Under the pieces are notes generated by a model. It saw only the letters and a list, made by a program, of their open reading frames with translations. It was not told the DNA's origin and ran no database searches. 64,000 nt of DNA, from the NCBI GenBank assembly GCA_001769505.1, contig MEOF01000049.1, positions 62,001-126,000 of the forward strand, given 5' to 3'. The position numbers and the translations under genes were made by a program. This document shows, piece by piece, positions 1-64,000 of the stretch. The first letter of the stretch is position 1, and the number at the start of each line of letters is the position of its first letter. Source of the DNA: Bacteroidetes bacterium GWF2_33_38 (GTDB taxonomy: Bacteria > Bacteroidota > Bacteroidia > Bacteroidales > GWF2-33-38).

Positions 1-1683
1 GAAACCAACAGTTTTGTAAATGAATTTGATTTTGCAAATGATTTATTATTCAAATGGCATAATCTAGTTTTTATAAGAAAAAATGACAGTACTTACCATT
101 ATTTTGATGGGAATCTGATTTCTGTAAAGTTAAATAATAATTCGCTTTTAAATATGCAACACGACTGGCATATTGGAACATTTTCTGCCAATAATCATAA
201 TTATAGCTCAATGAATTATAACTTTTTTGGTAAAATAGACGACATATTATTTTATAATAAAGCGTTAAACAATTGTGAAGTGCAAAATTTATTTAATCAA
301 AATTCAACTATCCCTAATATTGGAATAGTCAACAACGATACAACAATTTGTACAGGAAGTTCAATTATTTTAAGAGCTAATGAAAATAGCACATATACAT
401 ATTTATGGAATACAAGCGAAACAACAGCTTCAATTTCAGTTTCTCCAATCGAAACCACAGAATATTTTTTAACAATTACCAATGGAGCAAATATTTTTGT
501 TGATAGCATAACCGTAAATATAAGTCCTAATCCCGTTGTTAATTTAGGCGGCGACTTTTCACAATGTGAGGGCAATCCTATTGTATTAGATGCTGGTAAT
601 GACGGAACATATAATTGGCAAGATAACTCCATAAATCAAACTTTTTCTGTAACTCAAACGGGATTATATTCTGTAACTGTTACTAATCTTTATGGCTGTT
701 CTGATTCAGACAGTGTTTTAATAAGCATTCTTTCAACACCTTCAGTTACAATACTGGGAAATCCTTATTTTTGTACAACAAACACAACAATGTTAACTGC
801 CGAGGGAGGTGATTTGGGAGCATCTTACCATTGGTCAAACGGGTCTGATTTAGCAGAAATTACGGTCTCAATAGGAGGAGTTTACTCCGTAACGGTTATA
901 AACTCTAATGGATGCGAAGATGAAAATTTTGTAACAGTTGTTGAAAGCCTTAATCCGATTGTTAATTTAGGCGACGACTTTTCGCAATGTGAGGGCAACC
1001 CTATTGTATTAGACGCTGGTAATGACGGAACATATAATTGGCAAGATAACTCCATAAATCAAACTTTTTCTGTAACTCAAACGGGATTATATTCTGTAAC
1101 TGTTACTAATCTTTATGGCTGCGAAACATCTGACAATATTTTTGTTACGATTAATCAGTTACCTTCATCGCCTATAGAAAATACCAATATTACTTTTGAA
1201 CAAGATGTCGACACAGTCATTACGCTAAATGCCGATAATGGAGAAAATAATATGGCCTATTTTTGGGAAGAAACTAATGATACTTCAAAAACAATAATAG
1301 TTTCAACAAATGGCATTTTTAATACTTTAAACTACAACGTAATAATAGAAAATAAAAACACGGGGTGTAGTATTACGATTACATATACAATAACTAAAGC
1401 CCAGATGGATATTCATCCGTATAATGTTATTACAGCAAACGATGATGGTTATAATGACTATTGGGAGATTGATAATATTGTACTATACCCTGAATCAACT
1501 GTTATAATTTTCAACAGAAATGGGAATACAGTATATGGTCCTCAAAAAGATTACGAAAATTCAACTAAATTCGACGGGACATACAATAATAAACATTTAC
1601 CAGCAGCGACTTATTTTTATATTATTGATCTATCAAAATATTCAAAAAAACAAATAAGAGGTTCCTTAACAATTTTAAGATAG
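1..1683 (+). CDS. T9SS surface protein, LamG/Ig-like repeats with CHU_C domain (5' partial)
   Basis: The reading frame is open from base 1, so the gene begins outside the window and the first internal ATG at 154 is not its start. The first 98 or so visible residues look like the end of a LamG/concanavalin-like domain (FFGKIDDILFYNKAL is typical). Several PKD/Ig-like modules with paired Cys follow. Two of them, encoded at about 532-699 and 955-1121, are almost identical at DNA level. The last 85 residues (NVITANDDGYNDYWEI, FNRNGNTVY, LPAATYFYII) form a gliding-motility-associated CHU_C domain, the type B T9SS sorting signal. It is probably a secreted adhesin or cell-surface protein whose ligand cannot be inferred. 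Confidence 0.85.
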   Translation, partial: ETNSFVNEFDFANDLLFKWHNLVFIRKNDSTYHYFDGNLISVKLNNNSLLNMQHDWHIGTFSANNHNYSSMNYNFFGKIDDILFYNKALNNCEVQNLFNQNSTIPNIGIVNNDTTICTGSSIILRANENSTYTYLWNTSETTASISVSPIETTEYFLTITNGANIFVDSITVNISPNPVVNLGGDFSQCEGNPIVLDAGNDGTYNWQDNSINQTFSVTQTGLYSVTVTNLYGCSDSDSVLISILSTPSVTILGNPYFCTTNTTMLTAEGGDLGASYHWSNGSDLAEITVSIGGVYSVTVINSNGCEDENFVTVVESLNPIVNLGDDFSQCEGNPIVLDAGNDGTYNWQDNSINQTFSVTQTGLYSVTVTNLYGCETSDNIFVTINQLPSSPIENTNITFEQDVDTVITLNADNGENNMAYFWEETNDTSKTIIVSTNGIFNTLNYNVIIENKNTGCSITITYTITKAQMDIHPYNVITANDDGYNDYWEIDNIVLYPESTVIIFNRNGNTVYGPQKDYENSTKFDGTYNNKHLPAATYFYIIDLSKYSKKQIRGSLTILR

Positions 1684-1757
1684 CAAAACCCAACCGAAAT
1701 TCAACATCTCTTTTCGAAATAAACTTCATTATCTGGTTTTGTTACATATTATAGTAT

Positions 1758-4184
1758 TTACGCACCTCCTCCAAAATTCATCTCCATTCCGTTTTGTTGT
1801 TGACGACGTTGATAGTTGTTGATTTTGTAAATTAGCGTAAGCCTTACAACTTGCGATTCACCTTTGAACCATATGTGCGAATCATAATATTCGGTTTTTG
1901 AATGCGTAATATAATTTTGTGTTCCAAAAATATCGTTAATGCTTACTGCTATCGATGCTTTTTTCTCGAGAAAATCCTTGTGAAACGAAGCTCCAACCGA
2001 ATACGAAGCCTCCATTTTACCAATAGCTTCAACGCTCGGACTCGAATAAAAACCGTTTATTTGAAAACGAATATCTTTAGGTAATTTTACGGTTGCTACG
2101 AATCTTGAATCCCAATTAAAACTTTTTTGATTTACGTTTCTTTCTGACAAACTACCGTACATTTCGTATTGATATGCGTTTCCGCTGAGATTCATATTTA
2201 ACCATTTTTTAACATCGTAATTTAACATAAGTTCACTTCCGTAAGCACTTGTGCGGTCGATGTTTTCGGCAATGAGATACAAACAATTGTTTTCATCAAT
2301 TTGAATATTCATAACTCTCGTATCGTGATTAATTCTATAATACAATCCCACTGAAAAAAATCCTTTTTTAATTCGTTTATAATAATTTAGTTCCATTGCA
2401 TCAGTATCTTCCGGTCGCAAGTAGGGATTGCCTTTGCTAGAATTGTACGAATCGGAATAATTCGGAAATGGGTTTAATTCCCAAGGCTCAGGGCGATTTA
2501 TTCTTCGGCTATAACTAGCTTGAATTTGCTGATTTTCTTTCAGTTGTTTTGAAATATGAATGGTTGGATAATAATTAAACAAGTCAACCATAAATTTTTC
2601 GTCGGTAGTTTTTTGATGTATTAATCGGTCGGTATATTCTAGTCGCAAGCCCAATTGATATGAAAACCCTTTGAATTCGCTCGAAAAAGTTGAATATCCT
2701 GCAAAAATATTTTGTTTAAAAAACATATCGTTGGAAAACTCTTCGTTATTTATCCACGTTTCAGTAGTTTCGTCATAATTTTCAAATATGTATTCAGTAG
2801 TTCCCGGATTTAGATGAGCATTGGCTCCAACTTCAAATTTGCTTTTTTTGAACGGATACACATAATCAACCGTTATCTTAAAATTATTTCGAATGCTTTC
2901 GGTATTTGTTCTAATCAAAATAGATTGGTCAATCGGATTCCAATTTTCGTCGGCAAATTGCTGATGAGAATCTTCAAATTGATTTCCATTCCACTGCCAA
3001 AGAGTTATCGAAGCATCAAGATTATGTCCGTTTTCGTTGAATTTGTGCTGAAAATTTAAGTTTCCCGAATAGTATATTCCATCAACCGAAAAATAATTAT
3101 CAGACAATATAAATCCTTCTTCAGAAACAGGCTCAGTATATGAATAATATTTTGTATTGAAATCGCGAAAGTATCCAAAACCGCCGTAAGTTCCCGAAAT
3201 GCTTAACGTGTTTTTTTCATTCATATAATAGTCTATTCCTGAATTTATTTTCCATGGACGACGGGTTTCAACTCGTTTGCTTCGTTCTTCTAAATTCAAA
3301 ACGGTATCTGAAAGAAAATTTGTACGGTCTTCTCCAGCAGTCATATTGCTAGGATTCTTGTTGTAATCAACGGTTATAAAATAATTTGTTTTTTTATGTC
3401 GGAGATTAAAATTGGCACTTCCTCCATATTTTTTCCACGTTCCTCCCGATAAATTTATCATTCCATTAAAACCATCTCGTTTGTCTTTTTTCAATATCAC
3501 GTTTATTATTCCGGTAGTTCCATCGGGGTCGTATTTAGCTGATGGATTTGTAATAATTTCAATATTTTCGATTATGCTTGCAGGAATCTGTTTCAACGCA
3601 TCGCTTCCTTTCAATGGACTAGGTTTACCATCAACTAAAACTGTATAATTTGTATTTCCTCTTAATGCAACATTTCCTTCCATATCAACCGTAACCGAAG
3701 GAACATTTTCGAGAACTTCGGCAGCAGTTCCTCCTTCGGCATTAATATGCTGACTTACGTTTACAACTTTTTTATCAATTTTAAAATCTACGTAATTTCT
3801 ATCAGCTACAATTTCAACATCGGCAAGTGTATTTATCGCCTGTTGAATTGCAAGATTTTTTAAATCGACCAATTTGTTATTTTTATTGATCTCTATATTC
3901 CGTACCGATTGTTTTTCATAACCAATAAAATTTGTAACCATGTAATAATTACCTGACGGTATTTTTTGAATTTCGAAAAAGCCGTTCGAATCGCTAATTG
4001 TTCCAGTTACCATAGTCGAGTCCGATTGTCGATATAGAACTATATTTGCATATTCTACAGCTTGTCCCGAGTTTTTATCAACAATTTTTCCTGTTATTTT
4101 TCCATCAAATTCGGGAGTTTCTGTTGCTGATAAATTCAATAAACCAAGCAAACAAAAAGAGATTATAAATAAGATTTTTTTCAT
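1758..4184 (-). CDS. TonB-dependent receptor, CarboxypepD_reg / outer membrane beta-barrel family
   Basis: This is an outer-membrane transporter of 808 aa. It has a Sec signal peptide (residues 1-20), a carboxypeptidase-regulatory-like beta-sandwich (about 28-110, GKIVDKNSGQAVEYANIVLY), a plug domain (about 140-230, with LRGNTNYTVLVDGKPSPL and GIINVILKK) and then a 22-strand-type barrel of the OMP_b-brl_3 kind. No SusD partner is adjacent, so it is more likely a peptide, metal or small-molecule receptor than a glycan importer. The protein ends in a Gln- and Gly-rich tail (RQQQNG, FGGGA). It is divergently transcribed from tyrS across about 215 bp. The substrate is unknown. Confidence 0.9.
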   Translation of the reverse strand: MKKILFIISFCLLGLLNLSATETPEFDGKITGKIVDKNSGQAVEYANIVLYRQSDSTMVTGTISDSNGFFEIQKIPSGNYYMVTNFIGYEKQSVRNIEINKNNKLVDLKNLAIQQAINTLADVEIVADRNYVDFKIDKKVVNVSQHINAEGGTAAEVLENVPSVTVDMEGNVALRGNTNYTVLVDGKPSPLKGSDALKQIPASIIENIEIITNPSAKYDPDGTTGIINVILKKDKRDGFNGMINLSGGTWKKYGGSANFNLRHKKTNYFITVDYNKNPSNMTAGEDRTNFLSDTVLNLEERSKRVETRRPWKINSGIDYYMNEKNTLSISGTYGGFGYFRDFNTKYYSYTEPVSEEGFILSDNYFSVDGIYYSGNLNFQHKFNENGHNLDASITLWQWNGNQFEDSHQQFADENWNPIDQSILIRTNTESIRNNFKITVDYVYPFKKSKFEVGANAHLNPGTTEYIFENYDETTETWINNEEFSNDMFFKQNIFAGYSTFSSEFKGFSYQLGLRLEYTDRLIHQKTTDEKFMVDLFNYYPTIHISKQLKENQQIQASYSRRINRPEPWELNPFPNYSDSYNSSKGNPYLRPEDTDAMELNYYKRIKKGFFSVGLYYRINHDTRVMNIQIDENNCLYLIAENIDRTSAYGSELMLNYDVKKWLNMNLSGNAYQYEMYGSLSERNVNQKSFNWDSRFVATVKLPKDIRFQINGFYSSPSVEAIGKMEASYSVGASFHKDFLEKKASIAVSINDIFGTQNYITHSKTEYYDSHIWFKGESQVVRLTLIYKINNYQRRQQQNGMEMNFGGGA

Positions 4185-4335
4185 TTTTTGTATATTTTTA
4201 ATTCGCTTTTCCTTGCTAACAATTATGCCAAATCACGCATTTGTCTGAATATTAGTCGTTTTGTTCTATTTATTGTATCTAAACTTATTTATAAAGTGTT
4301 TGATTTTACAAAAAACAGTGTTCGAATTTGAACAG

Positions 4336-4367
4336 TTGTGCCAATCAATTAAAATTTTGTAAGTTTG
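4336..4367 (+). promoter_or_regulatory. Bacteroidota-type promoter of tyrS
   Basis: TAAGTTTG at 4360-4367 matches the Bacteroidota -7 box TAnnTTTG. A TTG at 4336-4338 lies 21 bases upstream, at the usual -33 distance. The predicted transcript starts near 4375, which excludes the in-frame ATG at 4328 and supports the ATG at 4400 as the tyrS start. Confidence 0.55.
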
Positions 4368-4399
4368 CACACAATTTTTACGATTTAAGAAAAACCGAT

Positions 4400-5689
4400 A
4401 TGAATTTTATAGAAGAATTAAAATGGCGTGGCATGATTCACGATATGATGCCTGGAACAAAAGAACAACTAAAAAAAGAAATCACATCAGCATATTTAGG
4501 AATTGACCCAACTGCCGATTCATTACATATTGGACATTTGGTTGGAGTTATGATGTTGAAACATTTTCAAATTGCAGGTCACAAACCAATTGCTTTAGTT
4601 GGCGGAGCAACAGGAATGATTGGCGATCCATCAGGAAAATCAGAAGAACGTAATCTGCTTGACGAAAAAACGTTGCGTCATAACGAAAATGCGTTGAAAG
4701 TTCAATTAGGAAAATTCTTAGATTTTGAAACCGAAGCTTCAAATAAAGCAGAATTGGTTAATAATTTCGATTGGATGAGCAAATACTCTTTCTTGGAGTT
4801 TATTCGAGATATTGGAAAACACATTACCGTAAATTATATGATGGGCAAAGATTCTGTAAAAAAACGGATTAGCTCTGAGGGCGGTAGTGGAATGTCATTC
4901 ACTGAGTTCTCGTATCAATTAGTTCAAGGAACCGATTTTTATCATCTTTACAAAGAAAAAAATTGTAAACTTCAAATGGGCGGTTCCGACCAATGGGGAA
5001 ACATTACAACAGGAACAGAATTAATTCGCCGAAAACTTGGCGGCGAAGCATTTGCATTAACTTGTCCATTAATTACAAAAGCCGATGGTGGAAAATTTGG
5101 AAAAACCGAATCGGGAAATGTTTGGTTGGAAAGAAAATATACAAGTCCATATAAATTTTTTCAATTTTGGATGAATGTTTCTGATTCTGATGCTGAAAAA
5201 TACATCAAAATATTTACACTTTTATCAAAAACTGAGGTTGAAGAATTGGTAAAACAACACGCCGAAGCACCACATTTGAGACTTTTACAATTGCGTTTAG
5301 CAAAAGAAGTAACCACAATGGTTCATTCTGAAGAAGATTATAATTCGGCAATTGAAGCAACAAATATTTTGTTTGGAAACGGAACCAACGAAAGTTTACA
5401 AAAAATGGACAATGAATTATTTTTGTCGGTTTTTGAAGGAGTTCCACAATTTAAAGTTGAAAAATCGAAAATCGAAAACATAAATATTATTGATTTATTA
5501 GCCGTTGAAACATCAGTGTTTCCAAGCAAAGGAGAATGTCGAAAAATGTTACAAAGCAACGGAGTTAGTTTGAACAAAAATAAAATAGCCCCGGAATATA
5601 TAATTTCAAAAAACGATTTATTAAACAATAAACATATTCTGATTCAAAAAGGCAAGAAAAACTATTTTTTGATTATCGCAGAGGTTTAA
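4400..5689 (+). CDS. tyrS: Tyrosyl-tRNA synthetase
   Basis: Charges tRNA-Tyr with tyrosine; class I aminoacyl-tRNA synthetase of 429 aa, normal for bacterial TyrRS. The HIGH motif is at residues 43-46 ([10 protein letters not shown]), the KMSKS-equivalent is KFGKTESG near residue 232, and the Tyr-binding region includes [10 protein letters not shown]. An S4 RNA-binding domain occupies the C-terminus ([14 protein letters not shown]). The frame is open further upstream, but [11 protein letters not shown] is the usual N-terminus and lies just downstream of a good promoter. The wzz gene follows after 43 bp, so read-through is possible. Confidence 0.96.
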
Positions 5690-5703
5690 TCGGATATTTT
5701 TTC

Positions 5704-5711
5704 TATTTTTG
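5704..5711 (+). promoter_or_regulatory. Putative -7 box upstream of first wzz-like gene
   Basis: TATTTTTG matches TAnnTTTG and lies 22 bases before the ATG at 5733. No convincing -33 element was seen, so the gene could instead be read from the tyrS promoter. Confidence 0.35.
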
Positions 5712-5732
5712 GTCGCTTATTGAAATAATTGA

Positions 5733-6743
5733 ATGGATAATAAAACCTCGCAAGACTTTAATTTCGAATCAACAGACTTGATAACGTACGTTCATTTAAG
5801 ACGAAAACCGTTATTAATTCTTACTGGAATTGCTTTAGTTATTTCGACAATCGTATCTTTTTTAATTGACGAACGCTTCGAATCTGAAGTAATCTTATTC
5901 CCGGCATCATCAAGTTCTATATCTCAGTCGCTGTTAACCGAAAACAATACAAAGAAAGAGCTTTTAAAATTCGGCGAAGAGGAAGATGTGGAGCAATTGC
6001 TTCAAGTGTTGTATTCTGACAAAATCAAAAATCGAATTATTCAGAAATATGATTTGATGGAGCATTACGAAATAGATGCTGATGCCAACTATCGAAGAAC
6101 AAAGCTAAATTTACAATTCGACGACAATATTACGTATTCAAAAACCGAATACATGTCGGTTAAAATCGAAGTGTTGGATACCGACCCTCAAATGGCAGCC
6201 GATATTGCAAACGATATTGCAGAGCTTGTTGATTCAACCATGAATAAAATTCAAAAAGAAAGAGCCCTCAAAGCTCTTTTAATTGTTGAAAATGAGTATG
6301 TTATTCAAAAAAGATTTATTCAAAAATTAGAAGATTCTATACAATTAATTCGTTCGAAAGGAGTAATGGATTACGAATCGCAAGCCGAAGTCCTAAATGA
6401 AGCATACGCAAAAGCCCTATCAGAAGGAAGAACATCAGGCGTAAAAGCACTTGAAGAAAAGCTTAGTATTTTAGCTCAATACGGAGGAGCATACGTATCG
6501 ATTCGGGATTTACTCGTTCACGAAATAAAAAAATTAAGTATAATAGAATCAAAATATAATGAAGCAAAAGTCGATTATGAGCAAGATTTACCATATAAGT
6601 TTATTGTAAGTCACGCCGAAAAATCTGAAAGAAAAGCATATCCGATTCGATGGTTGATTATAACTATTTCGAGTTTATCAACTTTCCTTTTGGCTTTGAT
6701 TCTTTTAATTTTATTTGACAACATTAAAAAAAAAAAGCTTTAA
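5733..6743 (+). CDS. Wzz/chain-length-determinant family protein
   Basis: Polysaccharide co-polymerase-like inner-membrane protein of 336 aa. Transmembrane segments near residues 28-46 (LLILTGIALVISTIVSFLI) and 310-330 flank a large periplasmic, mostly helical region with coiled-coil character (KIQKERALKALLIVENEY), the Wzz arrangement. The segment YSKTEYMSVKIEVLDTDPQMA recurs in the next protein, so the two are paralogs. Wzz proteins set the length distribution of O-antigen or capsule chains. No C-terminal tyrosine kinase domain is present. With the second paralog and a ligase-like gene it forms a short surface-polysaccharide cluster. Confidence 0.82.
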   Translation: MDNKTSQDFNFESTDLITYVHLRRKPLLILTGIALVISTIVSFLIDERFESEVILFPASSSSISQSLLTENNTKKELLKFGEEEDVEQLLQVLYSDKIKNRIIQKYDLMEHYEIDADANYRRTKLNLQFDDNITYSKTEYMSVKIEVLDTDPQMAADIANDIAELVDSTMNKIQKERALKALLIVENEYVIQKRFIQKLEDSIQLIRSKGVMDYESQAEVLNEAYAKALSEGRTSGVKALEEKLSILAQYGGAYVSIRDLLVHEIKKLSIIESKYNEAKVDYEQDLPYKFIVSHAEKSERKAYPIRWLIITISSLSTFLLALILLILFDNIKKKKL

Positions 6744-6829
6744 TTAACTTTTATCGAGATTTATTTTATAAATATTTCGATAAACTTAAAAATATTGAAG
6801 AATTAGTAAATCAGATTAATTACGATACT

Positions 6830-7777
6830 ATGGAAAATTATTTTAACAATAAGAGTATATTTCAAGTGTTGGGGAAATGGAAGATTCATTTAGCAGCACT
6901 TGTCCTAATATCAATGGTATTATCAACGGTTTTTACACTGCCGACGTTTATCCCGCCTAAATATAAATCGTGGGCAATTTTATATCCGGTGAATTTACCA
7001 ACTTTCTCCGAAGAGTCGAATACTGAGCAAATGCTTCAGATTATTGAGTCAATGGACGTTAAGAAAAAAGTTTTTGAGAAATTTAATTTAGGACTTCATT
7101 ATAAATTAGACACAACTGACAAATATTATTTTACAAACTTGAATAAAGAATTTGATGCGAATGTTTCTTTTTCAAAAACTGAATTCGAAGCTGTTGAAAT
7201 CGAAGTTTTTGATACAGACCCAAAGATAGCTTCTGAGATGATATTCTCAATTGTTGACTTTTACAACGAAAAAGTTAGGCGAATGCACAGAGATAAACAC
7301 GAAGAGGTTGTTGCACTAAAAAAATTACTCCTCGATAAACTCGTTAAAGAAATCGATTCATTGGAAAGCATCAAACGTACTCATCAAAGTGAATTTGGAA
7401 TTTTTGATTTTGGAACTCAATCAAAAGAGTCAACAAGAAGATATATAAAATTGATTTCTGAAGGAAAGGGTAGTTCTAATTCGGCAGCAGAACTATTACA
7501 AATAATTGAAAATTTAAAGAAAAAAGGTATTGAGAATGATGAGGTTGGAAGTTTATTATGGAGTGCAAGAAATGTGTACAACAATACTAAGCTCGAGTAC
7601 GAAAATGAAATCATTGAAGTCGAAAAAGTAATTACTTACGCACAAATTGTTACAAAACCATTCCCTGCCGATAAAAAATCATCTCCAATTCGTTGGATTA
7701 TTGTATTATTCAGTGCTATGGGAGCTTTTTTGACGGGGATAATTGCAATAATTGTAATTGAAAGCAAAAAAAGATAA
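6830..7777 (+). CDS. Second Wzz/chain-length-determinant family protein
   Basis: Paralog of the preceding gene (315 aa) with the same layout: N-terminal transmembrane helix (about residues 20-42), extended helical periplasmic region, and C-terminal transmembrane helix (about 290-310, WIIVLFSAMGAFLTGIIAI). The shared block is FSKTEFEAVEIEVFDTDPKIA. It starts 86 bp after the first copy. Two adjacent Wzz-like proteins could form a mixed co-polymerase or specify two chain lengths; neither is shown by the sequence. Confidence 0.8.
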   Translation: MENYFNNKSIFQVLGKWKIHLAALVLISMVLSTVFTLPTFIPPKYKSWAILYPVNLPTFSEESNTEQMLQIIESMDVKKKVFEKFNLGLHYKLDTTDKYYFTNLNKEFDANVSFSKTEFEAVEIEVFDTDPKIASEMIFSIVDFYNEKVRRMHRDKHEEVVALKKLLLDKLVKEIDSLESIKRTHQSEFGIFDFGTQSKESTRRYIKLISEGKGSSNSAAELLQIIENLKKKGIENDEVGSLLWSARNVYNNTKLEYENEIIEVEKVITYAQIVTKPFPADKKSSPIRWIIVLFSAMGAFLTGIIAIIVIESKKR

Positions 7778-7796
7778 TTTGTAATATCCTAAAATT

Positions 7797-9254
7797 TTGA
7801 TTAGCAAGCTTAAAATAAAATGGGTTTACATCCTGACAATTATCTTCATCATTGTTAACTCATTTTTGATTACTCAGGAGTTCTATTTTTTTAATATTTT
7901 ACCTTTCGTTATTCTAATTGTCCTTTTTGCAGTGTTTTCGTTGCAAAAACTCGTATTTATAATTGTATTTCTTACCCCTCTTTCAATCCCCTTACGAGAT
8001 TTGGTTAAAGATTTAGAATTTGACATGTTTTTACCCACTGAACCTCTATTATTTGGCGTTTTAATTCTTTTTACATTAAAATTGTTGGTTGAGAAAAAAT
8101 TTGATAAAAAAGTATTTTACCATCCAATTTCGATTGCAATATATGTAAATTTAATATGGATTTTTATGACAAGTCTTACGAGTACGATGCCTTTAGTATC
8201 ATTCAAGTTTCTTGTAACAAGACTTTGGTTTTTAGCTGCATTTTATTTTATTGCGACCCAAATTTTCAAAAATATTGAAAATATCAAAAAATATGTTTGG
8301 CTTTACACAATTCCATTACTTATGGTAATAACGTATGCCATTACAAGGCATCTCGAATATGGTTTAATAGACCAAAAAGCCTCGAATTCTGTCATGACTC
8401 CGTTTTATAACGATCACACATCTTATGGGGCTATACTCGCATTTTATATACCAATTTTAATAGGATTTGCCTTTTCGGAAACCTATTCTAAAAATTTCAA
8501 AACCATAATTTGGATAGTTGTTTCCATCTTGATATTTGCAACAGTTTTATCGTATACTCGAGCAGCATGGATTAGCTTAATTGGTGTACTAGGTGTATTT
8601 ATTGCAGTAAAGTTAAAAATTAAGTTTAGAACTGTATTGATAATGATTGCTTCGATTCTTATTTTATTTTTCGCTTTTCAAAAGCAAATTTTAATGTCGC
8701 TTGAAGAAAACACACAAGATTCTACGGCCGATTTATCTAAACACGTGCAATCGATTTCAAATATATCAACCGATGCATCAAACTTAGAACGAATAAATCG
8801 ATGGAAGTGTGCATTTCGAATGTTTGAAAAAAAACCTTTTTTTGGATGGGGGCCAGGAACCTATCAATTTCAATATGCTCCCTTTCAGCTTTCTTCTGAA
8901 AAAACAATAATCAGTACAAACTACGGAAATATGGGAAATGCCCATAGTGAATATATTGGCCCACTAGCTGAATCTGGTATATTTGGAAGTTTAACTTTTC
9001 TTGCAATTGTTATTACCACTCTTTATACTGGCTTAATGATTCGACGAAAAACGTTAAATAAAGAAGTTAGATTATTATCGTTGATTTTTACGCTTGGATT
9101 GATTACTTACTATTTGCACGGATTTTTGAATAATTTTCTAGATACTGACAAAGCATCGGTTCCTTTTTGGGGATTTACGGCAATTTTAGTTGCATTAGAT
9201 GTATATCACACCGATAAAAAGGAAAATGAAAAAGAAGTTACTGCTCAAAAATAA
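7797..9254 (+). CDS. O-antigen ligase / Wzy-C family membrane protein (TTG start)
   Basis: Polytopic inner-membrane protein of 485 aa with about ten to twelve hydrophobic helices and the Wzy_C periplasmic loop signature (RINRWKCAFRMFEKKPFFGWGPGTYQ is split by the RW and GWGPG motifs; NAHSEYIGPLAESGIFG). Family members are lipid A-core:O-antigen ligases (WaaL) or polymerases (Wzy), which cannot be separated by sequence alone. The start is TTG at 7797, because the next ATG would remove about the first 80 residues and several helices. It begins 19 bp after the second Wzz gene and is probably in the same operon. No glycosyltransferases accompany it. Confidence 0.8.
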   Translation: MISKLKIKWVYILTIIFIIVNSFLITQEFYFFNILPFVILIVLFAVFSLQKLVFIIVFLTPLSIPLRDLVKDLEFDMFLPTEPLLFGVLILFTLKLLVEKKFDKKVFYHPISIAIYVNLIWIFMTSLTSTMPLVSFKFLVTRLWFLAAFYFIATQIFKNIENIKKYVWLYTIPLLMVITYAITRHLEYGLIDQKASNSVMTPFYNDHTSYGAILAFYIPILIGFAFSETYSKNFKTIIWIVVSILIFATVLSYTRAAWISLIGVLGVFIAVKLKIKFRTVLIMIASILILFFAFQKQILMSLEENTQDSTADLSKHVQSISNISTDASNLERINRWKCAFRMFEKKPFFGWGPGTYQFQYAPFQLSSEKTIISTNYGNMGNAHSEYIGPLAESGIFGSLTFLAIVITTLYTGLMIRRKTLNKEVRLLSLIFTLGLITYYLHGFLNNFLDTDKASVPFWGFTAILVALDVYHTDKKENEKEVTAQK

Positions 9255-9262
9255 TTCCTAAA

Positions 9263-11770
9263 TTAGAACTTAATTCCAATTACCAGCATATCGTCGATTT
9301 GCTTATTTTTCCCTTTCCAACTCATAATTGTTGACTCTAATATTTCTTTTTGAATGTGGCAATTCTCACTTTTTGATGCATCAAACAAAATATTTTTAAA
9401 TCGACTACTGTTTAGCTTAGAGTTATTCTCGCCTCCGAACTGATCCATACACCCATCTGAAAACATATACAATTCCATATTTGGGATAATATCTATTTCG
9501 CGGTCGATAAAATCTTTTTCATATCTCTCATCACTGCGAATAAGAGTTCCTCCTACCGACAATAGATTTGGTTCGTGTGTTTCAATATCACCATCTCTTA
9601 CAATATATATTGGGAGCATTGCTCCAGCGTAAGTAATCTTTTTTGCTTTCAAATTTATATTACAAATCGAAATGTCCATTCCGTCTTGTGCCACACTATC
9701 TTTTTCTTGCTGTAGCGTTTTTAATACCCCAAGGTGCAATTTATTAATAATAGCAGATGGCGACGTAGTTTTAAAGTGATTAACCGCCTCATTAAGCAAC
9801 ATTGAGCCAATCATCGACATAAGAGCTCCGGGCACTCCATGCCCTGTGCAATCGGCAACAGCTATAATTATTTCATCGTTAACTTGAGAAAACCAATAAA
9901 AATCTCCACTTACAATATCTTTCGGTAGATAAAAAACAAATGAGTTCTTAAATATAAATTCTAATTCATTCTCTTTAGGAAGTATCGCATCTTGAATTTT
10001 TTTAGCATAATTTATACTATCGGTGATATTCTTATTTTTAAGTTTAATCTCATTTTCAGCGTTTTTAATGGCTGTAATATCAGTATCAACGGCTATAATT
10101 TTTCTAAGATTTCCTACAGAATCAAAAATTGGGGTTAGAGTTGTTTGAATCCATAGTTCTGTCCCATATTTTGTGCCAGTAGGGCTCTCGTAACTAACTG
10201 ATTTTTTATTCAATAAGCATTCGTCTAAAATTTCTTTAATGTTTGGATTACTACTTATTCTTAAAATGTTTTTCCCTTTAATAGTTGTAAATTCATCGTG
10301 CGAATAGCCGTAAATATTTGAGAACCCAGCGTTTAACCACTCGATATCTCCATTTTTATCAATAATTACAACTGCGTTACTTGTTTCTTTTGCAACAATT
10401 GATAGTTTTTCAAGTTCAAGATTAGCAAGTTCTAATTTCACCGATTGTTCGAGTATTTGGTGTGTTTGTGTTGATAGCTGTTTGTTTATTTTCTTGTTTT
10501 GATAAAAACTTCTGAGTATTAATAAGATAAAAAATACAATCACAACAAATCCTGAAATCATAATATTCCGAATATAAATTCCTTGTTTAACTTTCGATTC
10601 CGTGATTTCATTTTCAATTTTCAACAATTCATTTTCTTTCTCTTTTTGTTCAGTTTCGAATCGTATTCGAAGTTCGGCATAACTTTCCGAATTCATTTGA
10701 GATGAAATAGAATCTTTATAATTAGTAAACAATTTATAGTATTTTAAAGCCTCGTCATTGTTGTTGCTAGCTTCATAAATCTCCGATAAATTTTGATAGA
10801 TATTTTTAATATGTTCGAGTGCACTTATTTCTTTTGCTATTTTTAATGCTTGCATAAAATAATCAACCGCATTTTTGAAATCTTGTTCTTTTGCATAAGC
10901 TGTTCCAATATAGTAAAGAGCTTGAGCGATGGCATTTTTATCGTCAAGAGCAAGATTAATTTCATAGGCTTTAAAATAGTATTCGCGAGTTTTTTCAAAA
11001 TCGTTCAAATCTTGATATACATTTCCAATATTCCCATAGGCTTGGGCAATACCTCTTTTATCGGCAAGATGCTCTGCCATTTCTAAGGATTTTGTAAAAT
11101 AATCTAGAGCCCTATTAAAATTTTTCTTTTCTCTATGTACCTCTCCAATATTGTTGTAAGAACCCATTATTGAAGAGCTATCTCCAAGTTCTAATCTAAT
11201 GTTTAGTGATTTTTTGAAAAACTCTAAGGTCTTTTCAAAATTATTGTTGTAGTAATAAATAATTCCGATGTTGTTATACACTCTAGCCATTCCGATTTTA
11301 TTATTCAGTCGCTCTTCAATTTTTAACGACTTTAAATAAAATTCTAGTGCATTTGCATAATTGCCTTGAAAATTATACGACGCACCAATACTGTTATATA
11401 TATTTGATTTTACTTCTTCTTTGCCGTGTTCTTCAATATATTTTAAAGCTTTATGAAAATATTCGAGTGCTGTTTTATGAATTCCTTTGAAATAATAATA
11501 CAAGCCAATGTTATTGTTTGCAAAAGCAACTCCACTTTCAAAATTTAGTTTCTCTGCTAATTCGAGCGACTTTTTAAGATAATCTATGGCTAATTCAGGA
11601 TTGTTGTTTAAATATTCATTTCCTAAATCATTAAGGATATTAACTCTTGTTGTATCGTCTTTAGCAATTTTCAACTCAACAATAAGGCTATCAATGGTGT
11701 TTTGTTTCTGAGCAATACTGAGCATTGTCAAAAATAGAAATGAAAAAAAGAATATGGTAAAAAACCTCAT
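9263..11770 (-). CDS. TPR-PAS-SpoIIE (PP2C-type) signalling phosphatase
   Basis: Membrane signalling protein of 835 aa. It has a signal peptide (1-20), about eight tetratricopeptide repeats (25-370) predicted in the periplasm, a transmembrane helix near 398-420, a coiled coil, a PAS domain (about 455-575, GDIEWLNAGFSNIYGYS) and a C-terminal SpoIIE/PP2C serine phosphatase (about 600-835). The PP2C metal-site motifs are intact: SGDFYWF, ADCTGHGVPGALMSM, DGMDISI, FSDGCMDQFGG and IDDMLVIGI. It likely dephosphorylates a regulatory partner such as an anti-anti-sigma factor, but none is encoded nearby. It runs convergently into the ligase-like gene with an 8-bp gap. The TPR front end resembles that of the cyclase at 24616. 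Confidence 0.88.
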   Translation of the reverse strand: MRFFTIFFFSFLFLTMLSIAQKQNTIDSLIVELKIAKDDTTRVNILNDLGNEYLNNNPELAIDYLKKSLELAEKLNFESGVAFANNNIGLYYYFKGIHKTALEYFHKALKYIEEHGKEEVKSNIYNSIGASYNFQGNYANALEFYLKSLKIEERLNNKIGMARVYNNIGIIYYYNNNFEKTLEFFKKSLNIRLELGDSSSIMGSYNNIGEVHREKKNFNRALDYFTKSLEMAEHLADKRGIAQAYGNIGNVYQDLNDFEKTREYYFKAYEINLALDDKNAIAQALYYIGTAYAKEQDFKNAVDYFMQALKIAKEISALEHIKNIYQNLSEIYEASNNNDEALKYYKLFTNYKDSISSQMNSESYAELRIRFETEQKEKENELLKIENEITESKVKQGIYIRNIMISGFVVIVFFILLILRSFYQNKKINKQLSTQTHQILEQSVKLELANLELEKLSIVAKETSNAVVIIDKNGDIEWLNAGFSNIYGYSHDEFTTIKGKNILRISSNPNIKEILDECLLNKKSVSYESPTGTKYGTELWIQTTLTPIFDSVGNLRKIIAVDTDITAIKNAENEIKLKNKNITDSINYAKKIQDAILPKENELEFIFKNSFVFYLPKDIVSGDFYWFSQVNDEIIIAVADCTGHGVPGALMSMIGSMLLNEAVNHFKTTSPSAIINKLHLGVLKTLQQEKDSVAQDGMDISICNINLKAKKITYAGAMLPIYIVRDGDIETHEPNLLSVGGTLIRSDERYEKDFIDREIDIIPNMELYMFSDGCMDQFGGENNSKLNSSRFKNILFDASKSENCHIQKEILESTIMSWKGKNKQIDDMLVIGIKF

Positions 11771-11846
11771 TGGTTAAACTTAATTGCATAAAAGTAATTA
11801 TTTTTATCACAAACTACTCATTACAACCTTATTAAATTCTACCTAA

Positions 11847-12581
11847 TTACAAGTTTTCGAACTTATTTTGAAGTTTATCGAGTGCTATTTCGGCTGCTTT
11901 TTGTTCCGCATCTTTTTTATTTTGACCAAATCCGAATCCAAATATTTCATCGCTAATATAGATTCTAGATTCAAATGCGAATTGCTTATCAGAAGTTTCT
12001 TCAGTAATAAATTGAATGCTAAGTTTATGTTTTTGACAAAATTCAATTACTCGACTTTTATAATTATGGTTTGCAATCTGCAATTCTTCAATATCAATAA
12101 ACCGGTTTATTAACTTATGAATTACAAAATTTTTAGTTTTATTATATCCTCTATCGATATAAATAGCTCCAATTAGAGCCTCAAAAGCATTTCCAAAATG
12201 ATGCTTTGTTTCAGAATTTTCAGAAAGCTGAATTTTCAAAAACTGATTTAAATCTAACTGCTCACCAATGTTGTCTAAAAAATTTCGATTCACAATTTTA
12301 GACCTCATAGTAGTAAGAAAACCCTCTTTTTCGTTCGGATATTTATTAAATAAAAAATCGGTTACAATTGAATCTAAAATGGCATCGCCTAAAAATTCTA
12401 GTCGTTCATTATTCATTGCAATGCCTTTAGGAGAAACCAACGAGGCAGAGCTATGTGTAAAGGCGAGTCGGTATATAGAAACATCACTTGGTTTAAAACC
12501 AAGCATATTTTTAAGGAATACAAATAATTCCCTATCTTTTTGATTCTTGAAAGGATAAGATAGCTTAAAGAAATTAAGCAC
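11847..12581 (-). CDS. rnc: Ribonuclease III
   Basis: Double-strand-specific endoribonuclease of 244 aa that processes rRNA precursors and structured mRNAs. The signature NERLEFLGDAILD is at residues 58-70, with the second acidic cluster around FGNAFEALIGAIYIDRG. A double-stranded RNA-binding domain (about 172-240) ends in the QNKKDAEQKAAEIALDKL helix. It begins 8 bp after fabF and is the last gene of an acpP-fabF-rnc cluster, a common Bacteroidota order. Confidence 0.95.
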   Translation of the reverse strand: MLNFFKLSYPFKNQKDRELFVFLKNMLGFKPSDVSIYRLAFTHSSASLVSPKGIAMNNERLEFLGDAILDSIVTDFLFNKYPNEKEGFLTTMRSKIVNRNFLDNIGEQLDLNQFLKIQLSENSETKHHFGNAFEALIGAIYIDRGYNKTKNFVIHKLINRFIDIEELQIANHNYKSRVIEFCQKHKLSIQFITEETSDKQFAFESRIYISDEIFGFGFGQNKKDAEQKAAEIALDKLQNKFENL

Positions 12582-12589
12582 GAGTAGTC

Positions 12590-13846
12590 CTATTCAACAA
12601 ACTTGCGGAAAATAACCGAAGAATTGTGTCCTCCAAAACCAAAAGTGTTGCTTAATCCTGCATTAACCACTCGCTTTTGAGCTTTTCCGAATGTCAAATT
12701 TAATTTATCGTCAATTTCTGGGTCTTGCTCTTTATGGTTAATAGTAGGCGGAACAATATTGTTTTTTATAGAAAGCACTACTATTGAAGCCTCAAGTGCT
12801 CCAGCTGCACCCAACAAGTGTCCGTGCATTGATTTTGTTGAACTAATATTCAATTTATATGCGTGTTCTCCAAAAACAGCAACAATTGCTTTTGTCTCAG
12901 CTATATCGCCACGAGGAGTTGCTGTTCCATGAACATTTACATAGTCAATTTCTTCAGGTTTCATGTTGGCGTCTTCAAGTGCATTTCTCATCACATTTAT
13001 TGCTCCCAATCCTTCAGGATGTGGTGCAGTTAAGTGGTGAGCATCGGCCGACATTCCTCCGCCAACGATTTCGGCATAAATTTTAGCCCCTCGTTTTTTG
13101 GCATGCTCTAATTCTTCCAAAATAATAGCACTACCACCTTCTCCCATTACAAATCCATCTCTGGTTTTGCAGAATGGTCTTGAAGCACTTTGATACTCTT
13201 CGTTGTTGGTTGACAAGGCCTGCATTGCATTAAAACCTCCGATTCCTGCTTCATTTATCGCAGCTTCAGAACCTCCGGTAACCATAATGTCTGCTTTTCC
13301 ATGTCGAATTAACCAATACGAATCAATCAACGCATTTGTTGACGATGCACACGCTGATACGGTTGCATAATTTGGTCCTCTCAGACCATATTTCATTGAT
13401 ATATGCCCAGAGGCTATATCCGAAATCATTTTAGGAATAAAGAAAGGGCTGAAACGAGGAGTTCCGTCTCCTGTAACAAACCCTCTAACTTCTTCTAAAA
13501 AAGTTTCAATACCACCAATTCCCGAAGCCCAAACTACTCCCGCTTTATCGAGATTAATTTGTTCCAGATTCAATTTTGAATCTTCCATTGCGTCGGTAGC
13601 TGCTGCAATAGCATATTGAGCATAAAGATCAAGCTTCCTTTTTTCTTTACGGTCAATGCCATACTTTTCAGTATCAAAATTTTTAACCTGACAAGCAAAC
13701 CTTGTCTTAAATTTGGAACAATCGTAACGAGTAATCTTTTCACAGCCACTAACACCGTTGATTAAATTATTCCATAATTCCTCAACTGTGTTTCCCAATG
13801 GGGTTACAGCACCTAAACCGGTTACAACTACTCGTCTAAATTCCAT
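12590..13846 (-). CDS. fabF: Beta-ketoacyl-ACP synthase II
   Basis: Condensing enzyme of fatty-acid elongation, 418 aa, full length. The Cys-His-His triad is visible: the nucleophile in VSACASSTN near residue 167, the first His in VHGTATPRGD and the second in SMHGHLLGAAGA. The C-terminal Gly-rich FGFGGHNSS loop is intact. It lies 29 bp after acpP, its acyl-carrier substrate protein, and 8 bp before rnc, so it is almost certainly co-transcribed with both. Confidence 0.97.
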   Translation of the reverse strand: MEFRRVVVTGLGAVTPLGNTVEELWNNLINGVSGCEKITRYDCSKFKTRFACQVKNFDTEKYGIDRKEKRKLDLYAQYAIAAATDAMEDSKLNLEQINLDKAGVVWASGIGGIETFLEEVRGFVTGDGTPRFSPFFIPKMISDIASGHISMKYGLRGPNYATVSACASSTNALIDSYWLIRHGKADIMVTGGSEAAINEAGIGGFNAMQALSTNNEEYQSASRPFCKTRDGFVMGEGGSAIILEELEHAKKRGAKIYAEIVGGGMSADAHHLTAPHPEGLGAINVMRNALEDANMKPEEIDYVNVHGTATPRGDIAETKAIVAVFGEHAYKLNISSTKSMHGHLLGAAGALEASIVVLSIKNNIVPPTINHKEQDPEIDDKLNLTFGKAQKRVVNAGLSNTFGFGGHNSSVIFRKFVE

Positions 13847-13875
13847 AAAATTAAAAAAAGGTTAAAAAAATAAAA

Positions 13876-14112
13876 CTATTTTGCGTGCTCAGTGATATAA
13901 TTGATTGCGTCTCCTACTGTTCCAATTTTTTCAGCTTGGTCGTCTGGAATAGCAATATTAAATTCTTTTTCGAACTCCATGATTAACTCAACAGTGTCAA
14001 GAGAATCTGCTCCTAAATCATTTGTGAAGCTTGCTTCTGGTGCTACTTCATTTTCGTCAACGCCTAATTTATCAACAATAATTGCTTTTACTCTAGTTGC
14101 AATGTCTGACAT
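13876..14112 (-). CDS. acpP: Acyl carrier protein
   Basis: Acidic carrier of 78 aa that shuttles acyl chains on a 4'-phosphopantetheine arm. The attachment serine is Ser37 in [16 protein letters not shown]. It is first in the acpP-fabF-rnc operon and is divergently transcribed from purN across 162 bp that must hold both promoters. Confidence 0.97.
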
Positions 14113-14274
14113 AACTTTTAATTTTAATTAATAATACTTTTTATTTTCAAATTGAAATGCAAAGAAATAAATTTACTTGATATAATTCAAAAAAAACATG
14201 ATTTTTTTGTTAACTAATCTTATCATCATGACAAAAATTACTATATTGACGGGCTTAAATTATATTTTATCAAA

Positions 14275-14847
14275 ATGATTAATATTGCTGTTTTTGCTTC
14301 GGGTTCGGGTTCTAATGCCGAAAGAATATTCGACTATTTTAAAAATAATTCGTTGGTTAATATTAAAATGTTTTTAACAAACAATCACAAAGCATTTGTT
14401 ATTGAACGAGCTAAAAAACTTAATGTACAATGCGAAATTTTTAATAAAGATGCGTTCTACAATTCCGATACGATTTTAAACTTATTGAAAAACAACAACA
14501 TTGATTTTATCGTCTTAGCCGGATTTTTATTACTGGTTCCCGAAAATCTGATTAATCAATATCCAAATAAAATTGTAAATATCCACCCTGCTTTGCTTCC
14601 CAAATATGGCGGCAAAGGAATGTACGGAACGAATGTTCATAAGGCGGTAAAAGATGCCGGCGAATCGGAAACAGGAATAAGCATTCATTTTGTTAATAAA
14701 AAATACGACGAGGGGGCTATAATTTTTCAAGCAAGTTGTGTTGTTGACAAAAAAGATAGCGTTGACGATATTGCTTCCAAAATTCACGAATTGGAATACG
14801 AGCATTTTCCAAAAGTGCTTCAAAAAGTGCTTTTAAAGTTGCTGTAA
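14275..14847 (+). CDS. purN: Phosphoribosylglycinamide formyltransferase (GART)
   Basis: Transfers formyl from 10-formyl-THF to GAR in purine synthesis. 190 aa, somewhat shorter than the E. coli enzyme. The N-terminal VFASGSGSN phosphate-binding segment, the NIHPALLPKYGGKGMYG motif with the catalytic Asn and His, and the C-terminal catalytic Asp in VNKKYDEGAIIFQ are all present. It stands alone rather than in a purine operon. Confidence 0.95.
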   Translation: MINIAVFASGSGSNAERIFDYFKNNSLVNIKMFLTNNHKAFVIERAKKLNVQCEIFNKDAFYNSDTILNLLKNNNIDFIVLAGFLLLVPENLINQYPNKIVNIHPALLPKYGGKGMYGTNVHKAVKDAGESETGISIHFVNKKYDEGAIIFQASCVVDKKDSVDDIASKIHELEYEHFPKVLQKVLLKLL

Positions 14848-14888
14848 TCAATTTATGCAAAAATATACATACGTGAATATTATTTTTT

Positions 14889-14896
14889 TAACTTTG
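14889..14896 (+). promoter_or_regulatory. Putative -7 box of the OsmC gene
   Basis: TAACTTTG matches TAnnTTTG and lies 15 bases before the ATG at 14912, implying a very short leader. No clear -33 TTG was seen. Confidence 0.4.
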
Positions 14897-14911
14897 TAGA
14901 AAAAAAACGAG

Positions 14912-15325
14912 ATGAAAGAATCAGTAAATATTAAATGGCTCGAAAACATGGCGTTTGAAGGCACTGTAAACGGGCATAAAATAGTAATAGATGCAAACTT
15001 AGAGGTTGGTGGCGAAAATCGTGGTCCAAGACCCAAACCATTTATGCTTTTTGCTTTGGCTGGCTGCACCGGAATGGATGTTGTTTCGATTCTAAAAAAA
15101 ATGCGAGTTGATTTGGATTATTTCAACGTGATAGTTGAAGGTGATTTGACTGAGGAACACCCAAAACATTTTACCTCGATGCATGTGATTTACGAATTTA
15201 AAGGTAAAGACCTCCCGATGGACAAACTCGAAAAAGCAATAGAATTATCCGAAGAACGATATTGCGGAGTGAGTGCCGTTTACAAAAAAGCGATGAAAAT
15301 TACTTCTGAAATACGAATTCTTTGA
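14912..15325 (+). CDS. OsmC/Ohr family protein
   Basis: Cytoplasmic OsmC-fold protein of 137 aa. Family members reduce organic hydroperoxides with two cysteines. Here Cys52 (ALAGCTGMDVVSIL) and Cys118 (ERYCGVSAVYKKA) are at the conserved positions, so it is probably catalytically competent. It resembles the YhfA/SACOL branch more than Ohr itself. It has its own -7 box. The 3' flank is packed with degenerate repeats (15326-15540). Confidence 0.9.
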   Translation: MKESVNIKWLENMAFEGTVNGHKIVIDANLEVGGENRGPRPKPFMLFALAGCTGMDVVSILKKMRVDLDYFNVIVEGDLTEEHPKHFTSMHVIYEFKGKDLPMDKLEKAIELSEERYCGVSAVYKKAMKITSEIRIL

Positions 15326-15653
15326 AAGTTTGTAAAGTTATGAAGTAACGAAGTTATGGAGTAATGTAGTAACGAAGTTATGGAGTTATGAAAAAAATCT
15401 AACTTCTAACTTCCTTCTTTTGTTTTTCCAAAATTAGCACATTCCCAAATTATCACATTTCTCCTTTCCTCAATTATCACATTATTTCTTTTGCCTTTTC
15501 TTCCATTAGCATATTGGCACATTGCCAAATTGTTACATTTCCCCCACATTTATCTACTTAAAAACATAATTCATCAATTACTCTTGCAATTTTTTTCGCA
15601 TGCTACTTTTTTTTTTTAGCTTGCTGGGTAAAACAAATTTCAAAATCACCCAT
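15326..15653. repeat. Gene-free spacer filled with degenerate short-period repeats
   Basis: Immediately after the OsmC stop, about 15330-15412 carries GAAGTTATGGAGTAATG-like units (GTTATGAAGTAACG repeated with variation). After a pyrimidine-rich linker (CTTCCTTCTTTTG), 15431-15540 carries ATTAGCACATT/AATTATCACATT-like units. The same two classes, in the same order and joined by a similar linker, recur at 32984-33118. The remainder (15541-15653) is AT-rich and leads to the adhesin gene; no clear promoter was recognised. Confidence 0.7.
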
Positions 15654-18600
15654 ATGAAAACACTTTGTGCAACATCAGCCAAAAACTTAAACGGATTACG
15701 TAAATTTAACTACTCCAGCCTCTTAAACTTTACCAAAAATTGGAACGTTGGCAAAGTTGTGCTAACAATTTTGTTTTGGTCGTTAATTTCTGCAAATAGT
15801 TTTGCTCAAATTCCTACAAGTGGCTTAGTTGCTTATTACCCATTCAACGGAAATGCAATTGACGAAAGCGGAAATGGAAATGATGGTGTTGTTTATTTTG
15901 CTAATCTTACTGAGGATAGGTTTGGAAATTCAAATAGTGCATATAGTTTTGATGGCGTAGATGATAATATTCTATTACCAAATATCGGAAGTTTTAATGC
16001 ATTTACAGTAGCAATGTGGATAAACATTGAAACTTTTTCACAAAACAGAACTCAGTCGCCTTTTGGTTCTGCTGATTGGAATTATGGAAGCATGCATTTT
16101 AATATAGAACCGACAGGAGACTCTTTACAAGTTGCGGTTAATGATGGCGGAGCAGGATATTTGGCTTCTAATCATTCTTTTGCTAACGATACAAATAAAT
16201 GGGTACATATTGCTTTTTCTTATATTAATGGTGGAAGCTCTGAATTTTATGTTAATAGAATATTAGATCAGACACATAATTATTTGACTATCGTTAATTT
16301 TAATAATATGATTATTGGAGATTGTTATACTCCTGACATTAGAAATTTTAATGGTAAAATAGATGATGTTCGTATTTACAATCGTGCATTAAATGAAAAT
16401 GAAATTACAGCTCTGTATTTTGAGAATTTATGTGTAACCGGACAAACTGTAACAGATACTATTCAAAAATTTATTTTTGATGGTCGTGATTGCAAATCAT
16501 ACCCAATCGAAAAAATTGGAAATCAATGGTGGATGACTAAAAACCTAAATACAAATAAGTATGCTGATGGCTCTACAATTCCAAATGAAACTAACAGTAC
16601 TATATGGGATAGCTTAACTACAGGTGCTTTAAGTTATTACAACAATGATTCTGCTCAATATGCTGAAACGTATGGTGCTTTATATAATTGGTATGCTGTG
16701 AATGATTCAAGAGGTGTTTGTCCAACTGGTTGGCATGTTGCAAGTGATGATAAATGGAAAATATTGGAAATGGAGTTAGGCATGTCACAAGCTCAAGCTG
16801 ATTTAATTGCATTTAGGGGGACTAGTGAAGGTGGCAAATTAAAAGAATCTGGTTTTAACCATTGGGCAAGTCCCAATACGGGGGCCACTAATAGCAGTGG
16901 CTTCACAGGCTTGCCTTCAGGATTTCGACATGTCGCTGGAACATTTCACAATATTCTGATTAGTACGAGCTGGTGGAGTTCTACTCCATTTAATAATGAT
17001 AGTACTTACGATCGTTATGTAGATTATCAAAATGCACAAGTTTACCGTATTAATGTTGATAATAATTTTGGGTTTTCAATACGCTGCCTCAAAAACACAG
17101 ACTCTTTAATTACAACTCAACCTATTTCCCTCTCAGTATGTATAGGAGGCAATACAAGTTTTTATGTTTCTTCGCAAGACGATGCTGCTTCCTATATGTG
17201 GCAAATTTATGATGGCTCAACATGGGAGAATCTTATATTTATTGGAGGTCAATATTTGGGTAATTTTACCGATTCACTAGAGATTATTGGAATTACTGCT
17301 ACAATGGACAATTATCAGTATCGCTGCATTGTTAGCGATGGAGTTATTTCGGACACCAGCGATGTGGCAACTTTAACTGTTCCTAGCTATAATCAAAATA
17401 TCAACGTCTCCATTAACGAAGGCGAGAGTTACTCGCTTGGCACAACTGTTTACACAAGCACCGGAACTTATGTTGAGCAACTCCAAAGTGTTTCGGGTTG
17501 CGATAGTACAATTACCTTAAACCTTAGCGTAATATCTCCGAATATTTGCAATTGGACATACCGCAAACAAGTGTTGGTTGACAACCAAGCAAATGCCGAT
17601 ACACTTACCGATTATTCGGTAATGGTGCTGGTAAATACCGCCGAATTAATTGCAGCCGGAAAAATGAACATCACCGGAAGCGACATTCGATTTGTTACCG
17701 AAAACAATGTAACACTAAGTTATTGGATTGAACCCGGTATTCAGGGAGAATATGGAATGAACAAATCGAGTACTCACATTTGGGTTAAGGTTCCTCAACT
17801 TTTAGGCTCAAGTTCTGATACAATTTTTATGCTTTACGGAAATTCAACAGCTACCGCAAAAAGCAATATTTCAACTACATTTTTGTTTGGCGACGATTTC
17901 GACGATAATAGTCTCGATACAAATAAATGGACAATCGATATTATAAATGCAGGGCAGTTGATGGAACAAAATCAACGACTTGAGCAAAATTCTCCGGCAA
18001 GTGATCCCGAATCGCAGTCTAGGTTTATTTCTAAGCAATCGTTTACCGACCCAATTGTAATGGATATGCAATTTAAAAAAGGCGGGTATGTTTACCGTGG
18101 TGCAGGATTAGCCGATAGTTTAAATTCACAAAATCGAGCCATGATAAGTTGGTGGGATTCTGGTGAAATATTTTCTTCGGTAACTGTAAGTGGAGTAGAC
18201 AACACAAATTTGTGGAAAAACGATCATTGGAGTAGAACTGTCAATCCTGAATATTACTTGAAAATTATCAGAAACGAAGACGGAACTTTTTACTTTTCGG
18301 AAACCATACCCGCATTTGAAGAAGGCGGTGCAAATTTTTGGGAACAAACAGTAGCCACTCCGATGCCTCTAACGACGAACTTAAAAGTTACAGCCAATGA
18401 ATTGGTTTGGAAGTTTGCCGGCACACTTTGGACTCGTTACGAAGATAATATCCGTGTAAGAAAATATAATTCTCCCGAACCAACAACGACTATAGATAAT
18501 AGCGAAGACACATTAAATTATAATAAAACGCTTTACATTGCTCTTTGCGAAGGCGAAAGCTTCACTCTTAACACTACAACTTATAACCAAGCTGGTATTC

Positions 18601-21600
18601 ATACCGATACCATGCAAACAGTTTTGGGTTGCGATAGCATTGTAACAGCAATAATATCGGTAGCAAATATTTACAATATTGGAGATAACGCTTTGAACAT
18701 TGCTGTTGATTATGATACAATTTGTTCAGGAAGTGCAGTAAACATAAGTGTTTTAAATTCGCAATCGGGCATTAACTATCAATTGATGGTAAACGGAACA
18801 GATTACGGATATGAATATACAGGACATGGCGGAACAGTAGGTTTTTCATCTCCGGTTATTGATTCAAATACAATGTTACAAGTAATTGCAAGAGACCCTT
18901 CGTCTAATTGCGAATTGATTTTAGATAAAATAATAAACATTATCGTTGTTTCTCCTAATTACGTTGAAGAAAATGTTTCAATTTGTTATGGCGACAGTCT
19001 TTTTATTGCCGGAACGTGGTATTCTGAAGTCGGAGCGTATCCTCACTTTGAACAAACTTCATCAGGTTGCAATTATGTAACCACAAATTTATCGTTCAGT
19101 TCAACATTCAATGTTACTTTTAGCAAAACCAACGTAAATTGTTACAATGGTTCAGATGGAACAGCGACAGCTCAAACCGATGGCGGAGTGAGTCCATTCA
19201 CATATTTATGGGATAACGGTTCTACAAATCAAACTATTTCGGGTTTATCAGCCGGCGAATACGAAATAACCGTTATTGACGCTTCTGGCTGTCAATCGTT
19301 TTCTTCGCTTATTATTACTCAACCTAATACTCCTCTTAATATAAGTTCCACAACTTATGACGTAACTAGCGGAAGCAATGGAATGATTGATTTATCGGTA
19401 TCGGGAGGAACAACACCATATACATACCAATGGAGCAACGGATTAACAACCCAAGACTTGGCAGGACTTCAAGGAGGAGTATATTCGGTAACTGTTACCG
19501 ATAAAAACGGATGTATTAAAACAGGAAGCGTCATTTTGCATACTCAAGGATGTTCAATGAGTCTTTCCTCTATTGTTAACGAAGCATTGTGTTTTAATTC
19601 AGCAACAGGAAGCATAGAATTAATCCCCATTGGTGGAACTGCTCCGTACAGTTATATTTGGGATAATGGGGCAAGCACACAAACCATTAGTAGCCTATCA
19701 ATGGGCAGTTATGATGTTACTGTAACCGACGATAATGGTTGTGTTTCCACACTTAATGCGACAGTAACTGCCCCAACAGCAATTGCAATTGTAGCCTTAG
19801 TTCAAGAAGCAAATTGCCAGCAAACCGACGGAGGAGCAAGCGTATATGTTTCAGGAGGAACGTCTCCATATAGCTATCTGTGGAATAATGATATAGCTAC
19901 AAACTCTATTGAAAATGTAAGTCCAGGTTCTTACTCTGTAAGCATAACCGACGATAATGGTTGTACTGCGGTAAAAAATGTTCTAATCAATAACAATAAT
20001 TCTCCAATCGTTACTTTTACCGATATAATATCGCCTACTTGTAGCAATTCATCTGATGGAAGTGCAACTATTGAAATTACAGCAGGAACTCCTCCTTATT
20101 TAATTTTATGGTCAACCGGAGGAAATGATACTATCGAAACAGGAATTTCGTCAGGCGACATTACTGTAAATGTGTACGACGATAACTTTTGTATGGGCGT
20201 GGCTCATGCAAATATAATTGCTCCAACAGCATTAGCAATTCAATCTGAAATTACCGATGTTTTGTACGGTAACGACGGTTCAATATTGCTTAATGTTACT
20301 GGCGGAGTTGCTCCTTACACCTATTTATGGGAAACCGGCGAAACGGCAAATTCGCTTACCGGATTATCGGCAGGAGATTATACAATTACTATAACCGATT
20401 CACACGATTGTTCGTTGACTGAAACCATTTCAGTAAGCGGAAATCCATGCGATATTACTATTTATTTCGCTGTTGTAGATGCAACTTGCAATGGTTTATC
20501 AAATGGTTATGCCGATGTTACCGTTGTAAATGGAATGTATCCTTTTAGCTTTTCATGGAGCAATGGAAGAACAACCGAAGATCTTATAAATGTTAGTGCT
20601 GGAAATTATTTTGTTACGGTTACCGATAATCGAGGCTGTGTAGAAACGGATAGCATAACAATATCTGAATCCGAAGCATTAAGTGTTTCGCTTTCGGTAT
20701 CTGATGCAAATTGCGGAGTCGCAGACGGAACCGCAGAAGTTAGTGTAATGGGGGGAACTTCGCCGTATTCCTACGCATGGTCAAGCGGAAGCAACCAAGC
20801 AATGATTTCTGATTTATCAGCTGGATATTACATGCTAACCGTAACCGATGAAAATGGATGTAAAAACATTTCTGTTGCTGTTGTCAATAACAGCAGTACG
20901 CTCGATATTAATTTGAATTCAAGCAGTGAAGTTAATTGTTATGGAGGTTCAAATGGAGCTCTTGATATAATTGTTTCGGGAGGTGAAACGCCATATAGTT
21001 TCGAATGGAGCAATGGAAATACCACCGAAGATTTACAAAATGTTAAAGCTGGAGTTTACGACGTTCAAGTTACCGATTATTACGGATGCGTAACTGCCGA
21101 ATCTTTTTCTGTTATCGAACCAAATGAAATGCAAGTTACAGCTATTACCACTCCGTCGAATTGTGGTAATTCAGACGGACAAGCCCTTGCAAATATAATT
21201 GGGGGAACTTCGCCATACAACTATTTATGGTCAACCGGAGAATCAACCGACAACATTTCAAATCTTGCAGCAGGAACTTATTCCTTGGTTGTTACTGATG
21301 CAAACATGTGTATGAAAATGAAAATGTTTTCGATAAGTAATGATAATGGTCCTGTAATTTCATCAGCAGTAATAACCGAAACATCGTGCAGCGACTCAAC
21401 TGGAGCTATTGATATTTCGATATCGGGAGGCTCAATGCCATTTACCTATGCTTGGTCAAATGGAACTATCGACGAGGATTTGACAAATATCATCGAAGGT
21501 GATTATAACATAACCATAACCGACGACAACGGATGTGTTACAGCTGAAAATTATAATGTAACAACTCAACTACCTGCTGAAAATCCAATTTGTATGGTTT

Positions 21601-22412
21601 TCGTAGATAGCATTTCGGGTTTAAATAAAGTTGTTTGGGAAAAAGTTCAAGAAACAGGAATTTCTCATTACAACATTTACCGAGAAACAACTACAACCGG
21701 ATTTTATCAAGTTATTGCAAATGTTCCTTCAGCTGATTTAAGCGAATATTCCGACCCATTTGCAAATCCCAAAACACGTCCTTGGAAATATAAAATATCG
21801 GCTGTTGACAGTTGTGGTAATGAATCTCCGCTTAGTCATGAACATAAAACCTTACACTTGACTATTAACGAAGGTGTTGGGCAAACTGTAAATTTAATTT
21901 GGGATAAATATGAGGGATTTGATTATTATTCGTTTTACATATACAGACATACAAATTCCGACGATTGGGTTTTGATTGATTCATTACCATCGACATCGTG
22001 GACATATACTGACGAACCTACTAACTTTGGACATTTGTGGTATGTTGTAACGGTGAAAAAAGAAGACGCCTGTTATTCATCAAGTTTGGATAGAACGCAG
22101 CAAGGACCTTACAGTCAGTCAATTTCCAATCTCGACGATAATATGATTGAAGTGGGAATGGCATCAATAGAGCTACATCCGCTTAATATTTATCCAAATC
22201 CATCAAATGATATTGTAAATGTTGCATTTGATAATAAAAATCAGACTAAATACCTGATGCGAATGTTTAATGTAACCGGACAAGAAGTAATGCGAATAGA
22301 AAATATTACGGATAGTAAATTTGTAATCGAAAACGAAAACCTTTCGTCGGGATATTACACCATTGAATTAAGCGGAGATAAAATTTTTAGAGGGAAAATA
22401 GTTCTGAAATAA
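15654..22412 (+). CDS. Giant T9SS adhesin with LamG, FISUMP, DUF2341 and 11 SprB repeats
   Basis: Secreted surface protein of 2252 aa. The ATG at 15654 (MKTLCATSAKNL) is preferred over one 54 bp upstream because it leaves a conventional if long N-region before the signal helix (VVLTILFWSLISANSFAQ). In order: LamG fold (about 59-256, VAYYPFNGNAIDESGNGNDG), Fibrobacter-major-paralog FISUMP domain (263-482, WWMTKNLNTNKYADG, CPTGWHVAS), Ig-like region, DUF2341 (634-820), GCDS-type modules (CEGESFTLNTTTYN), eleven SprB repeats (about 1154-1973, GGTSPYSYLW and VTVTDDNGC), two FN3-like modules, and a type A T9SS sorting domain (IYPNPSNDIVNV to the end). SprB repeats occur in gliding and adhesion proteins. 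A signalling gene follows after 27 bp. Confidence 0.9.
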   Translation: MKTLCATSAKNLNGLRKFNYSSLLNFTKNWNVGKVVLTILFWSLISANSFAQIPTSGLVAYYPFNGNAIDESGNGNDGVVYFANLTEDRFGNSNSAYSFDGVDDNILLPNIGSFNAFTVAMWINIETFSQNRTQSPFGSADWNYGSMHFNIEPTGDSLQVAVNDGGAGYLASNHSFANDTNKWVHIAFSYINGGSSEFYVNRILDQTHNYLTIVNFNNMIIGDCYTPDIRNFNGKIDDVRIYNRALNENEITALYFENLCVTGQTVTDTIQKFIFDGRDCKSYPIEKIGNQWWMTKNLNTNKYADGSTIPNETNSTIWDSLTTGALSYYNNDSAQYAETYGALYNWYAVNDSRGVCPTGWHVASDDKWKILEMELGMSQAQADLIAFRGTSEGGKLKESGFNHWASPNTGATNSSGFTGLPSGFRHVAGTFHNILISTSWWSSTPFNNDSTYDRYVDYQNAQVYRINVDNNFGFSIRCLKNTDSLITTQPISLSVCIGGNTSFYVSSQDDAASYMWQIYDGSTWENLIFIGGQYLGNFTDSLEIIGITATMDNYQYRCIVSDGVISDTSDVATLTVPSYNQNINVSINEGESYSLGTTVYTSTGTYVEQLQSVSGCDSTITLNLSVISPNICNWTYRKQVLVDNQANADTLTDYSVMVLVNTAELIAAGKMNITGSDIRFVTENNVTLSYWIEPGIQGEYGMNKSSTHIWVKVPQLLGSSSDTIFMLYGNSTATAKSNISTTFLFGDDFDDNSLDTNKWTIDIINAGQLMEQNQRLEQNSPASDPESQSRFISKQSFTDPIVMDMQFKKGGYVYRGAGLADSLNSQNRAMISWWDSGEIFSSVTVSGVDNTNLWKNDHWSRTVNPEYYLKIIRNEDGTFYFSETIPAFEEGGANFWEQTVATPMPLTTNLKVTANELVWKFAGTLWTRYEDNIRVRKYNSPEPTTTIDNSEDTLNYNKTLYIALCEGESFTLNTTTYNQAGIHTDTMQTVLGCDSIVTAIISVANIYNIGDNALNIAVDYDTICSGSAVNISVLNSQSGINYQLMVNGTDYGYEYTGHGGTVGFSSPVIDSNTMLQVIARDPSSNCELILDKIINIIVVSPNYVEENVSICYGDSLFIAGTWYSEVGAYPHFEQTSSGCNYVTTNLSFSSTFNVTFSKTNVNCYNGSDGTATAQTDGGVSPFTYLWDNGSTNQTISGLSAGEYEITVIDASGCQSFSSLIITQPNTPLNISSTTYDVTSGSNGMIDLSVSGGTTPYTYQWSNGLTTQDLAGLQGGVYSVTVTDKNGCIKTGSVILHTQGCSMSLSSIVNEALCFNSATGSIELIPIGGTAPYSYIWDNGASTQTISSLSMGSYDVTVTDDNGCVSTLNATVTAPTAIAIVALVQEANCQQTDGGASVYVSGGTSPYSYLWNNDIATNSIENVSPGSYSVSITDDNGCTAVKNVLINNNNSPIVTFTDIISPTCSNSSDGSATIEITAGTPPYLILWSTGGNDTIETGISSGDITVNVYDDNFCMGVAHANIIAPTALAIQSEITDVLYGNDGSILLNVTGGVAPYTYLWETGETANSLTGLSAGDYTITITDSHDCSLTETISVSGNPCDITIYFAVVDATCNGLSNGYADVTVVNGMYPFSFSWSNGRTTEDLINVSAGNYFVTVTDNRGCVETDSITISESEALSVSLSVSDANCGVADGTAEVSVMGGTSPYSYAWSSGSNQAMISDLSAGYYMLTVTDENGCKNISVAVVNNSSTLDINLNSSSEVNCYGGSNGALDIIVSGGETPYSFEWSNGNTTEDLQNVKAGVYDVQVTDYYGCVTAESFSVIEPNEMQVTAITTPSNCGNSDGQALANIIGGTSPYNYLWSTGESTDNISNLAAGTYSLVVTDANMCMKMKMFSISNDNGPVISSAVITETSCSDSTGAIDISISGGSMPFTYAWSNGTIDEDLTNIIEGDYNITITDDNGCVTAENYNVTTQLPAENPICMVFVDSISGLNKVVWEKVQETGISHYNIYRETTTTGFYQVIANVPSADLSEYSDPFANPKTRPWKYKISAVDSCGNESPLSHEHKTLHLTINEGVGQTVNLIWDKYEGFDYYSFYIYRHTNSDDWVLIDSLPSTSWTYTDEPTNFGHLWYVVTVKKEDACYSSSLDRTQQGPYSQSISNLDDNMIEVGMASIELHPLNIYPNPSNDIVNVAFDNKNQTKYLMRMFNVTGQEVMRIENITDSKFVIENENLSSGYYTIELSGDKIFRGKIVLK

Positions 22413-22439
22413 TAGGCTGATATAAAATCGGGGAAATTT

Positions 22440-24614
22440 ATGAAAAAACCGAAAACTCCATCGTATATATTTTTCAGAGTTCTTATTTCAATTTCTCTGC
22501 TCTATGGGCTTTTGATGGCTCCGATAGCCTTGTTTTTATTTTTAAGTAATGCCCCTGAATTTGCAAAACTTTATCAAGAAAATGAAACAAGTATAGCCGA
22601 TTCTTTATCTATAAAAAACCAATCAAATTTTGAAATTCAGCTCAATGGAGAAGGTGCTTCAGTCGGTTGGGACATCGATAGCGACGTTAATAAATCGTTC
22701 AATAAAAAACATGAACACAAAACATTTTTGTTTACTTTTTTAAGCATTATCATTGCATTTGTAATAAATCTTCCGTTTAAAAGATATTTGCGAAAAAAAC
22801 GAAAAAACAAACCCATATCCGAACGACTCAACCAATATTGTAAACGATTTTTACAATATATGCCTCTGATAAACACGGCAATACTTGTTGTTGTTTTTAT
22901 TGTATATCACATTGCAGAATATTTTAGCATTACAAATCCAGAATCATATTCCTGCGAATTAGAGCATAGTTTAAGTAAGGCATACTTTTTTATCTCAACC
23001 ATCACATCTGTCCTCGTTGTTTTGTTTACTTATTTTTGGCTTAAACATCGATTACATTTTAAATACGTTCATCATTTTTTCGACGAAAAAACATTGCAAA
23101 AAAATGTATTTTCGTACCGGTCAGGAAGTATTCTTTCTCGTATTTTAAGCTTGAGCGGCATGACAACTTTCTTCCCCATTGCAGTTATTTCAACCTACAT
23201 AGTATTAAGTATTACAACTCTTGCCGATGTGAATATATCTAGTGTTAGTGATGATCAAACAAAAGTTCTATTGGGTAGTTTTTACAATTTGGTTACTAGC
23301 GAAAATATTGAGGTTAATAAAAACATTCAGTGGTTTCCATATATTCCCAGCTTGAATACAATCATTATGCTGATGGGAATTTCGATGAATATTATTGTTA
23401 CGCTGATTTACATTCTCTTCTTTGTCAGGTGGACAACCAGTTCGATAAAAATCCCAATAACCGATTTATTGAATAAAATGAAAACGGTTAGTTCTGGTAA
23501 ATGGGGCGAAACAACCATTGTAAGAACAAACGATGAGTTTGGTGTTTTATCAGAAGGATTTAACGAAATGTCGCAACAACTCAAAAGCTACTTCGACGAA
23601 CTTACCGATTTGAACAAAAATCTGGAACAAAAAGTCGTTGACCGAACAGCTAAAATTGAACAACAAAAAGAAGAAATTATTTCGCAACGTGATGAAATTG
23701 AAGCTCAACGCGACGAAATTGAAGCTCAACGAGATTCTGTAACCAAACAGCGAGACGAGATTATAACACAGAAAAAAGAAATTACCGATAGCATCGAATA
23801 TGCTCGACTTATTCAATCGGCTTTGTTTCCTCCTGAGCAAATTTTAATCAACATGTTCCCTGAAAGCTTTATTCTTTTCAAACCAAAAGACATAGTAAGC
23901 GGAGACTTTTATTGGTTTCACAAAAAAGAAAACCAACTAATCATCATGGCTGGAGACTGTACCGGACATGGTGTACCCGGAGCATTTATGAGTATGCTGG
24001 GGATTTCTCTGCTAAACGAAATCGTTCATAGCAGTCAAGATTTTGAAGCAACTGAAATCCTAAATCAATTGCGAAAACAAATTGTAAATTCATTTCATCA
24101 AAAAGCCGATTCGGAAGAAACAAAAGATGGAATGGACGTAGCTCTACTTATAATCGACACAGAAATCAAAAAAGAATCGGAACTCGAATATTACGATTGT
24201 CAATTCGCTGGTGCAAATAACCCGCTCTATATAGTTAAAAGTGAAAAGTTAAAAGTTAAAAGTGAAGAAAATACTAAACTTGATGAACTTTCAACTTTTA
24301 ACTTTCAACTTGACGAAGTCAAAGGAAATAAAATGCCAATTGCTATTCACGAAAAAATGGATTCGTTTACAACACATAAATTAAAGCTTTATAAGAACGA
24401 CACTGTTTATTTATTTTCAGATGGCTACGCTGACCAATTTGGAGGAAATAATGGTAAAAAATTCAAATATCAAGCACTCAAAAAAATGTTGCTCGAAAAT
24501 AATCATTTGCCTATGCAAGAACAAAAAAACATACTTTTAAACACTTTCGAAAATTGGAGAGGCGAGCTCGAACAAGTCGATGATGTTTTAGTTTTAGGGA
24601 TAAATATTACATAA
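22440..24614 (+). CDS. Membrane HAMP-SpoIIE (PP2C-type) phosphatase
   Basis: Signalling phosphatase of 724 aa with about six transmembrane helices in residues 13-328, a HAMP linker (about 325-385), a coiled coil built of near-identical QRDEIEAQ units (about 395-450) and a SpoIIE/PP2C domain. Active-site motifs are intact (SGDFYWF, AGDCTGHGVPGAFMSMLG, DGMDVALL, FSDGYADQFGG, VDDVLVLGI). Between YIVK and NKMPIAI it carries a Lys/Glu/Ser-rich stretch absent from the paralog at 9263; that stretch is encoded by a palindromic repeat (24232-24311). It sits between the adhesin (27 bp) and the cyclase (1 bp) and is probably co-transcribed with both. The dephosphorylation target is unknown. Confidence 0.88.
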   Translation: MKKPKTPSYIFFRVLISISLLYGLLMAPIALFLFLSNAPEFAKLYQENETSIADSLSIKNQSNFEIQLNGEGASVGWDIDSDVNKSFNKKHEHKTFLFTFLSIIIAFVINLPFKRYLRKKRKNKPISERLNQYCKRFLQYMPLINTAILVVVFIVYHIAEYFSITNPESYSCELEHSLSKAYFFISTITSVLVVLFTYFWLKHRLHFKYVHHFFDEKTLQKNVFSYRSGSILSRILSLSGMTTFFPIAVISTYIVLSITTLADVNISSVSDDQTKVLLGSFYNLVTSENIEVNKNIQWFPYIPSLNTIIMLMGISMNIIVTLIYILFFVRWTTSSIKIPITDLLNKMKTVSSGKWGETTIVRTNDEFGVLSEGFNEMSQQLKSYFDELTDLNKNLEQKVVDRTAKIEQQKEEIISQRDEIEAQRDEIEAQRDSVTKQRDEIITQKKEITDSIEYARLIQSALFPPEQILINMFPESFILFKPKDIVSGDFYWFHKKENQLIIMAGDCTGHGVPGAFMSMLGISLLNEIVHSSQDFEATEILNQLRKQIVNSFHQKADSEETKDGMDVALLIIDTEIKKESELEYYDCQFAGANNPLYIVKSEKLKVKSEENTKLDELSTFNFQLDEVKGNKMPIAIHEKMDSFTTHKLKLYKNDTVYLFSDGYADQFGGNNGKKFKYQALKKMLLENNHLPMQEQKNILLNTFENWRGELEQVDDVLVLGINIT
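24232..24311 (+). repeat. In-frame palindromic AAAAGTTAAAAGTG repeat inside the SpoIIE gene
   Basis: The left arm (24232-24266) is made of AGTTAAAAGTGAAAAGTTAA-like units. The right arm (24286-24311, ACTTTCAACTTTTAACTTTC) is its near-perfect reverse complement, with about 20 nt between them. It encodes IVKSEKLKVKSEENTK and the following residues, where the paralogous phosphatase domain at 9263 has a shorter linker. The reading frame is kept. Confidence 0.75.
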
Positions 24615-24615
24615 T

Positions 24616-26691
24616 TTGAGCACAAAGAAATACATATTAATATTAATTTTTCTCTATAGTTTTATTCAAATTGTAGCACAAAATCATAAAATAGATTCGT
24701 TGAAGAATTTATTAAACTCATCGCAAATTGATACGAATAGAGTTAAGGCATTGGTTGGTTTAGTTGAAGAATATCAAACCGTTGATTTACACACAGCCCT
24801 AAATTATGGAAAAAAAGCCATCGAAGTTTGTACTGTAATAAACGACGCCAGAAGCTACTCATTAACATACACCGAAATTGGTTATGCTTATTATTTCAAC
24901 GATGACTTCGAGTCCGCATTGGAATATTTCATGAAAGCCGTTCGTTATTACGAAAAAAACGATAATATTCTGTTGGTTGCTAAAACAGATAAAAGAATAT
25001 ATAGCGAGCTAAACAATTCGATTGGAACTGCATTTTTTTATATGGCGAACTACGAAAAAGCCTTAGAATACTTTCTGAAAACACTCGATATTCGCGAATC
25101 GATTGAGGATAAAAATGGGGTTGCCGATTGCTACAACAATATTGGTGTGATATACAACAATATGGATGATCTTAAAAAAGCCTTACAATATTATTATAAA
25201 AGCTTAGACCTCAAAATTGAAGCAAAAGATGAACAAGGTACAGCAACTTCGTATAATAATATTGGTGAAATTTATCGCCTCCAAAAAGATTATACTCTCG
25301 CTTTAGAATATTACGAAAAAAGTTTGGTTATTAAAGAAAAATTTGAGGAAAAGAGAGGAATATCAACAACTTTAGGAAATATAGGGAGCATTTTTATGGA
25401 AACCGGAAAAATGAAAGAAGCCCTCGAATATCTCGAAAAAGCGTTGAAAATAAAAGAAGAAATAAAAGATAAATTCTCGATTGCCGAATCGAATATTACA
25501 CTTGGATTGTATTATCGGAAACTCGAAAATTTTAAACGAGCAATCGAATATTACAATACAGGGCACGAAATAGGACACGAAATAAATGCCCCTGAAGTTC
25601 TTTTAGAATCTGCCGAAGGACTTTCATTCTGTTATTCAAAAATTGGAGATTATAAAAACGCATATGATTTTTTTATTGAACACAAAAAAGTTGACGATGA
25701 AGTAAAAAACGAGCGAAAAGTAAAAGAAGTTGCACAAATGGAAATGCAATACGAATTTGACAAAAAACAAAAAGAGCAAGAATTTCTTCAGCAACAACGT
25801 GAATTAAAACAAGATGCCAGACTCACGCGTCAAAAACTTTACAGTTATATTTCAATCATTGGTTTTTTACTGATGCTTATTTCAGCATTTCTGTTATATC
25901 GCAACTACAACAATAAAAAACAAGCCAACTTGCTACTCGAAATGCAAAAAGATCAGCTAGCAGAGGAAAAGAAAAAAACCGACATACTTTTATTAAACAT
26001 TCTACCCACAGGAATTGTTGATGAACTAAAACGTACAGGAAGAGCAAAGGTAAAACAATACGAAAAAGTATCGGTTTTGTTTACCGATTTTGTAGGTTTT
26101 ACAAATATGTGCGAAAAAATTTCGCCAATTGAACTCATCGATAAACTTGATAAATATTTCGAAGCTTTCGATAATATTATCGACCAATTTAAACTCGAAA
26201 AACTCAAAACCGCAGGCGATTCGTACATTTGTGCCGGAGGAGTTCCTGTTGCTAATCATAGCAACCCCATTGAAATCGTAATTGCTGGTCTTCAAATGCA
26301 AGACTATGTAAACCAAGAGTTCGATAAACAAGAAGATGAAGATAATCCGGCATGGCTAATTCGATTGGGAATAAATACAGGCCCTGTGGTTGCAGGAGTT
26401 GTCGGAAAAAAGAAATTTGCATTTGATATTTGGGGCGATACCGTTAATATCGGAGCACGAATGGAAGCAACTGGAGAAGCCGAAAAAGTAAATATAACCG
26501 GAAGTACCTACGAATATATCAAAGACTACTTCGACTGTACATTCAGAGGTAGAATTGCCGCAAAAAATAAAGGCGAGATTGATATGTATTTTGTCGATAG
26601 AATCAAAAAAGAATACTCGCAAGATTCAAAAGGAATTTTCCCAAACGAAAGGTTGAAACAGATTATTATTGATTTAGACTCGGCAACATGA
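24616..26691 (+). CDS. TPR-sensor class III adenylate cyclase (TTG start)
   Basis: Predicted cAMP synthase of 691 aa. It has a signal peptide (1-21), about eight TPRs predicted in the periplasm (25-370), a transmembrane helix (about 410-432, ISIIGFLLMLISAFLLY), a helical linker and a cyclase catalytic domain (about 455-640). Both metal-binding Asp are present (VLFTDFVGFT and KTAGDSYICAGG). The purine-specifying pair is Lys (EKLKTAGD) and Asp (AFDIWGDTVN), as in adenylate rather than guanylate cyclases, and the transition-state Asn and Arg are in VNIGARME. TTG at 24616 is the only start that keeps the signal peptide. One base separates it from the upstream stop, so translation is likely coupled. 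Its last codons overlap the next gene. Confidence 0.88.
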   Translation: MSTKKYILILIFLYSFIQIVAQNHKIDSLKNLLNSSQIDTNRVKALVGLVEEYQTVDLHTALNYGKKAIEVCTVINDARSYSLTYTEIGYAYYFNDDFESALEYFMKAVRYYEKNDNILLVAKTDKRIYSELNNSIGTAFFYMANYEKALEYFLKTLDIRESIEDKNGVADCYNNIGVIYNNMDDLKKALQYYYKSLDLKIEAKDEQGTATSYNNIGEIYRLQKDYTLALEYYEKSLVIKEKFEEKRGISTTLGNIGSIFMETGKMKEALEYLEKALKIKEEIKDKFSIAESNITLGLYYRKLENFKRAIEYYNTGHEIGHEINAPEVLLESAEGLSFCYSKIGDYKNAYDFFIEHKKVDDEVKNERKVKEVAQMEMQYEFDKKQKEQEFLQQQRELKQDARLTRQKLYSYISIIGFLLMLISAFLLYRNYNNKKQANLLLEMQKDQLAEEKKKTDILLLNILPTGIVDELKRTGRAKVKQYEKVSVLFTDFVGFTNMCEKISPIELIDKLDKYFEAFDNIIDQFKLEKLKTAGDSYICAGGVPVANHSNPIEIVIAGLQMQDYVNQEFDKQEDEDNPAWLIRLGINTGPVVAGVVGKKKFAFDIWGDTVNIGARMEATGEAEKVNITGSTYEYIKDYFDCTFRGRIAAKNKGEIDMYFVDRIKKEYSQDSKGIFPNERLKQIIIDLDSAT

Positions 26692-26903
26692 AAGGAAAGA
26701 TAGAAAAACAGATTCAAGAATCAATGAGCAAAAACCCAAATAAATGGAGAGGAATTTTTTATTATAATCCTAAAGACCCTCGCATAATTGTTCCAAAACT
26801 AAACCCAATGTTAGGCTGGACAGTCAATTTTTCAAGCCCATATGCTTACATTACAATAATCGGAATAATCGTTATTGTAATTGCTTCAACATACTTTTTC
26901 TAA
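26688..26903 (+). CDS. DUF5808 small membrane protein
   Basis: 71 aa. The N-terminal half matches the DUF5808 pattern (WRGIFYYNPKDPRIIVPK, followed by a GWTVNFSSPYAY segment) and is followed by one transmembrane helix (ITIIGIIVIVIASTYFF). The start overlaps the cyclase stop as ATGA, so it is translationally coupled and belongs to the adhesin-phosphatase-cyclase operon. The family has no established function; DUF5808 segments often sit in membrane proteins. Confidence 0.82.
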   Translation: MKGKIEKQIQESMSKNPNKWRGIFYYNPKDPRIIVPKLNPMLGWTVNFSSPYAYITIIGIIVIVIASTYFF

Positions 26904-26930
26904 CTGTTGTTCTGACTTAAAGCAAAACGC

Positions 26931-27986
26931 TTAATAGTATTTCCTCTTAATCCAAAACGCAACATTTACCAAAGCAATCATAACAGGAACTTCAACCAAA
27001 GGACCAATCACAGCTGTGAAAGCTTCGCCTGAATTCATTCCAAAAATTGCTATGGCAACAGCAATTGCTAATTCAAAATTGTTACTTGCAGCAGTAAACG
27101 AAAGTGTAACTGATTGTTCGTAATTTGCTCCAATTTTTTTGCTCATTAAAAACGAAAGTAAAAACATTATTACAAAATAAATCAACAAAGGAATTGCAAT
27201 AATAATAACATCGAAAGGAATTTTCACAATGTATTCACCTTTTAATGAAAACATTACAACAATTGTAAAAAGCAACGCAATAAGTGTTAATGGACTTATG
27301 CGTGGAATAAATTTTGTGTTGTACCATTCTTTTGTTTTTAGTCTAATTAAAGTAAATCGAGTTAAAAATCCTGCAATAAATGGAATTCCTAAATATATGA
27401 AAACGCTTTTTGCAATTTGTAAAATAGTAATATTTTCGACCAAAGAATTTGTTGGAATTCCAAACCAAGATGGCAAAACAGCAATAAAAAACCAAGCATA
27501 AACAGAGAAAAATAAAACTTGAAAAACACTGTTAAACGCCACTAAACCAGCAGCATATTGAGTGTCGCCTTTTGCTAAATCGTTCCAAACAATTACCATT
27601 GCAATGCAACGAGCTAATCCAATCATAATAATTCCGTACATATACGGAAGATTTGCATTGTTTTCTCCCGGAAATATTTTGAAAAACAAAATTGCAAGTG
27701 TAAACATCAAAACAGGTCCAATAATCCAATTTTGTATTAATGATAAACCAAGAATTTTTGTGTTTTTGAAAACATCGCCCAATTCTTCGTATTTCACTTT
27801 TGCAAGTGGCGGAAACATCATCACAATTAATCCAATTGCAATTGGAATATTGGTTGTCCCCGATGACATATTATTCCAAAATTCTGCAACTTTTGGATTT
27901 ATCCAACCTGCTAAAACGCCTATAAACATTGCTAAAAATATCCAAAGCGTTAAATAACGATCTAAAAATTTAAGTTTTGTTTTCAT
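26931..27986 (-). CDS. acr3: Arsenite efflux transporter, ACR3 family
   Basis: Inner-membrane arsenite exporter of 351 aa with about ten transmembrane helices. The conserved ACR3 cysteine lies in the [19 protein letters not shown] helix, and the later [18 protein letters not shown] segment is typical of the BASS/ACR3 fold. It is the last gene of the ars operon and gives the final export step for As(III) made by ArsC. It is separated from arsM by the four-helix-bundle gene and its repeats. Confidence 0.95.
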
Positions 27987-27987
27987 A

Positions 27988-28121
27988 GTTTAATGTGCTA
28001 ATTTGTTGATGTGCTAATGTGCTAATTCAATGTGCTGATTTATTAATTTGCTGATGTGCTAATTATAACAGCCGATAGTTTTTCAATTGGCATATTAGCA
28101 CATTAAATCATTAGCAAATTA
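27988..28121. repeat. Degenerate ATTAGCACATT repeats between four-helix-bundle gene and acr3
   Basis: 27988-28060 holds TGTGCTAATTTGTTGATG-like units. 28085-28121 holds the opposite orientation (GCATATTAGCACATTAAATC). The two halves are therefore inverted and can fold together. The segment 28085-28121 repeats at 28483-28519 with 35 of 37 bases identical. Confidence 0.75.
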
Positions 28122-28466
28122 TTTGTTTTTTCTTGCAGATGATATTATTGCTGTTAATAATTTTTGAATTTCTTCAAGTTTAGGCAGTAATTTTTCATCG
28201 TATTTATATGATTTTGAATGTTTACATAATAGCAACCAATACTCGGTTTCATCTGCTTCTTTAGCTGAAATTTTAAGTTTATGAATAAAATCGGCTCTAC
28301 TTTCGCAAGATTGTGCTTCTCGAATATTTGCTCCAATTGATGTTCCTGATTTCAGAATTTGTTTTGCAATTACAAACTTTTTTTGATTTTCAAGTTCTTC
28401 TGCAAATTCAATTATTGATAAAGCAAAATCAAAACTTTTTTCAAGTATAATATTTCGTTTCTCCAT
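28119..28466 (-). CDS. Four-helix bundle protein (23S rRNA IVP / Avd-like family)
   Basis: 115 aa, all helical, matching the TIGR02436-type four-helix bundle family (FDFALSIIEFAEELE, ILKSGTSIGANIREAQSCES, HKLKISAKEADETEYWLLL). Relatives are encoded by intervening sequences in 23S rRNA genes and include the Avd accessory protein of diversity-generating retroelements. No reverse transcriptase or variable-repeat pair is seen here, so it is a stand-alone copy. It interrupts the ars operon between arsM and acr3 and is bracketed by a 37-bp direct repeat. It probably travelled with the repeats and has no arsenic role. Confidence 0.85.
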   Translation of the reverse strand: MEKRNIILEKSFDFALSIIEFAEELENQKKFVIAKQILKSGTSIGANIREAQSCESRADFIHKLKISAKEADETEYWLLLCKHSKSYKYDEKLLPKLEEIQKLLTAIISSARKNK

Positions 28467-28480
28467 TGTTTTTAATTCTT

Positions 28481-28521
28481 TAAATTAGCATATTAGCACA
28501 TTAAATCATTAGCATATTATC
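28481..28521. repeat. ATTAGCACATT-type repeat at the arsM 3' end
   Basis: 28483-28519 matches 28085-28121 in 35 of 37 positions, with an uninterrupted identical core at 28488-28514. It abuts the arsM stop codon at 28521-28523. Together the copies bracket the four-helix-bundle gene. Confidence 0.75.
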
Positions 28522-29321
28522 TATTTTTCCGCATAAACCGTAATACTAATTACTCCAACATTGTCGGTTTTGAGTTGATTTAATTCAGTTTGCGAAATAT
28601 ATTTCAATAAAATTTCATCGGGAATTGCAATTAATTTTTCTTTTTGAACTTTAATATTTTTGAAACCTGATTGTTTCATAATTTCCAAATATTTTTCAAT
28701 TTGAATTGCTCCTGAAACGCATCCTGCATACATTTCGGCTACGTTTTTAAGTTTTTCGGGAAGTTCGCCACGCAAAACAACATCGGAAACCGATAAATGT
28801 CCGCCAAGTTTCAAAATTCTAAAAATTTCAGCGAAAGCTTTTTCTTTATCGGGAACTAAATTTAATACGCAATTGCTTATTACAACATCGGTTGAAGCAT
28901 TTTCAATTGGCATATTTTCAATATCTCCTAATAGAAATTCAACGTTTGTGAAATTAAGTTTTGAAGCGTTTTGTTTTGCTTTTTCAATCATTGCTTCGGT
29001 CATATCAACGCCAATAACTTTTCCGGTTTCGCCAACTAAAGCTCTTGCAACAAAACAGTCGTTTCCTGCTCCTGAACCCAAATCCACCACAGTTTTGCCT
29101 TCTTTAATTTGTGCAAATTCTGTAGGAATTCCACATCCTAAACCTAAATCCGCATCAGGATTGTAACCTTTCAATTTGTCGTAACTTTCGCTAAAAATTG
29201 TGTAATCAACTCCGCAACAACCCGAAGTTCCACAACAAGAAGTTTCATTTTGTGTTTTCGATTGATTTGCAATTTCACCGTATTTTTCTTTCACTACAAG
29301 TTTTAAATCTTCTGCTTTCAT
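28521..29321 (-). CDS. arsM: Arsenite S-adenosylmethionine methyltransferase
   Basis: Methylates As(III) to mono-, di- and trimethyl species using SAM and thiols. 266 aa with a Rossmann methyltransferase core (TVVDLGSGAGNDCFVARALVG, VIGVDMTEAMIEKA). The conserved As-binding cysteines are in DLGLGCGIPTEF and in MYAGCVSGAI. The N-terminus carries the CCGTSGCCG pairs common in bacterial ArsM. Methylated As(III) could leave through the ArsP-type permease of the same operon. Confidence 0.93.
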   Translation of the reverse strand: MKAEDLKLVVKEKYGEIANQSKTQNETSCCGTSGCCGVDYTIFSESYDKLKGYNPDADLGLGCGIPTEFAQIKEGKTVVDLGSGAGNDCFVARALVGETGKVIGVDMTEAMIEKAKQNASKLNFTNVEFLLGDIENMPIENASTDVVISNCVLNLVPDKEKAFAEIFRILKLGGHLSVSDVVLRGELPEKLKNVAEMYAGCVSGAIQIEKYLEIMKQSGFKNIKVQKEKLIAIPDEILLKYISQTELNQLKTDNVGVISITVYAEK

Positions 29322-29527
29322 CTGTTTATTTTTTATTTATTTTTTTATTTGCCAGATGGAATACGACAACAATAATCATATTGATTGTTGTTTTATTCTC
29401 AATTATGGCTATTTCATATTTTAATTTTTTATTTTTCCCTTGATTTTAATTTATATTTTTCTCGGACAAGAATGTCCGAGTTACCAAATAGCTCTGCTTT
29501 TACATTTTTAATTAGCACATCAGCACA
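29322..29527. other. arsC-arsM spacer
   Basis: About 200 bp, very T-rich on the plus strand. 29461-29480 contains a small inverted repeat (CTCGGACA and TGTCCGAG) that could fold on either strand. 29508-29546 is another ATTAGCACATT repeat that runs into arsC. No ORF was recognised. Confidence 0.5.
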
Positions 29528-29546
29528 TTAACCAATTAGCACATTA
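29508..29546. repeat. ATTAGCACATT repeat overlapping the arsC stop codon
   Basis: AATTAGCACATCAGCACATT and following units. The arsC stop (TAA, 29530-29528) and its last codons (AAT GTG CTA ATT GGT) lie inside the repeat, so residues NVLIG of ArsC are repeat-encoded. Confidence 0.7.
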
Positions 29547-29950
29547 TTTTTATAAAATTCATAAAATTTCTCTTTAATTTCATCTCTCACTCTTCTAAAA
29601 TCTTTCATTGTAAATTCCTCTGAACCAACAGTATGAGATGGATCATCGAAACCAATATGAATTCTGCTTTTTACATTTCCTATGAAAGTTGGACAATTTT
29701 CATTTGCTCCGCCACAAACTGTAATAACAAAATCCCAAGTTTCATTCAAATAAATTTCAACCGAATTTGATGTATGATGCGAAATGTCAATTTCAATTTC
29801 TTTCATAACCAAAACAGCTTTTTCGTTGAGTTTTCCTGTGGCTTCAGTTCCTGCCGAACGAACCATTAAATTTTCGTCAAACGATTGTAGAAATCCTTCT
29901 GCCATTTGACTTCTACACGAATTTCCTGTACATAAAATTAAAATTTTCAT
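29528..29950 (-). CDS. arsC: Arsenate reductase, thioredoxin-coupled low-MW phosphatase type
   Basis: Reduces As(V) to As(III). 140 aa with a PTP-like P-loop, CTGNSCRSQMAEG (nucleophile Cys7, Cys12, Arg13), and the redox pair in CGGANENCP (Cys-X6-Cys, like Cys82/Cys89 of the S. aureus enzyme). This marks the thioredoxin-linked family. The start at 29950 or 29953 overlaps or abuts the permease stop (TGATGATG), so translation is coupled; the longer frame to 29965 is unlikely. The C-terminal residues NVLIG derive from an intergenic repeat. Confidence 0.93.
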   Translation of the reverse strand: MKILILCTGNSCRSQMAEGFLQSFDENLMVRSAGTEATGKLNEKAVLVMKEIEIDISHHTSNSVEIYLNETWDFVITVCGGANENCPTFIGNVKSRIHIGFDDPSHTVGSEEFTMKDFRRVRDEIKEKFYEFYKNNVLIG

Positions 29951-29952
29951 CA

Positions 29953-30984
29953 TCAAAAAATCCAATTAAATAAAAATCCTACAATTAAAATTCCACCACC
30001 AACAATTCCAACAAAAGTGAAAATCAACGGGAGTTTTAGAACTTTTCGCAAGATTATCATTTCAGGAAGTGAAAGTCCAATTACCGACATCATAAAAGCC
30101 AAAGCGGTGCCTAAACTTGCACCTTTTTCAATTAAAACCGAAACAATTGGAATAATTCCTGCGGCGTTTGAATACAATGGAATTCCAATCAAAACCGAAA
30201 GCGGAACCGCATACCAAACATCTTTTCCCATAATTGAAGCCATAAATTCAGCCGGAACATAGCCATGAGCTCCTGCTCCAACCACAATTCCCAATGCAAC
30301 ATAAAGCCAAACTTTGCCAACAATTTCTTTTATAGCATTGTATCCTAAATTAATTCTATCGCTAAATTTGATTTTTTCGATATCCGACGCATTTTGACCA
30401 ACTTTTGTTTTATAAACCCAATCTTCAACCCAATGTTCGAGTTTAAAAAGCCCTATAACCCAACCTGCAAATATTGCAATAAACAAACCTGTTAAAACGT
30501 ATATTAAAGCAACTTGCCAGCCAAACAAACCATACAAAAGCACAATTGCAACTTCGTTAATCATTGGAGCGGCAATTAAAAACGAAAAAGTTACGCCAAG
30601 AGGAACGCCTGCTTCAACAAATCCTAAAAACAATGGAATGGCAGAGCATGAGCAAAATGGAGTAACAATTCCCAGCATTGCTGCCAGCACATTTCCTGTG
30701 AAAGTTTTTTTGCCTTCAAGGGCTTTTCGTGTGCGTTCGGGAGTAAAAAAAGTTCTGACTATTCCGACAAAAAATATAATGAGCGTGAGCAATAGCAATA
30801 CTTTCGGAAACTCGAAAATAAAAAACCATATTGCTTCAGCTAGGTGTTCTCCTTTGGTCATCCCCAAAACTGAAAACACAAACCAATCGGTAAAAGCTTG
30901 TAGATTGTAGTAAACAATGTACCAAATAGGAATCAACAATATTGGCAAAATTATTTTGCCTTTTGAAGAATTAAAAAAATTCAT
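29953..30984 (-). CDS. ArsP-type permease (DUF318/YraQ family)
   Basis: Inner-membrane permease of 343 aa with about eight to ten helices. It has the family CSCSAIPLFLGFVEAGVPLG motif and the second conserved loop SNAAGIIPIVSVLI. ArsP members export trivalent organoarsenicals such as MAs(III); other DUF318 proteins have different or unknown substrates. Its place between arsG and arsC, in the same operon as arsM, makes methylarsenical export the most reasonable role. Confidence 0.85.
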   Translation of the reverse strand: MNFFNSSKGKIILPILLIPIWYIVYYNLQAFTDWFVFSVLGMTKGEHLAEAIWFFIFEFPKVLLLLTLIIFFVGIVRTFFTPERTRKALEGKKTFTGNVLAAMLGIVTPFCSCSAIPLFLGFVEAGVPLGVTFSFLIAAPMINEVAIVLLYGLFGWQVALIYVLTGLFIAIFAGWVIGLFKLEHWVEDWVYKTKVGQNASDIEKIKFSDRINLGYNAIKEIVGKVWLYVALGIVVGAGAHGYVPAEFMASIMGKDVWYAVPLSVLIGIPLYSNAAGIIPIVSVLIEKGASLGTALAFMMSVIGLSLPEMIILRKVLKLPLIFTFVGIVGGGILIVGFLFNWIF

Positions 30985-31006
30985 CTGATTTTATTTTTTA
31001 GAAACA

Positions 31007-31711
31007 TCAACTAATGAAAAATGTATATACAAAATATAACCCAACTAAAATAAATACAACCGCAATTATCTTTCGAAACCATTTTTCAAAAATTTTAACC
31101 TTGTTGTAAAATCCACCAACACTCGACAGGCTGAAAGCCAATAAATATGCAACAATTATCACGGGTAATCCGGTTGCAACAGCAAAAATAAAAGGAAGAA
31201 ACAAGCCTGATGTGCTACTGATTGTCATAGGAATTAACATCCCAAAATAAAGCACTCCACTGTATGGGCAAAATGCCAAAGCAAAAATAATCCCCAATAA
31301 TAAAGCCGACCACCAATTATCCTTTTTTTCTTTATTTTCCATACCTGAAGTCAGCTTGCCTAAACCTGGAAATTTTATCTTAATTATATCAAGCATCAAT
31401 ATCCCAACAATAATCAGCAAAGGACCTAAAAATTTCTCTCCGTTTGCTTGAAAAATTTTAGAAACATGGAATTTACTTGCTCCAAAATAAAGAATTACTC
31501 CTAATGCCGTGTAGCTGATTGCACGACCAAGTGTGTACCAAAGCCCGTTAAAAAAAATCTTCTTTCGGTCTTCCAAATCCTTGCTGATAAACCCAATAGC
31601 CGTAATATTTGTTGCCAACGGACATGGACTTATGGCAGTCATCAATCCCAACAAAAAAGCCGATAAGAAAGGGATATTAGTAACATCTAATAAATTTTGC
31701 AAATATTCCAT
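31007..31711 (-). CDS. arsG: ArsG-family / CcdA-like membrane transporter
   Basis: 234 aa, six helices, DsbD/CcdA-like fold with paired cysteines in the helices (MTAISPCPLATNITA and LAFCPYSGVLYFGML). The family was described with Bacteroides ars operons, where ArsEFG was linked to aromatic arsenicals and ArsG was proposed as a permease. A role in moving electrons across the membrane to the ArsF-like partners is equally compatible with the fold. It is preceded by a repeat-filled spacer and followed by the ArsP-type gene after 22 bp. Confidence 0.82.
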   Translation of the reverse strand: MEYLQNLLDVTNIPFLSAFLLGLMTAISPCPLATNITAIGFISKDLEDRKKIFFNGLWYTLGRAISYTALGVILYFGASKFHVSKIFQANGEKFLGPLLIIVGILMLDIIKIKFPGLGKLTSGMENKEKKDNWWSALLLGIIFALAFCPYSGVLYFGMLIPMTISSTSGLFLPFIFAVATGLPVIIVAYLLAFSLSSVGGFYNKVKIFEKWFRKIIAVVFILVGLYFVYTFFIS

Positions 31712-31852
31712 TTTTTTGAGTTACAAGTTATAAGTAATGAGTTATGAGTTATGAGTAATGAGTTAAAAGTAATCATAAAACAGTAATCGGTTTTTAAAAC
31801 GATAAAACAATCAACGAGTTCTTTCAACTTTACGAACTTTACGAACTGTCCA
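31712..31852. repeat. GAGTTATGAGTAAT-type repeats between arsF-like gene and arsG
   Basis: 31718-31770 holds tandem variants of GAGTTATGAGTAAT. 31822-31846 holds AACTTTACG twice in tandem. Nothing coding was seen. The units resemble those after OsmC at 15330-15412. Confidence 0.65.
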
Positions 31853-32263
31853 CTACTTAATGGCTTCGTCTATTCGCTGTTTCAATTCTGAGGAAAAGAC
31901 TTTTTCGTCGTTGATTTTCGAAAATGCCATTCCTGTTAAATCTTCAATTCCGTTTTCAGCTCCGTTTACAATGTATGTAAAAGCCAAGGTTGCTCCGTAA
32001 GCTTGATATTTTTTAACAAGTTCTTTGTTCTCGGGCAAATCAACATTAAACGATTTGAATACGATGGTTTTATCTTCGAGCTGTTTAGCGTACTGTTGTT
32101 CAAGAATTGCTTTTGTGCTTGCCTCAATTTTGGTACAAGTTTGACAACGGTCGGTAATGTGAAAATAGTAAACTACCAATTTGGTGTTTTTACTCATTTC
32201 TTGTTGCGACCAAGCAGGAAAAATCACAAACAACATGATGATTCCTAAAAATATGTTTTTCAT
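31853..32263 (-). CDS. ArsF-like periplasmic thioredoxin-fold protein
   Basis: 136 aa with a signal peptide (1-19, ending AWSQ) and a thioredoxin-like domain bearing a CQTC redox motif (YYFHITDRCQTCTKIE). Database naming for this family is ArsF, a proposed nitroreductase subunit linked to nitrophenyl arsenicals. It is 8 bp after a paralog, so the two arose by tandem duplication. It has no lipobox, unlike the paralog. Confidence 0.8.
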   Translation of the reverse strand: MKNIFLGIIMLFVIFPAWSQQEMSKNTKLVVYYFHITDRCQTCTKIEASTKAILEQQYAKQLEDKTIVFKSFNVDLPENKELVKKYQAYGATLAFTYIVNGAENGIEDLTGMAFSKINDEKVFSSELKQRIDEAIK

Positions 32264-32271
32264 TTTTTTCT

Positions 32272-32724
32272 TTATTTTAAATAATTATCAATCGTAACTT
32301 TCAGTTTTTCTTTAAACATATCAGGCATGTTCATCGCTAATTTAAAACCATCGCCGGTTAGGTCAGTAACTTCTTCTTTTCCCGCCTCTGTTTTTACAAC
32401 CAAAAGTGCAGAACCTGCAACCTGATATTTTTCGGCAAGTTTTGCGTTTTTCTCATCGTCAACATTTATCTCGACAAAGGCAATCGTGCCTGATTTTACA
32501 TCTGCATCGAAGTTTGCTTTTAATAAATTTCCTGTTTCATCGCCAATGGCTATACACGAAGGGCAGCGTCGGTCGCCGTGAAAATACATTACTTGGATTT
32601 TGGCAAGCGAAACTGATTGTGTAAGCGAATCAATATCGGTTGATTTTTTAGACTCTGTTTTGCTCTCGCAGCCCATTAATAAAAGAGCTCCGAATAATAT
32701 TAAACTATATGTTAGTGTTTTCAT
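32272..32724 (-). CDS. ArsF-like lipoprotein, thioredoxin fold
   Basis: 150 aa. A lipoprotein signal peptide (LLMGC lipobox near residue 19) is followed by a Ser/Lys-rich linker and a thioredoxin-like domain with CPSC (YFHGDRRCPSCIAIG). It is a paralog of the adjacent protein, aligning through the DLTG(D/M)xF block. It is probably anchored in the periplasm near the ArsG-like membrane protein. Confidence 0.8.
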   Translation of the reverse strand: MKTLTYSLILFGALLLMGCESKTESKKSTDIDSLTQSVSLAKIQVMYFHGDRRCPSCIAIGDETGNLLKANFDADVKSGTIAFVEINVDDEKNAKLAEKYQVAGSALLVVKTEAGKEEVTDLTGDGFKLAMNMPDMFKEKLKVTIDNYLK

Positions 32725-32732
32725 AGATTACA

Positions 32733-32969
32733 TTAAATTTTGCTTAATAACTCGTTTAGTTCTTTATCTGACGGAAGACGACCGCTCATTACAACCTTAT
32801 CGTTAATTACCAATCCGGGTGTGCTTAAAATGCCATATCCCATAATTTTAACAATGTCTTCTTCTTTTGTTACATTCGCATCAAGTTTTAACTCTGCGAC
32901 TTTTTCTCGTACCATTTTTTCAAGCGATTTACATTTTGTACATCCGGTTCCTAATACTTTAATTTCCAT
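32733..32969 (-). CDS. Small thioredoxin-like redox protein (ars operon)
   Basis: 78 aa, cytoplasmic, redox-active disulfide protein of the TIGR00412 type. Cys10 and Cys13 are in LGTGCTKCKSLE; the cis-Pro segment is GILSTPGLVIND. In Bacteroides-type ars operons this position has been called ArsE. It may supply electrons to ArsC or to the ArsF/ArsG system. It starts the structural part of the operon, 138 bp after arsR. Confidence 0.85.
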   Translation of the reverse strand: MEIKVLGTGCTKCKSLEKMVREKVAELKLDANVTKEEDIVKIMGYGILSTPGLVINDKVVMSGRLPSDKELNELLSKI

Positions 32970-32983
32970 AATTTTGTTTTTAG

Positions 32984-33118
32984 TTTATAAAGTTCGTCAA
33001 GTCCATAAAGTTTGTAAAGTTGAATGTTAGTTCGTAATTAGTAACTTGTAATTAGTAATTAGTGCCTTCTTCCTTTTCATAAATTAGCACATTCGCATAT
33101 TAACAAATTAGCACATTT
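32984..33118. repeat. Composite degenerate repeat between arsR and the thioredoxin gene
   Basis: 32984-33060 holds AAAGTTTGTAAAGTTGAATG and GTAATTAGTAACTTGTAATT-like units. A CCTTCTTCCTTTT linker follows, then 33081-33118 with AAATTAGCACATTCGCATAT-like units that run into the arsR stop codon. The order and linker match 15330-15540. Confidence 0.7.
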
Positions 33119-33425
33119 TCTTTACGGCTTCAGAATTAAACATTGTACTGAATAATTCTTTGGCCTCGTTCCAATTATCGCGGTTTAAGCAATATTTTAT
33201 TTTTGGAGGATTGTATTCACCTTGAATTAATCCACTATCTTTCAACTCCTTAATATGTTGCGATAAGGTTGAGCGAGCAATTGGCAATTCGTCGCTCAAA
33301 TCGCCGGTATAACAGCACGATTGTCCAGCCAATAATTCTAAAATATAAATTCGCACTGGATGCCCTAGAGCTTTAGCATAGCGAGCTAATTTTTCTTGTC
33401 GTTCGGTAAAAATATTTTCTTCCAT
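33108..33425 (-). CDS. arsR: ArsR-family As(III)-responsive repressor
   Basis: Winged-helix repressor, 105 aa from the preferred ATG at 33425 (MEENIFTERQEKLARYAKAL). The HTH is DLSDELPIARSTLSQHIKEL, and the inducer site is likely the GQSCCYTGDL cysteine pair. The ATGs further upstream lie inside the operator and -7 box, so they should not be translated. The gene ends AAG AAA ATG TGC TAA, where ATGTGCTAA belongs to the intergenic repeat, giving a C-terminal Met-Cys. It heads the ten-gene ars operon. Confidence 0.9.
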   Translation of the reverse strand: MEENIFTERQEKLARYAKALGHPVRIYILELLAGQSCCYTGDLSDELPIARSTLSQHIKELKDSGLIQGEYNPPKIKYCLNRDNWNEAKELFSTMFNSEAVKKMC

Positions 33426-33437
33426 GTAGCATTTCAT

Positions 33438-33457
33438 ATTTCGCAAAATTACGAAAT
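33438..33457 (-). promoter_or_regulatory. arsR operator and overlapping -7 box
   Basis: The 20-bp imperfect palindrome ATTTCGCAAAATTACGAAAT has 8 of 10 paired positions. On the minus strand it contains TAATTTTG, a match to the Bacteroidota -7 box, followed by C (33451-33443). Binding of ArsR here would cover the promoter core. The predicted start of transcription is near 33436, about 11 nt before the ATG at 33425. Confidence 0.6.
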
Positions 33458-33511
33458 GTAATTTAAAAAAATGTTCTTTTTTAAAAATAAATCAGCAACA
33501 TGTTGTGATTT

Positions 33512-33774
33512 ATACCAATTGCCAATAGTATAAAGATTAGAAATAAGCCTCTAACTTTGTTTAGCAGTAAATAAGCCTAAAATACAAACTTGCAATCAGT
33601 TAATTATCAGTCGGTTATGCTTGAGTTAGATAGATTCTATTTCCATATGACACATATGTGATTTTTTAGATTCCCTTTTTCAAGGGAATGTGCTTCAAAA
33701 AATTACCACATACCCGCAAAAGCGGGTATCTTATTTTTAAATTGTGTCGGTCACATTGAATCGTAATTGGTATT
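33512..33774. repeat. Inverted-repeat-bounded segment with three internal hairpins
   Basis: ATACCAATT (33512-33520) and AATTGGTAT (33766-33774) are exact inverted ends. Inside are CATATGACACATATG, TTCCCTTTTTCAAGGGAA (33671-33688) and ATACCCGCAAAAGCGGGTAT (33710-33729), each able to form a short stem. It could be a small non-autonomous palindromic element. There is no ORF. Confidence 0.4.
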
Positions 33775-33789
33775 ATTTCTCAGTGCAGC

Positions 33790-34060
33790 CCTTATTATTT
33801 TCATAATATGTTGATTATTAGCAGCATTGTATATGCCAGTTCGGATAATCAACACATTGTTACTTCGAGGATAGGATGAATCGTTGGGAATGATTAACAA
33901 TACATAAATTTTTATTGTTAATCAGTAAGCAACCTTTTGATAATTAGCTACGTCTTGTTTCAACAAGGTCTTTTCTTAGTATTCCGATGGTAACGATTGG
34001 TTTACAAGTTAGGTTAAAGTAATGCTGTCTTAAGGGGGTTTTTTGCCCCCTTTTTTCTTT
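33790..34060 (+). ncRNA. Candidate structured noncoding RNA ending in an orphan terminator
   Basis: No plus-strand gene precedes the strong plus-strand terminator at 34034-34057. Upstream of it are a 10-bp stem (TGTTGATTAT with ATAATCAACA, about 33809-33854), a perfect 11-bp stem (GATTAACAATA, 33892-33902, with TATTGTTAATC, 33913-33923) and CTTG/CAAG near 33952-33965. The only short ORF (33808-33879) lacks a visible ribosome-binding site. The 5' end and promoter are not defined. Confidence 0.4.
34034..34057 (+). terminator. Rho-independent terminator, plus strand
   Basis: GGGGG, a TTTTTT loop, CCCCC and then TTTTTT. The T-tract follows on the plus strand, so the transcript it ends comes from the left, where no protein gene is seen. 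Confidence 0.7.
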
Positions 34061-34084
34061 TGTGGTATTTTTGCAGCAAAAAAA

Positions 34085-34116
34085 AAGAGGATTTCAAATG
34101 AAATCCTCTTTTTAAA
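34085..34116 (-). terminator. Terminator of the 1608-aa repeat protein gene
   Basis: AAGAGGATTTC and GAAATCCTCTT form a perfect stem with flanking A and T runs, so it can act in both directions. It lies 13 bp beyond the stop codon of the minus-strand gene. Confidence 0.75.
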
Positions 34117-34128
34117 AAGAAAACGATA

Positions 34129-37100
34129 TTATTTCACAATCAACTTTCCGGTTCCTAATTCTTTATTTTCAGAAATAATTCTAAAAATATAGAACCCTTT
34201 TGGAAGTTGAGTTCCATCAATAGTGAAGGTTTCAGAAGCAATGTTGCTTGCTTTAATTACTGTTTCGCCAATCATATTTACAACATGCAAATCATACTTA
34301 AATATTGAAGCTGGCAATGAAACACTAATCGTTGTAAATTCGCTAAACGGATTAGGATAAGCCGAAATTTTATATTTTTCTTTGCTCTGCTCATCGACAC
34401 CCGTAATAACGTAAACTATTTGAGATTCGCTTTCGCAACCATTAAGGTTGGTTACAACAACTTGATAATTTCCTTTGTGAGGAGCTTTAATATCTTGTGT
34501 CGTAGCATTTACCCACGCAACACCATCAATAAACCATTGGTAATCAACATTAATTACGTCTGCCATTAATGAATCTCCACTTTGGGTAATTACAGGAACC
34601 TCAGGAACATCGTAAACAACTACAGAAGTTGTGTCTGATTTGCTTCCACAACCAAAGGAATTGAAAACGGTCAGAAAGTAATCTCCTGAAGATATAACAG
34701 ATATGTTTCGACTAGTATCTCCAGTTGACCATGCGTACGAATCAGATACAGTTGAAGTTAACACAAGAGTGTCGCCCATACAGAAACTTGTACCCCCCGA
34801 GCTTGTAACTATTGGCGTCGCCGGATTTGGATTCACAGAAACATTAAATATTTCAGAAGTAGCCGTACAGCCGTAGAAATTAATAGCTTCAACAAAATAT
34901 GACCCTCCAGTTTTAATTACAACAGAATTTGTTAGCTCTCCTGTCGACCAAATGTACTCTTCAGAAGGTGTTGAAGTTAATGTGATGCTGTCGCCTTCAC
35001 ACAAAATCGTATTCCCTACAAACGAAATTTCAGGTATTTCTTGTGCCGGATTTACCGTAATGCTTGAATATTGCGACGTTGCTTTGCAGCCATACGAATT
35101 TGTAACCCTTACATTAAACATTCCTGTTTCGTAAACCAATATATTTCGGCTTGTATCTCCGGTTGACCAAAGATACTCTTCTTCAACTGACGATGAAAGA
35201 GTTACAGAGTCTCCATAACAGAAAACATATTGACCATTAACCGAAATAATCGGAGTATTCGGACTCTCATCAACAATAATGTTTTGGCACGCTGAAACTC
35301 GTTGACAACCATTTACATCGGTAATCATTACCGAATAGCATCCGGCATCGAAAATTGTTGCAAATGAATTGGTGCTTCCATCGCTCCATAAATACGACGA
35401 ATACGATCCTGTTGACAAAATAACACTGTCGCCGTCGCAAAAATGAGTCGTGCTTCCGGCAGTAATAATAGGAACCTCCGGTAAGTCAAAAACAGTAACA
35501 ACTACCGAGTCGGAAACTCGTTCGCAACCATTTAACGAAACCGTAACTAAGTAACTTCCACTTGTAATTGCAGATATACTTTGACCTGTTTGACCTGTTG
35601 ACCAATGATACGAATCAAAACCAAGTCCCGCATCTAAGGTTACATTGCCACCTTGGCAAAACGCGGTACTTCCTGATGAAGCAATCATTGGATTAATTGA
35701 AGTAACAGTAATTGTCAACGGATCTGACGTTGAATAACATCCATTTGTATTGAACGATGTTACCGTATAATTTCCGGTTTCAATTACAGAAATAGCTTGC
35801 GTAGTATCTCCAGGTGACCACAAATTGCCATCAACTATACTTGAAGTTAGTGTTATGGATTCACCTTCGCAAAACATGGTATTTCCCGAATACAAAATAA
35901 TTGGTTGCGGATTGTCCAATACAGTTACATCAACAGATGCTGACTGTGCAGAACATCCAAAACTATTATATGCGTATACCGAATATGATCCAGTATTTGT
36001 TACATTAATTGTTTGCGAGGTTAAACCATTCGACCACAAATAACTATCTGAAATGCTAGACGATAGAACCAATGTATCTCCTTGGCAGAAAGTTGTTGTT
36101 CCAAACTGACTAATTGTTGGATCCGAAGGATTTGGATTTACAACTACCGTAACTCCATCTGAAACAATGTTACACGATTGGTTTGTAATCGTTACATTGT
36201 AAACTCCACCTTCAAAAACTTTTACAAACGATTCTGTGCTTCCGTTTGACCAAACATATGAATCGTAACCAACAGAAGCTCCAATGATTACAGAATCGCC
36301 TTCGCATAGATTTGTACTTCCAGAAACCGATAAATTGCTGTTTGTTTCAATAGCATCAACCGATATAACATTTGATGTAGCATAACAACCAAAGCCATTG
36401 TAAACATTCACGTAATAGTTGTTAGAACTGTATGCAACAATGAAATTAGAAGTTTCGCCAGTTGACCAAACATTATTGTTAAGTACACTTGAAACCAACA
36501 ACACGCTATCACCACTACAGAATGTAGTTGCTGTCATTGCTGTTATGGTTGGAGAAATAGGCGACGGGTAAACCGATACGGAAACCGTGTTTGATTCTCC
36601 TACACAAGCTACATTCGTAACTGTAACTTTATAGGTTCCCGCTGTAGTTGCACTAATCATTTGCGTGGTTTCGCCTGTTGACCAAAGATAATTTGAATAA
36701 CCATTTCCTCCATCTAAGATTACTTCGTCGCCATCGCAAATGTTCAATGAGCCGTGAACAATAATATCAGGATTGGAAGAGGTTGCTGTTACCGTTTGAA
36801 CAACTGAAGACGTAGAACAACCATAACTATTAATTGCTGAAACCGTAAAATTACCAGACGAATAAATGGTAATTTCCTGAGTTGTGTCTCCAGTTGACCA
36901 TAAATATTCGCTAGCCGAAGATGCGGTTAATTTTACGCTATCGCCAATACAAAATTCGGTAGCTCCATCAGCTGTAATAGTTGGCATAGCCGGATTTGGA
37001 TTTACAGTAATCATTTGAATTGGAGAAATTCGTTGACAACCGTCGTTTGTAACAGTTACCGAATACGCTCCGCCTAATGTTACGTTAATAGATGTTGTTG

Positions 37101-38955
37101 TCGCTCCATTTGACCACTCGTATGTGTCAAAAGCATTTCCTGCATCAAGAGTAACGCTTCCCCCGTCGCAAAATTCGGTTTCACCATATACAGAAATGTT
37201 TGGATAAACAGGAATTACATTTACTATGGTTGCAACTGAAACACCTGGACAATTATCTCCATCAGTTACAATAACTTTGTAATAACCAGCTTCTGAAACG
37301 TAAATTGCTTGTGTTGTATCAGAAAGTTGAGTGCTTCCTTTCATCCACTTATACGAAGTGTAGCCCGCTTCTGCAGTCAACAACAAACTATCGCCTTCGC
37401 AAATTGTTGTTGAGCCTCCGGCTGTTATAGTTGGCACCGGACTAGAAGAACATGCGTCAACAAAAACAGCAGACGTATAAACTGGACTCCAATCTCCGCT
37501 GGCACTTTGAACCCTTACGCATAGCTTGTGAATACCTACCGATAAATAACCGGTAAACATTCCTAGATTAGCTTGCTCGACCGCACTGTTGAAATCGCCA
37601 TCGAAAGCCAACAAAGGAATTCCTGCACCATAGCCGGGATCTGTATCCCAATATGCTTCGGCAAGAGTAATGCTTAAATCACGAGGAGAAAGTAAGTTTT
37701 CGACAGAAACGACTGTTGAAAAAACAGGTCCCCATTGATTAGTAGCGTCTTTAACTCGGATATTTAAGGTATGAATGCCTGCGTCGGTTGGAATAATTGT
37801 CGTATTTTTAATTACAGCCTCAATCGCATTTTCGAAATTCCCATCAAATGCAATTAAAGATGTTCCTGAGCCTTGTCCGGGATCGGTATCCCAAAATAGT
37901 TCTCCTGCAACAATATTTGTATTTCGAGGAGTAAGTTCATCTTCAATACTCACTACGGTTGAGAAAGCAGGTCCCCAAGAGCCATCGTGTCCTTTAACTC
38001 TCACTCCAAAACGATGCAAACCAGCAGATGGTTGCGACACGTTTGAGCTGAATAAAGTTTCAATTGCTTGATTAAAATTTCCATCGAATGCCAATAGTAT
38101 AGTTCCCGAGCCTTCGGCATCGTCGTCGTCCCAAAAATATTCAGCTAATGAGACTTTTATATTTCTTGGATTTAAGACGTCTTCAACAGAAACAATCGTT
38201 GAAAAAACAGGTCCCCAATTGTTGTTGAAATCTTTTACCCTCACACCAAGTTTATAAATTCCGGCAGATGCTGGAATCGAAACCGAATTTTTAAGTATCG
38301 TTTCAATTGCCGAATCAAAATTACTGTCAAAAGCTAATAATGCAATATTATTGCCTTCGCCAGCGTCAGTATTCCAAAAGTATTCGCCTGCAGCAATGTG
38401 AATATCAGGAACAGCGATAACATTTTCAACACTAACAATTGTGGTAAAAACCGGTCCCCAGTTATTGTTGATGTCCATTACACGTATTCCCAATTTATGT
38501 ACACCCGGTGTTGCCGGAAGTGCGAATCCATTTTGTAGTAGAGTTTCTAAAGCGTTGTCGAAATTTCCGTCGAATGCTACCATCGGAATTCCTGCTCCTT
38601 CAGCTGGAGTTTCGTCCCAAAATATTTCAGCTTGTGAAATATGGATATCATTCGTTGTTAATGTATTTTCGATACTAACCACTGTTTTGAACACAGGTCC
38701 CCAATTTCCGGCATTATCTTTAATTCTAATGCTGATGGTGTGCATTCCTTGTGTTAGTGAAATACCATTTCCTACAACGCTTTCAATAGCACTGTTCAAA
38801 CTTCCATCAATTGCGAGCATTGGAGTATTTAATCCTTCTCCATTATCGTCTGCATCGATAAAATATTCGGCTTGAATTACTTGTGCCATGGCACTATTTC
38901 CTATCAATATCATGATAAAAAACAGCACACGTTTTAATTTGTTAAGCATTTTCAT
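34129..38955 (-). CDS. T9SS surface protein with six 80-aa repeats and 13-14 Ig-like repeats
   Basis: Secreted protein of 1608 aa. It has a signal peptide (1-24, ending AMAQ). Six tandem repeats of about 80 aa (27-497) have the consensus AEYFWDTDPGxGxGxxLLAFDGNF, followed by RVKDxNNxWGPVFSTIVSVE. Thirteen PKD/Ig-like modules of 70-80 aa (498-1450) carry FCxGDSVxL, YLWSTGDT and a C-terminal Cys, with a cysteine-free fourteenth. A type A T9SS sorting domain spans about 1528-1608 (AYPNPFSEFTTISV). The 80-aa unit has Asp-rich loops that could bind calcium. It follows the beta-helix gene by 60 bp. Probably an adhesin or matrix protein; the ligand is unknown. Confidence 0.88.
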   Translation of the reverse strand: MKMLNKLKRVLFFIMILIGNSAMAQVIQAEYFIDADDNGEGLNTPMLAIDGSLNSAIESVVGNGISLTQGMHTISIRIKDNAGNWGPVFKTVVSIENTLTTNDIHISQAEIFWDETPAEGAGIPMVAFDGNFDNALETLLQNGFALPATPGVHKLGIRVMDINNNWGPVFTTIVSVENVIAVPDIHIAAGEYFWNTDAGEGNNIALLAFDSNFDSAIETILKNSVSIPASAGIYKLGVRVKDFNNNWGPVFSTIVSVEDVLNPRNIKVSLAEYFWDDDDAEGSGTILLAFDGNFNQAIETLFSSNVSQPSAGLHRFGVRVKGHDGSWGPAFSTVVSIEDELTPRNTNIVAGELFWDTDPGQGSGTSLIAFDGNFENAIEAVIKNTTIIPTDAGIHTLNIRVKDATNQWGPVFSTVVSVENLLSPRDLSITLAEAYWDTDPGYGAGIPLLAFDGDFNSAVEQANLGMFTGYLSVGIHKLCVRVQSASGDWSPVYTSAVFVDACSSSPVPTITAGGSTTICEGDSLLLTAEAGYTSYKWMKGSTQLSDTTQAIYVSEAGYYKVIVTDGDNCPGVSVATIVNVIPVYPNISVYGETEFCDGGSVTLDAGNAFDTYEWSNGATTTSINVTLGGAYSVTVTNDGCQRISPIQMITVNPNPAMPTITADGATEFCIGDSVKLTASSASEYLWSTGDTTQEITIYSSGNFTVSAINSYGCSTSSVVQTVTATSSNPDIIVHGSLNICDGDEVILDGGNGYSNYLWSTGETTQMISATTAGTYKVTVTNVACVGESNTVSVSVYPSPISPTITAMTATTFCSGDSVLLVSSVLNNNVWSTGETSNFIVAYSSNNYYVNVYNGFGCYATSNVISVDAIETNSNLSVSGSTNLCEGDSVIIGASVGYDSYVWSNGSTESFVKVFEGGVYNVTITNQSCNIVSDGVTVVVNPNPSDPTISQFGTTTFCQGDTLVLSSSISDSYLWSNGLTSQTINVTNTGSYSVYAYNSFGCSAQSASVDVTVLDNPQPIILYSGNTMFCEGESITLTSSIVDGNLWSPGDTTQAISVIETGNYTVTSFNTNGCYSTSDPLTITVTSINPMIASSGSTAFCQGGNVTLDAGLGFDSYHWSTGQTGQSISAITSGSYLVTVSLNGCERVSDSVVVTVFDLPEVPIITAGSTTHFCDGDSVILSTGSYSSYLWSDGSTNSFATIFDAGCYSVMITDVNGCQRVSACQNIIVDESPNTPIISVNGQYVFCYGDSVTLSSSVEEEYLWSTGDTSRNILVYETGMFNVRVTNSYGCKATSQYSSITVNPAQEIPEISFVGNTILCEGDSITLTSTPSEEYIWSTGELTNSVVIKTGGSYFVEAINFYGCTATSEIFNVSVNPNPATPIVTSSGGTSFCMGDTLVLTSTVSDSYAWSTGDTSRNISVISSGDYFLTVFNSFGCGSKSDTTSVVVYDVPEVPVITQSGDSLMADVINVDYQWFIDGVAWVNATTQDIKAPHKGNYQVVVTNLNGCESESQIVYVITGVDEQSKEKYKISAYPNPFSEFTTISVSLPASIFKYDLHVVNMIGETVIKASNIASETFTIDGTQLPKGFYIFRIISENKELGTGKLIVK

Positions 38956-39015
38956 ATTTTGTTACTTTAATTTATTAATCTGTAAATCAGAAAAAAATCA
39001 TAAGTAATCATTATA

Positions 39016-40293
39016 TTATCTGTCAAATGCTTCGGCTTTAATATTCATTGTGTTACCAACTGTAATTCTTCGAGGAGCCATTAATAAATATACTCGAGCT
39101 GCTCCTGTAATTGGGAAATAATTGTCCAAGGTATATGAACCACCATAACATCCAATATCGTTTCTTGTTAAGTCAATATCATAATAAATTGAATCGGCAT
39201 TACCAGCATTAATTGCGTCAGAAGCTAGAGCTAAATTTCCGTCGATATCAATGGTTGCGTTTGAAGCAATTGAGTTTGTTCCATTATCGGTTAAACCATT
39301 AAATGGACTTGAAACGTATGAATTCATGTATGTATAAGATGCACTTACAATTCCTGAATTGCTTGCAAAAACTAATCCCCATTGAAGAGTTTCTGTGCTG
39401 TTTGCAATAATTAAATTATTCATTAAAGTTACTGTAGAATTTACCGGTGTGCTTGAAACCTGAATCCCTCCAGAGTAGTTTGTTCCACCTGAACCAATGT
39501 GGCGAGATAAAGTATTATTTTCGATTACATTCACGCCAGTATTTGAATTTTTTGCTGTAACCACGTTAATTCCGTAAGAATAAGTTGCCCAGCTACTGTA
39601 TGCATTTGCAATTTTTACATAATTGTTCATCATTGAAAAATAATGTGAAGAGCTTCCCCAATAAATTCCGCCATGAGTATAGTTTGGATAATTTGAGATT
39701 AATTTGTTTGCAATAATCATAATAGTATCGTTAGTAATGTTTGCATCTGAAGCTATTGTAACGCAATATCCATCAACTGCAGATATTTGATTGCCAATAA
39801 CTTTACCATATTTCATTGCAACTTTACCGTTGATAACAGTCGATACCAAATTCAAATCGTAATAATCGTAACTGAAATTCAAATTTCCACTTGTAAATTC
39901 GCAATTCATTATATTAACCACACAACGACTTCCTGCGTTGTTTGAAGAACCGTCGATATTTCCAAGTAGATTTTTCATTCCAATAAAAGTTACCGTTCTG
40001 CCTGATGCAGGAGTTATGGTAATACTACCTTGCATAACAAACATTTCGCCTTCGTTGTTGCATAAAAATTGTAAACTTTTATCAATTGTTAAATTTTCAG
40101 AGTATGGAGCTCCACCCGATTTAGGACTGACAATAATTCTGTCGCCATCGGCAGCAGCATTTATTGCCTCTGTAATTGTTGCGTATGCACCACCGGTTCC
40201 ATTTTCGGCTACTGCTAAATCAGTAGCATTAACGCCTGTAATAAATCCAAAATAAGCTACAAAGCTTAAAAATAAAGTAAAACTCTTTTTCAT
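39016..40293 (-). CDS. Secreted right-handed beta-helix protein
   Basis: 425 aa with a signal peptide (1-23, ending VNA). A pectin-lyase-like parallel beta-helix begins GGAYATITEAINAAADGDRIIVSPK and continues with repeated short strands (VINGKVAMKYGKVIG, VIENNTLSR). It ends ITVGNTMNIKAEAFDR, without a recognised T9SS domain, so it may be exported by another route or bound to its neighbour. Catalytic residues of polysaccharide lyases could not be identified. It lies 60 bp upstream of the 1608-aa repeat protein gene in the same direction. Confidence 0.82.
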   Translation of the reverse strand: MKKSFTLFLSFVAYFGFITGVNATDLAVAENGTGGAYATITEAINAAADGDRIIVSPKSGGAPYSENLTIDKSLQFLCNNEGEMFVMQGSITITPASGRTVTFIGMKNLLGNIDGSSNNAGSRCVVNIMNCEFTSGNLNFSYDYYDLNLVSTVINGKVAMKYGKVIGNQISAVDGYCVTIASDANITNDTIMIIANKLISNYPNYTHGGIYWGSSSHYFSMMNNYVKIANAYSSWATYSYGINVVTAKNSNTGVNVIENNTLSRHIGSGGTNYSGGIQVSSTPVNSTVTLMNNLIIANSTETLQWGLVFASNSGIVSASYTYMNSYVSSPFNGLTDNGTNSIASNATIDIDGNLALASDAINAGNADSIYYDIDLTRNDIGCYGGSYTLDNYFPITGAARVYLLMAPRRITVGNTMNIKAEAFDR

Positions 40294-40467
40294 AATAAAT
40301 TAATTTTAGTTAATGATTGAACAACAAATTTAAGAATTGAATTTAAGCAATTTATTTAAGGCTGTTTTTTTTGATAAGTTCAAAAAAAACGATGATGAAA
40401 TAAATGAATTCTGTCGTTTATATGTGGGTTTTTTATCGAAATCTTAAAAATGATTAACGAGTAAAAA

Positions 40468-40508
40468 AACAAAAAAGACCTTAACAAAAATGTTAAAGTC
40501 TTTTTTCG
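40468..40508 (-). terminator. Terminator downstream of amt
   Basis: AAAAAGACCTTAACA and TGTTAAAGTCTTTTT pair around an AAAAA loop with one mismatch. A T-tract is present on both strands, so it can act bidirectionally between amt and the beta-helix gene's upstream region. Confidence 0.7.
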
Positions 40509-40527
40509 GGGAAGAACAAAAAATTAT

Positions 40528-41745
40528 CTATAGAACTCCTTCGTCGTAAGCTTTTTCGCCGTGTAAAGCGGCATCAAGTCCACCTTTTTGAGCATCGTCA
40601 TCAACTTTTACAGGAGTAATTAAATTTATTATTACCAACATAACATAGGTAAAAACAAAAGCATAAATTGCAGTACCAATAACTGTTACGGTTTGTTTTA
40701 CTAAGAAACTAGAATCTCCAAAAAGCAAACCATCAGCACCAGCTGCATTTACTGTTTTAGTTGCAAAAACTCCAAGTAAAATACTTCCAAGAACTCCACC
40801 AACTCCGTGAACTCCCCAAACATCGAGAGCATCGTCCCATTTCATTTTGTTTTTGAACTGCACTGCTCCGTAACAAACTAATCCGGCAACTGTTCCAATT
40901 ATTGGCGATGCCCAAACCGGAACAAATCCTGCACAAGGTGTAATTGCGGCTAATCCGGCAATCGAACCGGTTAACAATCCGACAAATTTTGGTTTTTTCT
41001 CACGGCTCCATTCAATAATTAACCAAGCAATAGTTGCAAAAGATGCCGCAATATCGGTATTTAAAAATGCTGTTGAAGTTATAAAATCAACCGCAACTTC
41101 GCTACCTGCATTGAAACCATACCAACCAAACCACAAAAGTCCGCTACCAATTGCAACTAACGGAATACTGTTTGGAGTTGAATCTTTGTCAACACGAGCC
41201 TTAACATAAAATACTGAAGCCAAGGCAGCAAAACCAGCTGTAACGTGAACAACAATACCTCCAGCAAAATCTAAAACGCCCCATTGAGCTAATAAACCAC
41301 CGCCCCAAATCATGTGTACGAATGGATAATAAACTAAAATTTGCCAAACAGTTAAGAAAATAAAATATGCTTTAAACGAAACACGATTTACAAAAGCTCC
41401 GGTAATAAGAGCAGGAGTAATAATTGCAAACATCATTTGATAAGCGAAGAAGACATATTCAGGAATTTTTCCATTCGAATACATTGAAGTTGGAGAAATG
41501 CCATTTAAAAAAGCTTTTTGGAAATCACCAATTATTCCACCTTCGCCACCGCTAAAGCAAAGCGAATAACCAAAGGCAACCCAAAGCACAGTTGTCCAGC
41601 CAAGCGAGACAAAACTTTGAATCATAATACCTAAAATGTTTCTTTTTGTTGCCAATCCGCCGTAGAAAAATGCTAATCCGGGAGTCATCAGCATAACTAA
41701 ACTTGTTGCGAGCAACATAAACCCAGTTGAACCAGTGTCTAACAT
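40528..41745 (-). CDS. amt: Ammonium transporter
   Basis: Amt/Mep/Rh channel of 405 aa with eleven predicted helices. The start at 41745 (MLDTGSTGFMLLATSLVMLMTPGLAFFYGG is split by the typical MTPGLAFFYGG) fits family N-termini without a separate signal peptide. The twin histidines are in VHVTAGFAALA and WGVHGVGGVLGS. No GlnK gene adjoins it. The TorF-like gene lies 105 bp upstream in the same direction, a pairing that fits nitrogen-limited expression of both. Confidence 0.95.
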   Translation of the reverse strand: MLDTGSTGFMLLATSLVMLMTPGLAFFYGGLATKRNILGIMIQSFVSLGWTTVLWVAFGYSLCFSGGEGGIIGDFQKAFLNGISPTSMYSNGKIPEYVFFAYQMMFAIITPALITGAFVNRVSFKAYFIFLTVWQILVYYPFVHMIWGGGLLAQWGVLDFAGGIVVHVTAGFAALASVFYVKARVDKDSTPNSIPLVAIGSGLLWFGWYGFNAGSEVAVDFITSTAFLNTDIAASFATIAWLIIEWSREKKPKFVGLLTGSIAGLAAITPCAGFVPVWASPIIGTVAGLVCYGAVQFKNKMKWDDALDVWGVHGVGGVLGSILLGVFATKTVNAAGADGLLFGDSSFLVKQTVTVIGTAIYAFVFTYVMLVIINLITPVKVDDDAQKGGLDAALHGEKAYDEGVL

Positions 41746-41850
41746 AATTTTTGTTTTTTAATTATTAATTTGAAAGTTTATAATATTATCAAATTTGCAA
41801 AGCGAAAAATAAATTCGAATTCAAATTCTTATTTTTAATTTTCTGTTTTT

Positions 41851-42606
41851 TTAAAAAGATATTCCCGCCACCATATATATTTTTTCGGCTTGCGGATTTG
41901 TAATTAATGATACTGATAATGGTAGTTTATATTCGTCGGTAATTTTAATTTCTTTGGTTGAGGTAAATCCTAAATTTGTAATCCCATAATTGTCGCCATA
42001 AAATCCTGATTCGCCCTTGTTTTCGTCGGGATTCGTTAAATTAAATCCAATAAAAACAGAAAGGTTTTTGAAAGAATAGGCTAATTGCCCATACGTTGAA
42101 TACTGTATGCTTCCGGTAGTTCCATCGGTATTAATTTTTCGGGCGTCGGCTCCCCAAACATTTGCAGCAATAAGGACTGATAGTGGTAATTTTTCGGTTC
42201 CATTGAAAGCCAATGTAGTTTCAAAAACATGTCCGGTTGATGCTTCGTGAAGCTCAAAATATTTATAATCGGCTGTTTCGTCGGGGAAAAAGTAATCGGT
42301 AAATGTGATTGAAAATTTTTCGTTAAAAGTGTAAGCTGCATACAAATCGGCTTCTTGAGCACCCGTAAAATTTGTTGCAAAAGCTCCCCATGCACCAAAT
42401 GCAAATCCGTTTTTGCTGTATTCTATTCCGGGTTGAATGCTAGGCGATCCTCCAAAATCGATTCCTCTCCACACGTATCGGCTCATTAAATCGCAACTTG
42501 CACTAAATGGATTTGTGCTTTCTTCTGTGGTTTCTTGCGAAAAAGCAAAACTATTTATAAGAACTAAAAAAAGAGTAGAAACGATGATTAATTTAACATT
42601 TTTCAT
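41851..42606 (-). CDS. TorF-like putative porin (Gcw_chp family)
   Basis: Outer-membrane beta-barrel of 251 aa with a signal peptide (1-22, ending AFSQ). The hallmarks are SCDLMSRYVWRGIDFGGSPSIQPGIEY and an amphipathic strand pattern ending in Phe (YMVAGISF). Family members are often next to ammonium or nitrogen-uptake genes. Upstream on the minus strand, CATATTTG (42643-42636) matches seven of eight bases of the -7 box. Confidence 0.85.
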   Translation of the reverse strand: MKNVKLIIVSTLFLVLINSFAFSQETTEESTNPFSASCDLMSRYVWRGIDFGGSPSIQPGIEYSKNGFAFGAWGAFATNFTGAQEADLYAAYTFNEKFSITFTDYFFPDETADYKYFELHEASTGHVFETTLAFNGTEKLPLSVLIAANVWGADARKINTDGTTGSIQYSTYGQLAYSFKNLSVFIGFNLTNPDENKGESGFYGDNYGITNLGFTSTKEIKITDEYKLPLSVSLITNPQAEKIYMVAGISF

Positions 42607-43024
42607 TGCCTAATTTTTTTATTTTAAAACTAAGCAAATATGAAAGAAAAACCGTTTTTAGTCAATTGTGTGATTACGTAAAAATAAGTACGTGTTTTAC
42701 TTATTTTTACTGACCGAAAGATTTGTAAAAGGAAATTAGATACGGAGGTCTAAACATAGAGTTTACTCGCCATATCTTAAAATACTAAATTTTGCTCTTT
42801 GCTCCAATTCTCGTGTATGCTTTGGTCTGTTGTCGGAAAGGATTCCGACAAGGGCAGAAAATAACCTCAATGTATTTTGTAAACTCGTATAATCGCTTTA
42901 ATTTAGTCAAAAATTAAACTTTGATGAAGGTTCTTGACGAAATGATGTTGCACATGATGCAAAGAAGAAACAGCTTTTCATAAATTAAAACCTTGATTTG
43001 AGATAAAATTTGTATTTTTGTAAT
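42607..43024. other. Spacer upstream of the ImmA/IrrE gene, containing left cassette repeat
   Basis: Divergent spacer of about 420 bp. 42787-42941 is the left copy of a diverged direct repeat (listed separately). It contains a 9-bp perfect stem, TTGTCGGAA (42830-42838) with TTCCGACAA (42843-42851). 43012-43019 (TATTTTTG) is a possible -7 box directly before the ATG at 43025. No ORF. Confidence 0.55.
42787..42941 (+). repeat. Left copy of the direct repeat flanking the ImmA/PIN cassette
   Basis: Starts AAATTTTGCTCTTTGCT, identical over 17 bases with 44799-44815. It continues through GATTCCGACAAGGGCA, CTCGTATAATCG and TTGACGAA with scattered differences from the right copy. I estimate 75-80 percent identity by eye. 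Confidence 0.7.
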
Positions 43025-44203
43025 ATGGCAGAAAAGGCATACATAACAGCAAAAGTCTTTAAATGGGCAAGAGAATCAGCAAAGATGACTGAAAAAATTG
43101 CTGCATCTAAAGTTGCCGTTTCTATTGATAAGTTCAAGGATTGGGAAAATGGAGAAGATTATCCGACCATTAGACAGGCACAGACTTTAGCGAAAGCGTA
43201 TAGAAGACCATTTGCATTATTTTTTCTACCTGATGTACCAACAGATTTTCAACCTCTTCAAGATTTCAGAAAAACAGGCTCAAAAGAATTAAGTACATCT
43301 TCAATTTTCATAATTCGAGAAATACAACAAAAACAAGCTTGGATTAGCGAAGTAAACGAAGATAATAATGAAAACAGAGTTCCATTTATTGGCAAATTCA
43401 CTATTAAAGATAATCCAGTACTTGTTGCTAATGATATTCTTGCTACGCTAAATATCAACCCATTAAATTATAAATCTAATAATCCAATCATTGAATGGAT
43501 TGATAAGGCTGAATCAAATGGGATTTTTATTTCAAGGACTAGTTTTATCCATTCAAGGCTAAAGTTGGACTCAAATGAAATTCAAGGTTTTGCAATTGCA
43601 GACAACTTTGCTCCTTTCATATTTATTAATTCAGACGATTGGAATGCTCCTCAATTATTTACTTTAGTTCACGAACTTTCTCACCTTTGGATTGCCGAGA
43701 CGGGAATATCAAATGACGTAGAGCCATCAATAAAAAATGCTGGTGATTATAATCCAATTGAATTATTCTGCAATGAAGTTGCTGCAAACGCATTAATGCC
43801 TAAGAGATTCATTGACAGTCTTGATGATAAGGCTTTTGATAATGCTAAAGAAATTTTTAAAAATGCTAAAATAATTGGGGTTAGCTCTTTTGCATTATTG
43901 GTTAGAGCATTCAACCTTAACGTTATTTCATTAAGTGCATATAAACAATTGAAGCATTTAGCCGACATTGAATATAACGAATTCTTAAAAAGAGAAGAAG
44001 CAAAGAAAATTAAGCAGAAAGAGAAAGAAAAACCAGGCGGACCAAATTATTTTTTACTGCAACTAAACAGAAATAGTCGATTATTTACACAAACTGTATT
44101 AGATGCTTTTCGTGGAGGTGTAATTGAACCATCTATGGCAAGTAACTTATTAAATGTTCAGGTAAATAAATTTCCCAAACTTGAAGCACAAATGTACAGA
44201 TGA
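43025..44203 (+). CDS. XRE-family HTH fused to ImmA/IrrE metallopeptidase
   Basis: Antitoxin/regulator-type protein of 392 aa. An N-terminal XRE-like helix-turn-helix (about 5-60, VSIDKFKDWENGEDYPTIRQ) is joined to a zinc peptidase domain with HELSH (about residues 216-220, LVHELSHLWIAE) and a downstream Glu in FCNEVAANALMPK. COG2856 proteins of this fusion type pair with PIN-like toxins and are thought to degrade or repress under stress. The ATG at 43025 is chosen over an upstream in-frame start that falls inside the promoter. Its stop overlaps the next start (ATGA). Confidence 0.88.
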   Translation: MAEKAYITAKVFKWARESAKMTEKIAASKVAVSIDKFKDWENGEDYPTIRQAQTLAKAYRRPFALFFLPDVPTDFQPLQDFRKTGSKELSTSSIFIIREIQQKQAWISEVNEDNNENRVPFIGKFTIKDNPVLVANDILATLNINPLNYKSNNPIIEWIDKAESNGIFISRTSFIHSRLKLDSNEIQGFAIADNFAPFIFINSDDWNAPQLFTLVHELSHLWIAETGISNDVEPSIKNAGDYNPIELFCNEVAANALMPKRFIDSLDDKAFDNAKEIFKNAKIIGVSSFALLVRAFNLNVISLSAYKQLKHLADIEYNEFLKREEAKKIKQKEKEKPGGPNYFLLQLNRNSRLFTQTVLDAFRGGVIEPSMASNLLNVQVNKFPKLEAQMYR

Positions 44204-44718
44204 GTATAATTGATAAAAAATTCTGCTTAGATGCTAATGTGCTTATTCAAGCTTGGCAAAAATACTACTCACCCAAAATATGTCCAAGTTATTGGGATAT
44301 GCTTAATATGTTGGGTTCTAATAATATCATCTTTATGCCAGAGGTGGTTTATGATGAAATTGTTCGAACAGATGATGATTTGTCAAAATGGTTGAAGTCA
44401 AGTAAAATTCCGATTAGAAAGATTGACGAGCAAGTAACAAAATGCCTAAAAGACATTTATTCTGCTGACCCAAACCACAAGTATTTAGTTGATAATACAA
44501 AGGCAAGGTCATTGGCTGACCCTTGGGTAATTGCACATGCATTAAGAGAAAACGCAACAGTCGTTACAAAGGAAGAAAAAGTAACAGCAATAAATACTAC
44601 GAAAATTAAAATTAAAATTCCTAATGTGTGTGAAAAAATGAATGTATCTTGGATTAATGATTTTCAATTGATTATTGAGTTAGGGATTATGTTTAAATGT
44701 GAAATAAAAACAAAATAA
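44200..44718 (+). CDS. PIN-like toxin (DUF4411 family)
   Basis: 172 aa with a PIN-fold ribonuclease pattern. The acidic residues are Asp11 (CLDANVLIQAW), Glu in PEVVYDEIV and Asp near 111 (LADPWVIAHAL, with the following VVTKEEK strand). DUF4411 proteins are predicted toxins encoded beside XRE-COG2856 partners. The four-base overlap with the preceding gene indicates translational coupling. The pair sits between two direct-repeat copies, suggesting a mobile cassette. Confidence 0.85.
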   Translation: MSIIDKKFCLDANVLIQAWQKYYSPKICPSYWDMLNMLGSNNIIFMPEVVYDEIVRTDDDLSKWLKSSKIPIRKIDEQVTKCLKDIYSADPNHKYLVDNTKARSLADPWVIAHALRENATVVTKEEKVTAINTTKIKIKIPNVCEKMNVSWINDFQLIIELGIMFKCEIKTK

Positions 44719-45004
44719 AGCACGAACGCACAGTCGAGTAGATGCCTGACGAAACGGTTTCCGCCAGTAGATTTCTCTCACCACTCCGATTTGCATACAA
44801 ATTTTGCTCTTTGCTTCAAATTTTTTTGTGATAATTTCGGATTGTTGTAGAAAAGATTCCGACTAGGGCAAAAAATAACCGTTATATATTTTGTACACTC
44901 GTATAATCGATTTAAATTAGTCCAAAATTAAATCTTATTGAAGGTTTTTTAGACGAACTGCATTCGGTCGTTTGCAAAATTTGGAGTTATTTAATTAAGA
45001 AAAC
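44719..45004. other. Spacer after the PIN gene with right cassette repeat
   Basis: 44719-44798 is richer in G and C than its surroundings (GCACGAACGCACAGTCGAG, GACGAAACGGTTTCCGCCAG), a possible sign of transfer. 44799-44957 is the right copy of the flanking repeat. No ORF. Confidence 0.5.
44799..44957 (+). repeat. Right copy of the direct repeat flanking the ImmA/PIN cassette
   Basis: Matches 42787-42941 from AAATTTTGCTCTTTGCT through GATTCCGACTAGGGCA, CTCGTATAATCG and AGACGAA. The perfect 9-bp stem of the left copy is decayed here (TTGTAGAA against ATTCCGAC). Confidence 0.7.
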
Positions 45005-45712
45005 ATGTTGAGACGAGTTGGTATAACAATTTATATTATTGCAATATTTAGCAATAATCTTTTTTCTACGGCTACTATTAAAAAGTTTAACCACACAGGT
45101 TGCATAGGAGATTGTAAATATGGTATAATTGAAAATATTAGAAAAAATGAAAATATTTCAATTTCAATTGGAGTCCATTGTGTTTGCTGTACTTCATTTA
45201 ATCCATTTTGTTATGAAAATAATGATACCTTATATGTTGGATTTAATACTTATGGTCTTGCATGTCGTTGTGATTGTAATTATGTGTTATATTACAAAAT
45301 AGATGGCGTAAATGCAAAAAACATCAAATATGTTGAAAAAACAGACGTTCACCCTGAATGGAAATATTCTAAAAGCAATAGAGAAACTATGTGTTTACTT
45401 AAATATTGGGGAGCAGTTGATCGTAAAAGGATTAATAATAAACTTCATAAACTTGGAGAATATACAACAGATGAAAAAGATTATGTAAAATTTTTATTAG
45501 ATGAAATTGGGAGCCCAATGAAAAAAGATATTTTAGAATCTTTTAAAAAATACAGAAAAAAACATAGATATTTATTTATTAAATATGATAATAAAATTGA
45601 ATATAGACCAACAAGACGTAACGAGAAAGATATAAAAGATATAGACTTTGATTTAATTTTAACAATATATCCTCCGAAAGAGGAAGAAAAATTAAATAAA
45701 ATGAAAAATTAA
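45005..45712 (+). CDS. Cysteine-rich secreted protein of unknown function
   Basis: 235 aa, not recognised. An N-terminal hydrophobic segment (about 5-23) suggests export. Residues 30-95 carry a cluster of about ten cysteines (CIGDC, CVCC, FCYE, CRCDC) that could bind metal or form disulfides. The C-terminal half is Lys-rich and helical (ILESFKKYRKKHRYLF, EEKLNKMKN). It lies just beyond the right cassette repeat and has no operon partner, so it may be a second cassette gene. The AT content is high even for this genome. Confidence 0.6.
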   Translation: MLRRVGITIYIIAIFSNNLFSTATIKKFNHTGCIGDCKYGIIENIRKNENISISIGVHCVCCTSFNPFCYENNDTLYVGFNTYGLACRCDCNYVLYYKIDGVNAKNIKYVEKTDVHPEWKYSKSNRETMCLLKYWGAVDRKRINNKLHKLGEYTTDEKDYVKFLLDEIGSPMKKDILESFKKYRKKHRYLFIKYDNKIEYRPTRRNEKDIKDIDFDLILTIYPPKEEEKLNKMKN

Positions 45713-45840
45713 GCAAAAGAAATTAAAATAACCCTTTCTTAAAGCCAATTGCTAATCAAGTAGCATCCATTCAATAAATAGAAACCTATTAAGGTTCGAA
45801 ATTATAAATTTCAACGAATGAGATTTAACTATAGTTCGCT

Positions 45841-45925
45841 CAACTTTGCCAAAGTTGATTTTAACTAGAGTATAACCTGCAGATAATCAGCAATATTTTA
45901 ATTTGATATAAACTTTGGCAAAGTT
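45841..45925. repeat. Pair of AACTTTG(C)CAAAGTT palindromes in inverse orientation
   Basis: CAACTTTGCCAAAGTTG at 45841-45857 and AACTTTGGCAAAGTT at 45911-45925 are near-palindromes and reverse complements of each other. GATTTTAA-type flanks are adjacent to both. They lie in the 254-bp space between a plus-strand orphan and the end of the response-regulator gene. Confidence 0.5.
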
Positions 45926-45966
45926 CTTAAAATCAAATGCTTAAAAAAATTAACCGAGCTATTGAT

Positions 45967-46626
45967 TTAAAGTTCTATAATTTTGTTTTTTATAGCAAAT
46001 TTCACCAAATCAACGGTGCTATTCAAATCAAGTTTTCGCATGATGCTAGTTTTGTGAGTTTCGACAGTTCGTATGCTGATAGAAAGTCGCTGAGCAATGC
46101 TCGGGTTGCTCATTCCTTCAACCACGTACAAAAGTATTTCTCGCTCACGATTTGAAAGGCTCGACATTTTATCGTCGGAAACACTGTTCCCTTGTTTGGC
46201 ACTTTTTACGTAACTTTTCAAAATCGTATCGGAAATAGCTTTGCTAAAATATTCGTTTCCGTTGTAGATTTCGTTAATGGCGAGTAGCAATTCTTTTCGA
46301 GTAGTATTTTTGGGTAAATATCCATGAATACCAGCTTTCAATGCATTGAAAATAAAATCTTCTGAGGTGTACATCGACAGCATTAAAATTTTAATTTGTG
46401 GATATTCGACCGCTAATATTTTTGAGATTTCGATACCCGACATGGTTGGAAGCGATATATCGAGGAGAACCATCGTTGGGATTTTGGTTTTAAGAATATC
46501 GAAAAATTCGTGAGCATCTTTGGCTTCTCCAATTATTTCTATTTCGGAGTTATCAGATAATAAGGATTTAATTCCGTCACGAACAATTTGATGGTCGTCG
46601 ACCAATATGATTTTTATTTTACTCAT
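45967..46626 (-). CDS. NarL/FixJ-type response regulator
   Basis: 219 aa with a receiver domain (IILVDDHQIVRDGIKSL; phospho-Asp near residue 54 in VLLDISLPTMSG) and a LuxR-type HTH (LSNREREILLYVVEGMS and IRTVETHKTSIMRKL). The ATG at 46626 overlaps the kinase stop as ATGA and matches family N-termini, so the longer frame to 46698 is not used. It is the partner of the upstream sensor kinase. Confidence 0.93.
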   Translation of the reverse strand: MSKIKIILVDDHQIVRDGIKSLLSDNSEIEIIGEAKDAHEFFDILKTKIPTMVLLDISLPTMSGIEISKILAVEYPQIKILMLSMYTSEDFIFNALKAGIHGYLPKNTTRKELLLAINEIYNGNEYFSKAISDTILKSYVKSAKQGNSVSDDKMSSLSNREREILLYVVEGMSNPSIAQRLSISIRTVETHKTSIMRKLDLNSTVDLVKFAIKNKIIEL

Positions 46627-48410
46627 AATATTTTTTTTCGCAAGGGTATTTCGATATGTATTTGAGTTCCTTTTAATGTTTCTGATTTGACAGAGCAAGT
46701 TCCTTTTAATAATGCAACTCGATCTTTTATATTATTTAACCCATTCGAGTTTTGTGATTTTATGTTGGATTTATCAAAACCTACTCCATCATCTTCGATA
46801 AGCAATTTTACAAATTCTTTGTCAAAAAATAGTTGAATGCTTGCACTATTTGCTTGCGAATGTTTTAAAATATTTGTCAGAGCTTCTTGAATAATTCGGA
46901 ACAAGTATGTTTTTATTTTCGAATCAATGTCGTTGCTATTTCCTTCTGACTTAAAAAGAATATTAATTTTAGTTGTTTCGGATATTTCGTTACAGATGTT
47001 TCGAACGGCAGATACTAAACCAAACTCCGAGAGGGCTGCCGGCATTAAATTGTTCGAAATTCGTCGTGTTTCTTCTATGGTTTTATCGAAAAGCAAGCCC
47101 AATTCATAAAATTTATCCTCCGTTTCGCTTGTCAATTTCGATTGATCTAAGCAGCTTTCGTATTTCAACTTGAGACCGATTAGTAATTGTCCTAAACTAT
47201 CGTGCAATTCGCGTGAGAGCCTCATTCGTTCCGATTCTTGCCCGTCGATTAACGAGCTAAGACTTTTTATTCGTTCGGAATTTAACTCTTCGCTTTGCTC
47301 TTTTAATTTATTCGCCATTTTATTAAACGAATCGGTAAGTTCGCCAATTTCGTCGTTCAATTTATGTTTAATTTGAATCTCGAAATTTCCTTTGCCTATT
47401 TCGTGAGCAGCATGGTTCAATTTTTTAATTGGGAGTGTAATTTTTTGCGAAACAATAATAACAACCATTAAAACCATAAAAAAAATAAAAACGCTGATAA
47501 ATAGTATTTCGTTTCTGATTTTATAAATCGGAATGGTTGCTTCTTCATAATCAATTTCGGCAAGAATTGCCCATTCGAGGTTTGGAATATTTATTTTGCT
47601 ATACGAGCTCAAAACCTCTATCCCTCTGTAATCTTTTATAATTTGAGTTCCTGGATTATTGTTAAAAGAAGCGATACTGGCTTCAGTTTTAACAATGGTT
47701 TTCAAAACCGAATTCGATTGAAACCGAGAGGAGCTTCGCATTAAATAATCGTGCCCAACTAAATACGATTCTCCCGAAATTCCAAGCCCATTCGAGGGAT
47801 TATCTTCAAGCATAATAGCGTTTATGGCTTTTAGCGAAATCTCAAAAACAAGAATTCCAACTACTTGATTCGACGAGTCGGTAATTTTAGAACTAAGTGT
47901 AACAAGCGGCTGACTCAAGTTACTGAGTTTTGTCAAATCGTTAATGTAAAGCGAGTCGCTAATTATTGACTGCTGCCACAAAAAGTCGTAATCTTGATTT
48001 GTGTTATCTGCGTTCGATTTTAAATGAAATACCTTGCGATTCTTTCCAATTATAGTTATCCGATTGTAATGTTTTTTCGACAATTGATTTACAAATTCGT
48101 TTTCCAAATTTCGTAGACTATCGTTGATTATTTCGTAGTTCGAACATGAATCAGATTCGTTTATTTGAGCTAATATTTTTTTTATATCGGAAGATGAATT
48201 TACAAGTTGAATTTCTTTGATACAATCGTTGAAAAACTTCTCGACCAAATGAGTTTTCACAACTCGCACCGATGTCAACTGATTAAATGTACGTTCTAAG
48301 ATTGCTTTTTTAGCATGATAAAACGAATAATACCCGATTATAAATATGCTTATCGTGCTCACAAACAAGAAGACCAAAATTAACTTATCGGAAATCGAAA
48401 TTTTTCGCAT
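46623..48410 (-). CDS. NarX-like sensor histidine kinase (dCache-HAMP-HisKA_3)
   Basis: 595 aa. It has two transmembrane helices (about 12-30 and 300-325) around a periplasmic dCache-like sensor, then a HAMP domain (IGKGNFEIQIKHKLNDEIGE), a HisKA_3 dimerisation helix with phospho-His near residue 400 (SRELHDSLGQLLIGLKL) and an ATPase domain (IEDDGVGFD). The sensed ligand is not evident. It phosphorylates the response regulator encoded directly after it. Confidence 0.92.
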   Translation of the reverse strand: MRKISISDKLILVFLFVSTISIFIIGYYSFYHAKKAILERTFNQLTSVRVVKTHLVEKFFNDCIKEIQLVNSSSDIKKILAQINESDSCSNYEIINDSLRNLENEFVNQLSKKHYNRITIIGKNRKVFHLKSNADNTNQDYDFLWQQSIISDSLYINDLTKLSNLSQPLVTLSSKITDSSNQVVGILVFEISLKAINAIMLEDNPSNGLGISGESYLVGHDYLMRSSSRFQSNSVLKTIVKTEASIASFNNNPGTQIIKDYRGIEVLSSYSKINIPNLEWAILAEIDYEEATIPIYKIRNEILFISVFIFFMVLMVVIIVSQKITLPIKKLNHAAHEIGKGNFEIQIKHKLNDEIGELTDSFNKMANKLKEQSEELNSERIKSLSSLIDGQESERMRLSRELHDSLGQLLIGLKLKYESCLDQSKLTSETEDKFYELGLLFDKTIEETRRISNNLMPAALSEFGLVSAVRNICNEISETTKINILFKSEGNSNDIDSKIKTYLFRIIQEALTNILKHSQANSASIQLFFDKEFVKLLIEDDGVGFDKSNIKSQNSNGLNNIKDRVALLKGTCSVKSETLKGTQIHIEIPLRKKIL

Positions 48411-48707
48411 GAGTATTAAATCAAAAATCTAAAGTAACATTAAAGCGTTAAATTTTATCATAAAATTTTTAAAATTTATGACGATTGGTAATCTTATAAA
48501 AAAAAGACGTTATAAAAATGAGAGCTATACTCGTTGAAAATATAAGCTTACGACTTTCTGTTGAACAAATAAAAAACTCGAAAAATCAAGATTATAACAT
48601 AGCCCTTTTTCTAATTATCTTGATGAAATAATTGAAAGACAGTGAAATACAAAACAGGAAAAACAAACTGGATTTATACTCCCCAAAAAAAACTCACCTT
48701 AGAAGTT
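48411..48707. other. Spacer between kinase and carboxyltransferase genes
   Basis: About 300 bp, AT-rich. The only frame worth noting is a 37-codon plus-strand ORF at 48518-48631 with no recognised relatives or convincing ribosome-binding site. No terminator was seen for the carboxyltransferase gene. Confidence 0.4.
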
Positions 48708-50441
48708 CTAAGTTTGGTCAAGAACATCTTCGCTATATTGCGTAGTCCATGGGAAATTGTACAAACCTTTAATTAATCGTTCTTTTTTCTCTTCAGGTGA
48801 CATTTTTAAATATTTTTCACGCTTTTCGAGATATTTTCGACGCTTTTCGTCCTCAACTCTAAATATTTCGTTATAGAAATGTTCTTCGGCTCTCTTTTTC
48901 AAAAATGTATTTGCCACTTGTGGAAATAACTCAAGCAGTAATTCATCTTTTTCGTTTTGAGCTAGACTAACTCCTCCAAATTCTTTTAAAATAGGATTTT
49001 CTTGCTTTACGTATGCTTTTGTATCATACGGAACTTCTTTTTTTGTTCCGGCTAATTTTAATCTAAAATTCGGGTCAACAGGTATTGGGGTTTTTCCATA
49101 CTGCCCTTTTACCAAATTCACAAACTGAACTGATTTATTGCTGTAATATGGCATATTTTTATTTTCATCAATAACACAATTAACAGCCTGCACTCCAACT
49201 ATTTGACTAGTAGGCGTAACCAGTGGAGGACAGCCTGCGGCTAATCGAACAACTGGAACTAACTCTAATACTCTTGGTAAAAGAGCTTCTAATTTTAATT
49301 GTTTGAGCTGTGCCAACATATTGGTGTACATGCCACCAGGAATTTCAGCTTTTTTAACTTCAACATCAGGTTCAGGGTAGTTAAAATATTTTTCTATTTC
49401 CAAACAAGTTTCTAATAAATCTTCTTCTGAGCCAAGCGTTGCTTCCGAAATTGCCAAATCGAACAATTTATCAATCTCTATCGGAAGTTTGGTGCTGGTA
49501 ATATCAAAGTCTATAGGGAACATTTGATACGAATCGAACTCGGTAAGTTCTTTTCTTATGACTTTTAATTCTTTATTGATTTTTGAAACGGCTTCTAAAT
49601 TTACATTCGTTTTAATTTTTAGCTTATTGCAAAACAATTGAATAATTTCGAACGATGGAGCCGCAGGACCTCCTGCAAAACAACCAATTGCTGTGTCAAG
49701 AATATCAACTCCATTAAGAATTGCCGTTAACGATGATGCCAAGCCATATCCAGGAGTACAATGTGTATGAAAATCAATTGGAATTTTCACTTCTTTTTTC
49801 AATGCTGAAATTAACTCGCTAGTTTTAAAAGGAGTTATTAATCCTGCCATGTCTTTTATGGTAATCATGTCAGCACCAAGCTTTTCGAACTCCTTAGCCA
49901 GATTTACAAAATAATCGACCGTAAATATTTTCGAAGGTAGTTTTTTAGCATGAAGCATCGCTTTTACACGTTCTTTGGTCGAAAATTTAGGATCTACGGT
50001 GTAACAAACCGTACAGTCGGCGATTCCATTATATTTTTTTACAAATTTTACGCTCGACTTTATATTTTCAACATCGTTTAAAGCATCAAAAATTCGCATA
50101 ATTCCAATACCCGACTCAATAGAATTTTTACAAAATCCTTCAATAACTTCATCGGGATATGGATTGTAGCCAAATAAATTTCGTCCTCTCGACAATGCAG
50201 TTAGCTTAGAAACATCACCAATTACAGCTTTAATTTTTTCTAATCGTTCCCAAGGATTTTCGTTCAAATATCTCATTACTGAATCTGGAACCGCACCACC
50301 CCACACTTCCAATGCATAAAAATTTGCCTCTCTAAATAAAGGAAGAACTCGGTCGATTTGAGTCTGATTCATACGAGTTGCAAATAACGATTGATGTCCA
50401 TCTCGCAAGGTAACATCTCGAATTAATAAATTTTGTCTCAT
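48708..50441 (-). CDS. Carboxyltransferase subunit (oxaloacetate decarboxylase alpha / pyruvate carboxylase B type) without biotin domain
   Basis: 577 aa. A TIM-barrel carboxyltransferase core begins LIRDVTLRDGHQSLFATRM and contains the carbamylated-Lys region DMITIKDMAGLI and the metal His motif DFHTHCTPGYG. A PYC_OADA-like conserved region follows. The usual C-terminal biotinyl domain with its MKM lysine is absent. The protein instead ends in a charged helix (KRRKYLEKREKYLKMSPEEKKE) and a short tail, so it must act on biotin carried by a separate protein. Decarboxylation of oxaloacetate or methylmalonyl-CoA-type transcarboxylation are both possible. Confidence 0.85.
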   Translation of the reverse strand: MRQNLLIRDVTLRDGHQSLFATRMNQTQIDRVLPLFREANFYALEVWGGAVPDSVMRYLNENPWERLEKIKAVIGDVSKLTALSRGRNLFGYNPYPDEVIEGFCKNSIESGIGIMRIFDALNDVENIKSSVKFVKKYNGIADCTVCYTVDPKFSTKERVKAMLHAKKLPSKIFTVDYFVNLAKEFEKLGADMITIKDMAGLITPFKTSELISALKKEVKIPIDFHTHCTPGYGLASSLTAILNGVDILDTAIGCFAGGPAAPSFEIIQLFCNKLKIKTNVNLEAVSKINKELKVIRKELTEFDSYQMFPIDFDITSTKLPIEIDKLFDLAISEATLGSEEDLLETCLEIEKYFNYPEPDVEVKKAEIPGGMYTNMLAQLKQLKLEALLPRVLELVPVVRLAAGCPPLVTPTSQIVGVQAVNCVIDENKNMPYYSNKSVQFVNLVKGQYGKTPIPVDPNFRLKLAGTKKEVPYDTKAYVKQENPILKEFGGVSLAQNEKDELLLELFPQVANTFLKKRAEEHFYNEIFRVEDEKRRKYLEKREKYLKMSPEEKKERLIKGLYNFPWTTQYSEDVLDQT

Positions 50442-50620
50442 TGTTTTCTTTATAAATGATTTTTCATTTCCATTTGCAAGAATCTAATGCTTGTAGATAC
50501 CTTATTTTTTTGAATTGAAAAACTCCTCAAAATTATATAGAAAAGCGACGGGTTTAACCGAGATATGTTTTATAAATACATTTTTAAAAACACATTTATA
50601 TTCAGGTTGCGAAAATTAAA

Positions 50621-51529
50621 TTATTCGTCATAATCAGGTTCGAAAAAAACCCATTGAATTGCAGGAATTTTCTTTTTCAATTCTGATTCGCAAATATTAA
50701 TGCTTTGTATCAACTGCTCGGCAGAATCAACTTTTGTCATTTTTGCTTTTACGGCAACCATTACTTGAGGACCTAATTGAAGCGTGATTAAATTCAGTAT
50801 TTTTTCGACTTCTGATCTAGCTTCCAACATATTTTTTATTTCAATATTTGTTTCGCTGTCGGCACTTTGTCCAATCAATAAACTTTTGATTTTTACAGCA
50901 AGAAATAAAGAAATTATAATCAATAAAACACCAATTCCGATACTACCAATTGCGTCGAAAATCGGATTTCCAGTTACGACAGCCAGTACAACCGAAATGA
51001 GTGCAAAAAATAATCCCAGCAATGCTGCAATATCTTCGCCCAACACTACAACCAATTCGCTTTGGCGACTATTTTTAAACCATGTCCAAAGCGAAACTTT
51101 ATGTCTCAATTTATTAATTTGTGTGATACAACCATAAAGCGAAGCCGCTTCGAGAATCATACTAACCGATAAAACGGCAATTGCAATCATTGGGCTATTC
51201 AATCCTTCGTGAGAACTTAGTTTATGAACGCCCTCGTATATCGAAAACAATCCCCCCATGCTAAACAAAATCAAGGACACAATAAATGACCAAAAATAAA
51301 TTTCTTTTCCGTAACCAAGCGGATGCTCAATATCTGGTTTCTTCTTCATGGCTTTGAGCCCAAAAAACAAAAGCCCCTGATTTCCACAATCAGCATATGA
51401 GTGAATCGACTCTGCCAGCATTGCTCCCGAACCAGTAATTACTGCGGCAACTGTTTTGGTTATAGCTATCCCTAGATTTGCCAACAAAGCAAAAAGAATC
51501 GATTTTGTTGATGTATTTTGATGCGACAT
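50621..51529 (-). CDS. Cation diffusion facilitator family transporter
   Basis: 302 aa with six predicted helices. CDF motifs include SIHSYADCGNQ in helix two (His and Asp metal ligands), HPLGYGKEIYFW in the following loop and a cytoplasmic C-terminal domain. These antiporters export Zn(II), Fe(II) or similar ions in exchange for protons; specificity cannot be read here. It is monocistronic on the minus strand. Confidence 0.88.
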   Translation of the reverse strand: MSHQNTSTKSILFALLANLGIAITKTVAAVITGSGAMLAESIHSYADCGNQGLLFFGLKAMKKKPDIEHPLGYGKEIYFWSFIVSLILFSMGGLFSIYEGVHKLSSHEGLNSPMIAIAVLSVSMILEAASLYGCITQINKLRHKVSLWTWFKNSRQSELVVVLGEDIAALLGLFFALISVVLAVVTGNPIFDAIGSIGIGVLLIIISLFLAVKIKSLLIGQSADSETNIEIKNMLEARSEVEKILNLITLQLGPQVMVAVKAKMTKVDSAEQLIQSINICESELKKKIPAIQWVFFEPDYDE

Positions 51530-51815
51530 TTTTATACTAAATTATTTTTATTCACAACTGCTAGGCATCTTACATAATGGTTGGCATTGTTTTTTCAAAA
51601 GTATAAAACATTTCCAACATTAAATAAAAACACGGTGAATTTTATAAAAAATCTCGAAGGAAAGGTTTTCTGAAATAACCATAAACGATAGATATTTCAA
51701 AATTGACGTTGGTTTTTGAGTTGCAGAATGAAGTTTCAAAATGATTTTTCATTCTTCGCATTTCATTATAAATTATTAACTTTACAGCCTTAATTGTTAA
51801 AAAAATCCTAGAAAA

Positions 51816-52811
51816 ATGAAAAAATACAGAACAGGGATTGTTATTCTGATTTTGCTTTCGATTACTGCTGGAATTATATTTTTTACTCAAAACAAATCTT
51901 CTATAAAAAAAGATCTTCGCGATTTTGCTGTTGAAGATACTTCGTCGATTGATAAAATATTTATGGTTGATAAAACCAATCAACAAGTTTTGCTTGAGCG
52001 AATAAACGGAGTTTGGATGGTAAACGGAAAATATGCTGCAAGAAAGGACGCCATCGATATTTTGTTAAAAACAATCAACCGTATCGACGTGAAAAGCCCA
52101 GTGCCGAATTCTGCTTTCGAAAATGTGGTTAAATCATTGGCTACCCTTTCAACAAAAGTTGAAATTTACCAAAACAACGAATTAACCAAAACCTATTATG
52201 TTGGAGGAGCAACCCGAGATAATCAAGGAACATATATGATGCTAGAAGACTCGTCAACCCCGTTCATTGTTACCATTCAGGGGTTTAATGGATATTTATC
52301 AACACGATATTTTTTAGATGAGGTTTTATGGAGAAACACAACAATTTTTAATTATCGTTTCGAAGATATTGCTTCAATAACACTAGAGCATCCGATGGAA
52401 CCCGAAAAATCGTTCAAAATTACACGAGTTGACGAAAATAATTATGTTCTTGAAAAGTTTAAAGAAAATATTATAGCCAACTTCGACACCATTCGTGCAA
52501 AAGAATATTTTTCATATTATAAAAGAATAAATTTTGAGGCGTTGATTCCCAATATGGAAAAGAAAAAACAAGATTCGTTAAATGCAGCTACACCTAAATA
52601 TATCTTTACTGTTGAAGAAGTGAGCGGAATAAAAAAACAATTCAAGGCATATTTGCGAAAAGGGAACGGATTAATTTCAGAAAGTGGAAAACCTTTTGAA
52701 TACGACCCTGATAAAATGTATGGAGTATTTGAAAACGGCGAATTCACACTTATTCAATACCATGTTTTTGACCCACTGTTGAAAGAATATAACGATTTTA
52801 TCCAGAAATAG
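51816..52811 (+). CDS. DUF4340 domain-containing protein
   Basis: 331 aa with one N-terminal transmembrane helix or signal anchor (6-24, TGIVILILLSITAGIIFF) and an extracytoplasmic DUF4340 region (TNQQVLLERINGVWMVNGKYAARKDAI is broken by the conserved GVWMVNGKY). DUF4340 proteins often accompany gliding-type ABC systems (GldG neighbours), but none are here. The function is unknown. Confidence 0.82.
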   Translation: MKKYRTGIVILILLSITAGIIFFTQNKSSIKKDLRDFAVEDTSSIDKIFMVDKTNQQVLLERINGVWMVNGKYAARKDAIDILLKTINRIDVKSPVPNSAFENVVKSLATLSTKVEIYQNNELTKTYYVGGATRDNQGTYMMLEDSSTPFIVTIQGFNGYLSTRYFLDEVLWRNTTIFNYRFEDIASITLEHPMEPEKSFKITRVDENNYVLEKFKENIIANFDTIRAKEYFSYYKRINFEALIPNMEKKKQDSLNAATPKYIFTVEEVSGIKKQFKAYLRKGNGLISESGKPFEYDPDKMYGVFENGEFTLIQYHVFDPLLKEYNDFIQK

Positions 52812-52926
52812 AAACAAGGTATTCGCTAAGAAATCATACACTTCACTTAAATTTACGACACCTTTTGAGTTCTCTGAATTTTAAAAGAATGATTCTTTTA
52901 CATTAATTTTAGAAAAAATATAACAT

Positions 52927-53712
52927 ATGAATTACGCATTAGTAACAGGAGCTTCAGGAGGAATAGGATACGAGTTAGCTAAACTTTTGGCTAAAGATAC
53001 CCACAACTTAATTTTAGTTGCTAGGAACAAAAACAAACTAGAAGAGGTAAAAGCGGAATTGCTCAAAATCAATGAAAAAATAGATGTGAGATTTATACCA
53101 AAAGACTTATCGGAGAATAATTCGGCTGAGTTTATTAAATCAGAAATTGATAAACAAGGATTATGTGTTGACACAATTATAAATAATGCTGGATTTGGCG
53201 ATTTTGGAAAATATTGGGAAACAAGTTTTGAAAAAGAGGCTCAAATGATACGATTAAATATTCTTACGTTGACTCAGATCACAAAACTATTCTTGCCCGA
53301 TATGATACAACGAAAATCAGGAAAAATTTTGAATGTTGCATCGGTTGCTGCTTTCATGCCGGGTTCATACATGACTGTCTATTATGCAACAAAAGCTTTT
53401 GTGCTTTCATATACCGAAGGGCTTGCAGGTGAACTTAGAGGAACAGGGGTTTGTGTTTCAGCTCTTTGTCCAGGGCCAACCAAAACTGACTTCGAAAACA
53501 AAGCTTCGTTGGACGGTTCCGATTTGTTTAAAAAAATGCCCGTTGCTTCCGCCGAAAGTGTTGCAAAAATAGGATATAAAAGACTTCAAAAAGGAAAAGT
53601 AATTACCATTACTGGGTTTATAAATAAACTATCGGTGTTGTCGGTTCGATTTGCACCGCGTTGTTTAGTTCGAAATTTAGTGAGAAAAATACAAAAAGGA
53701 AGTCTTAAGTAA
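52927..53712 (+). CDS. Short-chain dehydrogenase/reductase
   Basis: 261 aa, NAD(P)-binding Rossmann enzyme. The nucleotide motif GASGGIGYELA is at residues 8-18. NNAGFGDFG, the catalytic Ser in NVASVAAFMPG and the YYATKAFV Tyr-Lys pair complete the active site. The arrangement resembles the DltE/YdfG-like subgroup. The substrate is unknown. It converges with the nitroreductase gene. Confidence 0.9.
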   Translation: MNYALVTGASGGIGYELAKLLAKDTHNLILVARNKNKLEEVKAELLKINEKIDVRFIPKDLSENNSAEFIKSEIDKQGLCVDTIINNAGFGDFGKYWETSFEKEAQMIRLNILTLTQITKLFLPDMIQRKSGKILNVASVAAFMPGSYMTVYYATKAFVLSYTEGLAGELRGTGVCVSALCPGPTKTDFENKASLDGSDLFKKMPVASAESVAKIGYKRLQKGKVITITGFINKLSVLSVRFAPRCLVRNLVRKIQKGSLK

Positions 53713-53730
53713 ATACCTTTTTTCAAGTTT

Positions 53731-54480
53731 TTACTCGTGATTCATAAACCCTTGTTTGCTGATAACATCTAAATATTCTTTTGAAAAATGAATATTATTT
53801 GTTTTTGTGTATCGTTTTTCGGTAAATATTTGAGCTAAGGTTTCGGTTTCGTTTACCTTAATTAAATCTTTGGTTTCGTCGAGATTTTCTTTTTCTGAAT
53901 ACAAATTATTGATATCGTCTTTTGTATAATCGTGATAAACATTGTTGTGTACAATTGCTTCTAATGGAAGTCGGTCGGTTAATTTCGGCTGTTCGTCGGC
54001 ATAACCCACAACTAAGGTGGTAACCGGAACAACTCCCTTGGGAAGTTTAAGAATTTCAACAATTTTTGCAGCAGTGTAATTCGTTGTCCCTAAATAACAA
54101 ATTCCAAGACCTTCGTCTTCGGCTTGAATTGCAGCATTTTGGGCGGCAATTACGGCATCAATCGATGCTGTGTAAAATGATAAAAAGTTGTCGTATCCAG
54201 GTTTCGCATTTCTACATTCACACCATTTATTAAAACGATTAAAGTCGGCACAAAAAGTTAATACTACAGGAGCATCAGTTACCATTTTTTGATTAAAATG
54301 ACAGCCCAATAATTGCGATTTTATATCAGAATCTTTGGTAACGATAATGCTATAAACTTGCATATTCCCAGTGTTCGAAGCTCTTGATGCTGCTTTTAAA
54401 ATTTTATTTAATTGTTCGTCTTCAATCGAATCCGATTTGTATTTTCTAATGGTTCGATGCTCAAAAATTGCTTTAATCAT
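53731..54480 (-). CDS. Nitroreductase-family oxidoreductase
   Basis: 249 aa, FMN-dependent nitroreductase fold (EHRTIRKYKSD, ASRASNTGNMQVYSIIVTK, LPKGVVPVTTLVVGYAD). It resembles NfsA-type enzymes that reduce nitroaromatics or quinones with NAD(P)H. The ATG at 54480 is preferred over a TTG two codons earlier. Confidence 0.88.
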   Translation of the reverse strand: MIKAIFEHRTIRKYKSDSIEDEQLNKILKAASRASNTGNMQVYSIIVTKDSDIKSQLLGCHFNQKMVTDAPVVLTFCADFNRFNKWCECRNAKPGYDNFLSFYTASIDAVIAAQNAAIQAEDEGLGICYLGTTNYTAAKIVEILKLPKGVVPVTTLVVGYADEQPKLTDRLPLEAIVHNNVYHDYTKDDINNLYSEKENLDETKDLIKVNETETLAQIFTEKRYTKTNNIHFSKEYLDVISKQGFMNHE

Positions 54481-54638
54481 AATCAATAATCTAACGTGAT
54501 TTGAAACAAAATTAGATATAAAATTCGATTCACATCTAATGTATTTTTAAAATTACGAATAATCTTATTTTAAAACATAGTTTGTGAAGCATAATATTTC
54601 GAAAAAAACAAATAATTTATAAATAACCATGTTTTTTT

Positions 54639-54669
54639 TTTGAAGTATTGTAAAAAAAAAGTATGTTTG
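54639..54669 (+). promoter_or_regulatory. Consensus Bacteroidota promoter of the micro-lipoprotein gene
   Basis: TTTG at 54639-54642 (-33) and TATGTTTG at 54662-54669 (-7), spaced 19 bases apart, fit the Bacteroidota consensus. The expected start is near 54676, giving a leader of about 27 nt before the ATG at 54703. Confidence 0.6.
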
Positions 54670-54702
54670 TGCATCAAATGATTATGATTGAAGAATAGTA
54701 AA

Positions 54703-54831
54703 ATGAAAAAATTATTATACGCAACATTGGTGCTAGTGGTTATGAGTATAGTTTTTAGCTCATGCAAAAGCCACGAAAAATGTCCAGCTTACGGACAAGC
54801 AAAAACTGAACAAGTTCAGGATTTAGCATAA
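54703..54831 (+). CDS. Micro-lipoprotein of 42 aa
   Basis: The ORF is MKKLLYATLVLVVMSIVFSS followed by CKSHEKCPAYG and a polar tail ending VQDLA. The Lys-Lys hydrophobic stretch with FSSC is a strong lipobox with acylated Cys21, so the mature peptide is only 22 aa. A consensus promoter precedes it. The gene is too short for ordinary ORF filters. I recall similar short lipoproteins in Bacteroidota, but no function is known to me. It might be a surface-exposed or membrane-stress peptide. Confidence 0.72.
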   Translation: MKKLLYATLVLVVMSIVFSSCKSHEKCPAYGQAKTEQVQDLA

Positions 54832-54870
54832 TCATACTACTCAATTTCTTTTCTCTTCCATTTTTTTTAG

Positions 54871-54878
54871 TAAATTTG
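54871..54878 (+). promoter_or_regulatory. -7 box of the beta-barrel protein gene
   Basis: TAAATTTG matches TAnnTTTG. It places the start of transcription near 54885, downstream of the TTG at 54882, so translation should begin at the ATG at 54903. Confidence 0.5.
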
Positions 54879-54902
54879 TAATTGTTATCAATTGCGTTTT
54901 TT

Positions 54903-55685
54903 ATGTTTAAGCGAATATTTTTGCTTATTTCTTTTTGTGTCCTTGTCGGCAATTTGTATTCTCAGGGTGAAATTGACGATCAGCGAAAAATATTTTTTCG
55001 TAACGAGACTTCATTTGGAGGCTATCTTAGTTCTACAGGATATGGAATTGGCTATCAACATGCCAAAAGGCTTGATGGATATAAAAAAAATCTTATCGAA
55101 ATTGATTTGGTAACGATTAATCACCCGAAAGAAAAAAAAACTCAAAATCCGTATATTGATCAAAATCAGAAACGATTTGTTTTCGGGAAATTAAATTCAC
55201 TAATGTCTTTAAGAGTTGGCATTGGACGACAAAAGGAATTATATTCAAAGTTTGACAAAGGAGGAATATCGGTTCGCCGCTATTTTACTTTTGGTTCATC
55301 GCTCGGAATTGTAAAGCCAATGTACTACGAAGTATTGTACCCAACTGGAACACCAAATGAATACTATGTTGTAACCGAAAAATTTAATTCAACCATTCAT
55401 AATGTTACCGATATTTATAGCCGATCATCGTTTTGGATAGGAATTGATGAGTTGAAATTTATTCCAGGTGCTTATTTCAAATACGGATTTACTTTTGAGT
55501 TTGGAGAATACGATGAATTTTTGAGAGCCATTGATTTAGGAATTATTCTAGATGCTTATATAAAGGAAACTCCAATAATGGCTATTGAAGAAAATAATCA
55601 AATTTATCTATCATTATTTCTAAGCTATCGAATAGGAAAGGTTTATAGCAAACGCCAAAAGAGTATTGATGAATCGGAATTTTGA
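54903..55685 (+). CDS. Predicted outer-membrane beta-barrel protein, unknown function
   Basis: 260 aa with a signal peptide (MFKRIFLLISFCVLVGNLYSQ). The remainder has alternating aromatic and small residues typical of barrel strands (FRNETSFGGYLSSTGYGIGYQ, YFTFGSSLGIVK, YLSLFLSYRIGKVYS). It resembles hypothetical Bacteroidota outer-membrane proteins. It lies between the micro-lipoprotein and lipA with its own promoter. No function is inferred. Confidence 0.75.
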   Translation: MFKRIFLLISFCVLVGNLYSQGEIDDQRKIFFRNETSFGGYLSSTGYGIGYQHAKRLDGYKKNLIEIDLVTINHPKEKKTQNPYIDQNQKRFVFGKLNSLMSLRVGIGRQKELYSKFDKGGISVRRYFTFGSSLGIVKPMYYEVLYPTGTPNEYYVVTEKFNSTIHNVTDIYSRSSFWIGIDELKFIPGAYFKYGFTFEFGEYDEFLRAIDLGIILDAYIKETPIMAIEENNQIYLSLFLSYRIGKVYSKRQKSIDESEF

Positions 55686-55716
55686 TAAATCGCCACAAAA
55701 ATTAATTATAAAAAAA

Positions 55717-55724
55717 TATCTTTG
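55717..55724 (+). promoter_or_regulatory. -7 box of lipA
   Basis: TATCTTTG matches TAnnTTTG and overlaps the TTG at 55722, so the ATG at 55743 is the likely lipA start, with a leader of about 12 nt. Confidence 0.5.
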
Positions 55725-55742
55725 TCGGCAAATCATACCAAA

Positions 55743-56585
55743 ATGACAATGAGAACAAAACCTTCGTGGTTAAAAGTAAAACTTCCTATAGGAAAAAGTT
55801 ATGTTGCTGTTAAAGAAATTGTTTCATCCCACAAATTACACACAATTTGCCAAAGTGGAAGTTGTCCAAACATTGGAGAATGCTGGGGAAATGGAACAGC
55901 CACTTTCATGATTTTAGGAAATATTTGCACTCGGTCATGTAAATTTTGTGCTGTACAAACTGGGAAACCCGATATTGTTGACGTTGAAGAACCAATGAAT
56001 GTCGCAAAATCGATTCAATTGATGAAACTAAAACATTGCGTAGTAACCTCTGTCGATAGAGACGACCTTCCTGATGGTGGAGCAGAAATTTGGGCTCAGA
56101 CCGTTCGTGCAATCAAACAATTAAATCCACAAACAACGATTGAAACATTGATTCCTGATTTTCAAGGAAATAAAAAATTACTCAATAAAATTATTGAAGT
56201 CAAACCCGATGTTGTATCACATAATCTTGAAACAGGAATTCGAACCACGAAATTATTGCGTAACCAAGCAATTTATGAGCGAAGCTTGGAGGTTTTGCGA
56301 TATTTGAAAGAAAACGGAATTATAACAAAATCAGGAATAATGGTAGGAGTAGGTGAAACCGATGATGAAATATATCAAGTTATGGACGATTTATTAAAAG
56401 TTAAATGTGACATCATGACGATTGGACAATATTTGCAACCAACAAAAGAACATTTACCTGTCGAACGTTATGTAACTCCAGAACAATTTGACCAATACAA
56501 AAAAGTGGGATTAGAGAAAGGGTTTAAGTTTTTTGAAAGCGCCCCTTTGGTGCGTTCCTCATATCATGCGGAAAAACATATTTAA
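55743..56585 (+). CDS. lipA: Lipoyl synthase
   Basis: Radical SAM enzyme of 280 aa that inserts two sulfurs into octanoyl groups on lipoate-dependent complexes. The two cluster motifs are CQSGSCPNIGECWGNGTATF (auxiliary 4Fe-4S) and CTRSCKFCAV (radical SAM 4Fe-4S). The C-terminal Arg-Ser-Ser-Tyr segment (VRSSYHAEKH) is present. It is monocistronic; lipB is not in the window. Confidence 0.96.
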   Translation: MTMRTKPSWLKVKLPIGKSYVAVKEIVSSHKLHTICQSGSCPNIGECWGNGTATFMILGNICTRSCKFCAVQTGKPDIVDVEEPMNVAKSIQLMKLKHCVVTSVDRDDLPDGGAEIWAQTVRAIKQLNPQTTIETLIPDFQGNKKLLNKIIEVKPDVVSHNLETGIRTTKLLRNQAIYERSLEVLRYLKENGIITKSGIMVGVGETDDEIYQVMDDLLKVKCDIMTIGQYLQPTKEHLPVERYVTPEQFDQYKKVGLEKGFKFFESAPLVRSSYHAEKHI

Positions 56586-56671
56586 CTCGTCAAAAAACCT
56601 TTGATTTTTTTCAAAATAGATGTATATTGGTGCTCTAAATATGTAATAATTAGTTAAGTAAATATAACAAC

Positions 56672-59524
56672 ATGAAAACTAGAATTTTACCATTATTTTT
56701 AATCGCATTTGTCGCTGGAATTTTTGGCACTTATTCTTTGTCTAAAGAAAAAAGTAGCGTTTATGTTCCTCGAGAAAAGTCGGAGTATGCTAAAAAAAGA
56801 GATATTTCGGGAGCTATGGAGTGGAGAAATAAACGTCAGGCAAACTTTGTAACTGGCGAAATTGACCCTAAAGATGTTATTAAAGCTCAACAACAAGCAA
56901 GGGCATTACGAATGAATAAAAACACAAGTTCAATAGTTCCTGAGTGGATTGAAATGGGACCTGATAATGTTGGTGGTAGAACAAGAGCAATTCTTATTGA
57001 TAAAGACGATCATGATTTATTATTTGCCGCAGGAGTTTCTGGTGGTATATGGAAATCTACAAATGCCGGTCAGTCATGGAACAAAATTACCGATGAAAGT
57101 GATTCTTGGGACAATTTGAACTTTGTTTCGATTTGTCAAGCTGCAAATGGTGATATTTATGCAGGTACAGGCGAGGGAATGTATCATCCAACAGGAGTTG
57201 GAAGTGGAGGTTTTTATGGACAAGGAATCTGGAAATCGGAAGATTTAGGTGTAACTTGGACTCAATTAGCATCAACTTGGACTACCGACGATGAAAAAGA
57301 TATTTTTATAGAAGTTAATAAATTAGCAGCTGACCCAACCAACGAAAATAGAATTTATGCTGCAACAAAAAAAGGACTCCGAGTAACCGACGATGGTGGA
57401 GCAACTTGGGTTTGCCCATTTGCATTCACATATCAAAACATGAGAAGTTCTGACGTAAAAGTTGCTAGCGATGGTACTGTTATTACGGCTGTTGGAGTTT
57501 CTTGTTTTCTTGCTCAAGCTAATAGTGATGCTGATAGTTTATCATTCGTATTAAAATCAAAATCTTCTGGCTATCAAGCAGCTGAATTAATTAATTCTTC
57601 GGGGGTTGGTCGCATAGAGTTTGCTTTTTCTCCTGACGATCCAAACTATGTTTATTGTGCTGCTGCAAAGAGTGATGGCACGATGGATCATGTTTACCGT
57701 TCAACGGATAAAGGACAAAAATGGAGTGTGATTGCAACTGGTGGCGATTATTTTCAACCATATCGTAATCAAGGCGAATATGACAATGTAATTGCAGTAT
57801 TTCCAGGAAACAAAAATAAAGTTGTGTTAGGAGGTATTGATTTGTGGGTATGGGAAAATGGAGGTTCTTTTGAACAAACAACACTTTGGAGTTTAAGTCC
57901 ATATCACCCAAATTATGTTCATGCCGATATTCACACCATCGTTTTCCATCCTGATTATGCAAATCATTCAACATTCTATGTTGGTTGTGATGGAGGAATT
58001 TCTAAAACTGATGATGGAGGAACAAGTTTTTATACTGCTAACAGAAACTACAATGTAACACAATTCTATGCAATTGCTTTTTCTCCAACTGGCGAAGTCG
58101 TTGGAGGAACACAAGACAATGGAACACAGTATATTTCTCGCGAAGGAAATACCGATCAAGCAGCTGTTGAGGTTTCTGGTGGAGACGGAGGATATTGCGA
58201 AGTTTCTACATTAAATCCAGATATTTCGTTTGGTTCTGTTTATTACACAGATGTTCGCATTGGATTTGCTAAAGGTGAATATATGAGTAGTTATTATTAT
58301 GGAGGTGGTGGAAACTTTGTAACGCCATTAAAATTATGGGAATCGTTTAACGATGTTTACAGTACTGATTCTGTAGAGTATATACTGCCTAAAGAATTAC
58401 CAGATTCAATTACAAATCCGACTCATGAAGATTCTGTTTACATCGAATTGGGAGATACATTGCATTTGAAGAGCAGCATTAATGAGTTGCCAATTTTTCA
58501 TATTACTGATAAGGAATATCTATATGGTGACACTGTTCGTGTTCAAGATACTTATCAAGCAGCGATTGCTATTGGATTCGACAATAGTGTTATTTTTGCT
58601 AGAGATCCGTTGAGTCAAGCATCTCCAACTACACATTTCATTGGAACAAATATGCTTGGAACTGTTGAAACATTGGAGTTCTCAAAAGATGGAAATTATT
58701 TGTATGTCGCAACTGATTATGGGTATTTATATAGAATTGACAGTGTTCTTTATGCAAGAGCCGAAATAGATTCAGCTTTAGCCGAGGCAGACTTAATCGC
58801 TTCGTTTAGCCAAATAATTACAGGAATTGCAGTTGACCCAGAAAATCCAGATAGAGTTGTTATTTCTTTAGGAAACTATGGAGAAACAGAATATGTATAT
58901 TATTCTGAAGATGCAACTTCGGCAACTCCAACATTTGTATCAAAACAAGGAAACTTACCTGAAGCTCCTGCCTATTCAGTTCTTATCGACTGGGATTTAG
59001 AAAACTTTGTTATGTTGGGAACCGAAACGGGTGTTTATTATACCGAAGATATTACGGCTACTACTCCTGTTTGGATTGCCGCTGAAGGATTTCCGACAGT
59101 TCCTACTTACATGCTTCGTCAACAAATAAATCCAAATAGCTGGAAAACAGGAGTTTATAATCATGGATTTATATATGCTGGAACGCATGGTAGAGGAATT
59201 TTCAGAACAGAAACTTTAAAAGGACCAACAGCTGTAAAAGAAATTAAAGATATCGCAAGCAAAGCAGCAGATAAGTTTATTAATGTTTTTCCAAATCCTG
59301 TTGTTGATATTGCAAATGTTACATTAACAATTAAAGAAAATACAAATGTTCAAATAGCAGTTTACAACTTACAAGGCAAATTGGTTGCAAAACAAGTTTA
59401 CGACAACCAACTTAAAGGGAAACGTAATTATAGCTTTGATGTAGCTAGCTTGAATAATGGAACTTATATTGTTAAAGTTTTAGTAGGAACAGAAGTTAAA
59501 ACTTCGAAGTTCTTAAAATACTAA
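56672..59524 (+). CDS. BNR/sortilin-like repeat protein with T9SS type A sorting domain
   Basis: 950 aa with a signal peptide (1-22). A beta-propeller is built of BNR/VPS10-like blades (GGIWKSTNAGQSW, QGIWKSEDLGVTW, VTDDGGATW, VYRSTDKGQKW, GGISKTDDGGTSF). Relatives are annotated as glycosyl hydrolase or sortilin-like, but no catalytic residues could be assigned. The end (about 875-950, VFPNPVVDIANVTLTIKE) is a type A T9SS domain. Probably a cell-surface or secreted binding protein. Confidence 0.87.
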   Translation: MKTRILPLFLIAFVAGIFGTYSLSKEKSSVYVPREKSEYAKKRDISGAMEWRNKRQANFVTGEIDPKDVIKAQQQARALRMNKNTSSIVPEWIEMGPDNVGGRTRAILIDKDDHDLLFAAGVSGGIWKSTNAGQSWNKITDESDSWDNLNFVSICQAANGDIYAGTGEGMYHPTGVGSGGFYGQGIWKSEDLGVTWTQLASTWTTDDEKDIFIEVNKLAADPTNENRIYAATKKGLRVTDDGGATWVCPFAFTYQNMRSSDVKVASDGTVITAVGVSCFLAQANSDADSLSFVLKSKSSGYQAAELINSSGVGRIEFAFSPDDPNYVYCAAAKSDGTMDHVYRSTDKGQKWSVIATGGDYFQPYRNQGEYDNVIAVFPGNKNKVVLGGIDLWVWENGGSFEQTTLWSLSPYHPNYVHADIHTIVFHPDYANHSTFYVGCDGGISKTDDGGTSFYTANRNYNVTQFYAIAFSPTGEVVGGTQDNGTQYISREGNTDQAAVEVSGGDGGYCEVSTLNPDISFGSVYYTDVRIGFAKGEYMSSYYYGGGGNFVTPLKLWESFNDVYSTDSVEYILPKELPDSITNPTHEDSVYIELGDTLHLKSSINELPIFHITDKEYLYGDTVRVQDTYQAAIAIGFDNSVIFARDPLSQASPTTHFIGTNMLGTVETLEFSKDGNYLYVATDYGYLYRIDSVLYARAEIDSALAEADLIASFSQIITGIAVDPENPDRVVISLGNYGETEYVYYSEDATSATPTFVSKQGNLPEAPAYSVLIDWDLENFVMLGTETGVYYTEDITATTPVWIAAEGFPTVPTYMLRQQINPNSWKTGVYNHGFIYAGTHGRGIFRTETLKGPTAVKEIKDIASKAADKFINVFPNPVVDIANVTLTIKENTNVQIAVYNLQGKLVAKQVYDNQLKGKRNYSFDVASLNNGTYIVKVLVGTEVKTSKFLKY

Positions 59525-59540
59525 TAAGAGCCAAATATTA

Positions 59541-59572
59541 AAAAAAAGGTCTCTTTTTTGAGACCTTTTTTG
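59541..59572 (+). terminator. Terminator of the BNR-repeat protein gene
   Basis: AAAAAGGTCTC and GAGACCTTTTT form a perfect stem around TTTTTT, with T-rich tails, about 17 bp after the stop. Confidence 0.8.
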
Positions 59573-59604
59573 TTTATAGATATTTAAAAAACAAGTTATT
59601 TTAT

Positions 59605-59612
59605 TAACTTTG
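59605..59612 (+). promoter_or_regulatory. -7 box of gap
   Basis: TAACTTTG matches TAnnTTTG, 42 bases before the ATG at 59654. The leader would be about 35 nt. Confidence 0.5.
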
Positions 59613-59635
59613 TTAGCAATTAAAAATAGATTTAA

Positions 59636-60661
<1,026 letters not shown>

Positions 60662-60683
60662 AAAATATTTTCTAAATATAATT

Positions 60684-60713
60684 AAAAGGAGAGCTGAAAA
60701 GTTCTCCTTTTTG
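60684..60713 (+). terminator. Terminator of gap
   Basis: AAAAGGAGA and TCTCCTTTTT pair around a short GCTGAAAAGT loop, with a T tail. An A run on the other side makes it usable by the converging minus-strand genes. Confidence 0.75.
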
Positions 60714-60732
60714 CTTTTGCAAAAGGGAAGTT

Positions 60733-61125
60733 TTAGGTTTGATTTTTCTTGACCTTATTGAAATACACAACATGTAATATTTCGAGAAACGAAGATGCAA
60801 AATACAGTGCGACGAATAAAATAATAATTTCGTTTATCTGTTTTTCAGGAGCATAGAACAATATAAAAATTGAGGCTATCAGGTAAACCAATAGCTTTAT
60901 TACTCGAAAAACTAGGCTTAAAAATGCTCGTTTTTTTTCGTGATGTTTTTGAATACTATCGAGAGCAAAATAGCTGATTAATGTTACAAAAAATGTAAAC
61001 AACATTAGATTGCAGGCAAATCCAACAACCGATTTTTCCGCTCCATAAAACACGTATAGAAAAATAAGAATCGAAATGTAAAAAATAAGGAGAAGTATAT
61101 AACTTATGACTCGTCGGGTAATCAT
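60733..61125 (-). CDS. Small integral membrane protein near AtpI-like gene
   Basis: 130 aa with four predicted helices (VISYILLLIFYISILIFLYV, LMLFTFFVTLISYFAL, VIKLLVYLIASIFILFY, IIILFVALYFASSFLEILHV). The overlapping start with the upstream AtpI-like stop (TAATG) shows translational coupling. In many Bacteroidota this place in an atp cluster is held by an unnamed membrane protein ahead of atpB. Here no atpB follows and gap converges. The function is unknown. Confidence 0.75.
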   Translation of the reverse strand: MITRRVISYILLLIFYISILIFLYVFYGAEKSVVGFACNLMLFTFFVTLISYFALDSIQKHHEKKRAFLSLVFRVIKLLVYLIASIFILFYAPEKQINEIIILFVALYFASSFLEILHVVYFNKVKKNQT

Positions 61126-61361
61126 TATTTTTTGATAAAATCTTTCAAGACTAGATAAATAGAGCCCATAACGGATATTAGTGATAGAAAGATAGTAAAT
61201 ATAGGCGTTTTAAATTCAAAATATTTATCTAGCCAATCACCACCAAAAACTCCGATTAAAATTACAGCAACCATCTGAAATGCAACAGATGAGTACTTAA
61301 CGTAATTATTTAATTGATTTTTCGAATGCAGGTTTTGCCTGTTGGTTTTTTTGGTCTCCAT
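61125..61361 (-). CDS. AtpZ/AtpI-family protein
   Basis: 78 aa with two helices (SSVAFQMVAVILIGVFGGDWL and IFTIFLSLISVMGSIYLVL), the AtpI/AtpZ pattern of F1Fo-ATPase assembly or ion-transport helpers. Its N-terminal codons overlap the bactofilin gene by about 56 bp, because no later ATG precedes the first helix. No ATP synthase subunits are encoded beside it. Confidence 0.78.
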   Translation of the reverse strand: METKKTNRQNLHSKNQLNNYVKYSSVAFQMVAVILIGVFGGDWLDKYFEFKTPIFTIFLSLISVMGSIYLVLKDFIKK

Positions 61362-61716
61362 TTAACGATGCCGAATTAGCTGACATATTGCAAGTTCCTG
61401 TAAAAACAGCACCTGGTTCTACGGTAAGTCTATTAGTTATAATGTCGCCAAAAATTTTAGCTGTAAGTTTTAGTGTAAGTAATTCTGAAATGGTAATTCT
61501 TCCTTCAACTACTCCTGAAATATCAGCATTTTTGCAAATTATTTCCCCTTTTATTTTACCGGTTTCTCCTATTACAAGCTTACCTTTTGTATTCAAATTG
61601 CCATTGAGACTTCCGTCGATACGAATATCTCCGTTCGACTCAATATCGCCAACAATCGTAGTCCCAACACCTATCAGGTTGATTGCTTTTACTTCGGTTT
61701 CATTATTTTTTCCCAT
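61306..61716 (-). CDS. Bactofilin (polymer-forming cytoskeletal protein)
   Basis: 136 aa with a central right-handed beta-helix (GTTIVGDIESNGDIRIDGSL, KLVIGETGKIKGEIICKN, FGDIITNRLTVEPGAVFTG). Bactofilins self-assemble into filaments that position cell-wall or surface machinery. The C-terminal Lys/Gln-rich tail overlaps the AtpI-like gene in a different frame. Confidence 0.9.
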   Translation of the reverse strand: MGKNNETEVKAINLIGVGTTIVGDIESNGDIRIDGSLNGNLNTKGKLVIGETGKIKGEIICKNADISGVVEGRITISELLTLKLTAKIFGDIITNRLTVEPGAVFTGTCNMSANSASLNGDQKNQQAKPAFEKSIK

Positions 61717-61798
61717 AATATTTTTTTTACGAAAAGCCTATAATCTTTTCTAATGAAACAATTATAATAAAACAAATATAAACAATTTTTGGATATAA

Positions 61799-61828
61799 AA
61801 AGAAAGCCTGAAAATTCAAGCTTTTTAT
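61799..61828 (-). terminator. Terminator of the rpmF-plsX-fabH operon
   Basis: AAGCTTGA and TCAGGCTT (minus-strand reading) pair with one G-U, followed by a T-rich tail, just beyond the fabH stop. Confidence 0.55.
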
Positions 61829-61831
61829 GTT

Positions 61832-62824
61832 TTATGAGTTATATGCCCATTTTAAATAAATGGTTCCCCAAGTAAATCCAGCACCGAATGCAGATAATAT
61901 AACATTATCGCCTTTTTTCAATTGATTTTCCCAATCACATAAACACAATGGAATTGTTGCAGCAGTTGTATTCCCATATTTTTCAATGTTAATCATTACT
62001 TTTTCTTTCTCTAATCCCATTCTTTTTGCTGTAGCTTCAATTATTCTCATATTTGCTTGATGGGGTACAAACCATGCAATATCATTAGACGTAAGATTGT
62101 GTTTTTCCATCATTTTTACAGATGTGTCTGCCATTCTTGAAACAGCATATTTAAAAACCGTCTGACCATCTTGATAAATAAAGTGTTCTTTTGCATCTAC
62201 GGTTTCGTGCGATGCAGGTTTAACAGAACCACCTGCTTTTTGATGTAAATAGTGTCTTCCTATTCCATCGACTTGTAAAATGGAATCAATGACTCCCAAA
62301 TTTTCAGTTGTTGGTTCTAACATAATCGCTGCTGCTCCATCTCCAAAGATAGGACAAGTACTTCTATCTTCATAATTAACAATTGAAGACATTTTTTCAG
62401 CTCCAACTACAATAACTTTTTTGTTCGAGCCTGTTTCAATAAATTTAGAAGCTGTGGTTAAAGCAAATACGAAACCTGAACAACCTGCATTTAAATCGTA
62501 ACTAAAAGCATTTTTAATTCCTACTTTGTCACAAATAATATTTGCTGTTGCAGGGAACTGCATATCAGGTGTTACAGTTGCACAAATCAATAAGTCAACT
62601 TCATCGGGAGACGTGTTTGTTTTTTCTAAAAGTTTTTTTACTGCTTCTGCACCCATATCTGAAGGTCCCTTCTCCCCTTTTAAAATATGGCGTTCTTTTA
62701 TCCCTATTCGGGTCATTATCCACTCATCAGAGGTATCAACCATTTTACTTAATTCTTCGTTTGTCAAAATATATTCTGGCAAATGATCGGCTACGCCTGT
62801 TATTGCAGCATTAATTTTTGTCAT
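61832..62824 (-). CDS. fabH: Beta-ketoacyl-ACP synthase III
   Basis: Starts fatty-acid synthesis by condensing acetyl-CoA with malonyl-ACP. 330 aa. The nucleophile is in [11 protein letters not shown], the His in [11 protein letters not shown] and the Asn in [10 protein letters not shown]. It overlaps the plsX stop by one base (TAATG), so it is translationally coupled. Confidence 0.97.
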
Positions 62825-63768
62825 TATTTAAATGATTCTTTTATTTTTTGAACTATTTTTGATTCTGCCATACTTTGTGTATGTAAAATCATATTTTTTA
62901 TAGCTATTTCGCTTGATCCACCATGACCAATCATCACAACAGAGTTTACTCCTAAAACCGGAGACCCTCCATGGCTTTCAGAATTAAAACGATTGAGATA
63001 TGCATCGTTTATGTTTCTTTTTTGAGCAACATTGTATATCGATTCAGCAAATTTAAGAAGAACATTACCAGTAAATCCATCGGTGATTACAACGTCTAAG
63101 TCATTTTTACTAAATAAGTCAGAACCTTCAACATTCCCTATAAAATTGAACTCTTTAGTTCCCTTCATTAATTCGTGTGCCGATTTCGTCAATAAATTTC
63201 CTTTTTCCTCTTCCGAACCAATATTTAATAACCCAACTCTAGGATTTTTTATACCATAAACATTTTCAGCATAAAGCGAACCAAGTATTGCATATTGATA
63301 CAAAATATCGGGCTTGCAATCAACATTAATTCCAACATCGCAAACAATTAAATTGCCTCCGTCCAATTTAGGGAAAGCAGCTGTAATTGTAGGTCGTATC
63401 ACGCCAGGAATAGATTTAATGGTGTGCATTGCACCCACAAGCATAGCACCAGTACTACCAGCACTTGCAAAACCATCAATATTTCCTGCAAGCAGTTCTC
63501 TAAACCCTACAGCAATGCTCGAATCTGGTTTTTGTTGAAAAGTTTTGGCAGGATGCTCTCCCATTCCAATAACTTCGTTTGTATTATGAATTTTTACGTT
63601 GTTAGGATTAAAGTTAACTTCTTTGAAAATTTCAAGTATCTGTTCCTTTTTTCCAAACAATACTAATTCAACATTAGAAGGGAGTTGCTCGTATGCTTTG
63701 ATAGCACCTAAAGTAGTTAGTCTGGGAGCAAAATCGCCTCCCATAATATCAACTCCTATCCTCATCAT
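62824..63768 (-). CDS. plsX: Phosphate acyltransferase
   Basis: Makes acyl-phosphate from acyl-ACP for phospholipid synthesis. 314 aa. The signature regions are [26 protein letters not shown] and [18 protein letters not shown]. It sits between rpmF and fabH, the common bacterial order linking ribosome and membrane synthesis. Confidence 0.96.
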
Positions 63769-63775
63769 GATATAA

Positions 63776-63961
63776 TTATGCTGTTACTTGCTTCTCAACG
63801 GCTAATTTACCTCTATAATATCCACATTCTGGACAAACTCGGTGATATAAAACAGTAGCTCCACAGTTTGAGCAGCTTGCAACTGTTGGTATCTCAGCTT
63901 TGTGGTGAGTTCTTCTTTTATGTTTTCTCTGCTTCGACGTCTTTCTTTTTGGATGTGCCAT
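63776..63961 (-). CDS. rpmF: Ribosomal protein L32
   Basis: 61-aa large-subunit protein. Basic N-terminus (AHPKRKTSKQRKHKRRTHHK) and a zinc ribbon with Cys30, Cys33, Cys43 and Cys46 (CSNCG and CPECG), so it is the zinc-binding C+ form. It is followed by plsX after 7 bp. The DUF177 gene usually upstream would lie beyond the window. Confidence 0.96.
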   Translation of the reverse strand: MAHPKRKTSKQRKHKRRTHHKAEIPTVASCSNCGATVLYHRVCPECGYYRGKLAVEKQVTA

Positions 63962-64000
63962 TTTTAATATATTTAATTATTCAACAAATCTTTTAATTTA

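Follow-up and report, generated by a model that had tools for sequence, protein, structure and literature searches.

The window analysed here, a 64,000-nt stretch of the Bacteroidetes bacterium GWF2_33_38 genome (an uncultured member of the Bacteroidota; 3.93 Mb in 70 contigs), contains a gene for a 724-aa membrane protein that ends in a SpoIIE (PP2C-type) phosphatase domain. The domain matches PF07228 in Pfam with an E-value of 8.6e-17, carries the metal-binding Asp motifs and is modelled with a PP2C fold, and the GD, D.TGHG, DGMD and SDG residues are among the invariant or nearly invariant columns of SpoIIE domains; the Pfam match to HAMP is weak. Just upstream of the domain, a 21-nt tandem repeat (window 23685–23735) encodes QRDEIEA units of the coiled coil. 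With split matches counted once, there are approximately 39 SpoIIE domains in the genome, and about ten tandem SpoIIE-domain genes are clustered at C32:33000–58500, the majority with loops of the two types, A and B, described below.

Table 1 Features of the window, with positions counted from its first nucleotide.
Feature	Position	Strand	Source or measure
Gene for 724-aa membrane protein: HAMP-like region, coiled coil and C-terminal SpoIIE/PP2C phosphatase domain	22440..24614	+	ORF, translation, Pfam
SpoIIE (PP2C-type) domain, residues 497–722	23928..24605	+	Pfam, AlphaFold2, Foldseek
Type A loop cassette of 30 codons, with LYIVKS and FQLDEV as flanking strands	24234..24323	+	
Left heptamer array (AAAAGTT/AAAAGTG), module H; period 7, 4.4 copies	24233..24263	+	TRF
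Right heptamer array (AACTTTC/AACTTTT), reverse complement of left; 3.7 copies	24286..24311	+	TRF
Inverted repeat, left arm, 25 nt	24239..24263	+	22/25 pairing (88% complementary)
Inverted repeat, right arm, 25 nt	24287..24311	+	22/25 pairing with left arm
Second SpoIIE-domain gene, for comparison; short loop at the site matching the insert	9263..11770	-	
Intergenic 9-mer array AACTTTACG, repeat type forming part of type B loops	31826..31847	.	
Intergenic 9-mer array TAAAGTTCG..., type B-related repeat type, opposite strand	32988..33021	.	

Within the SpoIIE domain lies a 90-nt in-frame loop that reads VKSEKLKVKSEENTKLDELSTFNFQLDEVK and encodes KSEKLKVKSEENTKLDELSTFNFQLDEVK, flanked by YIV and GNKMPIAI, with the frame open throughout the ORF. 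The two arms of its inverted repeat are separated by a 23-nt spacer and pair at 22 of 25 positions, against a maximum of 18 over 60 dinucleotide shuffles of the region. The motif AAAAGTTAAAAGT, allowing at most one mismatch, has seven matches in the window, against an expectation of 1.0, and five of the seven fall inside the insert. A preliminary description of this DNA had reported a palindromic repeat at 24232–24311, in frame within a SpoIIE phosphatase gene, and the arrays, the pairing of the arms and the open frame bear this out. The site was correctly placed, but the unit shared with other genes is slightly longer, running from approximately 24234 to 24323, and a repeat is present that is better described as heptamers (AAAAGTT/AAAAGTG) than by the unit originally given. 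The PP2C motifs are present, as had been stated for an insertion that keeps the frame, and the linker at the equivalent site in the paralogous domain (ORF 9263–11770) is indeed shorter, reading YIVRDGDIETHEPN. Of the two features that define a MITE, terminal inverted repeats and a target-site duplication, the comparison covered the inverted repeat, which is present in the insert; an empty orthologous site of close identity, from which a duplication could be defined, was not found.

The AlphaFold2 model of the window domain has a mean pLDDT of 91.2, and its nearest solved folds in Foldseek are SiaA-PP2C (6k4e), RssB and SpoIIE. The insert occupies model residues 147–166, between strands 141–146 and 167–172, at a pLDDT of approximately 54–73. 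In the model of a domain from a second genome, GWA2_32_17 (L220 protein), the insert reaches 48–52, while most of each modelled domain outside the insert exceeds 85. The models put the insert at the predicted tip of a beta-hairpin, of low confidence and outside the confident PP2C core, and at the protein level it would be a flexible excursion that is mostly tolerated. A palindrome that extends the hairpin by encoding a pair of amphipathic strands was also considered and is unsupported, the pLDDT of both inserts being low.

Searching the genome for other copies, as the preliminary description had proposed, recovered the unit in many paralogs, so the insertion is not peculiar to one gene. An 86-nt query taken from the window's loop returned ten near-full-length copies of the type A unit at 90–100% identity, all at the matching loop of SpoIIE genes; no full-length type A copy was found outside SpoIIE ORFs in this genome, where the remaining matches are fragments or weak. 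A second unit, type B (...SLSSYKVDEK..NSDF.NFTNFQLYELK), occurs in eight SpoIIE loops. The coding copies found of both units all lie within SpoIIE genes, a tally that rests on pattern and BLAST matches, with absence from other genes judged on the matches inspected. A purely intergenic mobile repeat that happened to land in one gene is rejected, as the full units found are in SpoIIE genes only.

The modules from which the loops are built are, in contrast, also found in intergenic DNA. Heptamer arrays occur at 18 distinct places in the genome, 11 of them SpoIIE loops, and all five that were read of the other seven are intergenic. Three type B loops also hold the element GTCATTCCGAACGAA..TGAGGAATCT, which recurs less exactly at nine further places that lie in short ORFs or in none, as would fit intergenic DNA, and 9-mers and a GTCATTCCGAAC element from related loops likewise occur between genes. 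The window itself has intergenic short-period arrays at 15335, 27991, 31717, 31826 and 32988; together with the heptamers elsewhere in the genome, these agree with the earlier suggestion that the insert is the same kind of short-period repeat that fills intergenic spacers. Across the order, heptamer fragments were present in 58 of 198 genomes and the full unit in this genome only. A protein search found short loops in the best full-length homologs from two genomes of the same family. The opposite pattern, a loop conserved in distant homologs with repeats nowhere else, had been named in the preliminary description as grounds for rejecting it, and was not observed.

The type A cassette and the domain around it have different histories. 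Across nine type A domains, DNA identity is 93% in the loop versus 63% and 64% in the flanks, and the same codon is used at conserved degenerate residues at a frequency of 0.88 in the loop versus 0.51 and 0.55 in the flanks. Type A loops are therefore near-identical inside the tract and diverged outside, the pattern of a gene-conversion cassette. In the first five codons either side of the loop, same-codon use is 0.54, i.e. background, and wide conversion tracts are ruled out, as the flanks adjoining the loop are no more alike than sequence elsewhere. On a tree of 35 SpoIIE domains from which the loop had been cut out, loop types are scattered, with 8 changes for type A (shuffled mean 8.1) and 7 for type B (7.3), and sister pairs of differing loop type are well supported, L041 (A) with L044 (B), for instance, reaching 97/98. 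The AU test rejects a single clade for A (p 6e-55) and for B (p 1e-4). In addition, one loop (L053) is a hybrid whose left part is type A and right part type B, and another (L033) is shorter by exactly 21 nt, or three heptamers. The codon excess confined to the loop, the scatter on the tree, the AU tests and these two loops together indicate that the loop has been exchanged apart from its domain. A and B together as one clade are only weakly rejected (p 0.045), so a single ancient entry followed by swaps may also account for both types.

At the window's hairpin, other palindromic repeats are present in three further Bacteroidota genomes. For example, HGW-Bacteroidetes-21 (G198) has a loop of GCCAAT-type 8-mers in six SpoIIE genes and at two places outside long ORFs, while G001, from the same family as the window's genome, has the palindrome ACGAACCAGAGGTTCGTG in arrays that look intergenic as well as in nine SpoIIE genes (30 of its 36 places were read, one of these being ambiguous). 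In GWA2_32_17 (G199), the perfect palindrome AACAAGGGGGCATGCCCCCTTGTT is found both at another hairpin, flanked by SGDFYW and VADCTGHG, and at the window's hairpin, where it is nested inside AAACCTAACAGGTTTT...; 24 of its 27 pattern matches in that genome are in SpoIIE ORFs, two (at one place) are in an ORF combining a methylase with a Y1 domain, and one is outside a long ORF. Long loops from other Bacteroidota were palindromic at P < 0.05 in 7 of 20 cases; for control windows taken from those genes the figure was 3 of 79. The window's genome has a methylase-Y1 ORF of its own (C15:10482–13772; L337, L344), an approximately 1270-aa frame resembling a type IIG restriction-methylation enzyme with a Y1_Tnp (HUH) domain embedded in frame, in which the palindrome AACAAGGGGATTAATCCC(C/A)TTGT occurs in five in-frame copies in two different reading frames; its relatives are found in G199 (C74 and C219) and G002 (C286).

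The stretch in the window is best explained as a cassette of palindromic repeats, inserted in frame into a variable loop on the surface of a SpoIIE/PP2C domain, at the tip of a beta-hairpin. We consider it likely that the loops represent coding palindromic repeats, comparable to Rickettsia palindromic elements (RPEs), that are concentrated in one gene family and have spread between paralogs by recombination. A tolerant SpoIIE loop would have been entered by short repeats, either palindromic or of short period, and the loops would then have been copied between paralogs, by gene conversion or template switching, in short recombination tracts limited to the cassette. This exchange is read from the comparison of paralogs in one assembled genome, and a targeted insertion mechanism could be another source of the sharp edges and identical placement. 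As the heptamer arrays are degenerate, the repeats may have passed from intergenic DNA into genes or from genes into intergenic DNA. Further, the cassettes might constitute an active diversification system, in which recombination shuffles palindromic modules among the approximately 40 SpoIIE phosphatases and so changes a surface loop that would set partner choice; we regard this as doubtful, although, if true, active shuffling would keep parallel SpoIIE pathways apart.

Several other origins could be proposed for the loops. Ordinary inheritance of a loop already present in an ancestral SpoIIE gene, maintained through gene duplication and protein-level selection, would suit the many copies in the single cluster on C32 as well as L052 and L091_29, near neighbours that are alike in both flank and loop type, but is improbable given that codons are the same in the loop and close to random in the flanks, that loop type is scattered over the domain tree with single clades rejected, and that an A/B hybrid exists. 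Tandem heptamers within coding DNA, and a loop shorter by exactly three of them, are also what might be seen under phase variation, whereby slippage of 7 nt would shift the frame and turn the phosphatase off. This fits poorly and is very unlikely, as the arrays are short and imperfect, none of the genome's matched SpoIIE frames contains internal stops, and other species have 24-nt palindromes (a multiple of three) at the window's site. Least probable of all, to the point of being nearly discounted, is that the palindrome is kept as an mRNA or DNA hairpin controlling expression. The window copy does fold with an energy of -21.1 kcal/mol (z -3.4), but stem pairs number 21, 21, 15, 14, 13, 11, 11, 11 and 7 in nine type A copies, and the functional mRNA hairpin raised in the preliminary description is unsupported because pairing decays in this way between copies.

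Mobilisation by a Y1/HUH transposase (TnpA_REP), with REP-like palindromes inserted directly into hairpin tips, is unlikely as a general account and fits G199 better than the window's genome. In G199, AACAAGGGGGCATGCCCCCTTGTT occupies two non-homologous SpoIIE hairpins, at one of them nested in another palindrome, so that homologous conversion alone is insufficient there; moreover, this palindrome is clean and REP-like within coding DNA, and the genome has 13 Y1_Tnp matches. REP insertions inside the genes for TnpA_REP (RAYT) have been reported from Bacteroidetes and Cyanobacteria, in subclass 2.4 (PMC6006769), and the methylase-Y1 ORF of the window's genome holds in-frame copies of AACAAGGGGATTAATCCCCTTGT. 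The SpoIIE repeats resemble REPs in being short palindromes present in many copies in Bacteroidetes. However, REPs are by definition mostly extragenic, whereas the full units of the window's genome are found in coding DNA only, and its cassette is not a simple REP but a heptamer array, 88% complementary and without a clear REP core. Nor does this genome have a clear free-standing Y1 transposase of the kind cognate to REPs (one embedded domain at 52 bits and three marginal matches at 22–23 bits), and random insertion would not place 24 of the 27 palindrome matches of G199 in SpoIIE genes.

In-frame palindromic elements are best known from Rickettsia, and the Bacteroidota would provide a second setting, where the elements concentrate in the hairpin loops of a single large family of signalling proteins and apparently move between SpoIIE paralogs while the rest of the domain stays in place. 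RPEs (Ogata 2000, 2002) are characterised (PMC10969869, PMC3767692) as in-frame palindromic repeats of approximately 100–150 bp at solvent-exposed places in many unrelated protein-coding genes; they fall into several families that are unrelated to one another, and some of these also have copies between genes. They are the closest known kind of element by description; the Rickettsiales are a distant lineage. As with RPEs, the SpoIIE insert is an in-frame palindrome that leaves the host protein intact, judging by the open frames, the motifs and the modelled PP2C core. In contrast, the SpoIIE units are mostly shorter, their type A and B coding copies were all found at homologous hairpins of one paralogous family, the loops are shared among paralogs against the domain phylogeny, and the hosts are Bacteroidota. 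A search of the open-licence literature found no report of elements like these in the SpoIIE genes of Bacteroidota.

Other coding or short-period repeats are less similar. Palindromic amphipathic repeat coding elements (PARCELs) are likewise palindromic coding repeats shuffled within genomes, but make up tandem domains of 25 residues in membrane proteins and in ORFs whose function is unknown (PMC2996958), whereas the SpoIIE case is a single insert in an enzyme loop. The coding palindromes of Nematomorpha mitochondria are also inverted repeats in translated sequence that have been gained and lost, but are perfect, long and mitochondrial and encode conserved residues, with an origin by template switching proposed (PMC6649704). 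Similarly, the TAACTGA heptamers of Beggiatoaceae, Cyanobacteria and some Bacteroidetes are seven-base repeats, mostly intergenic and patchy in Bacteroidetes, but differ in sequence, are direct rather than palindromic and are unreported in a phosphatase family (PMC4679880).

The SpoIIE loops offer a concrete, repeated case of intergenic-type repeat DNA turned into protein sequence, and one with many parallel copies available for study. For annotation, phosphatase loops such as STFNFQL or KSEKLKVK should be regarded as repeat-derived rather than as signs of conserved function. In a SpoIIE domain of G001 (C154; L107:2508–3725), the third loop is partly masked as N and the second, which precedes GANNPL, exceeds 100 residues and consists of Ser/Gln-rich repeats. 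In the window's genome, the second loop before AQFAGANN, at another SpoIIE hairpin tip, contains repeats of the intergenic type at two loci, L010 and L007 (AACCTTCAAGGTTTCAGAAACCTTGAAGG and CAATTCACAATTAGCAATT).
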